This document shows, in pieces, positions 1 through 64,000 of a DNA stretch of 64,000 nucleotides (the stretch's first letter is position 1; the number at the start of each line of letters is the position of its first letter). The position numbers and the translations under genes are program-made. Source of the DNA: Phascolomyces articulosus (taxonomy: Eukaryota > Mucoromycota > Mucoromycetes > Mucorales > Lichtheimiaceae). Under the pieces are notes generated by a model. The model saw nothing but the letters and a program-made list of their open reading frames with translations. It made no database searches and was not told where the DNA came from. Where the stretch lies: NCBI GenBank assembly GCA_025677815.1, contig JAIXMP010000001.1:2108001-2172000 (forward strand). The letters are read 5' to 3'.

Positions 1-1271
1 GATAGGGCAATGGGTTCGAAGTCATTTGATGAGCAGCTTCTGTCATGGCATAGGCTTCCAAGACAGGAGCCTTGAAATGTTGTTCAATGGCTTGGAAAGT
101 GGCAGGTGCTAAACTGGATGAACATGAACGAATAAATCGAATAGCTGGGACTTGAGTAGGTGGGTTACGGAGAAGAATTTGATGGATTGTCGGGACTAAA
201 TATTATTAATGATAAAAATTGTTTGTTATTTTCATGCATTTTGATAATAAGCCTTATAAAATAGGCTAAAAGGCTAATAGGCAATTATCTCACTCATTTT
301 CTCAATTAATCTCATTACAAATACATATAACAAATATATGTATAATCCCATAATATTAAATACCTGCAGTGTACCAATTACATCCAGTGTCAGCAAAATC
401 CTTCCAGAAGTGAGAAGCACTGAATTTTTGGGGAATGACGACCGAGCCACCGGACAAGAGAGTTGCAAGCAAACCACATACCAAACCGTGAACATGGAAA
501 AGTGGCATAACAAGGTAGGTACGATCCTTTGGAGTTAAATCGTATGTGTTGATAATATTACCCATGGATGTGGCGAGGTTAAGATGAGATAATGGGACAC
601 CTGAATATTATAAATCGTAATTTTCGAATGAATATCTCTCTTTCTCTATCATTCCTTTTCCTTTCGCTTCCAATTAACAATATTATCCTCAATTATTGTG
701 CGTCTTTACCTTTAGGTCTACCAGTAGTTCCGCTCGTGTGTAACAATAATGTAACATCGTCTGGCTGAGGTTCAAACGATGGCGCAACTCGACTGATGGA
801 TTTTGCTGATTTGTTCGAATCTAAAGCTACCACGTCGATCGATTGACCATCCCAATGAGCTTCGACAACGACGGTACCTTGTTTTCGGGCAGCTGCAATA
901 GCAGCATTCTTGGTTTTATCATTGATAGCTCCGCGAGGAACCACCATGACTTTAGCTTTGGAATCTTCAAGATAAAAGGTGAATTCATCCACAGTGTATG
1001 CTGGGTTCAATGGAGCTGAAATGAGGCGCATAAAGCCAGTAGCCAAGAAAGCAACAACGAATTCGAGCGAGTTAAAGTATGAGATAGCAATAGCATCTCC
1101 TGGTTTCAATCCTGGTACAAGTGCATTGATTTGGGAACTGAAATCACGAATTGTTTCCAAAAGTTGTGGGTAGGATAATGTACCAGGAATAGGTGCTGAG
1201 GATGGAATGATGATAGCAGGTTGATTTGGGGTAGTTTTTCCGTTAAAGATATTATACAACGTCTTATCCAT
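1..1271 (-). CDS. PCS60: Oxalyl-CoA synthetase / Pcs60-like acyl-CoA ligase, 3' end cut by window
   Basis: ANL-superfamily AMP-binding enzyme. Exons read on the minus strand: 1271-710, 600-364 and 195-1, with phases that join cleanly. Exon 1 carries the N-terminal AMP-binding domain and the phosphate-binding loop LLLHTSGTTGRPKG, which is split by intron 1 and continues as VPLSH. Exon 2 carries the MPLFHVHGL core. Exon 3 ends with LEAYAMTEAAHQM, the adenine-binding YxMTE motif. Family knowledge: Pcs60/AAE3 enzymes ligate CoA to oxalate, and the fungal protein is peroxisomal or cytosolic. About 330 residues are visible of roughly 510. The C-terminal lid domain and any PTS1 signal lie left of the window, so localisation cannot be judged. 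The start at MDKTLYNIF fits the family. A 4-coumarate-CoA-ligase-like enzyme is the alternative. Confidence 0.85.
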
Positions 1272-2330
1272 TTTTTTATGTGAAAAGAAGAAAGAAGAAT
1301 GAAGAAGGGGAAAAAGAAGGAACTTTATAAATAAGGATCTATTTTTATATAAAAGATATTAAATAAATAAAAGGCAGAAAGAGGAAAGGTTTTTAAAAAA
1401 GATCCAGATTTCTACCAGAGCATATAATAAATCGAGGGAATTGGTGGGAAGTTGTGACCGAAGTTGCGTCATGTCGTGATTATCATAATGCTTTTATTTT
1501 TGAAGGGTATAAAAAAACGATTTTTTCACAATACGCTATTTCAATTTGGGTTTCGGAACTTTTAGTCATTATTTTATATAAAATGCTTCAAACGAAAGAA
1601 CCTATCACCACCATCGTCATTACCCATCAAAACATCATAAAACTTATTTTATCAAACCTAAAAAATCTACATGCTTTATATTATTTATATAAAGTTATTT
1701 TTTAAGCAAAAGAAGAAACATTGGACCCCGTGCTTTTTATTTTTCGATCTTTTGCTGTTTAATCTTATGCAAGGGCCCTCTACAAAGTTCTGTTTTCCCG
1801 AAGAATGACGTTTATATTTATATATCCTGTATCGTTACAGGCTTCGTATCGTACATGACTCATTATGCTAGTGCATTATATTTTTATTATATCAATGTCG
1901 ACGATGATGCGTAATGATAATAATGATATCCATATTTTTATTATTTTATGCATATATTAACAATATCTCAATTTTATGGGCGGAATATAATGTAATAGTT
2001 TTTATTTTACAGGGCGATAATGTAGCGTTTAAATGATAATCCGTAATACCGGAGGCTCAAATAACAACACCGTGTGAACCTTGATTATTCCGGACCTTTT
2101 TACTCTTCTGGAAAGATTTATATATTCTACAAATTTAGGGTGTGATTTTATTTATTATTATTATTAACTACTATGTCGTTGAAAACATAACTCGTTCCTG
2201 AATTGATTGATGTTTTCTATCCAATGATGGAACACTAAGAAATAATCGGGATTGTTGTATTTGTTGTAATGTTGTAGGTAAAGAAGAATATCGCCTTCGC
2301 TCTTCTTCACCTTTTAACTAGCATGAAGAT
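1272..2330. other. Intergenic, no gene seen
   Basis: AT-rich spacer between the 5' end of the acyl-CoA ligase gene and the 3' end of the kelch gene, both on the minus strand. It should hold the ligase promoter. An open frame at 1454-1705 (+) has low-complexity hydrophobic content, no recognisable motif and no splice-supported extension. Confidence 0.6.
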
Positions 2331-5300
2331 TCAGTTCAAATGACTCTTTCCTTGTATATGATCTCTGTTACTACTACTGCTGCTACTATTCGTACTATCA
2401 TATGCATCTATGGTTATCACATCTTGATTATCTTCATAATGTGAAACCGTAATGCTATGAAGATCTTGCTCTTCTTCATCATCAACATCATTAGTATTGT
2501 TTACAACAGTAGGTGTAGGAGGAAAAGTTTGATAATCAACATCAGCAGAACGTAATACAAATTCTTGTTGATCGAATAGCGAGTCACCCTCCTCTTCATT
2601 ATCACTTTGACTTGATTCTGGTTTCAGACTTGCACTATTCATTGAAAATGTAGTAGAAGTGGATGCAGCATTATTATTACTCGTGACAAGCGCAGCACGT
2701 GGAGTAGTTGCAGCTCTACGTATTTGTTGTTTCGTAATTGCATTTGTAAATGGCTCATCTGGTTTATTCAAATAATAAGGCCGATGAAAATGATGTGGTG
2801 CTGTAGCTGCGCGTCGCACCATCCATTCCGAGGATGTAGGTGGAAAACTTTGCCGGGTAATCGGTGTCCATGGTGATGGTAAATGGGCTTGTTGGAACTT
2901 TTGCTGATGTTGTCGTTGTTCTATTGTCCCTGGATAAGCGATAATTTCTGGATTCGTTGAAATATAAAGTCGAGTAGGCACACACCCAATGTGTTGCTGT
3001 TGCTGAGATTGATATGTTGTTGGTGATAATGGAGAAGAGGAGGACGTTGAAGGTGACGTTGCAGTAGGACCTAGGTCTTTTGTAAAACCATCGAAATCGT
3101 ACTGGTGTTGTGTCATTATAAATGGATCATCTCTAGGATCACTTCCAGGTGGAGTAATCCAACAGGGATGAGAAGGTTGATGATGATGCTGTTGGTGACA
3201 TCGTGGGGATTGGTGGTAGTGGCGATGCTGCTGTTGTGTCATTTCACTCTGTTTTTGTTTCTGTTTTTGTTGATGATAATTAAACATATATAGTGCAACA
3301 ATAATCAATACAAAGACAACAAGAACACCAGTTACTGCTCCAGCTACAATGGCCACCGAAGGGGTGCTTGACATGACTTCTACGGTTTTGTCTTGATCAT
3401 CAGTGCCGTTATTTGAATTACTTCCATCACTGTATCCATTTGACGGTGTATAAGCGGATGCCCAGTTCCATGTAATTGTATCTAATACTTCAATATCAGA
3501 CATGACCGTAAGTGCAGTAGATACGCCTTATGTTTGTTGTTTGTTCCAATAAAAACAACAATAAAAACACATTTTAGCTTAAATTAGTATTATTTATAAA
3601 ATATCAATCGTGCTTTTTTCTAAAAAGAAAAAGAAATTCTGGTACTTTACCAGTAAATCCAAACGCAACCACCATATTTGTTCCAACAAGTGTGGCTAAT
3701 TTTATATAACAAAATAAATGAATATATAAAACACCATATAAAGAGATGGTTCTTCTTTGAAGTAGAGAAGTAGAATCGATATACTGTTTATGATTTTCTC
3801 TTTCTCCCCCGCAAACATAAGATAGATAATTCCTTTTGATCTCCTCCTTTGGTTCTTACCTGTATGCTATAAATAATAAGTCAATCCTGCCAAGTTTGAA
3901 ACTCTTTTTATCCCTCTTCCCTCCCTTTTCCCTCATCTCTTTTTCGCACTATCAAAGAAAATCTACAAATCACTATTGGATAAAAAAAAAGCGAAAAAAT
4001 TACTTACGTCGGCACGACCTTGTACTGCTGCATTTGTATTCTTGATAGTCCAGCTCCAAGTACGAGTGTCTAATACAGCTACGTCATTATACACATGGTA
4101 TCCGTCGTAACCGCCGTATCTATAATATATTTATATATAACATGTATATGTTTTTATATGGATATATATTAGCCACACCTTTTTTTGCCAAGAAATAAAA
4201 ATATATATTATTATATACTTGCATTAATATCGAAACACCATCCGGCATTAATAATTGACTATGACTACTACGATTCGCAGGTTTATTATCTTTATCTAAA
4301 TCAGCAAATTTATGTGTCCATATTGAAGTTGGAATATCATAAAGCCAAATATCTGCAAGGGATACTGCATCACCGGAAAGACTATCAAATCCACCAAGAA
4401 TAACAATAGTTCTATCGTTGATTAAAGTTTGCGTATGCCCGTATCGTAACGGTGGTAATATCGATGTTATAGGTGCCATCGTTGAATTAGTTGGAAAGAA
4501 TGAGTCTATTTGATACATAGTGGCTGGTAACCTTGGTTTTGTGGTATTTATAGTAGTAGAGGAAGGGATAGAACCAATCCCATTATTATTATTGCCTTGT
4601 GAAGGTGTTGCAGAGGATGCTGTTCCTCCAGTAACTATGGCTCGTTTTCCACCCCATATCTTTTATTATAATTGAATGTTAGTTTATGATATTTATTTTC
4701 ATATTAGGGACATATGAATAATGTGCTTTTTTTTCTTTACATGAGCAATTCCATTACTAGCGATTGAACTTGCTGTTCCTTGACGATTTAAATAATTTTG
4801 ACTCGGTAAACTAAATGAATTCCAACGACCAATATCACAGTCATAACTATACGCAATGAGTTCGTCATCCGAATTAATCTTTTTGGTTGTCGGCACCACG
4901 CCACCAACAACAATCATATTGCCTCCATTCGGCCCGCCAACAAAGGCGGTATGAGAATAAACAACTGGTCCTCCAACCGAGTTTTGGGGACCAGATGCTG
5001 GTTTCCATGGCGGATCAGTCAATGGGAATGGAATATTGATTGGTAAAATAGCCATGTCTGAAATCCATAATGGTGTACTTGTAGAGGAAGTAACTGAAGT
5101 GTCACCACCATAAAAATAGATACTATTATGACATTGAAACAATAAGGGTTGTCAATATTTCATGCAGAGAACAATATTACCCCACAAACTCAACTGATAG
5201 GACGCACAGGACAACACTACAGCACAGACCTCCGACTTATGTTTCTCCCCCTTTTAATTTCTATTACATATACCTATCATTCACCAGGACAGCAGAGTGT

Positions 5301-5380
5301 CCAAATCGACCAACAGCTGTATACCCTGCACAATTTGATAAAAATAAAAATAATAACGATATAGATAAAGATATAATCAT
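2331..5380 (-). CDS. Kelch-repeat single-pass membrane protein (761 aa, 7 exons)
   Basis: Exons: 5380-5274, 5122-4741, 4659-4223, 4119-4008, 3866-3860, 3695-3651, 3526-2331. They sum to 2286 nt, exactly 762 codons. Residues 1-18 form a signal peptide (MIISLSISLLFLFLSNCAG). A kelch beta-propeller follows, with repeats visible as GRFGHSAVLV/YFYGGD, RYGHTQTLI/VILGGFD, SHSQLL/ILIYGGYDG and HTATLVG/MVVAFGF. A transmembrane helix lies at about 421-444. The cytosolic tail of about 315 residues is rich in His, Gln and Ser and has acidic patches. The topology suggests an extracellular or lumenal propeller with a signalling or scaffold tail. Function is unknown; similar kelch-TM proteins are common in Mucoromycota. 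Intron 3 appears to use a GC donor and exon 5 is only 7 nt. Without the microexon the repeat loses its His-Thr-Ala start and the frame breaks. Confidence 0.8.
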
Positions 5381-5863
5381 AATATTATGACACATAAAGA
5401 AAGAAAAAAGGAAAGAAGAAAGGGGAGAGAGAAAAAGAAAGAAAATAATAGATTTTTAATAGTTGATATAAGAAGGAGGGGGAAAAAGAAAACAAACAAC
5501 AGGATGTCATTTTGCAATATATAATATTCGCATGAATTGTAAGGGGAATCTTTTCATTTTCCTAAGAGTGTAAATGACTGGCTCTAATTCCGCAGAGAAG
5601 TATAAATTGTCTCATTTCAGGTGTAATCAAAATTACAATAAAATAACTAATCATATCTTTAAATATATTTTAAGTGTATAAATCCTACGTATTATCTCAA
5701 TTATAGTTTATTGGCACAACACTTGTATAATAGTGACGCTTTTCTATATTAATGTCGTAGTATACAACAAAACAAGTTACTGTAAAAATGGAATGCATGA
5801 GCATTTATTTTGTTGTTGAAGAGAATGACGCAAAATTAGTTTATACCTGATCTTTACTGTGTA
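5381..5863. other. Intergenic, promoter side of kelch gene
   Basis: AT-rich spacer with purine-rich tracts (about 5395-5490) just upstream of the kelch start codon. No coding signal, tRNA or conserved motif was recognised. Confidence 0.5.
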
Positions 5864-5994
5864 CTTTTTAAAAACTGTTGATATAATCTTTGCCAAGTAC
5901 TCTGAACAATTTCCTTCTCCAATATACTTTTTGCCAGCTTAACGAGCTTTTTAGAAATTAAATGAACATCGATTTAGCTATAAAAATAAATGCT
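5864..5994 (-). repeat. Inverted 130-bp repeat, left copy, with coding-like frame
   Basis: Read on the minus strand, this matches the plus-strand segment 7546-7674 along its whole length, with blocks of near identity (for example the 19 nt beginning AAAAAGTATATTGG). Both copies keep the same open frame. Here it reads KSILEKEIVQSTWQRLYQQF and then a stop near 5864. The conserved frame suggests that the repeat derives from the C-terminal exon of a protein rather than from non-coding terminal repeats, although its outward-facing arrangement around a transposase relic would also fit long terminal inverted repeats. The protein family was not recognised. Confidence 0.7.
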
Positions 5995-6028
5995 GAAATA
6001 AAATATACAAACATTCAATATATTTTAT

Positions 6029-6391
6029 TCAAAAAATGACTTTGGGTGAGCGACGAATCCATCCTCGACAAACTTCGGTAATTACGACCTTGGAGGCTTC
6101 TTGAATACTCGCCGTCAAGTTTTCATTACTCTTCAAAGGTACTTTTCGAACACATGCTTTAATTTTTGCCCAATACTCTTCTATAGGGTTCATGAATGGG
6201 GAATAGGGAGGTAAAATCAAGGGTATATGGCTATGACTTATGGTGTCAATGACTAACTTGATTTTGTGAATGGATGCATTGTCTATCACGATATATACAT
6301 TATGTATTTTAAGCTTTTCTAACGTTGCTGTCATCTCCTTCACAAACAATAGAAAGTGAATCGTATTAGTACCACAGGGAAGGTCATTGTA
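6029..6391 (-). mobile_element. Truncated Tc1/IS630-type DDE transposase
   Basis: The open frame runs from a stop at 6392-6394 down to the TGA at 6029-6031. It reads LPCGTNTIHFLLFVKEMTAT, then VYIVIDNASIHK (second catalytic Asp) and LILPPYSPFMNPIEEYWAKI (catalytic Glu in the NPIExxW motif). This is the C-terminal part of the DDE_3 superfamily. The N-terminal helix-turn-helix and the first catalytic Asp are absent, and no plausible upstream exon was seen, so the element is probably dead. It sits between two inverted repeat copies (5864-5994 and 7546-7674), but no clear target-site duplication was identified by eye. Confidence 0.8.
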
Positions 6392-7545
6392 CTAGTATTA
6401 AGTAGGTCAATGATGTAGTAATCAAACATGTACATCCTTCCCATTTATTTAACTGTTATCATAATCAATAATATTAGCAGAAATAAAAATCAAACTTCCT
6501 AATAAATAATAAGGAACTATTCTCCAACAATATTAACTTATGGAATTATTGTGAATGTATATATTTATATATATTACTACTAGACAGTAATAAACAATGA
6601 TATAAAAAAGTTTCTGAAAGGATCTATCTGAATGTACTACCCATCTTCCTCTTTTTTTTTACAAATGAGAGTTTAAATATTTGATGCAAACGTACATAAC
6701 TTTATTTATAGCTAGTTACAGAAACAAATACGTTTCTTGGTAATGAAAATTTCCGTGAACGCGAGATTTTTGTATCTCATGTAGAAATCATAAATTCATA
6801 CTATAACAAACTCTCGTCAAAATTTGACCATCATATCACAACCTCCCAGTTATATATACTACATTGATAAACACTACAGTACTCCAACGCATTCAATAAA
6901 AAATATCCAGCATCTTATCCACTCGATTTTAGAACATAAGGATAACAACAAAGACCCCTCAAACAACTTGTTGAATAATTTTTTGATGAAGAAAAGAGCC
7001 ATGTAGCTTGATAGTAGCATACTGGTGGCCTCTTTCTGTATTAAAAAAAGAATATACTGTGAGTTACTTTTTAATGAATGTAAGACATATAACCAGATAA
7101 CAACGATTCCACGAACATTTCTACACCAAAATATTACCATTTTCCCTCCTCCCACTATGTCGTTGTTCTCCTTGCCGTTGACTAGCTTGGGCTGTAAACT
7201 TACACTTCTACGCAGCATATTTTATAATATTAGAAAAACGTTCATTAAAAATGCATCGTTATATAGTAGTAAAGCTGTTTGGAGTTGAACACTTCAAAAA
7301 ATACAATTGCCCATTATCGACATATGAATAGATTCATAAGAAAAATAACGCGATGCACGCTGAGGGGCTAGTAAAGACAACCTTATACTAGTTATTCCAC
7401 GTATATCACTCGGGCTGGGTTGTTACCCTGATAAACCCTCATATTAAATACACTGATAGAAGAAATGCACCAAATGTTTTCTGGTAACCCAACGTCCTTT
7501 CCAGCAAAACTCTGTTGAACTGAGAATAAAAGGACCAACATATTT
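6392..7545. other. Degenerate AT-rich interior between inverted repeats
   Basis: This region contains open frames on both strands at about 6874-7290 with no recognisable domain. It may be decayed interior of a mobile element whose only readable part is the transposase end to the left. No tRNA or structural RNA was seen. Confidence 0.4.
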
Positions 7546-7674
7546 AGCATTTATATTTATACCTGAATCGATGTTCATTTAATTTCTAAAACCTCAGAGT
7601 TGACAAAAAGTATATTGGAGAAGGAAATTGTTCAGAGTGCTGGGCAAAAATTACATCAACGGTTTTCTAAAAAG
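7546..7674 (+). repeat. Inverted 130-bp repeat, right copy, with coding-like frame
   Basis: Plus-strand counterpart of the minus-strand repeat at 5864-5994. The shared frame reads IDVHLISK, then LTKSILEKEIVQSAGQKLHQ, and continues open to a stop at about 7747. Substitutions between the copies often preserve the reading frame, which argues for a protein-coding origin. No intact parent gene is present in this window. Confidence 0.65.
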
Positions 7675-8714
7675 CATATCCAGTCCCCTCAAAAAGTATA
7701 TTTTCAAGGGCAAAATACTGTATGTAAGAGTTTCCTGAAAATGGTATAAAATACTGTTTTACTGGATGAAACTACGACAACTTCCTTATTATCACTGCGT
7801 TTTACTCTATGCCAATGCAGAATAATTTTACATGGCGCAAAGTATTACAGAATTCTGTAATCACCAAATCGGTGAAAGGTTACATAACTATAGAAAAGCT
7901 CAGGGACCCCAATCATAAATTGTAGTAATCGGATGAATAATATGATATATCTCTTGATAAATGCAATACATCTTCTCTTTTTCATTACTATAACCAGCAT
8001 GCTCTGAAACTATAGTAATAACTTAGTAGGTATAGTTATTTGTTATTATTTTACTTGTTATTGAGACACTGTATGATGTGGTAAACTTTCTTTTTGTGTT
8101 TTTTAATCTTCTCACCCCATCTCATCAATACTAAAAATGATTAATTGATCAAGGGTAAATAATTGTTTTGAATCTTCATCATGCTTATAGCTGTAGTAGA
8201 TCATTTCTATTAACAAAGCAGTAATCTACTATTATAACCATAAACACTCACTGCTAGATGCTCATACTCTCTCTTTTGTATGTAGATGGTGACATGGTAA
8301 AAAGATTAAGAGGAACGTTCTTTATCATCCATAATCTTCGATATTGAACTTTAATTAAAAAATAGCAAATCAGAGAATTTACGATATATGGAAAAAGCAT
8401 ATGGATGGATATCAATTATCATCTACGGATCAGTTGGAAACCAATATCGGGTAAATCAACGAGGATACACAACATACTCAAAGTTGTTGTACGCTAAATA
8501 TAAAAAACCACGGGTGAATATCACGCTCTTTTGCATTTTAGCTATTGTGACGTAATTGATTGGTCGATTGAACTTGTCTCTCCTCTCTCTGCCAAACGTG
8601 GGGTAAGAAACTCCTCTCGTATAATAAAATTACTGGTTGCTTTTTCTATAAAAAAATTGTTTCGGGAAGCACGTCCATTTTTTTTTTCTTCTTTGCTTCA
8701 TATTATTTTTCAAA
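7675..8714. other. Intergenic, upstream of RPE1
   Basis: No gene was recognised. The last 200 bases are pyrimidine-rich and lead to the epimerase start, so the promoter and 5' UTR of that gene are expected here. Confidence 0.5.
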
Positions 8715-9704
8715 ATGCCTAAAGCAATTATTGCACCTTCTGTTCTCGCATGTGACTTTGCCAATTTACAAGCGGAAGCTACCCGCATGGTAAAGAATGG
8801 TGCCGACTGGCTTCATTTGGGTAAATATATAGTATATACGCGTTTCTTTTCTTTTTTTTTGATCTTTTATGGCAACATTAATGGAAAGCATAAATGGCTA
8901 AGTAAACAATGGACTGACCCTGAGTTCTTGATTGACTTTTTCTATTATAGATGTCATGGACGGGTAATATTGATCAAATAGAAGGAGAATATTGTTATTT
9001 CGATAAACTAAGTATGTTATTTTATATTGTGTTTAGACATTTTGTGCCAAATATTACTATGGGTGCTCCTATCATCAAGTGTCTTCGTCCCTGCACCGAA
9101 GCTTTCTTTGGTAAGTTTTTTTTGTCCATGTCGAGGGATAATGGGAGGCAAAAAGAGAAGGTGATCCATATCTAAATGGTTTATACTAATTGATAAAAAA
9201 TGTGTGTTATCTTTCGAAAAAGATTGCCACATGATGGTTGCTGATCCCGCTCGTTGGGTTGAGGATATTGCTCAAGCAGGTGGTAACATGTATACATTTC
9301 ACATTGAAGCTACTAAGGATCCTGTTTCTGTGATTCATTTAATTCATAAGCATGGTATGAAGGCTGGTGTTGCTCTCAAGCCAGGAACACCTGTTGAGGC
9401 TGCCTTGGGTGATGTCGCAGAATTGGCTGATATGATTTTGATTATGACTGTTGAACCTGGTTTTGGTGGACAAAAATACAAGGAAGAGTGTGTTGCTAAG
9501 GCTCTTACTTTGCGTCAAAGATATCCTCATTTGGATATTGAAGTGGATGGCGGATTAGCTTTGGATACCATTGATTCTTCAGCACAAGCTGGTGCTAATG
9601 TTATTGTTGCTGGTACTTCTTTATTCGGGGCCCCCAACCCTCATGAAGTCATCACTACATTTAGAAACAAAGTCAATGAAGCACAAAAACAGTGGATCCA
9701 ATAA
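8715..9704 (+). CDS. RPE1: Ribulose-phosphate 3-epimerase (224 aa, 4 exons)
   Basis: Interconverts D-ribulose 5-phosphate and D-xylulose 5-phosphate in the cytosolic pentose phosphate pathway. Exons: 8715-8820, 8951-8963, 9037-9110, 9223-9704. The total of 675 nt gives 224 residues, the usual family length for a TIM barrel. Visible motifs are [10 protein letters not shown] at the N-terminus, HLDVMDGHFVPN with metal ligands His34 and Asp36, [14 protein letters not shown] and EVDGGL with the second catalytic Asp. Exon 2 is only 13 nt, and the Asp36 codon is split across exons 1 and 2. Reading through intron 1 or 2 destroys the active site, so the microexon must be included. Convergent with the Cdc26-like gene 220 nt downstream. 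Confidence 0.96.
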
Positions 9705-9924
9705 AGATATCACTATAAGCTTAGAAATGTATCATATTTAAAACATATTTATATAACTGGGTGTTTAATGATTTTTTTGTGTATGTAAAGAATATATATG
9801 TATAATGTTGTGATGTTATGCATAAAATATATGCATGAGAGAGAGAGATTGTATGTGTGTGTATAATATATGTTGAAAAATACATATACGTCATGAACAT
9901 TATCATGATAATCATAGCCGGTAA

Positions 9925-10299
9925 TTATACTTGACGACCCATTTTGTATATTGATTGTTGTTGTTGTTGTTGTTGATTGTCGATACCAAGGCGCTTTCGT
10001 GCATCCGCCGCGCGTCGTTGACTCGTGGAATTGTTTGCAATGCGCCTTCGTTTACTTAAGAAATTACTAGTACCGGATGAGGTTTCTTCATTCGCTGTAT
10101 CATTGTTTTTATCGTCATTGTTTATATTTTTATTCATGGTTTGATTAAACAGATAATCAGCTTCGTGATTGTCTTGTTGAGCTTTCTTTGCAACTTCTAC
10201 ACGCCATGCTTCTTCTTGTTGATACATTCGTCTTAATTCGTCGAAATCTACAACGTCATTAATACCCAGTGTAATCGCAGTTGGTTCTCGTCGAATCAT
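9925..10299 (-). CDS. CDC26: Cdc26-like anaphase-promoting complex subunit (124 aa)
   Basis: Single-exon gene. The N-terminus MIRREPTAITLGINDVVDFD matches the CDC26 signature (MxRRxPTxxxLxxxDIxxFE), the segment that threads into the TPR groove of Apc6/Cdc16 in the anaphase-promoting complex. The rest is low-complexity: an Asn/Asp-rich stretch, a basic KRRRIANN patch that could be nuclear targeting, and a run of seven Gln encoded by CAA repeats. It ends IYKMGRQV. At 124 residues it is longer than human CDC26 (85) but within fungal variation outside the motif. The assignment rests on the N-terminal motif only. The gene converges with RPE1. Confidence 0.7.
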   Translation of the reverse strand: MIRREPTAITLGINDVVDFDELRRMYQQEEAWRVEVAKKAQQDNHEADYLFNQTMNKNINNDDKNNDTANEETSSGTSNFLSKRRRIANNSTSQRRAADARKRLGIDNQQQQQQQSIYKMGRQV

Positions 10300-10570
10300 T
10301 ATATATTATTTTAAACAAAGGGGACGGAAAAGTAAAAATGTAAGAGAACGAAAAATATCCTTTTCGGCATAATAAACATTACTCGCGCCAACACACAGTT
10401 GGTTACAAATAATAACCATAGTAACAACAATGGAAACTTTAATATTTTAATATTTAGTTTTGGATTATTTTCAATAACCTGGTATTTATTTTACTCTGCT
10501 AACATGTTAATGTTAGAACAATGAGAGAGTCGTCATCGTATTAAATATAAACGACAAAATTCTGATCATG

Positions 10571-11179
10571 TTATTTGATTTTATCTTTTTTGCTTAGTTG
10601 CTGTGGTTTTTGTTCAGTATCACTATCATCCTCATCAGCAATATTGAATAAGGGTGTACGAGATTTGCTTCTATTACTTGTCACATCTAGAGGTGGGCTT
10701 GTAGTAGTTGAAGTAGTAGGAGGAGAAGAGGGAGCTCCTTGCATTGCACCGAATTCTTCTTCATCATCCTCGATACCATAGTCTTCTTCCAATCTTCTTC
10801 GATTTATATACCGATCCTCTTCTTCTTCTTCCTCTTCATCATGGTCGTATCCCGCACTTAATAGACCCATTCGTGATTCTGGATCACCTTCCTCTTCATC
10901 TGCAATATCATATCCTCTTCGTCGTGTTGTTGCTGTAGGTCGTAGTTGGAAGCTACGCTGGTTGGGTAATAGTCGATTGGCTCGTCGAAGACAAAAGCAC
11001 ATGCCAATGCCTAACATGATTACCACGATATACTATATAATAGAAAAGGGGGTTGCTCTTGTTAATGAAAGACGCCTGTTACGAAATAGAAACGTGTTTG
11101 TACTATATGGAAGATACACTACAATCACAATGGTCGATGGGATATCATAATCTTTGGGTGGACCTCGTTCACTAAGCAT
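10571..11179 (-). CDS. Small single-pass membrane protein with acidic tail (172 aa)
   Basis: Two exons, 11179-11123 and 11032-10571, joined in phase 0 (519 nt). The protein begins MLSERGPPKDYDIPSTIVI. The splice creates one continuous hydrophobic helix at about residues 16-34 (STIVIYIVVIMLGIGMCFCL), followed by a Cys/Arg-rich stop-transfer. The cytosolic tail is strongly acidic (EEEEEEDR, EDDEEEFG, DEDDSDTE) with a Ser/Thr patch, ending in lysines. There is no cleavable signal peptide, so a type I or III anchor is expected. The family was not recognised and the function is unknown. The exon 1 splice is supported by phase and by the completed membrane helix. Confidence 0.6.
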
Positions 11180-12085
11180 TGTATATATTTAATTTATTTT
11201 TAAAAACTAGATTAAAAACAAAATGTTATATAATGAATGAAATGGAACAATGGAACCAAAGTAAATAATAATGATAAAACGAATGGTTTACCTGCGACAA
11301 ATTATATATGCAGGTGGTACTTGAGAAAAGAAAAGAAAGAGCTAGCGAGCGGTGTCGATCCAAAGTTTTGAGTTTCAGCAGTAGGGATCTATCCATATTT
11401 GGTCATAATTACCTACTAAACTTGATAAATGGTACATCTCATATATACGTGGTATATCTTCAAGTGTAAATATTCCATTATATATATATCGAAAAACACC
11501 ATGTTTACACTCTAAGTGTTTACTTTAATATTTCTTACGGAATAATATGTTAAAAGATACGTCATATTTGTATAACCACTGCTTTCTGTCAAATACCTGA
11601 AAATACCGTTAATAGATCTTAAGTTTTCAACATATAATCAAGTGTTTGTCATTATTTGTTACTATTTCATATAACATATCTATAAGTAGCCTACGTAGAG
11701 GTGAAAAACTGTTATCTTACTACAGTGTTGTACCTACTGTTTTATATGCAGTTATTAATTGTTGGTTACAATATACGAATAAGTATGATAGTCTAAATAA
11801 GATATACCTTACTATATGTTAACATCCGTTTCTTTTATATATATTTCCGATAGCGAGTATAGGGCAGTAATGATGAGTTATTAATAAATTATTCTTGCTG
11901 TGCCATATTACTACGTAGCTGAACATATTGATTCCTGAGTTAATTACAGCATAATATACTGTGTACAGACAGCCTATTAATCTTATAAATAATAGCAATT
12001 ATTATATATAGATTGTACTGATCTCAACGGGTGTCTGTAGTTAGGTTAGAAAAGTCATCTCCCAGGTAATCTATACTTTTTAAAC
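11180..12085. other. Intergenic, no gene seen
   Basis: AT-rich spacer between the divergent small membrane protein and the transporter relic. No coding frame or RNA gene was recognised. Confidence 0.5.
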
Positions 12086-12242
12086 ATAACTGCTATGGAT
12101 ATGGGTACACCTATCTCGTCAGTAATTCAAGGATATCTAGGAATCCAAATGTTCGTTGGATCAGTTTATGTTGCTGGTAAACTTATTTTTGTAGTTTCTA
12201 AATATATATTGTTTGACAGGATCCTTATTTGCAAAATATTAA
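12086..12242 (+). pseudogene. Relic of MFS transporter last exon (copy 1)
   Basis: Reads ITAMDMGTPISSVIQGYLGI and then QMFVGSVYVAGK, followed in a shifted frame by LTGSLFAKY and a stop. This aligns with the last exon of the intact transporter (ITSAIAAMGTPISAAIQQ, FGIQMFSGAVYVLGAM, LTGSLLAKY). The Thr-Pro-Asn-Asn-Gly segment is deleted and the end is frameshifted. No upstream exons are recognisable. It lies about 770 nt 5' of the intact gene in the same orientation and is interpreted as a dead tandem duplicate. Confidence 0.75.
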
Positions 12243-13011
12243 AAAAAAGGTATTATCAAATTATCATCATAATACCTACTCGTCCTAACATCATCATTCC
12301 ACTCATCCTAACTTCCTATTTATACAGAGTATATAATAATCACAAGCTTATATTCATATATGCATTATTTCGTAATAAATATAATAAATTACCAAAAAAA
12401 AAGATAATGACTCTATGTATAAAGATTCACAAGAAAGAAACATTCGCACATTCCTTATTTGGTGTTTTTCATTTTTTATTAAACATTTTTGGGAATGTGT
12501 ATTATATAATTATCCTGTCTTTATTGTAAAGGAATAATGGAATTGAATATATTCTATTTTTGTAAATGTTATACTAGAACCATCAAGAATATTTGTCATA
12601 TTTTGAGTAAAGATCGAAGAAAAAAAAAAGACAAAAGCAAAATAATACCGTGATAAATTCATTAGTAATCTGACAGCTTCTGCACACAGTAACAAGGCGA
12701 ATGAGAAATTCTCGGATTAACGTTAAACACACCCTCAGGGCGGAGTACAAGTATATTTTGTCCCACTTTAAATTTCTATTCACGAAAAAACGTTATGCCG
12801 AACTTGCGGATCAAGGAGAATTTACTTTTAACGAATCGAAGAAGAGTTTCTTGTTTTAAAACGATAGTGGGGTTAGATCATACAAAATAGAAACGTAACC
12901 TAATACCAACCTTACGGTAGTATAAATACTTCCCTCCTCTTTGTTCTTTCTTTTTTATTATTATCATTTTACATCCACCTTTTACTATTGTCTATAAAAT
13001 TTACGTAAATC
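12243..13011. other. Intergenic, promoter side of MFS transporter
   Basis: AT-rich and low complexity. The final 60 bases upstream of the transporter start are pyrimidine-rich, as seen before other start codons in this window. No further gene was recognised. Confidence 0.45.
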
Positions 13012-15285
13012 ATGACTTCTTCAACAATTCAATCTCAGGAAGATCATGATAATGATCTTACTGTCACTGCACCTCCTTACACTGGCGACGTTGATCTCGA
13101 GAAGGCTATCACTCGCACCTCCATGATAAATAAACAATCATCAAAAAAGATATGCCCTTATGACAAGAATGATCTTCCACCACATCATTTAGAAAAAATT
13201 TACACTGGTAAGCAGATTATTTTTTTTATTGGTATTGAAATAAAGTGTCACCAGTTATTCGTTTATTACATGCAATATTAAAGAATTTTATGCGAACTTC
13301 TCTCTATATTGTTTTTATTTTGTACAATAGACGAAACAAGCACTACCGATTCATCATCACGAAGCATTTCCCCAGATGACATTCCGGATGGTGGTTATGG
13401 TTGGTGGGTTATTATTTTTTTGTTTTTTTCACTACTATAAACGTAAAATGTAAAAGAAAACTGTTTTTTGTACTAATGATCACACTCATACCTTTTAAAT
13501 ATAGGGTAATAACTGTAGCTGGCTTTCTAGGATACTTTGTAATGTACGGGGTAACCAATCTATGGGGCCTTTTCTCCCAAGCATATGCTACGTCTGTGTT
13601 AGAAGGCAAAGCAACTACGCTGGAACTCATTACCATAGGGTCTCTCATTTTTGTGAGCATAAATATGTTTTCTCCACTCAGCAGTTTATTGGTTTCTCGA
13701 ATTGGCACACGCTTTACATATGGTTTAGGTGGATTTCTTATGTGCCTTGCCGTTATACTTGCTGGTTTCAGTACAGAAGTTTGGCATTTATATCTGACAC
13801 AAGGCTTACTTTTTGGGTTTGGTGGGTCATTCCTTTATATGGTAAGATTTAATTTCCTTTAGCACTTATTTTTAACAATAACAGTAACTCTAACAGCAAA
13901 TATCTTTTGCATATAAAATCACGTATCTATTTGTAGGCAGTAACTTCAGTAATACCACAATGGTGAGTAGCAATCCAGTCATAATTACAGCCATTTATTA
14001 TAACAACAAATGCTGTTAGTATTTAATGATGTAGAACTAATACAATAAATTTTTCATATATAAAGGTTTACAGCACGTCGCGGCACAGCGATGGGCATTA
14101 GTTCAGCAGGTTCAGGTATACTAATATTTAATGTTTGCAACATATATTAGAACAGCAGAATAAGAATATGTTATTGATACTCTTCTTGTCCATTTTCTAT
14201 TTTGATAGGGATCGGCGCATTAGCTTTAAGTCCAATGGTTTGTAGCTACAATTTCATTGCTATGTTTTTTATTTATTTTCTTTATTAAAAGTAAAAGAAC
14301 GACTACATTCTTACCTAAATCCCTATACTATTGTGTTATTATTATTATTTTTCTAGGTTAACTTTCTGATCATTGAGTACGGTCTGCCTTGGGCATACAG
14401 AATCCTTGGTTTCTTCTTACTGGGCATTTGTGCTATCGGTACAATCTTAATAAAGGATCGCCTCCCCAGATCGCAACGCAAAAACCTTCCTGTTAAGTCG
14501 CCCTTCCAATTATCAATGTTTAAAGATGTCAATTTTGTTATTTGGTTATTCGGATCTGTTATTTCTCTGATGGGATACTTGCCTCCATTGTTTTATTTAC
14601 CAAGTAAATACCACTGATTTATTTTAATCATATTTTGCCATTGTTGTATATCACCTACTGACTTTTTTTTTTAAAAAAAAAAACAGAATACGCTGCAGAG
14701 ATTGGGATAAATCAAACAGATGCTTCTAATTTACTGGCTATTTTGAGTGCCATGAACGCAGTGGGTCGCATTGGATTAGGGTTTGTTGCAGACAAGGTTG
14801 GTCGCCTGAATATGTTCATCATTGTGTCAGTATTATCTGGTGCATTTTCTTTTGTCATTTGGCAGTTCGCTATTTCCTATAATATACTTTTGGTTTTCTG
14901 TATTCTCTGGGGCGCCACTTCTGGCCTATATTATGCATTGGTATGTTTATTATTATTATTTAATATATAAAAATCATAGTATCAATAATATCATTATAAA
15001 TTTTAGTGATTAATGTTATTATTTTTTTAAAAAAAAAAATAGGCTGCGCCCATTACCGTATGTATTGTTGGTTCACATAATATTTCGGGAGGCTTGTCCA
15101 TTCTTTTCATTACAAGTGCTATCGCAGCCATGGGAACACCGATTTCTGCAGCTATCCAACAGATAACACCCAATAATGGATATTTTGGTATTCAAATGTT
15201 TTCTGGCGCAGTTTATGTATTAGGAGCAATGATTTGTATATACCTCAAGTATCGGTTGACAGGCTCATTATTGGCCAAATATTAA
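13012..15285 (+). CDS. Monocarboxylate-transporter-like MFS permease (484 aa, 9 exons)
   Basis: Exons: 13012-13207, 13331-13403, 13505-13841, 13937-13962, 14066-14115, 14209-14237, 14357-14603, 14687-14940, 15043-15285. They total 1455 nt in one frame. The acidic cytosolic N-terminus is followed by DGGYGWVITVAGFLGYF, the hallmark first helix of the SLC16/MCT family. RFTYGLGG, ARRGTAMGISSAGSGIG and GRIGLGFVADKVGR are typical MFS loop motifs. Twelve helices are inferred. Fungal members (Mch-type) move monocarboxylates, riboflavin or related small acids, and the substrate cannot be read from sequence. Small exons of 26 and 29 nt encode parts of helices. Flanked on both sides by decayed copies of its own last exon, so it is the survivor of a tandem array. 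Confidence 0.88.
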
Positions 15286-15675
15286 TTTTAATACCCAAGC
15301 ATTTACTATTACTTTTCCTAGCCTTACATTGTTACATATATATCCTACATACTTTGCATCATTCATTTAATCATCATTTACATTATAATGTTTTATTGTA
15401 TTCTAATACCATTTTTCAAATAAAAATTACCTTTATTTCTCTAGAAAGAATATGATGAGTCTATATTAATTTGATTTATATATACACAGAATCATGCAAT
15501 TACTATAAGCGTGAATTTCTACCTACAAAATACATGTCACCGTCATTAATGTCCTTTACCTTACAGAAACGATGACTATGGGTCTTATGCCTACAAATAC
15601 CAAAAGCTATTGCAGGTAAATCTCCAGTCGCAAAATTAGAGATACTCCAGGATTATCTCTTACATTTCTTTTCAG

Positions 15676-15847
15676 CTCCATTGCCGCTCTTGGAACACCT
15701 ATCGCAACAGTCGTTCGGCGGGTTACTCCAAACAATGGATATTTTGAAATCCAGATGTTTTCCAGTTCGGTTTACATTTGTGGACCCATGATATGTTTAT
15801 TTTTAAAGTATTGATTGACTGGTTCATTATTATTATCAAAAATTTAA
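15676..15847 (+). pseudogene. Relic of MFS transporter last exon (copy 3)
   Basis: Preceded by a good acceptor (TTTTCAG) and reads SIAALGTPIATVVRRVTPNN, then GYFEIQMFSSSVYICGPMIC and LFLKY. An in-frame TGA sits where the intact protein has Arg, and LTGSLLLSKI with a second stop follows. It aligns residue for residue with the intact last exon at 15043-15285. No other exons are clear between 15286 and 15675, although a short coding-like piece may lie near 15570-15620. Dead 3' tandem duplicate. Confidence 0.8.
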
Positions 15848-16372
15848 TGAGGATGTCATCTTGAATATCGTTATTGTGTAAATACCCCCACTATATCCCC
15901 ACAAATACTATTTTTTGTATTATATTACGTGTTATAGATTTATAATTATCTTATATTACTATAGAAAAGCATGTGTCTGTATAACTATTGTATATCTATT
16001 ATTTTATAGGATACAATAGTAAATTAATCTCGTGGATATATACAACGAGGTCGAAATTATATCCACTTGAAAGTGAAAATAATTCGAAATGTTGATATAA
16101 TATCCTAAGCTATTCTTTTCTCGGTATAATCATTACAACTTATCACTTTTTAAAACATCTTTGAAATACAAATATAAAAACCAATTACTCAAAGTACTAA
16201 TGATGGATACCCTTAGATGTTTGTTATTTTATACCGCGAATTTCCTGTCGCAAGAGAATGCATATTAATATATTGGTCTAATAATTTCGCATAAAAAAAC
16301 CAGGGTGTCATCAAATCCCGCACACGCGCTACCCATTGTTGTACCTCACACCTACATCTTTTTTTTTATATC

Positions 16373-19300
16373 ATGAGATCATTTGTATCGCGTTTGAGAT
16401 CTAATCCAGTAACAACGCAATTACGTGTTTCAACAAAATGCACACCAGCAAGACCATTGCTTCGTGTTCGAGAGATCCCACGATCATTTACTACTCAATC
16501 ACTTCGATCGTCGACTTTATTGACTCAACAACAATCGCTTAAAGGCCATGGAATTAGTGGATTTCATACTTCTCATGTAATTTCAGCCGCGATCCCGAAA
16601 CACACAAATCGTCTTGTAAATGAAAAAAGTCCCTATCTTTTGGTATATATTACTTTTTTTTTGCTTTGATAGTTGTATAAAGGATATATTGTATTAACTA
16701 ATTTTTCTGCACGCTTTATTTTTTTTCTTATAATAGCAACATGGTAAGGTGATACAGATTTTGGGTGCTATGATGTTTTATGCTTTATCTAATCACTATA
16801 ATATATTTTCTGTTTTTTAGCACATAACCCTGTACGTTGAAAAAGATTCATAAAAATAAGAAAAATAAAATGGATATTTATGAAGGAACTTTCTTTTCTC
16901 AACGTTAATTGAACTCTTTTTTATTGATAATTTAGGTTGATTGGTACCCATGGAGTAAAGAAGCATTTGAAAAGGCTATCAATGAAAACAAGCCTATTTT
17001 CTTGAGTATCGGTTATAGCACTTGCCAGTAAAGTATTGTTTCACAAAAAGATTATAAATGATTTAAGAATTTTGACTGATGATATGCAACAAATAGTTGG
17101 TGCCACGTTATGGAGCATGAATCATTTGAAAATGAAGAAACTGCTAAATATATGAACGAACACTTTATCAATATTAAAGGTAATTTATATCGTCAGTATC
17201 GAACTGCATTAAAGATAGATTGGATCTAACGGAGCTTTTTTTCAAAAAACAACAACATAATTAGTGGATAGAGAAGAAAATCCAGCGGTTGACAAGCTTT
17301 ACATGACTTACATCCAATTGATTAGTGGACGTGGGGGTTGGCCGATGTCTGTATTCCTTACTCCTGATCTAGCACCCTTTTTCGGTGGCACCTATTTCCC
17401 ACCCGGTGATCAGTATGGAACGCCAGGTTTCCGTACATTGTTGCAACGTGTAGTTGAAATTTGGGAAGGAGCAGAAGATAAGATTAGAGAAGATGCCGAT
17501 TCAACTATAGCTCAACTCCGTGCTTATGCTGATTCGGATCCATTGGACTTGGAAAATGCCGGTACACTCATCCATCCAGATCATATCATACCAGCTGCTT
17601 ATAAACATTTCGATACAGCATTTGATGCTGAAGAAGGTGGATTTACAGCTGCTCCCAAGTTTCCTACCCCTGTTCAAGTGCAATTCTTGTTTGAATATTT
17701 TGCTTATAATCAAAAGAACGAAGAGAATGCTCAAGATGCCAAAAAAGCACTTGATATGGCATTGTTCACTCTCAAGGTATATATACACGCTTACTTTTAT
17801 TATTTTATTTGCATAATTTTGATTATGTATTGACTTTATTATGACCTTGCAATCATTAGAAAATAGCAATGGGCGGTATTCGTGGTAAGATATTTATATA
17901 TATATAGTTTATGGAAGAACAATGTTTTTATTGTTATATGTGAATAGTATAATAATCATTTGAATGGATAAATATAGACCATATTGGCAGTGGGTTCCAT
18001 AGGTAAGTTTACTTTTTTTTGTTAATTTGCTACTTTTCCATGCTATTACCTTTGAACCATGGATTAATTAAATCACTTTGTTTCCCTATATAACAGATAT
18101 AGTACAGATAAATACTGGCATGTGCCTCATTTTGAAAAGATGCTTTATGATCAAGCTCAATTGCTTTCTGCCTATACGTCCGCTTATTTGATTTCTAGGG
18201 ATCAAGGTTTTGCAGATGTAGCTAAAGATATCGTCAAGTATGTTTCACAAGATCTTCAAAATCCTACTGGTGGTTTCTACTCTGCTGAAGACGCAGACTC
18301 ACTTCCTACCGCTCAATCTTCAAAGAAACTGGGTATTATCTCATTCCATAATTAGTATGACGAGATTTTGGTGGTTCGCATTTTTACTCATACATTGGAC
18401 AACATATTGGTTTTTGTAGAAGGAGCTTTCTATGTTTGGGAAATGCAACAGCTAGAAGAGATTCTTGGATCTAATGCGGCCAAAGTCTTTAATAAATATT
18501 ATGGTGTTCATAAGGATGGAAATGTTGATCCTGCTCAAGATCCACAGAATGAGCTTGTGATGCAGGTAAAAAAGGAATAGAAGCAATTGTCATTTTATTT
18601 ATATGCGGATTTTATATTTACACTTTTTTCTCTATCTGGGGATGGGGATTTGTATATAGAATGTGTTAGCTGAACAAGAGTCAGTCGATGATGTCGCTAA
18701 AGAATTAGGTATGACTGCTGAAGAAGTAGGCTCTATTCTTCAAGAATCCAAGTCAAAATTGAAAAAATTCAGAGAGGAATATCGACCAAAGCCTCATTGT
18801 GATGATAAGGTAACAATATATTATAAATATCCGATTGTTTAACCCTTATTATTTTTTACAAACCAAATTATAAACTTAATGCTAACTGAGAACTCAATGT
18901 AGATATTGACATCATGGAACGGTAAATCTAATATGACGATAAAAGATAGGGAAGGGAGTCGGAAATGGTTTGTTTTTGGAGGAATATGATTTGGATATAA
19001 CATTTCTATTATTGGATATACAGGATTGATGATTTCTGGTTTGGCTCAAGCAGCCAATGCCTTTCGAGACAATGATATTTTAAATCTTGCAACCAATGCT
19101 GCTGATTTTATCCATAATGAATTATATGTTCCAAAATCAGGTGTACTTTTGCGTAGTTACAGATCTGGTGCTTCTGATATTGAAGGTTTCCTAGACGATT
19201 ACAGGTAATGCAATGATTACTTCTTTAAATACTTTGATTATTTAATATAAAAAATAAATCTAATCATAAGTGCACGTGAAATCTCGAAAATAACCATGAT

Positions 19301-20189
19301 TATAGTTACATGATCCAAGGTCTTTTGGATTTATATGAAGCAACTTATGATGAGAAATGGATCAGCTGGGCTTATGACCTTCAACAAAAGCAAAACGAAT
19401 TGTTCTATGATAATGACAAGGGTGGTTTCTTTAATGCACAAGCAACCGACAAGAGTGTTCTTGTTCGACTTAAGGATGGTAATTGCATATGGTGATTGAG
19501 ATTTTGTTATAAAACTGGCATTCATATATATAACCACTTATTGAATAATGATTCCTCTTTTTTATTTTTTAGAACAAGATGGTGCTGAACCTTCAGCGTA
19601 AGTAAGATGATGAATAAATGGATTACAAGCACTCAATCTATCTCCCTCTATGAAAAAAAGAACTAATACATTATGTGCCTATTTCTTTCTAAATATATAT
19701 AGCAATGCAGTATCTTTAAGAAATCTTGTTAGACTTGGAACGATTCTGGAACAAGAAGATTATGTAGTGAAGGCTAGAAACACTATTGGCTCCTTCGCCA
19801 CAAGTGTTTCCAAGTTCCCATTTGCAATGCCTACTCTTTTGGGATCGTTCCTTCTTATGGTGAACGGTGTCAAACAGGTACTGGAGGTTCTATTAATCAT
19901 CCAATTGGATACAGTACATAGTCTCATCTCTTCCTTTTCTATTTATTAGATTGTTTTGACAGGAGACGATGAAGCTCAATTGGAACCTTTTAAGCAAATC
20001 ATTTCCCAAGCATTTGTACCCAATAAGATTTCTGTTCAAGCTAAAAAGGGTGGACTTATTGCTGAAAAGAACCCTATTGTTGCACAATTAGCAGAAGACG
20101 ATAAGGTAGCAGCCTATATTTGTGAGAATTTTACTTGTGGATTACCCGTTCAAGACGTCAATGAATTTAGAGCCAAGATTGAATCATAA
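16373..20189 (+). CDS. SPATA20/DUF255 thioredoxin-domain protein, mitochondrial-type (789 aa, 17 exons)
   Basis: Exons: 16373-16642, 16737-16743, 16821-16831, 16936-17027, 17097-17179, 17265-17776, 17860-17884, 17978-18002, 18097-18332, 18420-18565, 18660-18809, 18903-18921, 19024-19204, 19306-19478, 19573-19597, 19703-19877, 19950-20189. The sum is 2370 nt, in frame, and matches the size of human SPATA20. The first 60 residues are Arg/Ser-rich without acids, a likely mitochondrial presequence. Then come SPYLLQHAHNPVDWYPW, the thioredoxin-like [14 protein letters not shown] motif, [25 protein letters not shown] and [14 protein letters not shown], all signatures of the YyaL/SPATA20 family. The rest resembles an alpha/alpha toroid (six-hairpin glycosidase-like). 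Biochemical role is unsettled in the family. Exons 2 and 3 are microexons of 7 and 11 nt. Confidence 0.93.
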
Positions 20190-20397
20190 ATAAAAGAATA
20201 AAGACGTATAAATAATAAAACAACTTTCTTTATTTATTTTTTTTGTTGGCTAAGATAATGGTCAAAAAAATAGATTGGACAAAGAAAGTTATAGTAACAT
20301 GAGGAATTTGATTTATGAAATTATCAGTAAAAACGGATTTGACCATATTAAAAGACACAATGCACATATATTGGATAACAATATTATACCGTCTTGT

Positions 20398-20697
20398 TTA
20401 GCAAGTGTAATCCACTTTACATTGTCTACACCAATAACCACAGTTGCCAGAGCAACATCCGCTTGCTACACACGAAGCAGGGAGACAATCACCTATAATT
20501 TTATATATAAAAGATTGACACATTTATATTATTATTGATTATTTTTTTACCAGAGTGGTAATACAATATTCTACTATCCACATCATGCACTTACGCTCAA
20601 CAAGATGGTGAAGAGGAGCAGCTTCTTCTTCAACAGGAACACCTCTGACGGCTACAACGGTAACACCCAATAAAGCAAGAACAGCAACGAGTTTCAT
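20398..20697 (-). CDS. Small secreted cysteine-rich peptide (65 aa, 8 Cys)
   Basis: Two exons, 20697-20595 and 20492-20398, totalling 198 nt. Residues 1-20 are a signal peptide (MKLVAVLALLGVTVVAVRG). A short acidic propeptide-like segment follows (VPVEEEAAPLHHLVER), then a compact domain whose eight cysteines are spaced C-x4-C-x4-CC-x3-C-x3-C-x2-C-x5-C, ending at the last Cys before the stop. The intron falls inside the Arg codon at the pro/mature boundary, a modular structure typical of secreted disulfide-rich peptides. Without splicing the frame ends at 20539 with no cysteines. Antimicrobial, knottin-like, signalling or surface functions are all possible; no family match was recognised. It converges with the SPATA20 gene. 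Confidence 0.72.
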
Positions 20698-21253
20698 TAT
20701 TATTATTTTAGACAGAAGATGGATACGTTGTGAATATTTGATTGTATAATAGAAACATTTTTCAAACAAGCTAAAGATGTTCCCCTTTTATATTGTTTTT
20801 TTTTTTCATGGACTGTGATTTTCTTTTATTGACATTTTCCTTATATCATAATATATATTTAGATATAGCAGCTTACTATGTAATGTCGCTTATTTACAGC
20901 TCCTACTAACAATATAGATACCTATCCATCCAAAGGAATAATCATTGGTGCTTGTGTAATATAAGCTGTAACTTGTATTAGTAGGTGACTACGTCAAAGC
21001 ATGTACGTCAGTTTAACAACATTGTATAAAACAAAGCATGTGTTTACTTTTAATTAGTAGAAGGAAGAAAAATATATAACTTTCGGTTCCATTTTAAAGG
21101 TGACCAATTCATGCTTTTGCGTAGTGTTGCGCAATTAATAAACATACATTACTATTCGTAGAAGTAAATTTAAATTTGGATATTACAAGGATTACATAAT
21201 AATAATGTATACAAACGTTTTAATATATATATTTTAATTCCATTTTTTGTGTA

Positions 21254-24171
21254 TTATACATTAAAGTTACAGACGACACGATAAGTTTGACCACGAATAA
21301 CAGCTTCCACTCTCAACTCCACTTCACCAAAATACATCTATGAAAATGGACAAAAATATATTCACCAGGGTTTTAGTTGACCTATATGAAAATGCTACAA
21401 AATGGAATGGCGTGGTTTTGTTCTTACCTTGATGATCAATTCAATTTGTTCTCCTTCCACCGCATCGGGTATCTCGGGCATGGGAATTTCAAAGTGAAAC
21501 ACTTTTCGTACACCAGATTGTAAAGTATATCTAGGCTCATCTTCGGTATTGGCTGCAAAAAACGTACATTCAGTAGGGCAAGGGTAAAATGTGGTATATT
21601 TTTGGGTCACGCAGCTGTCAATATCTATATAAATGAAATGGAAACGTATGTGTCAATTATTTACTTTAAGGAGTAAATATAAGAAGTATCCTGTCCTACT
21701 TCTTTGAACTCTATTCTCATGGTTCAATAATTTTTTTTTGTTTATACCTAATGGTTCACCACGTTTAACAAAGACTGAGAAACGATTATCGCATCGAATA
21801 CTTCCATCTCTTCTCACGATTTTATATTCTTCAGGATCAATACCATCCACAAAAGTATTGGTAATGTCAATACCATACCAATATCTTGGTACACGGGTGG
21901 TAACCTTGGTAGGGTTCATTCCAAAATATGCTGCACCACGTGCCACGGCCAATTCTATGATTTTGGAACCAGTGTTAGATCAATAAAACATACACTTCTT
22001 TGAAATTTCATGCAAAGGTTTGCATGTGGACACATTTGGTACCCATATATATATATATATATACCTGCACGATAAGGTGTGACCACCTTGATATTATATC
22101 TCTTGTATTCTTCGGTAATTCGGCTTTGAAGGTATTGTGAAGCACCAAAACCACCCACAGTGAAAATAGCTTTCAGGTTATGTGTTTGTTGCCTTTGTTT
22201 ATGAACAAGGGCAAGAACTTCTTGTACTACAGGTTCAAACACCTTTTCTTTTAGTTCTTCCACAGAGAAGCGTAATACGCCTTCATCCAAACCAATATCA
22301 GGATTGGTATGTTCCGTAGTACCCAGGTTCAATGGCAAATTCATAAATAAAGCGTCGGTTCCATCAAAAGAAGGTTTCAAAGTATCTAAAATCGCATATC
22401 ACGAAAAAAAAAAGATATTACACAAAAATAGAAAACTACCATTTTAGTCACATCCATCCGAAATTACCAAACAAAGTAATCTACTTCAATATTCCTTCTC
22501 CTTTCATCATCAAGCCTGGAACACTACTTTTTTTATATTACCTATAAAGTTTTCCATCATGTTCTCCAATGCAGCTGGTGGGATGTTATCAACAAGTTTC
22601 TTGAGCTTGCTTCGCAAGAGTTTACGCATTCGTTTATCGACAAAAGCGGATCCACATGATTTTCCCATTCCTTTTGTGCTTTCCTTGAATTGACGATTTC
22701 CTTCAGAATCCATTTTTACACTAAATACAATTAAATCGACCGTGCCACCTTATTTTTCCAATTTAGTTATTGTGAGCTCTCATCCATTCCATAAAATACA
22801 TTGAATCCTTTGTGATTCTTCTTTGAAAGATATTTGATTTTTAATAATAACGACAAACAGGTTACGTACCTCCAGCATCACAAATCATAAATTCATCACC
22901 ATCCTTCATATCAAATTGCTCACACGTTTTTTCACAATAAATTGCTGCAGCTTCTGGTTCTGAGATAAGCATTAATCGATCATGATGATCATCTTCGTTT
23001 ATGATTCCTGCAAGAATAGCTGCATCACGCATAGCTTGTTTGGATTTATCAGACCACATGGCAGGAACCTGGATTATACTTTTTACGGTTATGACACGAA
23101 GTATCATATATACTCTCCTTCTTTCTGAATGTTTTGATTTTTTCTCTCTCTTTCTCTTACCGTAATACAATAACGATACTGTCCTTCAAATTGTTGAGCA
23201 AAGCCTCTCTTCATTTCCGTTAACACGTTATTATGGAATTCGCGTAGATAATCTGTCATTATATATATATATATATCAATAGGAGATTCAATACATGAGC
23301 ATCACAAAATAGATATTACTCACCTGCAATAACGTTGACAGGTTTAAATCCACCAGGAATAGGTTTAAATACACCATTCAAACTGTCATCAAGATATAAT
23401 TTGTATTGTTGTAATAACAAATAATTGGTGTTGGATGGAGCTTTTTGACGCTCCAATCGTGCTGCATTACCCCATGCTGCTAAAGTCTATACAAATTATA
23501 CAATCCCTCATACTTCTTGTCAGTTAAACAAAGATCTACTTGTTCTTTTTGGTATCTTTTCTTCGATCCATACCCGAGTATCACCATTATACAACTAATA
23601 AATTAAAATATTTCAATCAGTATGCAAAAAGTAGTTTCTTTTATATTCTTATGATTCTCTCACAAAGCAAGAATTGAGACTTACACTGATCGTTGGTGCC
23701 TAATGATAGTAACAAAAAGAAGAAAAATAAAGAATTTAGACTAATAAGTATATATAATTTCACATATATTTAGGATCCATGTCCCGGACCATTTTTTATT
23801 CTTCTTTTTCGTTCCCACAAAAATACACTGTTTCTTACTTTTGGATATCTAAAACCTGATTGTCTTGGCCTATCACATGTAATTAGAATCTCGATTTAGA
23901 TTTTGAATTCTAACACTATTTAAACTCTGTCTTTATTACATAGAAAAAAAAGAGATTCTTTTTTACCATGTAGTAATGTCTGTAACTTCTTGTTCTGTAA
24001 CGATACCATACGCAGCGCCACTATAAGTGGTACCTGAAAAGCAAGGGGTATGTGGTGTGGGGGTTAGTAGGAGTTAGTAATAAATATAAATGCATAAAAA
24101 AAACTTTGTAACTTACCAAAATCAATGCCAACAACGACGCGATAATCACTCAATGGATCCGAAGAGGCCAT
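21254..24171 (-). CDS. HSPA12-like Hsp70-family ATPase (552 aa, 13 exons)
   Basis: Exons: 24171-24117, 24033-23967, 23869-23839, 23699-23685, 23594-23574, 23486-23324, 23252-23161, 23068-22870, 22748-22542, 22385-22065, 21954-21748, 21624-21428, 21337-21254. The sum is 1659 nt in one frame. The actin-like ATPase fold shows phosphate-1 VVVGIDFGTTYSGAAYG (residues 12-28), the EPEAAAIYC segment, phosphate-2 ICDAGGGTVDLIVF and the adenosine motif FTVGGFGASQYLQ. It ends in a short beta-rich tail (VVCNFNV) instead of the canonical Hsp70 substrate domain with EEVD. That fits the divergent HSPA12 branch, which is expanded in zygomycete fungi. Clients are unknown. Exons 3-5 are only 31, 15 and 21 nt. 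The start at MASSDPLSDY is chosen because the upstream in-frame Met lies in unconserved sequence. Confidence 0.9.
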
Positions 24172-26874
24172 GATGATTAAGTTGGAAGTGGGGTGTGAAT
24201 GAAGAAAAAGAGAAAAGTTGTTGTTGAAAGAATATGGCGAGGCTCGAGAGCATATATGATGAATAGAGTGGTTCGTGTCACCTTTATCGGGTTGTACAAG
24301 CATCTGAGCCACATCTTTTTTAATATGCTAAGCAAGCTATACCTTTTTATACATCGCAACAACGATATATTAAACCAATGGTTAATAAATGAATTATAAA
24401 TATCATAAATTGAAAGGCGTAGACGATGAATAGTCTATCGATCCGATGATATTTTCATTTGATAAGTGAATCATCAAGGCATTGTGGATATATTAATTAC
24501 TATTCTGAAGCTTCTATATACAATAATATAACACTGTTTTTTCTCAATTTGATGGATTATTTTGGCGTTGTATAATTCATTCATGTAATACAAATTAGTT
24601 CTTTATATATTAGACTATTTGTTATGGTAGTCAATGTAACGAAAAATTAGCAGTGCCAAAATGATTTATGAATAAGTGTCTTTGTTGAAAATAAAGAATT
24701 TTCGTAAAATAATAAAAAGTGAGCGATTCGGAAAGACCTTCATCATATCCATTGAAAAAAATATATTATATTCAATAATAATAAAGTTAGCACCCTTTAG
24801 TCCAGCATTATTTTTGAACGTCTAAGCCTAAATTGCGCGCGCCACTCTACTTTTCCACACAGACAACAGTAATAAAATTTTATATCCAGCATAGTTGGTA
24901 TCACTATCAAGTCATTTTTTTCACTAGTTAGGCACCCAAGTCATTGTTTCCCATTTTGTCACTTGTGTATGACTTGGGTTTATGATATCATATAGTTTGT
25001 ACCATATATAAACAACATATCAATATTAGATAACTGTTCCTTAGAAGCTACAACAACTAGCTCTTCGCCGCCTAGTAGTATATAATTTACTAAACAATTA
25101 AGAGAACACTTCTCCTTTCCTTTGTATATTTACTTTACACATTAATTTGTTGTTGCTTTATTATCGCCTTTTCCTGTCATTTTGTTGCTAAAATATATTC
25201 GTTTTTTGATAGATGATATTCTATAATATATAATCATCACCACATATAATAAGATACGCTCCGAGTGTATCAGAGATTATATGTAAATATATCAAATCAT
25301 CTATTGATTATTATATATTGAGAAAAAAAAACACCAATGTAATTGATAGCAAATCCTTTTACTACTAATACATAGCAGATTGTTGTTTCTAGATAAGGTG
25401 TGAAATATCTTTACCGCTGCCAACTAACCATTATCAATCCTTATGTATTGCTTATGCAACGTTGGGAAAACACTAGGAAATTCTTCTTCCAAAGTTTTTC
25501 CTTTTTGTCGTTCAGGAATACTAATTTCCTCAGTAGTTCAATCATCATATTAATCAGAACTCAATAGCTTTTCTTTCAAAGTTTTGTTCATTATAGGAAT
25601 TAACATGACTGTCCGGAATACGCACTGCTGTTGCGTTTCCAATAATCAACTAGTCATTATATATACATGCTAGCAGACTCAAACGAAACTGTATACATTA
25701 TGTAATCGAATGGAAAAAGGACCAACTAATCCGTGAATATTATTACCAGCCGTCACTCTCCTTAGTTAGCTTTCATTTCTTTTTGGATAGATACCTGTAC
25801 TGTAGAACAACCAGTTTACCTCAATTTCTCTCATTACTTATTAATATAAAAAAATAAAGCATACAATCCAATCGATATTCAGCACTTCATTTGTTCCGTT
25901 TGTGATAATATTTATATGGTACACTAAAAGCGATAGATAAAATAATAGTTCTTTTGCAAAATCAGACTCAATTGTTCCTGGATAAATGTCCATTTCTGCA
26001 AAAATGAGTTTATGGTGCATTGATGAAGAAATTAACTGTTATGGCGATGAAAGGCAACCCAATTATCCGCGATTAAACACATAAATGCTATGATTTTTTT
26101 TTACTCTATTGATTGTTTTCTCCCCTCAAAAACCGGAATAGATGCTTTATATTGTGTTCATTCACACACTGGTCTAAAATACTAAATACTTTGTAGCCAA
26201 TAAACTTTGACAGAATATGACTCAAGTTGTGAAGTCTCGCCAAGAATTCTTTCTTGTAAAGTTTACCCATATTTTCTGATGGGGAGAGGACCGATGGTTC
26301 CACTACCTTATCTCTAGCTTATACCAACAACGGACAAATACAGGCACATATATATTACCGAAAATCCTTACCATTAGCAAAAGGATATATGAATTTTAAA
26401 GAGTCTCAAGGAAAGTTTAATTTGTTTTTCTCTTGCGCATTCCAAAGTTGCTACTATATTTTTATTTGATTACTTATACATTTAATTGTATAAAAATTTT
26501 ACTCGGACAAAAGCGCCGCGATAATAGATGATGATAAAAATAGTATGTATAGGTTGTTTATTGAAAGAACAATGTTTTTTTTATAAATGTACATTTTGTA
26601 TGAATAATAATAATAGTAGTAGTAATTGGATAAGATGTAATATATGGTTATGTATAATAATATATAAGGAATGATGTGATGTAAATGGAGAAGTAATGTA
26701 ATAATGTATAATATCCTTTTGCTTTTAGAGAAGTGGGAGAAGAGGAATTAATGTGAAAAAAAGAACAACACGTTGGGGTTAATGAACTGTTATTGTTGAG
26801 ATGCTGATAATGATGATGCTAGATATTGATGGTGTGTGCTATTTTTTAATACTGATATCCTACTAACCAACTAT
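24172..26874. other. Long intergenic region, no gene supported
   Basis: 2.7 kb of AT-rich sequence between the Hsp70-like promoter and the 3' end of the DHA2 transporter. A 65-codon frame at 26106-26303 (minus) contains RLHNLSHILSKFIGYKVFSI but has no neighbours, splice extension or recognised family. No RNA gene was seen. Confidence 0.5.
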
Positions 26875-29650
26875 TTACGCAATGACACTTTCTGCTGTTG
26901 TAGAAAGCACCTTCTCAAGATTGTAATCATCCTTGGAGTTATTAGCGTTATTTGCTCCTTTTTTAGCACCGAAACGTGTGTTTTTAGCAGCACAGGCACA
27001 AATAACGCCAACACCAGCGGCAACAAGGGGCATAATAAAGACATTGCGTACTACTTGCATATAGGCATGAATCATGGGTTGTTGAGATTCTGCTGGCATA
27101 TTTTTGAGATACAGATAATTGGTATCAGCTCCATATTGATGTGCAATAGCCTATAATGAATAAATTAAATTGCTAATTAGAAATTTCAAGTTTCAAATGA
27201 TGGATCAAATTATGGATGACTGGTAAAGGGGCGCTTTTTTTCTTTTTGATAATTGATAAAGCTTACCAGGACTTCTGGGTCAATCAAAGTCAATTCATGA
27301 GAAAGGAATAAGCTGAACATTGTTTGACAGATAGCAACGCCCTATATATGTTCATAATAAGATGTTAATAAAAAAAAGTTTGTTAGTTTCGTTTATGTTC
27401 TTGCCCATAAATGAAAATAATAAAAAGCTGCCAATAACTTACGATTGAACATGCAAGCATCATAAAAAAATTAGTCAAACTTGTTGCAACTGCAATGTAC
27501 TTCTGAGGTGCTACTGTTTGTACGCCCATAATAGTATTTTGTTGTGATAAACCGAATGCAAAACCTACCAATAATAATAAATTGAGTGAAGTTATTAGAG
27601 ACGCTATACTTTTAAGTTATCAACTATATTTGAACAGAGAAGAGGAAACGAATTACTTACCACACAACATAATATAACATGATTGTTGTGCCCATGAACT
27701 ATGTTCATTAACCATATGGAAAAGACCAAAACCAATAATGTTACATACTGATGCTAACATGAGATAAAATTTCACATAGGGGAAATGAGACAAGGCAAAT
27801 CCACTACCAATCGAAGCTACGATAAGACAACCCATGTAAGGGACCAAATGAACGCCTGAACCTGTACTATCGGAGCCAAATACAGCTTGGAACATAATAG
27901 GACCATAGTACAAGGTAGCAATGACTAATTATTATATGATAAATATTTAGTATGAATATTATCGCAGCATATAGTAAGTATGAGGTGTTATGGCCTAGCA
28001 TAAATGTAACTCGAATGAAGGACAAAGTAATACTTACAGCCAAGACCAATGCAAATAATATAAAGATAAAAAATTGTAATGGTAGGATTCAAAATGATCT
28101 CAGGTGGTAAAAGCTGAATAGCAAAATCATAAATATAGATCAGCATGATGAATAATAACATTGTGTGTCTTTTTTTTTAGTTTCTTAATTAAAACGCAAA
28201 ACTTACTGGCTCCGATGCAATCCATCCTTCAACAATAATTAATCCGACAAGAGAGATGGCCGCTCCGATAAACGGGCCGAAAGAATGTGGATTAGACCAT
28301 CTATTTTTTTTTTGTTATAAATAATAAATGGCAAGACATCGTGAGAAACAGCGTTTTTTTTTTTTTTTGATTTTGACAGTTACATAAAAAATAAAGCACC
28401 ATGTGATTTAGCCAAGACTTAGCAAGAAATAAAGAATTAGTACTAACCCATAAGATTGACCAAAATTCAATGCTATTAATAAGCAACCAACAAATGTAAT
28501 AACAAGAAAAGCTCCAAGGAAATCAATACGTTTCAATTTGGATGAAAAAGATGTCTTTTGGATCACAGTCGGTTCTTTAAGTAAAAGCGTGATAATAATA
28601 AGTGCTGTACCGCCGAGGATCAAATTGAGCCAAAAGTCCCAACGCCATGATAATTTTTGTACAAATACGCCACCTAATAAAATAAAAACCACGTTTTTAT
28701 TCAAGTAATTCATGTTAATAATAAGAATCAGTTAATAATAGTTTTCTTTTTACTTCTTTCCTTTGGTTATCAACAAAATCTGAAACAAAAAGGTGTGAGA
28801 TTAAATATGCATAACGAAAAACTCACCAATCAAAGTGCCAACTACGCTAGCTAAGCCATAAATAACTGTTAAACCAGATTGAAAACGAGGACGTAAATGA
28901 AGAGGAGCCAAGTCAGGAACAAGGACATAAGCAATGGTCATGACACAACCACCACCAAGACCTTGAACTGTTCGTCCACCAATTAAACCTTCCATGTTGG
29001 GAGTAAGTGCGTTAACCAATGATCCAATAAAGAAAATAAAAACACCAAAGACTAAGATTGGTTTTCTATTATATTTGATAGATGTAATCCTTGTTAACAT
29101 TTTATATTAAACTTTCTTAGATAATGAGATATACAATCTCTTATAAATTACCTTCCAAAAATATCAGAAAACTGTTGACATTTTCATTTAGTTATTGTTG
29201 CCATCATTAGTTTCACATTGATATATATTGCGTTGAAACAGGCTAAAAAAAACTAATCTATAATACCTTTCCAGATAATGGCATAGCAATATTGAAGGCT
29301 AATAAATAGGCAGTAGCAATCCAAGTTTGAAGGGAAATGTTGTCGGTTAAATCTGTTGTAATGATAGTCATGGCTGGTGCAATAACTGTTGTATTTAATG
29401 AAATCATAAACATGGCTAAAATAATGCCAAAAATCAAAATGCCTCGACGAACTGCTGAAAATCGTTCTGTTGGTTCTTGTTCTGTAACAATCTCAGGAGG
29501 TGATGATAAAGAGGATGGAGGTAATTCTGATTTTTTAGAATCTCCATGGATATCTACATCAACAACGGTATTTGTTTCATCTTCTTGACTAGGACGATGT
29601 TGATAAGAAGATTGTATATGACTAATATGACTACTACTATTATTATTCAT
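26875..29650 (-). CDS. DHA2-type MFS drug:H+ antiporter (591 aa, 10 exons)
   Basis: Exons: 29650-29267, 29171-29152, 29065-28827, 28673-28448, 28300-28207, 28113-28038, 27924-27661, 27564-27443, 27341-27267, 27150-26875. The sum is 1776 nt in frame. The cytosolic N-terminus is rich in Ser, His and acidic residues. Helix 1 (GILIFGIILAMFMISLNTTV) leads to DHA features: LQTWIATAYLLAFNIAMPLS, motif A (GKFSDIFGRKPIL) and motif C-like QGLGGGCVMTIAYVLVPD. Fourteen helices are expected. The long lumenal loop before the last helix (YGADTNYLYLKNMPAE) is characteristic of fungal DHA2 multidrug pumps. Substrate is unknown. Motif A depends on a 20-nt exon (29171-29152, encoding FSDIFGR) that ORF scans miss. 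The C-terminal tail is polar (GAKKGANNANNSKDD). Confidence 0.88.
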
Positions 29651-31672
29651 AATTATATAATTAAATAATTATATTGGAACAAAAAGAAAAAGAAATAGAA
29701 ACAGATCAATAATGTACCTTTTTATACATGTATAATTTTTTTTTTTCGTGCCTTTTGAAGTGACACAATGAAAAAAAGGGGAAACTCTTTCCCTTCATTC
29801 TAATTGTTCTATTTCTACTCTTCTATATTCAGATCTTATATTTCAAGTTGTTATATAATAGGAAGAGCGTGTTTATATTCTTTTAGAATTGTCCGCATAC
29901 TTTTTTTTTTTTTTTTGGGTCGAACAGCCAATTACATGATCAAGTGCGCAACCAGTGTACCATTTATGGATGAAAAACGATTCCTAAAAAACATACTTCT
30001 TTTTCCATCTGGGGCAAATGTATTTTATTCTTTAGTATTATCATAATCATTGATATTATTATATCATATAAATTTACAAAGAAAGCCTCCTTTTTATATA
30101 GTCTATTATTTATGTTGGTTCATATGATTTTCTTAATGACAAAAGATGAATATCATCGAGTGGGGGCCGAATTTACAGCTGTTAGTAATAGTGTAAGTTT
30201 GCTGGATCAGAGAAATCTCAAACACTTGTTTTTGATCTGCGATTGTGAAACAATAGAAAGTAATTGTTATAGTTTTTCCACGCGTTAACTTTAACCCGTT
30301 TCTATTGTATAACATACACTTTGTTCTATTTGTTATCAGATTATGATAGCTTCCTGCTTAAATTTGTTCTCTTCCTGTTGTGTTTAAGTAGCCCCAGCTA
30401 TTTTTTATTAAAAAAAGAAGATTTTTTAACCAAGCTGCAGGTAACCATTTTTACCATGTGTCAAAAAAGCTGGATTCCAACAGGAGTTAGAATTGAATGA
30501 GGTTACACACATACACTATTTCGCGCCAGAGCGGGTTTTTTTCTTTCCTCATTATATAGACACATACCAGAAATTTTTTTTAATTAGTTACGTCAAAAAT
30601 TGCATGAAAAAAAAGGGTAAAATAAATGTAGTGGAGATTGTCAAATAAAACTTGTATTCGCCCGCCTCTATACAAATGTACGATATGAACGAATTATCAG
30701 GTGAGTGGGTAAGTCATTTATCCGTTATAATAATTAGTGTCTTACTATTTACTGAGAAATTGATGGTAGCGTAGAGATATTTGAAAAGAAAAAACTATAA
30801 TGAAAAGGGTATCATATATACAAAATAAAAGCATTATATAATATAAGAAGTATTATAACTTTAATATATACACTAAATGACTATTATGTAATTCATGATA
30901 AGCTACACTTCTATTAATGAATTCTGTAGTCATTATCATCATGTTCAAATGTGCGTAAAAGTTTCAGTTTTGTTCATCTATGGTAAAAAAAAAATACTAT
31001 TCATTTGAACATGCGCACATGAGAGTTCGGGTAATCTTCTAAAAGAGACGATTGAACAAACTCTGTTTTATTGGCGCGGCTCTACGGTTATTGATATAAT
31101 ATATGTCCATCGTATAATAATGGTAAAAAACAGTGTATATTTGCCAGCGAGGAAAAAGGATTGCTGATCATCTATTTTCCAACGGGATATAGAAGAAGCA
31201 AATAATTCCTTAATTATCAAAGTTTAAGGTTGTTATTTACACTAGACTTAATTAATTAATAATCTCGGTGTATTTTATGTGTATGTCGGCCCGATTAATT
31301 CGAAGCTGATGTGTTTTGGTACTAAATATAACCGATGCAGCAGAGTGACTTTATATACGGTATATGCAAACATGAAGAACTTGATAGACAACATTATATA
31401 TACATATATATACTTATATGTACAACATATATAAATAAACAATCATTTACGTGAAAAACGACAGTTATCTGTTATCTATTCAAAAAAAGGAGTATGTGCA
31501 ATAGATGGGTAACTTAGATATATATATTGCTACGTAGAGCTAATAACATAACCTATTGCCAATGATCATGTATATATATTGATAAGGAATATGTTTTCCA
31601 TTAATGCTACTACTAATACTACTAAATTATATGTATAGAATAAAACCCCCTATATTCGACCAGAATCTTATT
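29651..31672. other. Long intergenic region, no gene supported
   Basis: AT-rich 2-kb gap between the DHA2 promoter and the cyanase 3' end. Short frames at 29804-30046 and 30133-30315 are unconvincing. Simple TATA-type runs occur at 31390-31440. Nothing functional was recognised. Confidence 0.5.
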
Positions 31673-32819
31673 CTACCATTTCTTATATGGCAAAAATTTC
31701 CCATCCAACGTGATTTTAACTCGATCACCCTTTGGGTTTTCCACCTATATATATATAATGAGAATAAAAAGTAAGTATGTCATGCTCTTACTGGGTATAT
31801 AAAATAACATATTTTTCGATGATGATGATGATGTTTTATTATTCACAAATAAAAAGCATATTACGTACCTTCTCGACCTTTGCTGAGAAATCAATAGCGG
31901 ACATGATACCGTCTCCGAACTGCATAAATCAAAAACTCATATCTTAGTATCGCACCTTTTTGTTTCCATTCATGGATCATGGAATCATATATTTGCCAAA
32001 TTCCCGGTCCCCCTTTTTTCTTACCTTTTCATGAATAATCGCCTTCAATGGATAACCAAAAACTTGAATCATTTCATAAAATCGATAAAGTACTGGATCA
32101 GTAGGTGGAAGAGACATAAGGCTATATGAATATGAAACATTTGAAAAAATATACAATAAGTAATGTACTTTTTTCTCACACATATATACAAGTATTACAT
32201 GCTTAAAACAGATAACACAACTGTTGTACGTTATGCATAATAATAGTAAATTCTTTCTTCCCACACTCACTTCCCAATCTTTATGTATATACTTTACCCT
32301 CCTCGATCTGGATAGAAACCTTCTCCTAGTTCTTCTTTTAAATGATTTTCTGGAAGACCCAGTACTGCTGATAACTTTTCCAATTCTTCTTTACTAGGTT
32401 TGGCCTATGAGTGTCATGCAGTTTCCAAAGTATAAAATGGAATCAAAACGCGTCATTAATAAACTTGCTTTTTTTTTTATGCTTGCTCATTACAGTCTAT
32501 TCAATATATATATACCTGGCCATAGAAAATAGAGGCAACGTATACTTCATCACGTCCAATCTTTTTACCAATGTCTTCAAAACTATATAATTGTTTGTTT
32601 TAATTGATTGAGGATTTAGGAAATAGGAGAATTATAAACGCGTTTCTTTTAGGCGGCATAAAATAATTACCTCAGCTTTTTTGCAGCTTTCGCTTTGAAC
32701 ATACGGTTATGAAGGGCAGAGAGCTTAGGCTGTTCCTGCCTTTTTGTTAGTTTTGAAGAGTACTCAAACAAATTCTTTTTTTTTCTTGCCACTCTTATTC
32801 CTATTTCACTTACAGACAT
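31673..32819 (-). CDS. CYN1: Cyanate hydratase (cyanase, 154 aa, 7 exons)
   Basis: Converts cyanate plus bicarbonate to ammonia and CO2 (via carbamate) in a homodecamer. Exons: 32819-32814 (only ATG TCT), 32735-32671, 32582-32516, 32404-32298, 32121-32025, 31919-31869, 31744-31673; 465 nt. Motifs in order: [20 protein letters not shown] (N-terminal helix-turn-helix), [38 protein letters not shown] with catalytic Arg and Glu, [14 protein letters not shown] with catalytic Ser, and [13 protein letters not shown] at the C-terminus. The 6-nt first coding exon is followed by a perfect GTAAGT donor and an ACTAAC branch-like site before the acceptor, giving [20 protein letters not shown]. Reading through that intron would add a lysine-rich non-conserved N-terminus. 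About 275 nt upstream lies the 3' end of an FAHD1-like gene on the same strand. Confidence 0.95.
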
Positions 32820-33094
32820 GTTGAAATGGGTTCTTATTGCTGTTGAAAGAGAAAAGTGTGTGTGTGTGTGAAGAGAAAGCTGTGTGTTGTTGGGGAGAAA
32901 AAAAAATATAAAGAAAAGAACTAGAAGAAAAATTCTCAGGATGGATTGAGAGATTGACTTTTTTATTATTATTTTTTTTTTGGTACAACAATTCCACAAT
33001 AGAGTTTCTGCATGTACATAATTTTTATCGTATGTAAAGCTATCTTTTGTGGTGGGGAAGCAAAATGATATTTTACAACAAATGAGGTTGTTTT

Positions 33095-34470
33095 TTAAGC
33101 CTTGAAAAGTCCATTTCTGTCTCCAACATTATATTGAACAGTAAGCAAATCATCGGGTGATCCGACTTTAAGACCTGCTTTAATCACATCACCGGCATGA
33201 ATAGGTCCTACACCAGAAGGTGTACCCGTCAAAATAACATCACCCGTTTCCAACTTCATAATAGAGGATACATAAGAAAGTAACATAGGGATCCTATAGA
33301 TAGATAGATGAAAACCCGCATCAGTCATGATTTTTCGGTAGAGATCATCAGAATTTTCAATTTGATAACACAAGAGTAATATCAACTTACTCAAAGATCA
33401 TATCTCTGGTGTTTCCATTTTGACGGAATGTATCGTTCACCTGTTTTTTTTAATCCATTTTTTTATTATTTATAATTTTGTTCTTTTTTTTCTTTTTAAT
33501 CAAACAACGTGATACTCATTTAACTTACTTTTAACCAAAGATCAACATTGGATGGATCAGTAATTTTTTCCTTTGGAATAAATTCACTATGGTTCATTGT
33601 TATCATGATTAATAATGTGATAAGGAACCTTATCTCTCTTTTCCTCCTTTTCATTAAATATGAATACATAATAAGTATCTCAAACTCTATTTTTTTACCT
33701 GATGGGAGTAAAGGTATCGAAGCCCTTGGAAGCACTCCATGGAAGACCCTTTGTCTTTGCTTCAGTCTGATGGGAAAAAACACAATTGAGAAGGATATTT
33801 AGCATAAAAATAATTAGCTTTTTGGGGTGAAAAGTGCGGGGGTTCGTAGTACTGTACTACCTCTATTTTTTTACCTGTAAGTTTCGTGCGGTCATATCAA
33901 TAGCCAATGCGTATCCTAAATATGGAATATTAGATATTAGATCGATCAAAAAAAGGCCATCATCCTCTTCTTTTTTCCATTACTTTGGATTTCCATTATA
34001 TAACTTTTTCCTTCAATTTTTTTTTTTTTACCTGCAACATAATCCATGGCCTCGGAAGGTTGGTAATCACGACCATCTTTACCAATAACAACAGCCAACT
34101 CGACTTTTGTAAAACAGAAAATTATTAGTAAACATATATATTAAATCTCCCCGTATTAAAAAAAAGGTCCAAAAGTACCTTCATGATGAACTTTACAACC
34201 AGTAGGAATCTCTACTGTTCCACCATTAGGAAGATAGGACGAAGTTGGCTTAAGGAAGAAAAAAGGCGATTTTGGTACAGCGTTACCAAGTTCCTTGGCG
34301 TGTTCACTTTAAACATAACAAACGCGTTTTTTTGCATATGAGTTTTTTTTTTAAAAAAAAAAAAAACTTCGTTGGCTATGCGGTTGGAATAGAACATGAG
34401 ATAGTTACCTAAAGTTACGGCCAATGGCAACAATCTTTTTACCTTGGGTCAAGAAATTGCGAGCAGTCAT
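33095..34470 (-). CDS. FAHD1-like acylpyruvase / oxaloacetate decarboxylase (225 aa, 8 exons)
   Basis: Fumarylacetoacetate hydrolase superfamily. Exons: 34470-34409, 34306-34179, 34103-34032, 33915-33875, 33766-33699, 33586-33529, 33440-33391, 33293-33095; 678 nt in frame, matching the family length. Visible: KKIVAIGRNFSEHAKELGN, KPTSSYLPNGGTVEIP, the metal-binding Glu cluster HHEVELAVVIGK, YALAIDMTARNLQ, KGLPWSASKGFDTFTPIS and VILTGTPSGVGPIHAGD. Family members hydrolyse acylpyruvates and decarboxylate oxaloacetate, usually in mitochondria. No classical presequence is present. A perfect T10A9 palindrome (34470-34488) abuts the start codon in the 5' UTR, and another (34343-34366) lies in intron 1. 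The bidirectional spacer to SEC61G is about 1 kb. Confidence 0.93.
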
Positions 34471-34488
34471 TTTTTTTTTAAAAAAAAA

Positions 34489-35473
34489 GGGTTATGGGAA
34501 AGAAGAAATAATAAAAAAAAACGCGTTTCCGTTATCTGTTCCAGGATTAGTTTTTATCCATGCTTTGCTGTGCGTGAGTAAGTTTTTCAAATACCGGTTT
34601 AGCCCGAGTTTATGTTGGTAAGAGTTATTCTGAAGGAATATATGATCTTTTTGGTTATGATTATTATTGTTTATGAGTCATTTGATGTATGAATCCACAA
34701 CAAATCCATATTAATGATAACCATGTTGGTAGGTAGTAAATATATTGTCTATGCAAATGGGAAAAGAACAAGCTTGCAATGAAATTTTCTCAGGTACACA
34801 ACACTGGTTGTGGCTCTTCTTCTTATAGTAGAGCCAAGCAGAAGGTTTAAACAAATATTTTGTTATTATGTATCGATATTTATTATTCTACAGCAATTGG
34901 GTACCTATACCAGATGATATTTTTCTATCCAATTTATATTCTTTAAAACAGGGCATATTCTCCAACAGTTAGCATAGGTAACAAAATGATTGCTTTATAA
35001 TAGTTTCTGTCACTTTTCGAGATAACAGCACATCATTAATAACTATTAGAGTGATATTGCTATCCATATAAGGCAATCGGTTATGTTAAATGAAAGAATA
35101 TCACGATTGGAGAGCAATACTACTTTTGTCAAGTTATTATTATATAGCATATGAGAATCTTGATGAATCAAACCATCATTGATTATCTGTAGAACAATTT
35201 TTATTTACAAAAAATAGCAATCTTCTCCATTGATATTAATATTGAATAAATAATGTCCATTTTGTCATTTCCAAATAGGATTTTGGATTTAATATACTCA
35301 CTTTTCCATGATGCAGCCACGGCTCACATTTTGATTGGTCAAAGAAAGGAGTGGGTCTTTCAATTCAGCCAACAAAAAGATAGGATTATATATATATTCA
35401 AAGGCAACAATTTAAAAAATAACTTTTCACCTTTTCCCATCTTTTCAAACCTTCTTTTTTTTTTCTATTCAAC
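34489..35473. other. Divergent promoter region, FAHD1-like / Sec61 gamma
   Basis: No coding frame was recognised in this spacer between two divergent genes. The last 40 bases before the Sec61 gamma start are T-rich (CTTTTTTTTTTCTATTC type), a recurring leader in this window. Confidence 0.5.
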
Positions 35474-36006
35474 ATGAGCACCACATCTGCCGATAATGTA
35501 AAGGACCAAGTCCAAGAAGTTGTTGAAATGCCCAAGCAATTCTTCAAGGATGGTTTCCAATTTGTAAACCGATGCCGTAAGCCCGATCAAAAAGGTAAAT
35601 ATAAAGAGGAGAATAACAGATCATCAAATAACATATATATATATATATACTATGCTTCGACGCGTTTTCTTTTGAAAAAATGCTTTATATCATCACTCTT
35701 ATAAATGGTAATTTTATTCACATGTTTTTTTCTATTAATTTTTTTAATAATAGAATTCTTGAGAATTACTCAAGCTGTTGCCATGGGTTTTGCTGCTCTT
35801 GGTGCTCTAGGTTACTTTGTTAAGGTAAAGAAAGGAAAAAAGGATAGAATATAAGAAGAGAGAGAAAAGGAAAAGAGTAACTAGTTTCTGAAAATGGGAA
35901 AAGGGAGAGGCATTGTTTTAAAAATGGCAGAAAACTCATACATTATTTATTGAAATAACAGTTGATTCATATTCCCATCAACAACATTCTCGTCGGTTCA
36001 GCCTAA
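35474..36006 (+). CDS. SSS1: Sec61 gamma / Sss1 translocon subunit (78 aa, 3 exons)
   Basis: Exons 35474-35594, 35754-35824, 35962-36006; 237 nt. A tail-anchored subunit of the ER protein-conducting channel that clamps the two halves of Sec61 alpha. The amphipathic segment MPKQFFKDGFQFVNRCRKPD and the basic PDQKEFLRIT hinge match SecE/Sec61 gamma. One membrane helix follows (AVAMGFAALGALGYFVKLIH), ending IPINNILVGSA. Length, topology and C-terminal INNILVG motif are all typical. The last two introns are phase-consistent. Confidence 0.96.
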
Positions 36007-36801
36007 GAAAAAAACGTATAACTTTTTGTTTTCTAAAACAAACCAACAACAAAGAAGAAAAAAGAGAATCATTCATTTATCCTACATATAAAAAATCCAT
36101 TTATCGTTGTCTTTTTTATTTCCTTATCCCCCTTCCATTAATGTATAGCCTTGTCCTGCTCCATTCAGTTAATACAAACAAACAAAAAAATCATATAAAA
36201 AAGGTCGCTAATAAAACCGATGCTTTATGCGCTCCTCGGTGTGTGCTGCTTGTTAGAAAGAAAATGATTGGATTTGTTATGTTTATTGTGATGTTATATA
36301 TTTTTTATGGATTTTTGGAAGGAAATTGAATGAAGAAAAGGAGAGTGATTAGAAACATAGTATAGTTCGAATCCTGTTATTGGTGAGTTGGATGAAGGGA
36401 ATGATCATGGTGAAATAACGCTAATAGCTACGGTATACTGCATCTTTGATTCATAGTCGCACTTTTTCGGTAGAACGGTGAAAGGCGATGCTTTTTGTCA
36501 ATTATCCTGCCAATTCATTCGATCAGATCAGCCATGAGAACGAAAAAAGAATATATCATAAACAATGGTAAGTTTATTTTACAAGGTATATGTATTTTGC
36601 ATAAGAAACAAATGGATCTAAAAAAACCGAGCAGATCAAAGCAAAGGGAGTGAGCACTGCGGAGGTTTGGTATTACGGTGGAATTCTCCAGAATGATTTT
36701 TTTTCACGCGACGGGAATAAGTTGCGTGTTTCCCAACAAAAGCCCTGCCTTTTTTTCTTCTTTTCTATAACTCTTTTTTTTTTCTTTCTCTATAATAAAC
36801 A
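36007..36801. other. Intergenic, STI1 promoter region
   Basis: Contains no supported gene. An imperfect heat-shock element lies at 36680-36694. A T-rich leader precedes the STI1 start. Confidence 0.5.
36680..36694 (+). promoter_or_regulatory. Candidate heat-shock element upstream of STI1
   Basis: Three alternating 5-bp units, gGAAt-tCTCc-aGAAt, fit nGAAn-nTTCn-nGAAn with one mismatch in the middle unit. It lies about 110 bp upstream of the STI1-like start codon. STI1/Hop genes are HSF1 targets in other fungi, so the location is plausible, but a 15-bp imperfect match can occur by chance. Confidence 0.4.
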
Positions 36802-38289
36802 ATGTCTGACGATAATAAACAACAAGCTCTTGCTGAAAAGGATCTCGGCAATCAAGCCTATAAGAAACGTCAATTTGAAGACGCTTTGGCCCATTATGAA
36901 AAGGCTTGGTCTTTGGACGATACCAACATTTCCATTTTGACCAACAAAGCAGGTAAAGTGTATACACCTTTCATTGTTTGTGTATATATAAGTATATATA
37001 TACATGTCAAGAAAACTAATATCGAACACACCATTTAAATGTTGTCACTTTTCTTTTTTCATTAATACTCTTTTGTTTCTCCATCCAGCTGTTCTTTTTG
37101 AACAAGAAAAGTATGATGACTGTCTCAAGGTCTGCGAAGAAGCTGTTGAAAAGGGTAGAAGTGTTCGTGCTGATTACAAACTCATTGCACGGTAAGTCTA
37201 TCTCTGTAATACATAAAAAGCAGGGGTTAGGATTTGATTGTATGGATTTTTGATTTATATATATAAATATATCTCTTTTTACTAACTTGAGTGTAAAAAA
37301 ATTAGCGCTCTTCAACGTGCAGGAAATGCATCCGTCAAATTGGGTCAACTTGAAAAGGCCATCGAATTCTATGAAAAGTCATTGACTGAACATCGTACCT
37401 CAGACACATTAGAAAAACTTCGTGAAACTCAAAAACTTCAAAAGGAAAAGGAAAAGGCAGCTTACCATGACCCTGAATTGGCCGACAAGGCTCGTGAAGA
37501 AGGCAACAAGTTGTTCAAGGAACAAAACTGGCCTGGTGCTATTGAACAATACACTGAAGCCATTAAGCGAAATGACAAGGATGTTCGCCCCTATTCCAAC
37601 CGAGCTGCTTGTTATCTCAAATTAATGGCCGTCTATGAAGCTGAAAAGGACGCTAACAAGTGTATTGAATTGGATCCTACTTTTGGTAAGTGTTTTATTA
37701 TGTTGATCTACCAAGGAAGAGAAAATTATATCTATATAAAGGGAAACAAAAAACAAAAAACAAAAAAAAAAAAACTAGGAAAAAAAATTCATTCCATATA
37801 TTTTGATATTAGCTCGTGGTTATATCCGTAAGGCTGCTGTTGAATTTGCAAAGAAGGAATACCAAAAAGCAATTGATTTTCTTCAACAAGCTCAAGAAAA
37901 TGATAAGGAAGGCAAGGCTGCTCGTGAAATCAACCAACAATTGCAAAAGGCTTATGCTGCTATGAACCCTATGGCTGGTGCTGCGGCTGGAGGTGCCGGT
38001 GGTGAAGAATCTCAAGAAGAGGCTTTGAAGCGTGCTGCTCAAGATCCTGAAGTTCAAGTAAGTAACCGTTTTTTATACGATAATATCAAATCCAGTTTAA
38101 TATGTTATTGGAAAATATATATTGAACATCTTCTTTTTTTAATAGCGTATCCTCGGTGACCCAGTCATGCAACAAATTCTTCAACAAATGCAACAAGATC
38201 CCCAAGCTGCACAAGAACACTTGAAGAATCCTCAAGTAGCAAATAACATTCGTAAATTGATGAACGCCGGTATCTTACGAGTAGCATAA
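36802..38289 (+). CDS. STI1: Short STI1/Hop co-chaperone lacking TPR1-DP1 (340 aa, 5 exons)
   Basis: Exons 36802-36952, 37089-37191, 37306-37685, 37813-38057, 38146-38289; 1023 nt in frame. Residues 1-110 form TPR2A (KDLGNQAYKKRQFEDALAHY, with the carboxylate-clamp Lys/Asn positions). About 140-245 is TPR2B (REEGNKLFKEQNWPGAIEQY, RPYSNRAACYLKL, ARGYIRKAAVEFAKKEYQKA). About 285-338 is the DP2 domain (RILGDPVMQQILQQMQQDPQ). Canonical Sti1 has about 590 residues with an N-terminal TPR1-DP1 that binds Hsp70. Here the first methionine follows a T-rich leader and no TPR1 exons are seen upstream, so the gene encodes the short architecture, as known for nematode STI-1. It would link Hsp90 (TPR2A) and Hsp70 (TPR2B). 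Confidence 0.9.
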
Positions 38290-38851
38290 TAATAGTGAAT
38301 CATGATAATAATTTGGGCAGAATAATAAAAACATTTAAATAATTTGGGAAAAAAATAAGAAAGCGATGAGAGAGGGACCCTTGATCTATGTTAACATGAT
38401 AAATCTTATTATAATTATTGTAATATTATAATGAATGTACATCTCATGATGGATGAAAACAAACTTAGGATACTTTGTTTGTTTTAACATACAAATATAG
38501 TAAATCACTATTCACTATGCATTTAGTTGTACAACGGGCACATCATCGGATGGATTTGCCCCACTTCTCCTTTCCTTCGTTCAATAGTGGTATTACATTA
38601 TGAACTATTATATATAAGGTTTTTTTTAAATGCGTCAAGAGTGTTGATACTGGGTATCCTCAGGTGACTGTCAGTCCTCCCCTTTTTTTAAGGTCTTCTT
38701 TAATGTTAAAAAAAGTTTCTAAATAACCGCAGTAATAAACTATAGTCATAAAAGTTTTACAGACCTACAGACCCTTAAAATAAAGAAGCAAGTTTTCCTG
38801 CTGAAAGTAATTTTTTAATCTACTTTTTTACTCTTCTTTTAATGCTATCTC

Positions 38852-40486
38852 ATGTCATTGCTTAATTCATTACAAAGCCCAAAAAAACAATGGCTTGTAC
38901 CACTTTGCCTTGGTCAAATACTTTCATTATGCATCACAGGAACTAGTGTTGCATCGTCAGCATTATGGACATATCATTCTGTCAATATACCCTATACACA
39001 AAATTTTTGTACATATTTAGTATTGTTTACCATTCATACTTTACGACTCCATCATGCCAACAAAAACAACAACACCAATGACGATCTCGAGCCATTGCTA
39101 AATAAAAACAAGGCGTGGACTTGTACATATGTTTACTCTCTTTGTTATATTCTATTGAATTAATTTATTTGTATATACTAAAGCAGGACTAATATATAAC
39201 TTGTGTTAAAAAACATTTTCGTTAGTTTTTGGTTTTTCGTTTGCAGACGTTCAAGGTAAAAAAATATAAAAAAACTTGCGATGATTCACTTGACTCATAC
39301 TACTTTTTTTTTATATTAGCAAATATACTTGCTGTTCTCGCATTTAAAAGTACATCCGTTTTATCGGCATTGATTGTATCATCCTGGACGTTACCATGCA
39401 TTATGCTTCTTTCCACTTTATTTCTGGGGTATCGGTATCAATTCGGTCATTTTGGAGGTGTTGTCTTGTGTCTATTTGGACTATTTATGCTTATTTGGGC
39501 AGATACAATGGCAGATGAAGCATCTACAAGTAAGAAGAATGAAAGGAAAAGTTGGGAATGTATCATATGAATTTAATGCTAATCCTATATTATTTTTATC
39601 TCTAGGTAACCATAGTTGGATTGGTGATTTGATCTGTGTAAAGTATTATTGTTATCATTCTTTGTTACACATGTTGATGATGCATTTTAACTTATCTCTT
39701 ATTTTTCTCTCTCTAAATTTGACAGTTGACAAGTGCAACACTATATGCCATTAGTAATGTTACTGAAGAGTATCTTGTTCATCGTTGTACTACAGAAGAA
39801 TTCTTATCTCGAGCAGGATTTTGGGGTTCTATATTAAGTGGAATTCAAGCGTAAGTTTACAATATCTTACTTTTATTACAAAAATATATTTGCTATAAAA
39901 ATAGTTGAAAAATATATATTGAATTTATTGTATTTATTCATAGATTAATATTTGAGCATAATGAATGGATGACTATTGATTGGGGATGGAAAGTTGGTAA
40001 GTTGATATATATATATATATGTATATTATAACTAACGACTAGAGATGTTTCTAACAAAAAAAATGACACTGCATAGTTGCATTGATTATGGTCTATGTTG
40101 TGAGTTTATCATCCATGTATTCTCTTGGACCTTCTTTATATCGATTGTCCAATGCCACTTTTATTAGTATGAGTTTGATTACATCCAATTTTTATTCCTT
40201 ATTAGCCGGTCTTGTCTTTTTGGATGCAAAGGTATATAAATAGCCATGATCATATAGATGCTGAGTGCAAGTTTGCTTTCTGGTTTCTCAGCTTAATAAC
40301 AGCCATATTATACATATACTCATACATAACCATTAGATGCCAAAGTTCTATCCGATTGCTTATATTTTAGTCATTGGTGGTGTAACGATTTATAATTTGA
40401 CTAATCCCCCACGAACGAATCATAGTGAATACGAATCTATAAAGAATGACGATCCTGAAATTAATAGAAGCTATCTTTGCAAATAA
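38852..40486 (+). CDS. SLC35F-type (DUF914) solute transporter (341 aa, 8 exons)
   Basis: Exons 38852-39122, 39226-39255, 39320-39529, 39606-39637, 39726-39850, 39944-39996, 40077-40231, 40337-40486; 1026 nt in frame. Drug/metabolite-transporter fold with about ten helices. Landmarks: ADVQANILAVLAFK (SLC35F signature, equal to DVEANYLxVxAY), TSVLSALIVSSWTLPCIMLL, GHFGGVVLCLFGLFMLIWAD, LTSATLYAISNVTEEYLVH and MYSLGPSLYRLSNATFISMS. The last segments are YPIAYILVIGGVTIYNLTNP and a polar tail. Exon 2 is only 30 nt and carries the signature. Its acceptor and phase are clear, whereas the exon 1 donor (GTACAT at 39123) is the weakest site in the model. Substrate is unknown. Convergent with VPS1. Confidence 0.85.
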
Positions 40487-40820
40487 AAAAAAATATAGTT
40501 GATCATCGTTTATAATTAGTTATCACATTCAATCCGTATATGTATATACTTATACTCATATAATAAATAATAGATTCTAATTTTATTCTGTATCATCGAT
40601 AAATATACACTTTAAAGTTATATATGAATCTATGATATATACTGCATGAACCAAAGAGGAAATAAAAATATATCTTTTTTAGAGAGAACCACTATAACCA
40701 ATATACAGAAAATGATAAAATGTGGTTTTGTTTCCTAGAAGCATTTTTTTTTTATTCAGCTCATCAAATATGGGGGATAGAAAGATAGAAAATTTCAAAC
40801 TGGGTTGTGAGACGGGGGTA

Positions 40821-43800
40821 TTAAACAGAACCAACAATTTCATCAGCTTTTTGTAATGCCTGTTATAGAGAAAAGCTCATATATTAATTATCCAATGTGT
40901 AGAAAATCCTTTAATATCATTTTTTCGTCCCTTCTTAAATATATAACTCCATTACCTCAATCATCTTTTTGCATTCCTGTCGACGTTCTTTGGTATAATC
41001 TGATTCTTGTAATAGATCATCCAAGACCTCAGCCTTATATAATTCAGACAGTAATTCACGTTGAAGTTCCTCTTTTGCATGTGTAACAAGATTTAACATG
41101 ATAGCCTTAGGTACCATATCCACCATGGTCCGTTTTACAATGTTGTAGTAGGATTGAATAAGAAGTTCTGATCAATGTAAAGCATATATCATTAACGGCT
41201 TTTTCCAAAAACAACATATGATGCAAGAGTAATAGTACTAAAAGATGCCAATCACAACTTACTGATAACTTCTGTCTCCATGTATTCCCGTTCTGACAAA
41301 GCACCTGTTGCTTTCAATGTTGATGGTGGCTAATGATAAAAAATAAAAATAGAAGTGATTCCAATATGAATACATGTATAAACGAAAGAAGTGAAGGCCA
41401 TAATTCAATAAATTTATTACCGCATCCATTGAAGCGTTTTGTTTCTTGGCCTTTTTTGATCCAGCAAAGAAACTTCCAAAGAAGGATCCACTTTGATCAC
41501 TATCTACACTAGTAGAACTTGAATTTGTTGTTTGAAGTGCTGCTAAATGCTGTTGTTGGGGTGTTTGTTGTGGTTGATGTTGTTGATGTCTACCTCCTTT
41601 TCCAGTACTCTCTGGTCCAGCAGGTTGTGGTGGTTTGGGATGAAGCTGTTCATTCACAATAGCAATCGCTTGATGACCATTAAGGAAATCTGGGTGTGCT
41701 GTGTTAATATAGCATGCTTCCATTCTATATATGTTATCAATAAATAAATGAGTGATGATGCAAATTAAACTTTGCTTTTAAAATATTGTTTTTTTGGAGG
41801 AGAAAGAGTGTGGATAGATATTTCGACTTACGCAACAAGATCAGATACCAATTTGTTGGTAGGTGTAAGTGCCTTTTTGAAAAATGCTAGTACAACATGA
41901 TAGAACTTATCCTTCAGGGCTGGAAATCGTTTAAAGAACTAATCATACACACCAAATTAGTACATGAATATACAATTGATGAATCTGATTATCCAAAGAA
42001 AAACTCCTGTCCATTTACTTGTTCCCGACTTCTTTTAAAAATATTTACCTGTTTATTCAACAACTGTCCCAAAATTCTCACCAGTTCCTCATATACCATT
42101 GTAATACATTTGATACTTGGATCTTCCAAGCGCTTGATTTGTTTTTTAATAATTACTTCAAAAGCAGTTGTTGCTACAAACAAAGCGGGTGATGATCCCT
42201 AAAATGGAAATATTGGGGGGATGATAAGCAAATCAAGAAAGTGGGACGTTCAATTGCTATAAATATATTCCTTATAATATTGTTTTACTTACAGAAGAAT
42301 TGTATAAAATAGTTCGTATATCAGCATCCTTGATCTGCTCGAGTGGATCGACCTGTTTTACGCCATTGGCGTATAATTCGTGGAACACAAAACTAATACG
42401 TGCCCCACCTGAAAGTTCATAACTCGATAAATCATTTGAATTACCATCAATAATAGTTCTGAATTCAGTACAAAATTCGGTAATGATATTCAAGACCAAG
42501 CTTGCTTGATTGTCATTCAAAGGATCACCCAATTGTAATAATTCTTGTTGATACTTTGCAAGAGCATTTTGAATTTTGGCTTTGATTTCTGGTAATGTAT
42601 TTTTGATGTGGTGCATCAAAATCTATATAATCATACCATTTCCCCCACCATATCTTAGAATATATATATTTGAACATATTTTTTTTTAAAAAAAAAATAA
42701 TAATAATAAAAACCAAAAGAAAGAAACAATGACTGTACCATGTTTAATTTACGGGCCAAAAATGGTGTACCACAGTATTGAGCCTTGCTTCTATAAGAAG
42801 GATGGTTCTCAAAGAAATCTCTTTCAGCTTCCAAGGCTTTGGAGATCGACTTGTTATTTTCAATATCCCGTTGGCCACGATTAATCACAGGGACATAACC
42901 TTAAAAATAATGAAACAAGTAAATTGCGTTAGACATACTGAAATAAACGAAATTTATCACTTTTATTCATTCGCTGACCCATCTTCCACCTTTTTTGCTA
43001 TTTTCCTTTTATTTACCTAATCGAAGTGGGATCATACGACCTGCTAATATATCAATCACATCTGTTCCTTGGTCCATCAAATCCACTTTGGTAAGCACAC
43101 CAATTGTTCGTAATCCTTCTGGATCTACCTCCCGAGCCAACTTTAAACCATCTGAATTGGCCAAATCAGTATTTGCAGCGGTGACAGCAAGAATAATAGC
43201 ATTGGGTTTTGTGATGTATTTCAAGATCATATCACGAATTTGTTTTTCAATATCTTTAGGTTGATCACCCACTGGAACCTATAACAACAGTATAACCACG
43301 TTTTGTATTATTATGAAAGATTGAATCATAATAATGAGCTCTCGATTCTTTTCCTCTCCCTTACCCCCCTTTTTTTGTCTATTCCGCAACCTTATGATCC
43401 TTTTATACCTTTGTCAGACCAGGTAAATCTACCATGGTCAATGTCAGTACGTTGGGTGAGAACACTCTGAGATTGATAGGTTGGGGTGAGATACCTTTTT
43501 TATATGTAAGTAAAACAGAATATTCATAAGACAAAGAAAAAGAGAGAGCTGATGAGATCTTATTTCTTAAAAATAAACAATGTTATACCTAAGTTCTTGC
43601 CAGTTTTAAGTTCAGTGTCTCGAACAATCTCTTCACGGATCTTGTCAAACTCATAAAACTTTTGTCCCGGAAGATGAAGAAATTCACCCCATTCATTTTT
43701 ATCTTTATCTGAATTATCCGTACTGGAAGGTCTGTTAATGAGTTGTAGAATCTATATATTCATTTCATTTAGTTTTTACTTTTTTTTTTTTTTTTTTTTT

Positions 43801-44166
43801 GAAAAATAGCATTTTGAAGTCTTATCTCTTTTTCCCTTTCCCCCCTTTCTATTATTTACCAAAGGGCGACGAGTAACAATACCAGAACCTCTTGGTAAAA
43901 AGTCGCGTCCCACTATATTTTCCAAGACGGAACTTTTGCCACTTGATTGTGAACCAATGACCGTGATTTGAGGTAGATCAACAGGATTATGCACACCCAC
44001 TGTGGCAAACGCATCCTGAAGTTTATTGACTACAATATATTAATGAGTAAAAGGTTTTCCCTCCCCCCTTTCTTCTCAATAATCAAAGGAACTGGATTCC
44101 ACAAAGTAGAGATGGAAAGAAAAAAAAAGAGCTGTATATACCAGTTTTAATGAGTTGACTATCCAT
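40821..44166 (-). CDS. VPS1: Dynamin-related GTPase Vps1 (691 aa, 13 exons)
   Basis: Exons: 44166-44142, 44029-43860, 43751-43589, 43494-43409, 43278-43017, 42899-42739, 42622-42293, 42198-42049, 41938-41832, 41724-41421, 41329-41263, 41167-40956, 40859-40821; 2076 nt in frame, close to yeast Vps1 (704). GTPase motifs: P-loop GSQSSGKSS (34-42), switch I region GIVTRRPL, G3 DLPGLTK, G4 TKVDLMD. The stalk follows, then a Gln/His-rich insert B ([13 protein letters not shown]) and [17 protein letters not shown], typical of Vps1. The GED ends [10 protein letters not shown]. It acts in vacuolar/endosomal sorting, peroxisome fission and actin-linked scission. FFGSFF before a Pro-Pro-Ser-Thr-Leu-Lys-Ala-Thr-Gly GED start separates it from Dnm1. 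Confidence 0.95.
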
Positions 44167-45660
44167 ACTATATAAATATGCGTGGTTTTAGTAGAAGTGA
44201 AAGGATGATGCAAAAGAAGGGAATATGCGTGTCTCTATCTAAGCTTTGGTTTCGGAGTTTTTTGCTGCATATTTGTTCATGTCAGTGTGAAAAATATTCG
44301 AGGTTACCTGCATCCAAGGAAATGCAGCACCTTGTCCGCTACAACCCACTTATCTTTTTTTGTTTAAATTACTGGAACCCAGAAATATATATTAAATCCT
44401 TAAACTATATTTGATATTATTTACACTGTGTCAAATATTATAAGATAAGCACCGAATATAATATAGAATTTAAAGTATCTCTGTCAGCTTTGCTTTTGAT
44501 CATAGTTTCCATTCCTCATACGTAGCCAAGTGCAATTTTCAACATAGATGTTTTAAATAAATGTCATCATATAACAATGATAATAATACAAGTAATAATT
44601 AATTTATAATACGTATGCAAAGAATGGTAACTCTATTCAATATTATACACTAAATGTGATATTTCAAAAGTATATAACATACGCTGATTTGAACGGAGCG
44701 TTGAACCATATTAGGCAACATCTTATACATATTCGCCAGTAGATTATTGATTAAAAATAACAGCAAGACCTGGTCAATTAAGGCAGTCTAAATCAGTGGT
44801 ACATGCCCCTTCCTTCGAATAACTTCCACTTATCATGGTGGTAGCAATAATAGTCACAGAAAGCAAGGCATTATTATGGGGAGAAACTTAAATCATTATT
44901 TCAATTCAAAAGCTAATATTATAAATTAATAACAAAAAAAAGTCAATGTAATAAGTGGTAGCACGCTTGTATGATATAAACTTTTTATAGTACATACTAA
45001 CAATGTGGTAAACAAAATGAAAAAGATAGAAACATAAATAATTTAGTGATTTTGTTCTTTAAATATCTTATGGATAAACATTTAGATTTACCGCATTCAG
45101 AGACTGATATATTTTAATAAATAAGAGGACTATGTGCTTCTTGTTAGTTTGTGGGTAATAGTAATCCATTATTCTTTTTATTCACTCATTAGACAGCTCT
45201 TATACCATTATATATTAGCTGCACGTTAATGGAATTGTTGCCTGGAGCTTACTATATTTAGAAATCTACACGAACAATTTTTTGGTTAACATTTCCTTTC
45301 AAAGGAACAATTTAATTTACCTTTGTTTTAAGGTATGCACATCATCATATCACCACCTCCTATTACAGTTATACAAGTATCGTTTCTTCGTAATCTTTTC
45401 TTTTGTTGGATAAGATAATAATTAAGGCTTACTTTGGAAACTCAATAGCCCAAGATTTACCTCAGAAGAAATAAAGTAGGAGATACAGGATAGTACTCTA
45501 TTGAACTATCCATCTTTACAGGTGTTTATATATAATAAACCACAATACGAAGTAATGTAAAGCAAGGCATTTTCCTCCTTTGCTTATTAAAAAGGTGATT
45601 AATATGTTGTTTATGTTTGTCACTCGATTTCAAACCAATATGCGTACTATTATGAGATAA
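44167..45660. other. Intergenic, VPS1 promoter side
   Basis: AT-rich with no supported gene. A 78-codon frame at 44178-44414 has no recognisable motif and overlaps the probable VPS1 promoter. Confidence 0.45.
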
Positions 45661-46117
45661 GAAAGCTTTGGGTCTGTTGCGCTATCTCGAAATTAAAGGA
45701 CGTAGATGATGTAGATGATGTTGTTGCTCAGACAAATGATACTACTTATGGCCTTGCACCAACTTCTCATATTTCAAACATCACTAGCGCAATTACCATT
45801 CCCAATGCTCTTAAGGCAGGTTCAGTGTGTAAGTATATGATATAATAAACCATATGGATAGTGGTTTCAGATCATATGATGATTGTTTTGGAGTTACGCT
45901 GATAAAATATATTATATCCTGCATGGTTTTTAGTATCTTAGGGGTCAACTGCTATAACGTTGTCGCTGAAAATAGTCCATTCGATGGATACAATCAAAGT
46001 GGTTTCGGAAGAGAGAGTGGGGATTATTTCTCACAAAACTATACTCGAGATAAAGATATTAAGATTAACAATACTGTAACAGTATTAAATTATTTTTACA
46101 AATCAAGATATTTCTAA
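45661..46117 (+). pseudogene. Aldehyde dehydrogenase C-terminal relic
   Basis: Starts ESFGSVALS, a decayed E(V/I)FGPVVALS motif, then shifts frame by one base into KLKDVDDVDDVVAQTNDTTY and GLAPTSHISNITSAI...NALKAGSV. A preserved intron (GTAAGT at about 45829 to an AG at 45941-45942) joins to WVNCYNVV, then FDGYNQSGFGRESGDYFSQN and YTRDKDIKI before a stop. Compare family motifs NDTTYGLAAA, AGTVWVNCYN and FGGYKESGIGRELG. The N-terminal two thirds, including NAD binding and the catalytic Cys, are missing. The frameshift and the F-D-G-Y/N-Q changes mark a dead fragment. Confidence 0.82.
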
Positions 46118-46711
46118 TCTAAAGCCAGATCCAAACAAAATGCTTAATATCTAAATAAAGAAATAACAACAATGATACGAGTAAGTTAGTAAACGATTAT
46201 AAAGTAACCACAATGACACTCCTCTTTGATCTGATTCTCAATAAATTATTAAATGTATAATAACTTACCATATAAGCAAATTGTAAGGTCCTGGCCAGAA
46301 GAAATATCTTGACATGTAAAAAAAAAATGATTTGTATTGGTATTATTGTTTGGTAATTGATGTATATAATAAACGAAGATTTAATGCTTACCATGTAAGT
46401 ATAGAGGATGCTTCCTGCCGATGGCCACACCCCCCATAATTCATCAGCATATGACCATACTTGTACTGAGCAACTACAAGGCTTTTTTTACAATAGAAAA
46501 CCTTGCAGGAACTCCAAGCAAATGGTCGTTGATGAAAAATGAGAGGAACCATCCCAGGGCACCCGGAAGACCGTTGTCGAGGACAATGGAACTATAAAAT
46601 AAAGAAACAGTTCGTCATAACATATTAGATATATATACATTAAAGTTTAACATTGAATTCCAACGCTACCCGCAAAAGAGAAACAGTAGTAATTACACTT
46701 CATGCCTGTGT

Positions 46712-46810
46712 GCTTGTGCTTGTGTGTGTGTGTTTGTGTGTGTGTGAGAGAGAGAGAGAGAGCTTGAGAGAGAGCTTGAGAGAGAGTACTTGTGAGAGTG
46801 CTTGTGCTTG
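46712..46810 (+). repeat. Compound TG / AG microsatellite
   Basis: A TG-rich run passes into AG repeats with interspersed CTTG units (agagcttgag repeated), then TGTG again. A simple-sequence tract likely to vary in length between isolates, with no coding role seen. Confidence 0.85.
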
Positions 46811-49800
46811 TATGTGAAAGATTTGATGGAGAAAAAAAAAAGAAAAATTATTCACTCCTTTTATAGTTGTTTTTTTGGACCCAATCTTATTGCTGGTTCT
46901 TTGTTGTCTATAAACATAATATCAATTCTTTCTGTAACTGACGACTTTTTATTTTTCCCAATAACAACTTCCTCAAAACAAAGAAATGATTCTTTGTTTT
47001 CCTGTATTAAACTTAATTTTAGCACCATAAGAAATAATTAACCCGAATAGTCCGATGAATGCATGAAAAAATGCAAGTTCATCAGGAATAATTTCATTTT
47101 AATAGAATACCTCTTTATGCTATTTACAAACCATTGTGCGTATACGAACAATCATGATAATGTCATGATAGCTACTATTTTTATTATATTCTGCTATGTT
47201 AATGGAATAATATAGTGACCTTTGTTTTTCTATCTTTCAAATACAAAATCACAAGAAAAGAGGTTGTGTAAAAAAAAGTATTTCATTTAACAATAACGAG
47301 TGAAAACCATCATCTAGGTATATGTATCAAGGTTTATTTTACCAGAAAAAAACCTGATTTAACCTATTTTGCCAGGATTATTTAATTCTTTGATGAAAGA
47401 AAAAGCCTGTCTCTATTACCCCAAATTTCAGAAAAAAAAAGAAATAGTTGACCACTTTTCATTTTTTGTGATTTAAGTTCTGGAGGCGATTAACCGAGTT
47501 CAGAGTCAATAATGTTATGTAGTTTAGATCTTCAATGTATACACAAATTCTTCAGTAGGGGCTCATGTCATTGCCTTTATTATGTACTATATATAGTATT
47601 TGATCATTTTGTTTTATTCTTCTTATTTATATTGATATCAACAACAAAACAATAATCAGCATTTCATTAAAAAAATGGTTTTTCTGGACAACCAAAATAT
47701 TGAATGTTTGCACTCAGGAAGGAAATTTGTTAAATATTCATATTCATTCTGGTAATTTCAATACAATTGGTCCAAACAGATATATTACCACGCACCCCCA
47801 TAACTAGTTACAAATACATGAACTAGATTTAACAAGTTTCTTTTCCGTAGTGTTATGTTTTTTCATTATTTTTTTATATAGGCCAAAGCATCATAACTTT
47901 TTAAATAGCAACATCATTCCATAATTATATATTACTTACTAGTATGACGATATGCATTTTTTTTTGATAAAAATATATATATCGTTTTGCATCTATTATT
48001 ACTACTTCTTTTTTTATATTTACTGTGTGGTAATTTTCTTATATGAACTTGCCAAAAAAGTACAATATTGGGGTTTATATTTTCTTCATAACCATTTGAA
48101 TTAAAAGTACTCTTTTTCTTCCAGATAAATAAATAAATATTACTAACTCATTTATGCCAGTGTGCTGATGACTTGTCATCGAAAAGAAACCAAAATATAC
48201 AAAATCTAGAGCTTTCTTGTTACGTATTTCTCTGATTTTATGCAAGCTTATGTTTCCGTAGTTTTTATTATGCATGAAAAAGAAACCGTTGTGGTGAAGA
48301 CAGTAATAATTACATTTATTGACAATAATATATTTATAGAAGTAACCTATGAATACTACTGCGAGTATATCCTAGTTGTAGATACCATGACTAACGTAAA
48401 ATTGATATAAACATGCTTGAAAAAAAACATAATAAAAGAGCATTAGTACAAACCTTTATCACAAAAACAAGAAAATAAAAAATTGGGTTTGGTGTCTGTA
48501 AGGAAGGCGTGAAGATGAAACTTTGGAGTCCTTAAGCGAAAATCTTGATATCCTTAATAAATACCATTACCTCGATTTCAGTATTCTTAACTCACCTTCC
48601 TAAATTAGAAATGTTCTGAGTTAAAACAGCCAATCATCTGGCAGAGAAGGTCCAATTATTACCAAAAAGAATAAAATGAGTTAGCATACTGGAAACCCTT
48701 TTTTGTAAATTCAACATGTACTTTGGTAATTTGTTTTGCAGCAATAAAAAAACGTTATGGAATATTCAGTTACTAATTATTTATAATTATATATTGAGTC
48801 TTGATATATGGTTATTTTCTAAATGAACGTATTGTTCTTTTTATTTAATATCAGGCTGTGTTATTTCATTATTACTTATCATGGATGTGTAAAGTACTGG
48901 TACAAGAAGCAAGGCGTAGCCTTGAAACAAATACAAACATGCAGATAGTCTCTTAATATCTACCTCAATGATGCTTTTAAAAGCATGATATAGGATATTT
49001 TATCTATTCTTTATGTATATTGCCCTGGACTGGTAGTACAGTATTCTCTGAACAAGTGGCTCCTGGTACGTAGAGAATTTATTTACAATTTTCCAAAACA
49101 AGTGGTATGATAATAATATTAACTGGAAATCTCACTCAGTAATTGTTCATCCTTCTCTTGCCATTAAATTTGTTCAACTTACATAATATACAATTTACAC
49201 AAAATCAGGCTAGATAGCTTTGCATGCTCTACTATATTATTGATAGGACAATCAGAATTACACTGTTGTTGCATTAAGTTTTGAATGCTGCATAGTACAT
49301 CACACAAAAACTTACTAATTCTTTTCAATAGCAAAGAAAATAATGATGTAATCAGCACTTTGTAAAAAATACTTCAACTAGAATAAGATAGGTATATCAC
49401 AATATTTACTAACATCCGGTTATCCATGACGAACGTCTGCTGGAAATAATAATAGTAACGAATAGCTTAGAGAGTTTACATCTATTATTTGAACCAACAC
49501 ATAGGACCGTTATGAGTATATGTTGTATTATGATCTGTTGGTTTGGTTTCCAAATTATCCCGGTGAATGACATATCTTTCTTTCAGTGATATGGTAATAA
49601 TGACAGAGGAGCGAGACACTTAATACCTTGTCACAAACACAAACGGAACCAGTATATATTTATAAATATCTGTATAAAATACTTGAAAAAATATACTCAA
49701 AGTTTTTTATTCACCATATAAAACTCATTGGAATAGATGTCTAATAGCCTTCTTTAAAGAACCTCGGGTACCTTTTCCTATAATAATGCATAATGATATC

Positions 49801-51649
49801 CGGTACAGTTCACTATAAATGGAAAAAGATATACGTATGTTATTTCTTGTTTTAAATGCGGCTCAGACCGATGATACGTAAAAGTTTGGGCTCAGAAGAA
49901 AACATTTATAAGCACATCATCGCTTGTACGACCAGTGAAATAATTTGTTATTTTTCTTTCTCATGAACCTTATACACACCACGCATCTTTTTATAAATTC
50001 TATCTATGGATAAAGTATAAACAAAATGGTTAATAATAGAAACATATTTTTTTATAAATTCATCACCACGCATCACATTTTACTTCTTGGCATCAAAAAC
50101 ATGAGAAATGAAAAAGAAGGTTATGCTTTGTGGCATCAGAATTATACAACCGATGGTATCCAGCTTATCGGAAAATTCCAATATCACCTTAAAACAAGAT
50201 CACTTCCCTTTCAGGCATGGTTTCATACTACACACACGACTAACATCAGATAATAGACTAAAAAAATTACCATGCAAAGAACTACTGCAATGACGTGGCT
50301 GGTGCGCGTAGTAATAAATGTCATATACCTGGTATCCATATATCTTGTTTGGTTTAGGCGTAAATAGTAATAATGAAATAAAAACAACAATCCTTTTGTT
50401 TTTTATTTTATTTTATATATTCGTTATCCTCTCAGGGGCTCAACGGACACGATTCCGATAATTTCTTAAATAATCTGGGGAAACAAACATGATGAAGAAG
50501 GGGTTATTTGGTATAGATCAAAGAAGATCTACCGAACTCCTTTACTTTAACTTAAATAAGAGTAGTTGTAAATTCATATTGACGCTGTATTTTCAATAAA
50601 TGATTTTTTTAATCGACTTAAAAAATAAAACAGCTATTATGTCATATAACATACAGCACTCATGCTGAATAATGGTGATAAATAGGAAATAATGAATCAA
50701 TTTGAAAACTTGCTGCATGTAGTTCCTAGAAATAATGTGTTTGATAAACATAAGACATGGCCAGTTATTTACAGAAAATAATAATTGAGGCTACTAAATT
50801 TATATTTGTTTCAGTTTCTGTCAAAAATTTATTATGGGGTGAATGTGTGTATTATTTTAATAGAATCAACAACATTGGTCTGTTAATCGGATAACCTTAT
50901 TATTGCGCATATATACTATAAGCCATTGTTATATTTCAATAATTATAGAATATTATTGTATGTAGTGCAATGTGAGGCGAAGCGTGCATCAACATGACGA
51001 TTTTCGTTGTTTATTATTTATCATCATTACTATGCCTTCGTGGTTCCAAAAAAAAAAGCCCTATCAAATGATGATGGCCTCGTGGAAAATATTATCCAAA
51101 ACAATAAAATATTGTACTCCTTTATGAGTATACCAGGAATAAACAACACAGTCAATAATGATGAATAATAGTAATAAGTTTATTATTAAAGTACATAAAG
51201 GAGGTGAGTCTAAGGCCACTCAGCGATCATAAATCAAGAAGGATCAAATTTGCCGAACAAGCGAAAGAATTCGATAAATTCCAGGAACTTCCTCTCTCTT
51301 TTTATGTCAGTTGACACTATAGTAGAAATATTGGTTGTTGGCTGTTGTGGATGAACTGAAATAGATAGTGTGTTATCATGATCCTTCTTGGCAAACAAAA
51401 TAACAATAACAATAACAAAAAGGCTATAAAACTCTAATTTCATAAAAAAACACATACACAAGATTGCTGAAAATAGATGATTGATTATATACGGACGTTA
51501 TTTCTCATAAAAAGCGGGTAATTTTGTATAGTCTTGGCATGCGACATAAACTAGGTATCTATAAATGGAAATGTAAGAGAAATCTCGGTTTTCCGCTTTT
51601 TCATTCAATTGAAAAACCGCTTTAAGTTGAACCTAACACAAAGAAAGCT

Positions 51650-51790
51650 TTATTTCTTTTCACTCTTCTTCTTCTTTTCCCTCTCTCATCTACTCATCCT
51701 TCCTCTTCTTCTTCTTCTTCCTCTTTTTTAACTTTCTTCAATTCCTCTCCATTTCATTATCCTTCTATCATTTTTTTTTATTTATTCAAT
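51650..51790 (+). promoter_or_regulatory. CT-rich promoter/leader tract of ADAM gene
   Basis: Pyrimidine-rich sequence dominated by CTT and TTC repeats, 110-250 bases upstream of the ADAM start codon. Such tracts are common around fungal transcription start sites and several shorter ones precede other genes here. The exact start site cannot be read. Confidence 0.4.
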
Positions 51791-51900
51791 TACAACATCT
51801 ACAGCAAAAGAAAAAGAGAGTGAAAGAAACGAAGTGTCATTACTATTCAATTATATAATTATACCATCATCTCAATTTTTATACAGCCAACATCACATTA

Positions 51901-54900
51901 ATGAATATAGTACTACTATTATTTTCATTATTTCTTCTTCATCTTGTTACCGGTAAATAATCTTAATAACCTTAATAATCTTAATAATAATAATAATAAA
52001 CAGCAGCAGCAATTAAATTAAAGCAAAAAAAACAAAGAATCAAATTAGTTGATATACTAATACAATTAGGAGTGAATAATTAATAGGTCATAGCGTAAAT
52101 AATCGGCAACTATTACATGTTGAACCGTTAAGAACAGTTCAACTCGATATAGCCCCTCGCCCTGAGAAATTTTTCAGAAAACGAAGCTTAACCCAAAACC
52201 CTGCATATACACCCAACAGCCACTCTATCGAACACGATGACATTTTACGATTAACACTTTCCGCTTACAACCAAACCATTAATCTTCATTTACATCCCAA
52301 TTTGAATCTATTTCACCCGAATGCAGTAACATGGCGTAATGGCCAAGGCACTCCCCTGACGCACGATCAGTTTCGAATCTACCGAGGTTACGTCGTGAGC
52401 AACTCTGATACACACCACCGATGGAAACGAGACCGAGCCGGTGTCATTCCTGATGATACGATGGATTTTATGAATGATGGTCAACAACTCGGTTGGGCAA
52501 GAGTGATTCTTCGACAAGATTTAACCAAGTAAAGTTTAATTATTGTTTTTTTTTTCTGTCTCACTTTTAATTTTCTTTTACAGATGTATTATTTTTTTTA
52601 TGTCAAAGAGAGAATTAGTCTAGATTATAATCGAAACATTTATAATACAACATGTATGATATTCAATATTGACATGAAACCAATTATAAAATTTAGACCC
52701 GGTATGGAGTATCCAGTCTTTGAAGGTACATTTACAATGAACGGCGAAATGTATCACATCAAAACGACGAGCAATTATAAATTATCTAAGCGTCAAGATG
52801 ATGCTGAATTAACGAACGGGGACAATGCCCACATGGTCATTTATCGCGACTCCGATACCACACTTGTCTTACCTCAAGACAACGATGATCATCATAACGG
52901 GGATGGTGAATGTGGATTTGACCGTTTAGCCTTTCATAAAGATAATCAATTCCAACATCCAGTCTTAAGAGTAGGTCATCCTGCTGCTGGTGAGATGGGA
53001 ATTTATACCCCAAGCCATTTATTTGACTCCCCTTTTACTGGTGGTAGCAGTGGTTTGACAAAACGACAAAGTTCAAGTGGTTGTCCAAGTTCAACTTTGA
53101 GTGAGTTTATTTAGCTTTTGACTATTTTGGTGTAACATTAAACCCAAAATATAAATATTAACCTTTTTTGTTCGTTTTTTTATTCTCCCTTAGTTAATTA
53201 TATGGGCGTTGCTGCAGATTGTACTTATACCAGGCATTATGGGTCCATTGAAGATGCACGGACACAAATTATCAATAATTGGAACACAGCCTCAGGAGTT
53301 TATGAAAGCACGTTTAACATTCAATTGGGTATTATCAATATCACTATCTTGCCCGAAACTTGTCCCTCCACACCAGAACCGGATTGGAACCGGGATTGTT
53401 CTAATAGCTACACGATTAGCGAACGTTTGAGTGATTTTAGTTTATGGCGTTCCTATATGAGTGATGATGGAGCTGGTCTATGGCATTTAATGACAAACTG
53501 CGCGTAAGTTGTGTATTAGATTCATAAATAGCTTATTGCTATTGTGCATGTGGACTAATTCCGGAATATCTTTATATTTATAGAACGGGTGTAGAAGTAG
53601 GCGTTGCTTGGTTACAACAACTTTGTAATATGGGTGTAAATCAGCAATCCGTTGGTGGACAAACTCAATATGTATCTGGTACTGGTGTTTCATCTGTTCG
53701 TAAGTGATGAATATACATATAAGAATGAATTCGTATTTTATGTGTGTTATTTTATTAACTTTTTTTATTACATTCATAGTTCGTGATGAATGGAAAGTTG
53801 TAGCACATGAAATTGGTCACGGTTTTGGTAAGCAGAACAAAGAGAACAACTAAAAAAAAAAATCAATTGCATGATATACTTATTTTTTCTCTATATGTGT
53901 GATGCAACAGGTGCTATTCATGATTGTACATCTGATTCATGTCCATGCAGTGGATCATCATGTCAATGTTGTCCTCTGAGTGATACCCAATGTGATGCTG
54001 GCGGAACATATATCATGAATCCTACAAATAATGTATCAACTGAATCATTCAGTCCTTGTTCGATAAATACTATTTGTGGGTTATTCTCATCCATGGGAAC
54101 ATGTTTAGAAGGTAAATTACAAAACAACCCATTATTACTTTTATGATATAATATGCCACCTGGGAAAAAGAAAAATTCTTACATGCTGGATCTAATTTTT
54201 TATTATAGCACCTGGCAGTCGTACTGTTCAAACATTACAAATGTGTGGTAATGGTATAAAGGAAGAAGGAGAAGATTGTGATCCAGGAGGACAACCTAGT
54301 TCATGTTGTGATGCTACCACTTGTAAATTCGTCAATGGTGCTACCTGCGAGTAAGTATTTTCTTATTTTATCCAAAAATATATATAGCAAATGCATAAAA
54401 AAAAATTATTAACATTTTATCCTTGATCACAATGATAATAGTGATACCACTGATTTATGTTGCGATAACTGTCAATTACGACCTGCAAATACAGTATGCC
54501 GCGAAGCACAAAGTGAATGTGATATTGCAGAACATTGTGATGGTACAACGGGTGATTGTCCAGCTGACACCTATGTAGATGATGGAACATCATGTGGTAA
54601 TGGAAGCAGCTTGCAGTGTGCTTCTGGTCAATGTACTTCCCGAGATCAACAATGTCGAGAACGTGGTTCCGAATTATCCATCACAAGTGCATGTTCAGCC
54701 ATGGGCTCCAGTTGTCAAATTACATGTTCCAGTTCAAGTGGCACTGGATGTACCATTTTTAACGGTAACTTTTTGGATGGTACTCCTTGTGGCTCTGGTG
54801 GACGATGCCGAGATGGATCGTGTGATTATGGAAGTACCAACAACAAGGCATTAGCATGGCTTCAAGATAATAAGGAAATTGCTATTCCAGTAGGTGTTGT

Positions 54901-55297
54901 TTTAGCACTGATTCTTTTGTTCATTCTTATCCGTTGTTTCTTGAGAGGTTGTTGTTGTTGGCCAGGTTTGACAGCCTACAAAACACGTCGACGTGCATTG
55001 CAACACAGTCAGGTTGCACCACCACCCGCTGGTTATTATAATAATAGTACACCTGATCACAGTAGCCGTCCACCCTCTTCAATACCTCCACCACCGCCAC
55101 CAGTACGTTCTTCGGGTGGATGGGTGGATCCTACAGCTTACAACGGACCCACGTCAAATACTGCCACTCCTCCATACCCACCACCTACTTATTATCCACC
55201 TCCATCAACGCCACCTCATAGTCGATCCCCACCTCCACCGCCACCTGCTCATAACGTTTCACCAACAAGTCGCGCACAACGCTTCTCAGGTTACTAA
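51901..55297 (+). CDS. ADAM-type membrane zinc metalloprotease (856 aa, 9 exons)
   Basis: Exons 51901-51952, 52087-52528, 52697-53100, 53194-53503, 53584-53699, 53780-53827, 53911-54111, 54209-54350, 54442-55297; 2571 nt in frame. Residues 1-18 are a signal peptide. The prodomain (19 to about 320) contains KR sites. The M12B reprolysin domain has VAHEIGHGFGAIHD (His451, Glu452, His455, His461) and the Met-turn YIMNP (491-495). A Cys-rich disintegrin-like region follows (EEGEDCDPGGQPSSCCDATT; CDIAEHCDGTTGDCPAD), then a transmembrane helix at about 718-738, a Cys-rich juxtamembrane GCCCW and a Pro/Tyr-rich cytosolic tail with PPPPPP runs that could bind SH3 or WW domains. Exon 3 begins inside the apparent open frame at the acceptor TTTAG (52692-52696), because phase excludes the earlier AG. 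Substrates are unknown. Convergent with the phenylalanine hydroxylase gene. Confidence 0.9.
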
Positions 55298-55603
55298 AGA
55301 GGAAAAATCAAGTCAAGAGTTGTATTTCTTTTATTTTATTTTTTTACTTGTAACATATATAATTTCCCCACCCTTTCATTATTAGATAGAAAGAAATGAT
55401 TCAGAGCAATTTACACACTTACACATATGCACGCACTACATATATTACACAACAGGATTCAATTATTTGTTGATTTTATATTTGTAAATTTTTTTTGTTT
55501 GATTCTTTTTCGTTTTTTTATTATTTTTTGTAAAACTATTAACTATATATATATAACTTTATATAAAGAACTAAATAATTTATGGATAGACAGAATGGCC
55601 TAA

Positions 55604-57445
55604 TTAATGAGAAAGTGATTCAATGACAGTGGTTAAAGTCTTCATATCATCTCGAATACCCTTGGCAAAACGAACCACCTTATCCTTGGAATCGAGGACT
55701 TCGATGGATTGTGTTAATGCATTGTATCGTACGGAAAATGGACGATTCATTTTGGAGGCAAAGTCACGAACTTTTTCTTGAGCATCTTTGAAAGAATCAG
55801 CGACGTAGTAAACAGGTTGGAATGTGGTGATGGGATATTCTGTTACAGCAGTCTTTTCGGGTTCAAAAGGTCGATGTTCAGGTATTTGGGATAAACTGTA
55901 TTCCAATTCACCAAAGGAACTCAATAATCCAGCACCATAAGCCTTCAATTCATCTCCTTGACGACACACACCAAATTCTGCTGTGAACCAAAAGATAGTA
56001 GCCAATTTCTTAATATCTTCATCTGAAGCACCCAAGGAAGCTAAACCAATTTCTTGTGAAAAGTCTGCAAAGTCAGGATCAGCAAACTAATAGAATAAAA
56101 TAAATACATGATGATTATTAACCTTGTTAAAAATATAAATAAAAAAGCAACACATATGATGTCAACCCTATTGTTGATGGTGACACGACATACCAAAGGT
56201 GCATGACCCAATAATTCGTGGCATACATCCGGTTCAGGGGTATAGAAAGGTTTTGAAGGATGACGAATATATTGAGTGGAGTGGAATACACGGAAAGCAA
56301 AAGCGTTCAAAAAGTCACGACTGGTCAATAAGCCCATGACTGGACGAATTTGAAAACCGGTACAATCCTTCAAGAAGCGCGAAACAGTTTCTAATTGAGG
56401 AATTTCTTTATCACTGTAACCACAGTTTTGTTCAAGCAATGGGAATACATATTGATGTTCACGGCATGCATGAGTCTTGTATAATTGTGTCAATCGTCGA
56501 TACACTTGACCCCAAGCAGCATTTTCTTCGGGTGTATAATCGACATGAGGTACTGGATCGCCAGTACGGAAAGCCTTTGCCATACGTGTAATATCAGCAC
56601 GACGCTCACGATAAGCAGGATCATTGGCACCAGGATGCTCCGAGCCTATTTTTTATTTTAAAATATAAAAAATTCAGATCAGGTCAGATCAGATCAAATC
56701 AGATAAATATAAAATAATTATCCCCCACACATGTGCTTTGATAGAAATAACATACTCAATTCTTCACCCATTTCAAGAACCTTTTCAGCGAATGTATCGA
56801 GATCTGCCATCTTACGTGGGAACCATGGCACACTATCTGCAGAAATTTTCCCACGATTTTTCCCACGGGGTATATTGTTAGCCATAGTAATTTTTTTGTT
56901 AAACATTGCTTATCATTCCACTCCTTCTAATCTTTATATCCTCCGCTTCTATTTTTTTTTTATCATTGACTCACCTTGAGCACCGTCAGCACCGAGAACA
57001 CGTACATCAGTTGTATGTTGACGAAGTCCTTCTACAACCTTATCCACTTGAACACCATCACGAGCATTCAAATCCACAAAGAAATCATAATCCCAATCCG
57101 CAGTACGACTTGGTCGTCTATATAATAACAATTCATATATTGATTGATAAGTTAAGCCACCTCCGACACTCAATTGCTATCAAATCCATCCAATATTCAT
57201 CCAATTCATTGACCACACATCTCATATTATAATATATTTTTTTAAAAACCAGATCCAAAAATAATTATACCCCACAATTTATTTTTAAAAAAAAAACTTA
57301 CGATTCAATACGTGTCATTGAAATATCCATTGCTTTAATAGCAGCCAAACAACTCTCTAAGGCTCCGACCTTATCATTGATGGAGAAACATAATGTTGTC
57401 TTGGATCCATCAGTTTTAGTTGGTACATGAGATGCAAAGGTTCGC
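55604..57445 (-). CDS. PAH: Phenylalanine-4-hydroxylase (433+ aa, first exon unresolved)
   Basis: Pterin- and iron-dependent aromatic amino acid hydroxylase (Phe to Tyr). Exons: 57445-57302, 57117-56975, 56836-56756, 56645-56194, 56086-55604. The ACT regulatory domain reads LCFSINDKVGALESCLAAIK and MTRIESRPSRTADWDYDFFV. The catalytic domain starts DSVPWFPRKMADLD and has THACREHQYVFPLLE, GFQIRPVMGLLTSRDF, TPEPDVCHELLGHAPLF (two iron His) and IFWFTAEFG (iron Glu). The C-terminal tetramerisation helix is short. Exon 57445 starts in phase 2 (xx|G, then RTFASHVP), so an upstream exon with the start codon is required. Candidates are a 26-nt exon 57564-57539 (MISTDRFP, with a weak GC donor) or splicing from the Mge1 gene. 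PAH is known in Mortierella and other early fungi and is absent from most Dikarya. Confidence 0.9.
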
Positions 57446-57585
57446 CTATCAATAAATAATGATAAAAAAACAATCAATCACTAAGTTATTTTAACAAAAA
57501 TAATAACCTCCCTTTTTTTTTCTCTCGCGGTCACATGCCCAGGAAATCTATCGGTACTTATCATCCGAGAGAAAGGAAAAAAGAC

Positions 57586-58279
57586 CTACTTTTCAGCAAC
57601 AACGCCCACTTGAGCAGGACGTAATAAACGTCCACGTAAAGCATAGCCAGATTTCTTGACAGTAAAGATAGTACCTGGCTGTTGATTAGGAATTTCCTTG
57701 TTAAAAACAGATTGAGCCTTGGTAGCATCAAACTTTTGGCCAATTTCTGTTTCCACCTTTTCAACACCATGACGCTTTAATGTCTTGACAAGTTCAGCTT
57801 CAGTCATGGCCATACCAGTATAAAGGTTGGAAATCTTATCAATGATTTGATCGGGTGTATGCTCCTTAATTGACACTTTGGTACGGAATTCGGCAGGAAT
57901 GGAAGCTTTGGCCATCCCAAGCACATCTACAGTATCCAATAAATCCTTGGCAAACTTTTGAATGGCAAAATCTCGTTGTATGGTCACTTCTTTGGTGCTA
58001 CGTTCTTCTAATGTCTTTTTATCAGCCATGCAACGTTGAACAGCTTCCTATTATTGTTAGAGTAGATTAGAATCAATCGATTTGTCATCCTATGTATGTC
58101 TATGATGTACGCGTAAAGAGAGAGAGGGAAAGTATTCTATTTACGTTCAATTTGGTTAACTTTTTATCACGTTCTTCAAGTATTTCTGGAGTAGGTGTGG
58201 CATAAGTTCTCTTTGCAAATTGCAAAGTTGGCATGAGGGATCGCGATTGAACGCGAACAAATGACAAATTCCGAAGCAT
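57586..58279 (-). CDS. MGE1: Mge1 / mitochondrial GrpE nucleotide exchange factor (198 aa, 2 exons)
   Basis: Exons 58279-58145 and 58047-57586 (597 nt). Exchanges nucleotide on mitochondrial Hsp70 (Ssc1) for matrix import and folding. Residues 1-30 (MLRNLSFVRVQSRSLMPTLQ) are an Arg/Ser-rich presequence. The coiled-coil follows (CMADKKTLEERSTKEVTIQR), then the GrpE core FAIQKFAKDLLDTVDVLGMA, LYTGMAMTEAELVKTLKRHG, and the beta domain GTIFTVKKSGYALRGRLLRP ending AQVGVVAEK. The C-terminus is where GrpE proteins normally end. Two bases before the stop, GAAAA|GTAGGT forms a usable donor that is phase-compatible with the phenylalanine hydroxylase exon 140 nt downstream. Divergent from the NPC2-like gene. 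Confidence 0.94.
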
Positions 58280-58705
58280 ATTTGATAAATAAGAAAAAAG
58301 GAAGAAGAGAGAAGGGAGGCAAAAAAAAAAAAGAATGTGGGGTCAAAAAACGCAACAAGTTGTCAGAAACCACATTTACAATCCTTTTTTATATTTTTTT
58401 TTTTTGAGTGCTGAATTTCAAAAACTTTCCCAGGCTATGGTCAAGCAGGATTTATAAAAAACACCAAACAAAAAATGTTGGATTGATGGCTTCAAGGAAA
58501 TTGAGGTCATCCAGATTCTATAAATGGAAATCGCTTGGAATTGATCAAAAATGCAAAGAGTACAATTGCAGCAACCAATCGATCAGTATAAGTTTTTTTT
58601 CGCCGCTTAAATCTATAGCATCTCTGTTTTGCTTTTTTTGCGTTGCTTTGGAAATAAAATAACCTTTTTATTTTTCTTTTCCTTTTGTTTCTACCATTTA
58701 TAACA

Positions 58706-59654
58706 ATGAAGTGGAATTTGACCTTACTCCTCCTTACTGTCTTTATTGCAGTTTCTCAAGCTGCTATTATTCCTCACTTTTTTACTCAAGACGATGAACC
58801 AGCTTATGAATCTTCTACTGACCTGATTACTAATTGTGGTGACGATAACGATCTCTTGACGTAAGTTTTTCCTGCTACCTAATGACCAACAAGGGTTAAA
58901 AAGAAGGGAAGAAGAAGGGGAAGAAGAAGAAGAAGGAAAAAACGTTTAAATATATAGGGATTTCATGCATCATTGAAATAAGGGCTTATTACATATAAGC
59001 ACCCTATTACATGGCTTGCATATCCAACTATTTGTATAATATCTGATATATGAAACAAATTGAAATAACTTTATAGTATTAAAGATATTACCTTAAACCC
59101 TGATCCACCAAGAGCTGGTGAAAAGTTGACTGTTGATTTCGAGGGTACTTTGAAAGAAGATGTCCCTGAAGGAAGTATTGTTGAAATTACTGTCAAGTAT
59201 GGTGTTGTTCAGTTGATCAAGAAGAAGTTTGACTTTTGTCAAGAAGCTGATAAAGTCGATGAAGAATGTCCTATCAAGGCTGGTGAACTTGTTATTACCA
59301 AGGATGTTGATCTCCCCAAGGAAATTCGTAAGTTCTTTTTTTTTCTTCATTTTCCCACTGGATGATATCATATTATTCATAAAAGCTCATTCACTCATGT
59401 TCTATGCTATTTTTTTATATATACTTTCTTACGTATTTTCCTCATTTTAGCACCCGTGAGTATAATTCATCCCAAGTGATAATGGGACCATATAACGCAG
59501 TAATAGAATGAAACCAATCAAAAATCCCCGACTGATTTAAATTATACATTTATTTTTTTAGGGACGTTACTCTGTTCACGCAGTGATCACAACACCTGAA
59601 GACAAACAAGTTACATGTTTAGATGGTCGTATGAGCTTCCCTCGTCATAGATAG
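58706..59654 (+). CDS. NPC2: NPC2/ML-domain lipid-transfer protein (167 aa, 4 exons)
   Basis: Exons 58706-58860, 59077-59327, 59451-59455, 59562-59654; 504 nt in frame. A signal peptide of about 19 residues (MKWNLTLLLLTVFIAVSQA) is followed by an ML (MD-2-related lipid recognition) domain that binds sterols or phosphatidylglycerol/inositol in the vacuole lumen. Landmarks: LITNCGDDNDLLTIKDITLN, PPRAGEKLTVDFEGTLKEDV, KYGVVQLIKKKFDFCQEAD, DEECPIKAGELVITKDVDLP, EIPPGRYSVHAVIT and KQVTCLDGRMSF. Four lumenal Cys could form two disulfides. The conserved Pro-Pro-Gly turn is encoded only if the 5-nt exon (CACCC) is spliced in. Divergent from MGE1 across about 430 nt. Confidence 0.92.
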
Positions 59655-60470
59655 ATTGTTCGTCCTCTTTGCCAGTTTGACAGACCTTCGTTTAGACTCA
59701 AATTCTCGTTAGAATCTTGACACTCCACCCTTACAAAAAAAATGAGAGCGATCTATTTTTTTATCGATTGTTTTTCTCTTTTTTTTTTTATATATAACAA
59801 CTTACTTCTCTATTATATTGACTTTATTTCCTCCATACAACTGTTTTTTATGTCTTTCTTTTTATATACTCACCCATGTTTGAATAAACCTTTTTTTCTT
59901 CTTCTCCCTTTTATTGTATTAACAAGAATCGATAGTGTTTGGTTTATATCTTTTTTAGGCTTATCATCATCACTTATTATTGAATCAAAATACTACCTTT
60001 ATCACATATGCATTTCTGTACTGGATAATCCCGTAATTTCCAGGTTTGATAAGACGAGAAAATGGTATTTTATTTGATTCTTCCTAGATCTAATCAAGTA
60101 TTTTTAGGGTCCTTTACTTCTTTTATTCATTTTTGTCTCTTCTTATATATACCTTTTTCTAGCTGTTAAAAATCTAGATGTTTTTAATATTTAATATGGA
60201 ACTGAGATGGATTAAAAAAGCTATGGAGTTCATTGTAGTACCAGGAAGAACTATCATAGAAATAGAAAAAGAAGATGATCAAAAATAACGGATAGCAACA
60301 TACCCCCCTGCAAAGAATTTGACATTTTGTATTATTATGCTAACCCTAATACATTATTTTTTTGTTGTTACTTGATTTCCATAACTTTCTCTAGTTTGGT
60401 ACAAGCTTCAATAAACGATATATACCTACATTTTCTTTCTATTTTGTAAATAGCTACTTATTATAAAAAC
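59655..60470. other. Intergenic, no gene seen
   Basis: T-rich, AT-rich spacer holding the NPC2-like 3' UTR and the promoter of the next gene. The 111-codon frame at 59742-60077 is low-complexity Phe/Leu/Ser translation of T-rich DNA. Confidence 0.5.
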
Positions 60471-61138
60471 ATGAATCCCTATAAACGGGTTCATTCACCC
60501 ACCGAGTATGATTTATTAACCACGGATCAAGCAAGAAAAAAGTACATTACTGAGCAGTTTGCGGAACAAATGGAGGCCATGTCATTGAATGGAAGTAATG
60601 GTGGCGGGGGTGGTGGGAATGCACCATCTCTCATTTTTCCTGATCCTCCAACACAACCTAACAATAATGATCCCTTGTCCATCACTTCATCGTTTGATAA
60701 TAATATTATGAAGGACTGGACAAGAACGAATTTAGTACAAACCCGAGTCCATGGGACCATGTTACCTTTTGAACAACGACCTGGCGAATCCAAGTTGAGA
60801 ATACCCGAATTTTTATTACAGGCTTCTTCTTCATCAAGGTAATTACAACTTACAATTGGTTCTTTTTATTCCTTCTTCTCATGGATCATCCTTCTAAATA
60901 GTAAACCGGAAGCACGCGATTTTGTTGGATATAATCCATTGGCATGGCGAACTGCTACAGCATCCGAAGAAGCGGAGGTAATATTAGTTTTTGCATAAAT
61001 TTCACTCAAGTGTGTAACTAAATGTGGATCCATTTGAAAACTATAAAGGTAAACTCGACTGCACCTATAGCATCCGATATCGATAATAATTATCCATATG
61101 AATTACAAAATGAATCTTCAGCAATGGAAATTGATTGA
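60471..61138 (+). CDS. Conserved-looking protein of unknown function (177 aa, 3 exons)
   Basis: Exons 60471-60838, 60902-60977, 61049-61138; 534 nt in frame. Begins MNPYKRVHSPTEYDLLTTDQ. A short helix with AEQMEAMSLNG and a Gly run (GGGGGG) comes next, then a Pro/Asn-rich stretch, a hydrophobic LRIPEFLLQ segment, the motif DFVGYNPLAWR, and an acidic C-terminus ending SSAMEID. No membrane helix or signal peptide. No family recognised; the spacing of short ordered motifs in disordered sequence suggests an adaptor or complex-binding protein. The introns are short with good sites. Convergent with SF3B3 (386 nt between stops). Confidence 0.6.
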
Positions 61139-61523
61139 TCGTTTATCAGTTATTCTATATTACAGCCATCATCAGCACCAACAAAAAAAAGTTCACCAAA
61201 ACACAATCATGCCACTAAGATATATTATTACGTTCATTTTTTTTCATTGTATATACATTATGAATTTTCAAAGTTTTCTTCTTATTTTTTTTGTTATGTT
61301 TTTTTTTCTTTGAATAACAAAACAACAAACAACTATAATAATAATAATAATAAAAATGAAAAAGGTAGTTTGTATGTATGTGTACGTGTGCGAGTGTCAA
61401 GTGTGAGTGAGTGAGGAAGAGTGTATTTAAAATAGGGATCAAGTGAAAATGAAAAATATCGATTTGTTTTTTTTTTTTTTGATTGTTGTGTAAAGAGAAC
61501 GGATAAGTACATTATATGTAAAT

Positions 61524-64000
61524 CTAGAAGCCAGATCGTACACGAATATCTTCAATCTTCTTTTGTATTTCAGCGACAGTTCGATCCAATTCGTCTGCAA
61601 TTAAACGTTTCTTTTCCGCTGGCAACGAGTTATATTGTTCACAAAGGTCACCATCAATGACCGATTTGACAGGAGCATAATAACTTCGATAGGCCAAATG
61701 ATCACGTCCAGCCAATGGAGGTGCTTCCGAACGCATATGCATTTCCAACATCTGGAAGAAGTCGACATCTTCACGCGATACAAAAGGTACGAAAATGACT
61801 GTGGCACCTAATAAGGTAGAGACAAGCAATACTTCTCGACCACCCGATATTAATGTGGTTCGTTGTACGGATGTAATGATATCGCCCATAAAGTATTGAC
61901 ATAAATTTTCAATCTTGTTGGGTGCACCATGAAGAACACCCTTTTCATGTACAATGCGATTACCCGTCGTATCTTCATCAATGTCGTGACTGACAGAGGT
62001 AGGAAGACGATTGACCCAAAAGTTACCAAATTTGTCTCCTCCTACAACTGTATCATAATCAACCATGGCCGACGCCGTCGTCCAGCGAGGTGTCGTATCG
62101 TCTGCAAACACAATCAATCGGTTATCTTGATGTTTGTATACAAAGTAATGAACCGATTCTTGAATATCTGTGGCAATGATACGATCACCTTGAGTATGCA
62201 TTGAAACCACAGCATTTGGAATACTCTATTTACAATGATAAAAAGGGTTGTTAGTCAAAGCCCTCTTCTTTCTTCCCCTTCCCCACCTTAATAACAAAGA
62301 TTTGTTTTTCTTACCTTTGATTCACATTTGCGTAACATTTTCTTTCGACCAATATCATAAATTCGCAAAGCTTTACCAACACCAGCCAGTAATCGACCTT
62401 GGAAACCAATCAACGCCGTAGGTACATTATCAATTTCAGTCTTGTGAATTAATTCAAGTTGGACTTTATCTTGTTCCTCGTTACGAACAAACTTGTACAA
62501 TCGCAAATAACCCGTAGAACAACCTCGTGGGACCAAGGTGACATCCTTGGCTGTACCTACAACAGCAAATTGTTCTTCCATTTCTGTCATATGTGGATTA
62601 CTTCTGAACTGAATCACGGCACAACTGAAAGCAGCTTCATTTTCTTCCAATTCAATCTCTTGCAATGTTTCCCCTTGGAAAGGATCCAATAAACGAATAC
62701 AACTTGCCCATTGTCCTGTTTGATTACGGACATGACCAAATTGTTGAGGATCCAAGTTGGTCATATCTTCATCAATTTCAATCCCTTCTTTTTCCTTTTC
62801 CAATAATGCCTTGCGTTTTTCTTCAGGAGAATAGGTGGCATGATCTGATTCAATAACCACAAAAGTCTTGGTTGCTTGATGAAGAGCAAATTTGCGTGGT
62901 GTATATTTCAATGGAATGGAAACTTGATTGAAAATTTCGCCCAGCTTTTCAATAGTGAAAATACGTAATGTGTTGCCAGCGACAGCAACAATACCTTCAG
63001 GACATTGTTCACTGACAAAGGGACTACCTGATTCAAGTGCTTCATAACTAAGGGGTGTCAAATGAAGGCGACCTTGGAACGTATAGGTAATCCATGGTTT
63101 TGTGGAGAGTGCAAGGACAGCTGGTCGACCTTCAATGTTGATTCTGTGTAGACGGACACTGCGAGGACCCAAAAATCGTGTGCGTGTATCTGAAAGTTGA
63201 CCTGTGATGGTATCCAATACAGTACGTAACAATACACCATTGGAAAGACCAATGTTGAGATATTGGGTACCATGACCGCGTTCCACACCCGTATCCAACA
63301 TTTCGATAATGCACAAACTGGAAGGAACACCCTGCATGGCTTGCATCGAAATACTTTCCAAACAAGAATCAGGATCTAAACTAAGGATACGTACGGTTTG
63401 ATCATCACAACCTACAGCCAAATGACGTGATCGTTGTCTTCCTTCTGGGACATCGCCCAATGATAAACATGTAATATTGGATGCCATTTGTTTTCGTTCC
63501 TGATGTTCGTTCAATGCACCCATATTATCCAATTCAAAATAAACAATTTCACCTCCAGAAAGAGCAATAGCAATTTGTCGGTTGTTGGTGGCTGCTTGCA
63601 TGATGGTTTGTCCACCGGGCGTTCTCCATTCATTAACACGTTTATCGGCAAGAATGTGTCGAATACCATGGGGGAATACTTGGACGAGTTGGTCATCACC
63701 GAGTTGTTGAATGGCTAAGGTAGGTGCTGATGTTAATAAACCGGTATCGGTAACTTCTTCGACTGTTTCACCAATAGATAATACAAGGGTGGCGTTGGCA
63801 AAGGAAACAACAATGTAGGCGTGATATTCATCATCCATGCGAAGTTTGGTGGTCCATACGTTGCTAGGATTACCAGGCAATTCACTAACAGCTAATTCAC
63901 CTGCTTCCAAACCTTGATTCAAGATACGGAATGTTGAACGTGCACCTCGACCAGCTAACGCGTAAATACGTGGTGATTCTTCGTCGGCAAGGTTTAATAC
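61524..64000 (-). CDS. RSE1: Splicing factor 3B subunit 3 (SF3b130/Rse1), 5' end off window
   Basis: Exons 64000(+)-62315 and 62225-61524, joined in phase 0. About 795 residues are visible, which fits the C-terminal two thirds of the roughly 1215-residue family. Beta-propeller sequences read NLADEESPRIYALAGRGARS, GNPSNVWTTKLRMDDEYHAY, VNEWRTPGGQTIMQAATNNR, LYKFVRNEEQDKVQLELIHK, and ADDTTPRWTTASAMVDYDTV with VGGDKFGNFWVNRLP. The C-terminus is ELDRTVAEIQKKIEDIRVRS-GF. It is a core scaffold of the U2 snRNP SF3b complex that recognises branch points. The acceptor at 62226-62227 gives KCES-KSIPNAVVSM, matching the family junction. Confidence 0.96.

What the first reader, a model, noticed from the sequence alone, without database searches (positions are those of the whole stretch)
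16737..16831. Two consecutive microexons (7 and 11 nt) encode the SPATA20 signature
QHAHNP, the invariant start of the DUF255 thioredoxin-like domain, needs CAA CAT G from 16737-16743 and CA CAT AAC CCT from 16821-16831, with introns of about 94, 77 and 104 nt around them. Tandem tiny exons at an invariant motif are unusual.
Basis: partly seen in the sequence, partly recalled or inferred. Interest (0 to 1): 0.75.

Follow-up and report, generated by a model that had tools for sequence, protein, structure and literature searches.

The report
Two tiny exons in fungal SPATA20
A fungal gene of the SPATA20 family splits a six-residue protein motif over two very small exons of 7 and 11 bases; the same split is kept in the genome's second copy of the gene, and gene models of several related fungi lose exactly these six residues.

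Summary
Confirmed at sequence level. In a 17-exon SPATA20/DUF255 gene (16373-20189 +) of a Mucorales genome (Phascolomyces articulosus by contig match), QHAHNP is encoded by CAACATG (16737-16743, 7 nt) and CACATAACCCT (16821-16831, 11 nt) between GT-AG introns of 94, 77 and 104 nt. Among one- to three-part splice paths this is the only one giving QHAHNP, and 0 of 20,000 shuffles gives any. The genome's second SPATA20 gene, 58% identical in protein, has the same 7+11 nt exons at the same positions and phases, with two silent differences, while introns 1-3 show no detectable similarity. Deposited gene models of Helicostylum, Circinella minor, Dichotomocladium, Choanephora and Absidia glauca lack exactly QHAHNP, as expected if predictors missed two microexons. 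Best reading: an old, probably constitutive microexon pair spliced by intron definition. Because 7+11=18 nt, joint skipping is in frame, so a regulated form lacking QHAHNP is possible but unsupported. No RNA evidence could be seen.

The parts
16373..20189 (+). SPATA20/DUF255 gene A, 17 exons, 789 aa (coding span ATG to TAA)
   Evidence: hand exon model, all 16 introns GT-AG, open frame; PF03190 E 1.4e-76; best relative 84% identical, Circinella umbellata P0001
16373..16642 (+). exon 1, 270 nt, ends ...KSPYLL (phase 0)
16643..16736 (+). intron 1, 94 nt, GT-AG; TTAAC and CTAAT branch-site-like words beginning 43 and 39 nt before its end
16737..16743 (+). microexon 2, 7 nt, CAACATG (Q H A-)
   Evidence: identical in paralogue L007 2965-2971
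16744..16820 (+). intron 2, 77 nt, GT-AG, phase 1; CTAAT beginning 32 nt before its end
16821..16831 (+). microexon 3, 11 nt, CACATAACCCT (-A H N P)
   Evidence: paralogue L007 3095-3105 CCCATAACCCG, two silent differences
16832..16935 (+). intron 3, 104 nt, GT-AG, phase 0; donor CCT|GTACGT scores lowest of the 32 donors in the two genes
16936..17027 (+). exon 4, 92 nt, begins VDWYPW
17860..17884 (+). short exon 7, 25 nt; both bounding introns shared with the paralogue
17978..18002 (+). short exon 8, 25 nt; its downstream intron is private to gene A
18903..18921 (+). short exon 12, 19 nt; its downstream intron is private to gene A
19573..19597 (+). short exon 15, 25 nt; both bounding introns shared with the paralogue

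Best explanation
The two segments are genuine, most likely constitutive, coding microexons of a SPATA20-family (DUF255 thioredoxin-like) gene. They exist because three introns sit beside and within the QHAHNP codons; the positions predate the duplication that gave the two SPATA20 genes of this fungus. Shown: exact sequence, a single splice path, conserved positions and phases in the paralogue, silent-only change, and corresponding gaps in relatives' gene models. Inferred: the three short introns (94, 77, 104 nt) are recognised by intron definition, so exon length matters little, and are removed one after the other because factors cannot sit on both sides of a 7-nt exon at once. Inferred: both exons are included together, since including only one shifts the frame and stops translation early.
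For: Single path and 0 of 20,000 shuffles for each gene. The paralogue on C45 has the same 7 and 11 nt exons, positions and phases; 14 of A's 16 introns are shared at 58% protein identity (410 of 711), and the two differences in 18 nt are both silent. Codons changed in the motif (2 of 6) are in line with the 210 of 392 changed codons at identical residues over the whole gene (motif included, M and W left out), so the exons behave as ordinary coding sequence. Introns 1-3 show no A-B similarity above shuffles (149, 103 and 156 of 200 shuffles reach the score). Five fungal gene models lack exactly QHAHNP (P0015, P0027, P0037, P0047 among 48 fungal-named rows, and P0184). Of the 48, 8 more begin downstream of the motif or inside it and 3 are disturbed there; 33 carry it. 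0 of the 72 other rows are affected. The deposited protein of paralogue B (P0024) includes QHAHNP and differs from the model here at one residue of 732. Inclusion of only the 7 nt stops at codon 94, of only the 11 nt at codon 117. All 32 introns of the two genes are 68-123 nt, which fits intron definition as described in PMC8624252 (passages).
Against: No cDNA or RNA-seq could be examined. No second row named Phascolomyces, which could be gene A's own deposited protein, is among the 120 rows. 33 of 48 fungal rows carry the motif, which says nothing about exon structure. The donor after the 11-nt exon in gene A is the weakest of 32, and the acceptor before the 11-nt exon in gene B is sixth weakest of 32, so inclusion may be incomplete.
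Confidence: 0.93

Rival explanations
1. The pair is a regulated cassette: the spliceosome skips both microexons together under some condition, giving an in-frame protein that lacks QHAHNP and has an altered thioredoxin-like domain.
For: 7+11=18 nt with phases 0/1/0, so joint skipping is in frame (783 aa), whereas skipping one is not. Weak donor GTACGT after the 11-nt exon in gene A and a weak acceptor before it in gene B. Five database proteins have exactly this form. A fungal microexon switch is published for Trichoderma Xlr2 (PMC11121469, abstract and passages).
Against: The frame property follows from the intron positions alone. No similarity of introns 1-3 between paralogues. The donor weakness of A is not shared by B (CCG|GTATGT ranks 24 of 32 from the weakest). 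The six residues are present in most fetched relatives. Whether any of the five database proteins rests on transcripts could not be seen.
Confidence: 0.08
2. The skipped form is the true product in some species: the five proteins without QHAHNP reflect real loss of the motif there, not prediction errors.
For: Five deposited models lack exactly these residues.
Against: The gap ends coincide with introns 1 and 3 of both P. articulosus genes. The five lie in three separate clades; three of them (Circinella minor, Choanephora, Absidia glauca) have a nearest relative with the motif, while the nearest relatives of the other two (Dichotomocladium 2, Helicostylum) are themselves disturbed or start late. 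Two of the five models show other defects: P0047 joins STC to QEEN and P0037 reads GHEEN for VDREEN.
Confidence: 0.04
3. Chance: the AG-7-GT and AG-11-GT segments are coincidental and gene A lacks the motif or is a decayed copy.
For: Very short AG...GT segments are expected to be common in any sequence (general reasoning, not counted).
Against: 0 of 20,000 shuffles reproduce any path; the same pair in the paralogue; 789-aa open frame over 17 exons with 84% identity to a Circinella protein.
Confidence: 0.01

Closest known systems
Conserved, often misannotated plant microexons (Yu et al. 2022, PMC8831610; e.g. 9-nt exons in AP2 and invertase genes; rice Os08t0562700 with adjacent 5-nt and 12-nt exons)
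   Same: Exons of 15 nt or less that encode parts of conserved motifs, are missed by annotators and are conserved over long times; an adjacent pair is reported (abstract, sections 7 and 8, passages)
   Different: Different kingdom and gene; the main text has no hit for DUF255, thioredoxin or spermatogenesis; theirs rest on RNA-seq, here there is none
Microexons of Phanerochaete chrysosporium P450 genes (PMC1184071, passages)
   Same: Fungal, very small exons (down to 6 bp) between small introns
   Different: P450 genes of a white-rot fungus, spread over many genes; not a conserved pair at one motif
Trichoderma virens Xlr2 microexon switch (PMC11121469, abstract and passages)
   Same: Fungal microexon whose skipping changes a domain
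   Different: One regulated microexon in a transcription factor; regulation is not shown here
SPATA20 / YyaL / SSP411 proteins (PF03190); chains 3ira and 7tkv in the PDB
   Same: Protein family of the gene; QHAYNP (3ira) or QHANNP (7tkv) stands at the same place
   Different: Protein relationship only; says nothing about exon structure, and the listing did not name their organisms
Microexons dependent on PRP-40/PRPF40A (PMC8378409, abstract)
   Same: Tiny exons that pose the same problem for the splicing machinery; smaller flanking introns relieve PRP-40 dependence, in line with intron definition
   Different: Animal neurons, alternatively spliced, conventionally sized introns

Membership tests
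SPATA20 / DUF255 (PF03190) protein | Match to the Thioredox_DsbH profile over its length and above cut-off | tested here: met
   256.4 bits against a cut-off of 27, profile 1-162 of 163
SPATA20 / DUF255 (PF03190) protein | CHWC pair and the motifs QHxxNP and VDREE seen in relatives | tested here: met
   STCHWCHVM, QHAHNP and VDREEN in the spliced protein; motifs read from relatives
Microexon (here 15 nt or shorter, internal, coding) | Size and canonical splice borders on both sides | tested here: met
   7 and 11 nt, AG before and GT after
Microexon (here 15 nt or shorter, internal, coding) | Conserved position and phase in a homologous gene | tested here: met
   same in paralogue B on C45
Microexon (here 15 nt or shorter, internal, coding) | Presence in spliced RNA | not testable with these tools
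   no transcript data held
Regulated (switch-like) microexon | Condition-dependent inclusion | not testable with these tools
   no transcript data held; in-frame joint skipping shown to be possible only
Regulated (switch-like) microexon | Conserved flanking intron elements (often seen in animals, recalled) | tested here: inconclusive
   A and B introns 1-3 no more alike than shuffles; only one pair of old paralogues compared, short motifs would be missed

The most novel reading that the evidence does not exclude
An in-frame double-microexon cassette, kept in both SPATA20 paralogues since before the families of Mucorales parted, acts as a switch: joint skipping makes a SPATA20 form without QHAHNP, so that deposited 'defective' proteins of several Mucorales are in part a real isoform.
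Probability: 0.07. Interest if true: 0.6.

Novelty: new member of a known kind. Interest (0 to 1): 0.4.

Why it matters
It gives a clean case of an old tandem microexon pair in Mucorales, outside the plant and animal systems where microexons are mostly studied, in two paralogues with short introns. It also points to a concrete annotation error: five deposited SPATA20-like proteins probably miss six conserved residues, and others begin too late. Such cases can test whether splicing by intron definition handles 7-nt exons without special helper factors.

Tried and rejected
Alternative splice paths for the motif (one to three pieces) were enumerated, also with GC/AT donors, AC acceptors and 20-nt introns; none found. 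Similarity of introns between paralogues was tested for the 14 shared introns with 200 single-base shuffles each; introns 1-3 show none, and the best of the 14 is A15-B15, where 8 of 200 shuffles reach the score. A search for the skipped form outside fungi used a Dichotomocladium model and a snail protein with the six residues taken out. Among the 337 proteins held, the exact skip occurs in five, all with Mucorales names (that these genera belong to Mucorales is recalled). The six rows from Calcarisporiella, Geosiphon, Gigaspora, Funneliformis, Rhizophagus and Glomus carry the motif. One row counted as 'starts downstream' (P0166, no fungal name) in fact has the motif behind SPHL. A genome-wide rate of microexons was not measured: no protein set of this genome was at hand and no file of it is given. 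Structure prediction was not run, because it would not decide inclusion. The one-residue difference between the deposited paralogue B (VDQEEN) and the model here (VDREEN) was not resolved. Literature: ten searches of open-licence PMC papers; among the rows they listed I saw no title or abstract start on these exons. Several lists were cut (for example 15 of 5,717), and most subscription papers are not held.

Full report
What is there. The window lies on contig C1 of a genome of 47,401,687 bases in 110 contigs. A PF03190 search of that genome finds two loci: the window gene (A) and one on contig C45 (B). C45 is 1,865,247 bases long, the same as the contig of database protein P0024, named as Phascolomyces articulosus; P0024 matches the gene B model made here at 731 of 732 residues. 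The organism is therefore taken to be P. articulosus, order Mucorales, family Lichtheimiaceae.

Gene A. By hand and script the gene has 17 exons from ATG at 16373 to TAA ending at 20189, 16 GT-AG introns of 69-105 nt, and codes for 789 aa. The protein matches PF03190 (1.4e-76, residues 78-239) and is 84% identical to a Circinella umbellata protein.

More than chance. Between exon 1 and exon 4, all ways of coding QHAHNP in one to three AG-bounded, GT-bounded pieces with introns of at least 40 nt were enumerated. There is one way in A and one in B, both 7+11 nt, and relaxed rules add none. None of 20,000 dinucleotide-preserving shuffles of either interval allows any.

Paralogue. Gene B (L007 2788-6404) is modelled with 17 exons too. 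Proteins A and B share 410 of 711 aligned residues; 14 of 16 introns of A are at the same place and phase in B, among them introns 1, 2 and 3. The 7-nt exon is identical; the 11-nt exon differs at two third codon positions (GCA/GCC, CCT/CCG). Over the whole gene 210 of 392 codons of identical residues differ (M and W left out, the motif included), so 2 of 6 is ordinary. Introns 1-3 of A and B are no more alike than shuffled sequence.

Relatives. Of 48 fungal-named rows (P0001-P0048), 33 carry QHxx(N/T)(P/S) after SPYL-x, 4 lack exactly six residues (P0015 Helicostylum pulchrum, P0027 Circinella minor, P0037 Dichotomocladium elegans, P0047 Choanephora cucurbitarum), 8 begin downstream of the motif or inside it (five at MEHESF, P0005 and P0029 at or just before VDW, P0018, labelled partial, at HNP), and 3 are disturbed there (P0017, P0019, P0028). 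All 72 other rows carry it (Fisher test on 15 of 48 against 0 of 72, p 2e-7; the rows are related, so the p-value is only a guide). Of 217 rows first seen, one more is an exact skip (P0184 Absidia glauca), one has a changed first residue (P0217), and one has the motif behind a changed SPYL (P0166). The most economical reading is that gene predictors step over the two microexons, which can be done without breaking the frame because they sum to 18 nt. A tree of 52 rows (P0035 of the 48 was left out; P0184, two snails and models A and B added) joins A to C. umbellata (support 100/99), then Zychaea (93/74) and Fennellomyces (100/99), and B to C. minor (100/100); the deepest forks are weak or open. 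Several genera have rows in two clades (Dichotomocladium, Radiomyces, Halteromyces, Chlamydoabsidia, Apophysomyces), and the five exact-skip models fall in three separate clades. So the pair is probably at least as old as the gene duplication, in or before early Mucorales. DNA of these relatives was not available, so their exons were not seen. The six rows from Glomeromycotina (recalled grouping) and Calcarisporiella carry the motif, which says nothing on their exons.

How it most likely works. All 32 introns in the two genes are 68-123 nt. In intron definition splice sites are paired across the intron and efficiency does not depend on exon length (PMC8624252, passages). In C. [quoted passage not shown] FF domains, a part of Prp40-like proteins, occur at two loci of this genome, but no PRP40 gene was modelled. 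[quoted passage not shown] By analogy, and as inference only, introns 1-3 are each defined separately and removed in sequence. Inclusion of only the 7-nt exon stops the frame at codon 94, inclusion of only the 11-nt exon at codon 117, and joint skipping leaves 783 codons.

Splice strength. With a small matrix from the 32 introns, each left out in turn, donors of introns 1, 2 and 3 of A rank 9, 29 and 1 of 32 from the weakest, and acceptors 26, 18 and 21. In B the donor after the 11-nt exon ranks 24, but the acceptor before it ranks 6. The weak donor in A and the weak acceptor in B are the two signs that inclusion may be incomplete.

How unusual. Of the 34 exons in A and B, 11 are 25 nt or shorter (A: 7, 11, 25, 25, 19, 25; B: 7, 11, 7, 25, 25). 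Two introns are private to A and two to B, and three of these four bound a short exon, including a 7-nt exon coding VDR in B. So microexons here seem to arise from change in intron positions in an intron-rich gene family, and the pair at QHAHNP is one old instance. Four deposited models are disturbed at VDREEN (P0029, P0030, P0037, P0047), which suggests that the B-type 7-nt exon may exist elsewhere too.

Known or new. Plant work reports 2,398 microexons of 15 nt or less in 10 species, most not annotated, some encoding parts of conserved motifs, with an adjacent pair in rice (PMC8831610: abstract, sections 7 and 8, and passages). Fungal microexons are reported in P. chrysosporium P450 genes (PMC1184071, passages) and for Xlr2 in Trichoderma; that 2024 paper calls functional microexons previously undescribed in filamentous fungi and says that in fungi they had been tested experimentally only in fission yeast (PMC11121469, abstract and passages). 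Among the rows listed by ten library searches I saw no report on SPATA20 or Mucorales microexons; the library holds open-licence papers only and several lists were cut. I rate this a new member of a known kind.

Limits. No RNA was seen; exon inclusion is inferred. Exon models of A and B were made by hand, guided by homology. The frequency of microexons in the rest of the genome is unknown.

Noticed in passing
L007 3519-3525 (paralogue B, contig C45): Private 7-nt exon TGGATCG coding the VDR of VDREEN, made by an intron that gene A lacks. The deposited protein P0024 reads VDQEEN there, and gene models P0029, P0030, P0037 and P0047 are disturbed at the same motif.
   Followed up: partly
window 16373-16642: Gene A has an N-terminal extension of about 77 residues with 9 R, 12 S, 9 T and only one acidic residue, like a mitochondrial presequence; gene B starts directly at MEHEHTNRL. 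The two paralogues may act in different compartments (inference, no predictor run).
   Followed up: partly
window 20398-20697, minus strand: Small two-exon gene (20697-20595 and 20492-20398) for a probable secreted peptide of 65 residues with eight cysteines, just downstream of gene A on the other strand.
   Followed up: partly
window 16832: Donor CCT|GTACGT after the 11-nt exon is the weakest of 32 donors in the two SPATA20 genes.
   Followed up: partly
P0028 (Umbelopsis isabellina protein): Twelve extra residues stand exactly between QH and AHNP, close to the place of intron 2, hinting that an intron there also exists in Umbelopsis.
   Followed up: no
P0121 (Closterium sp. NIES-64 protein): The stretch around WYPWGEEAF is repeated in the deposited model, probably an assembly or gene-model error.
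   Followed up: no
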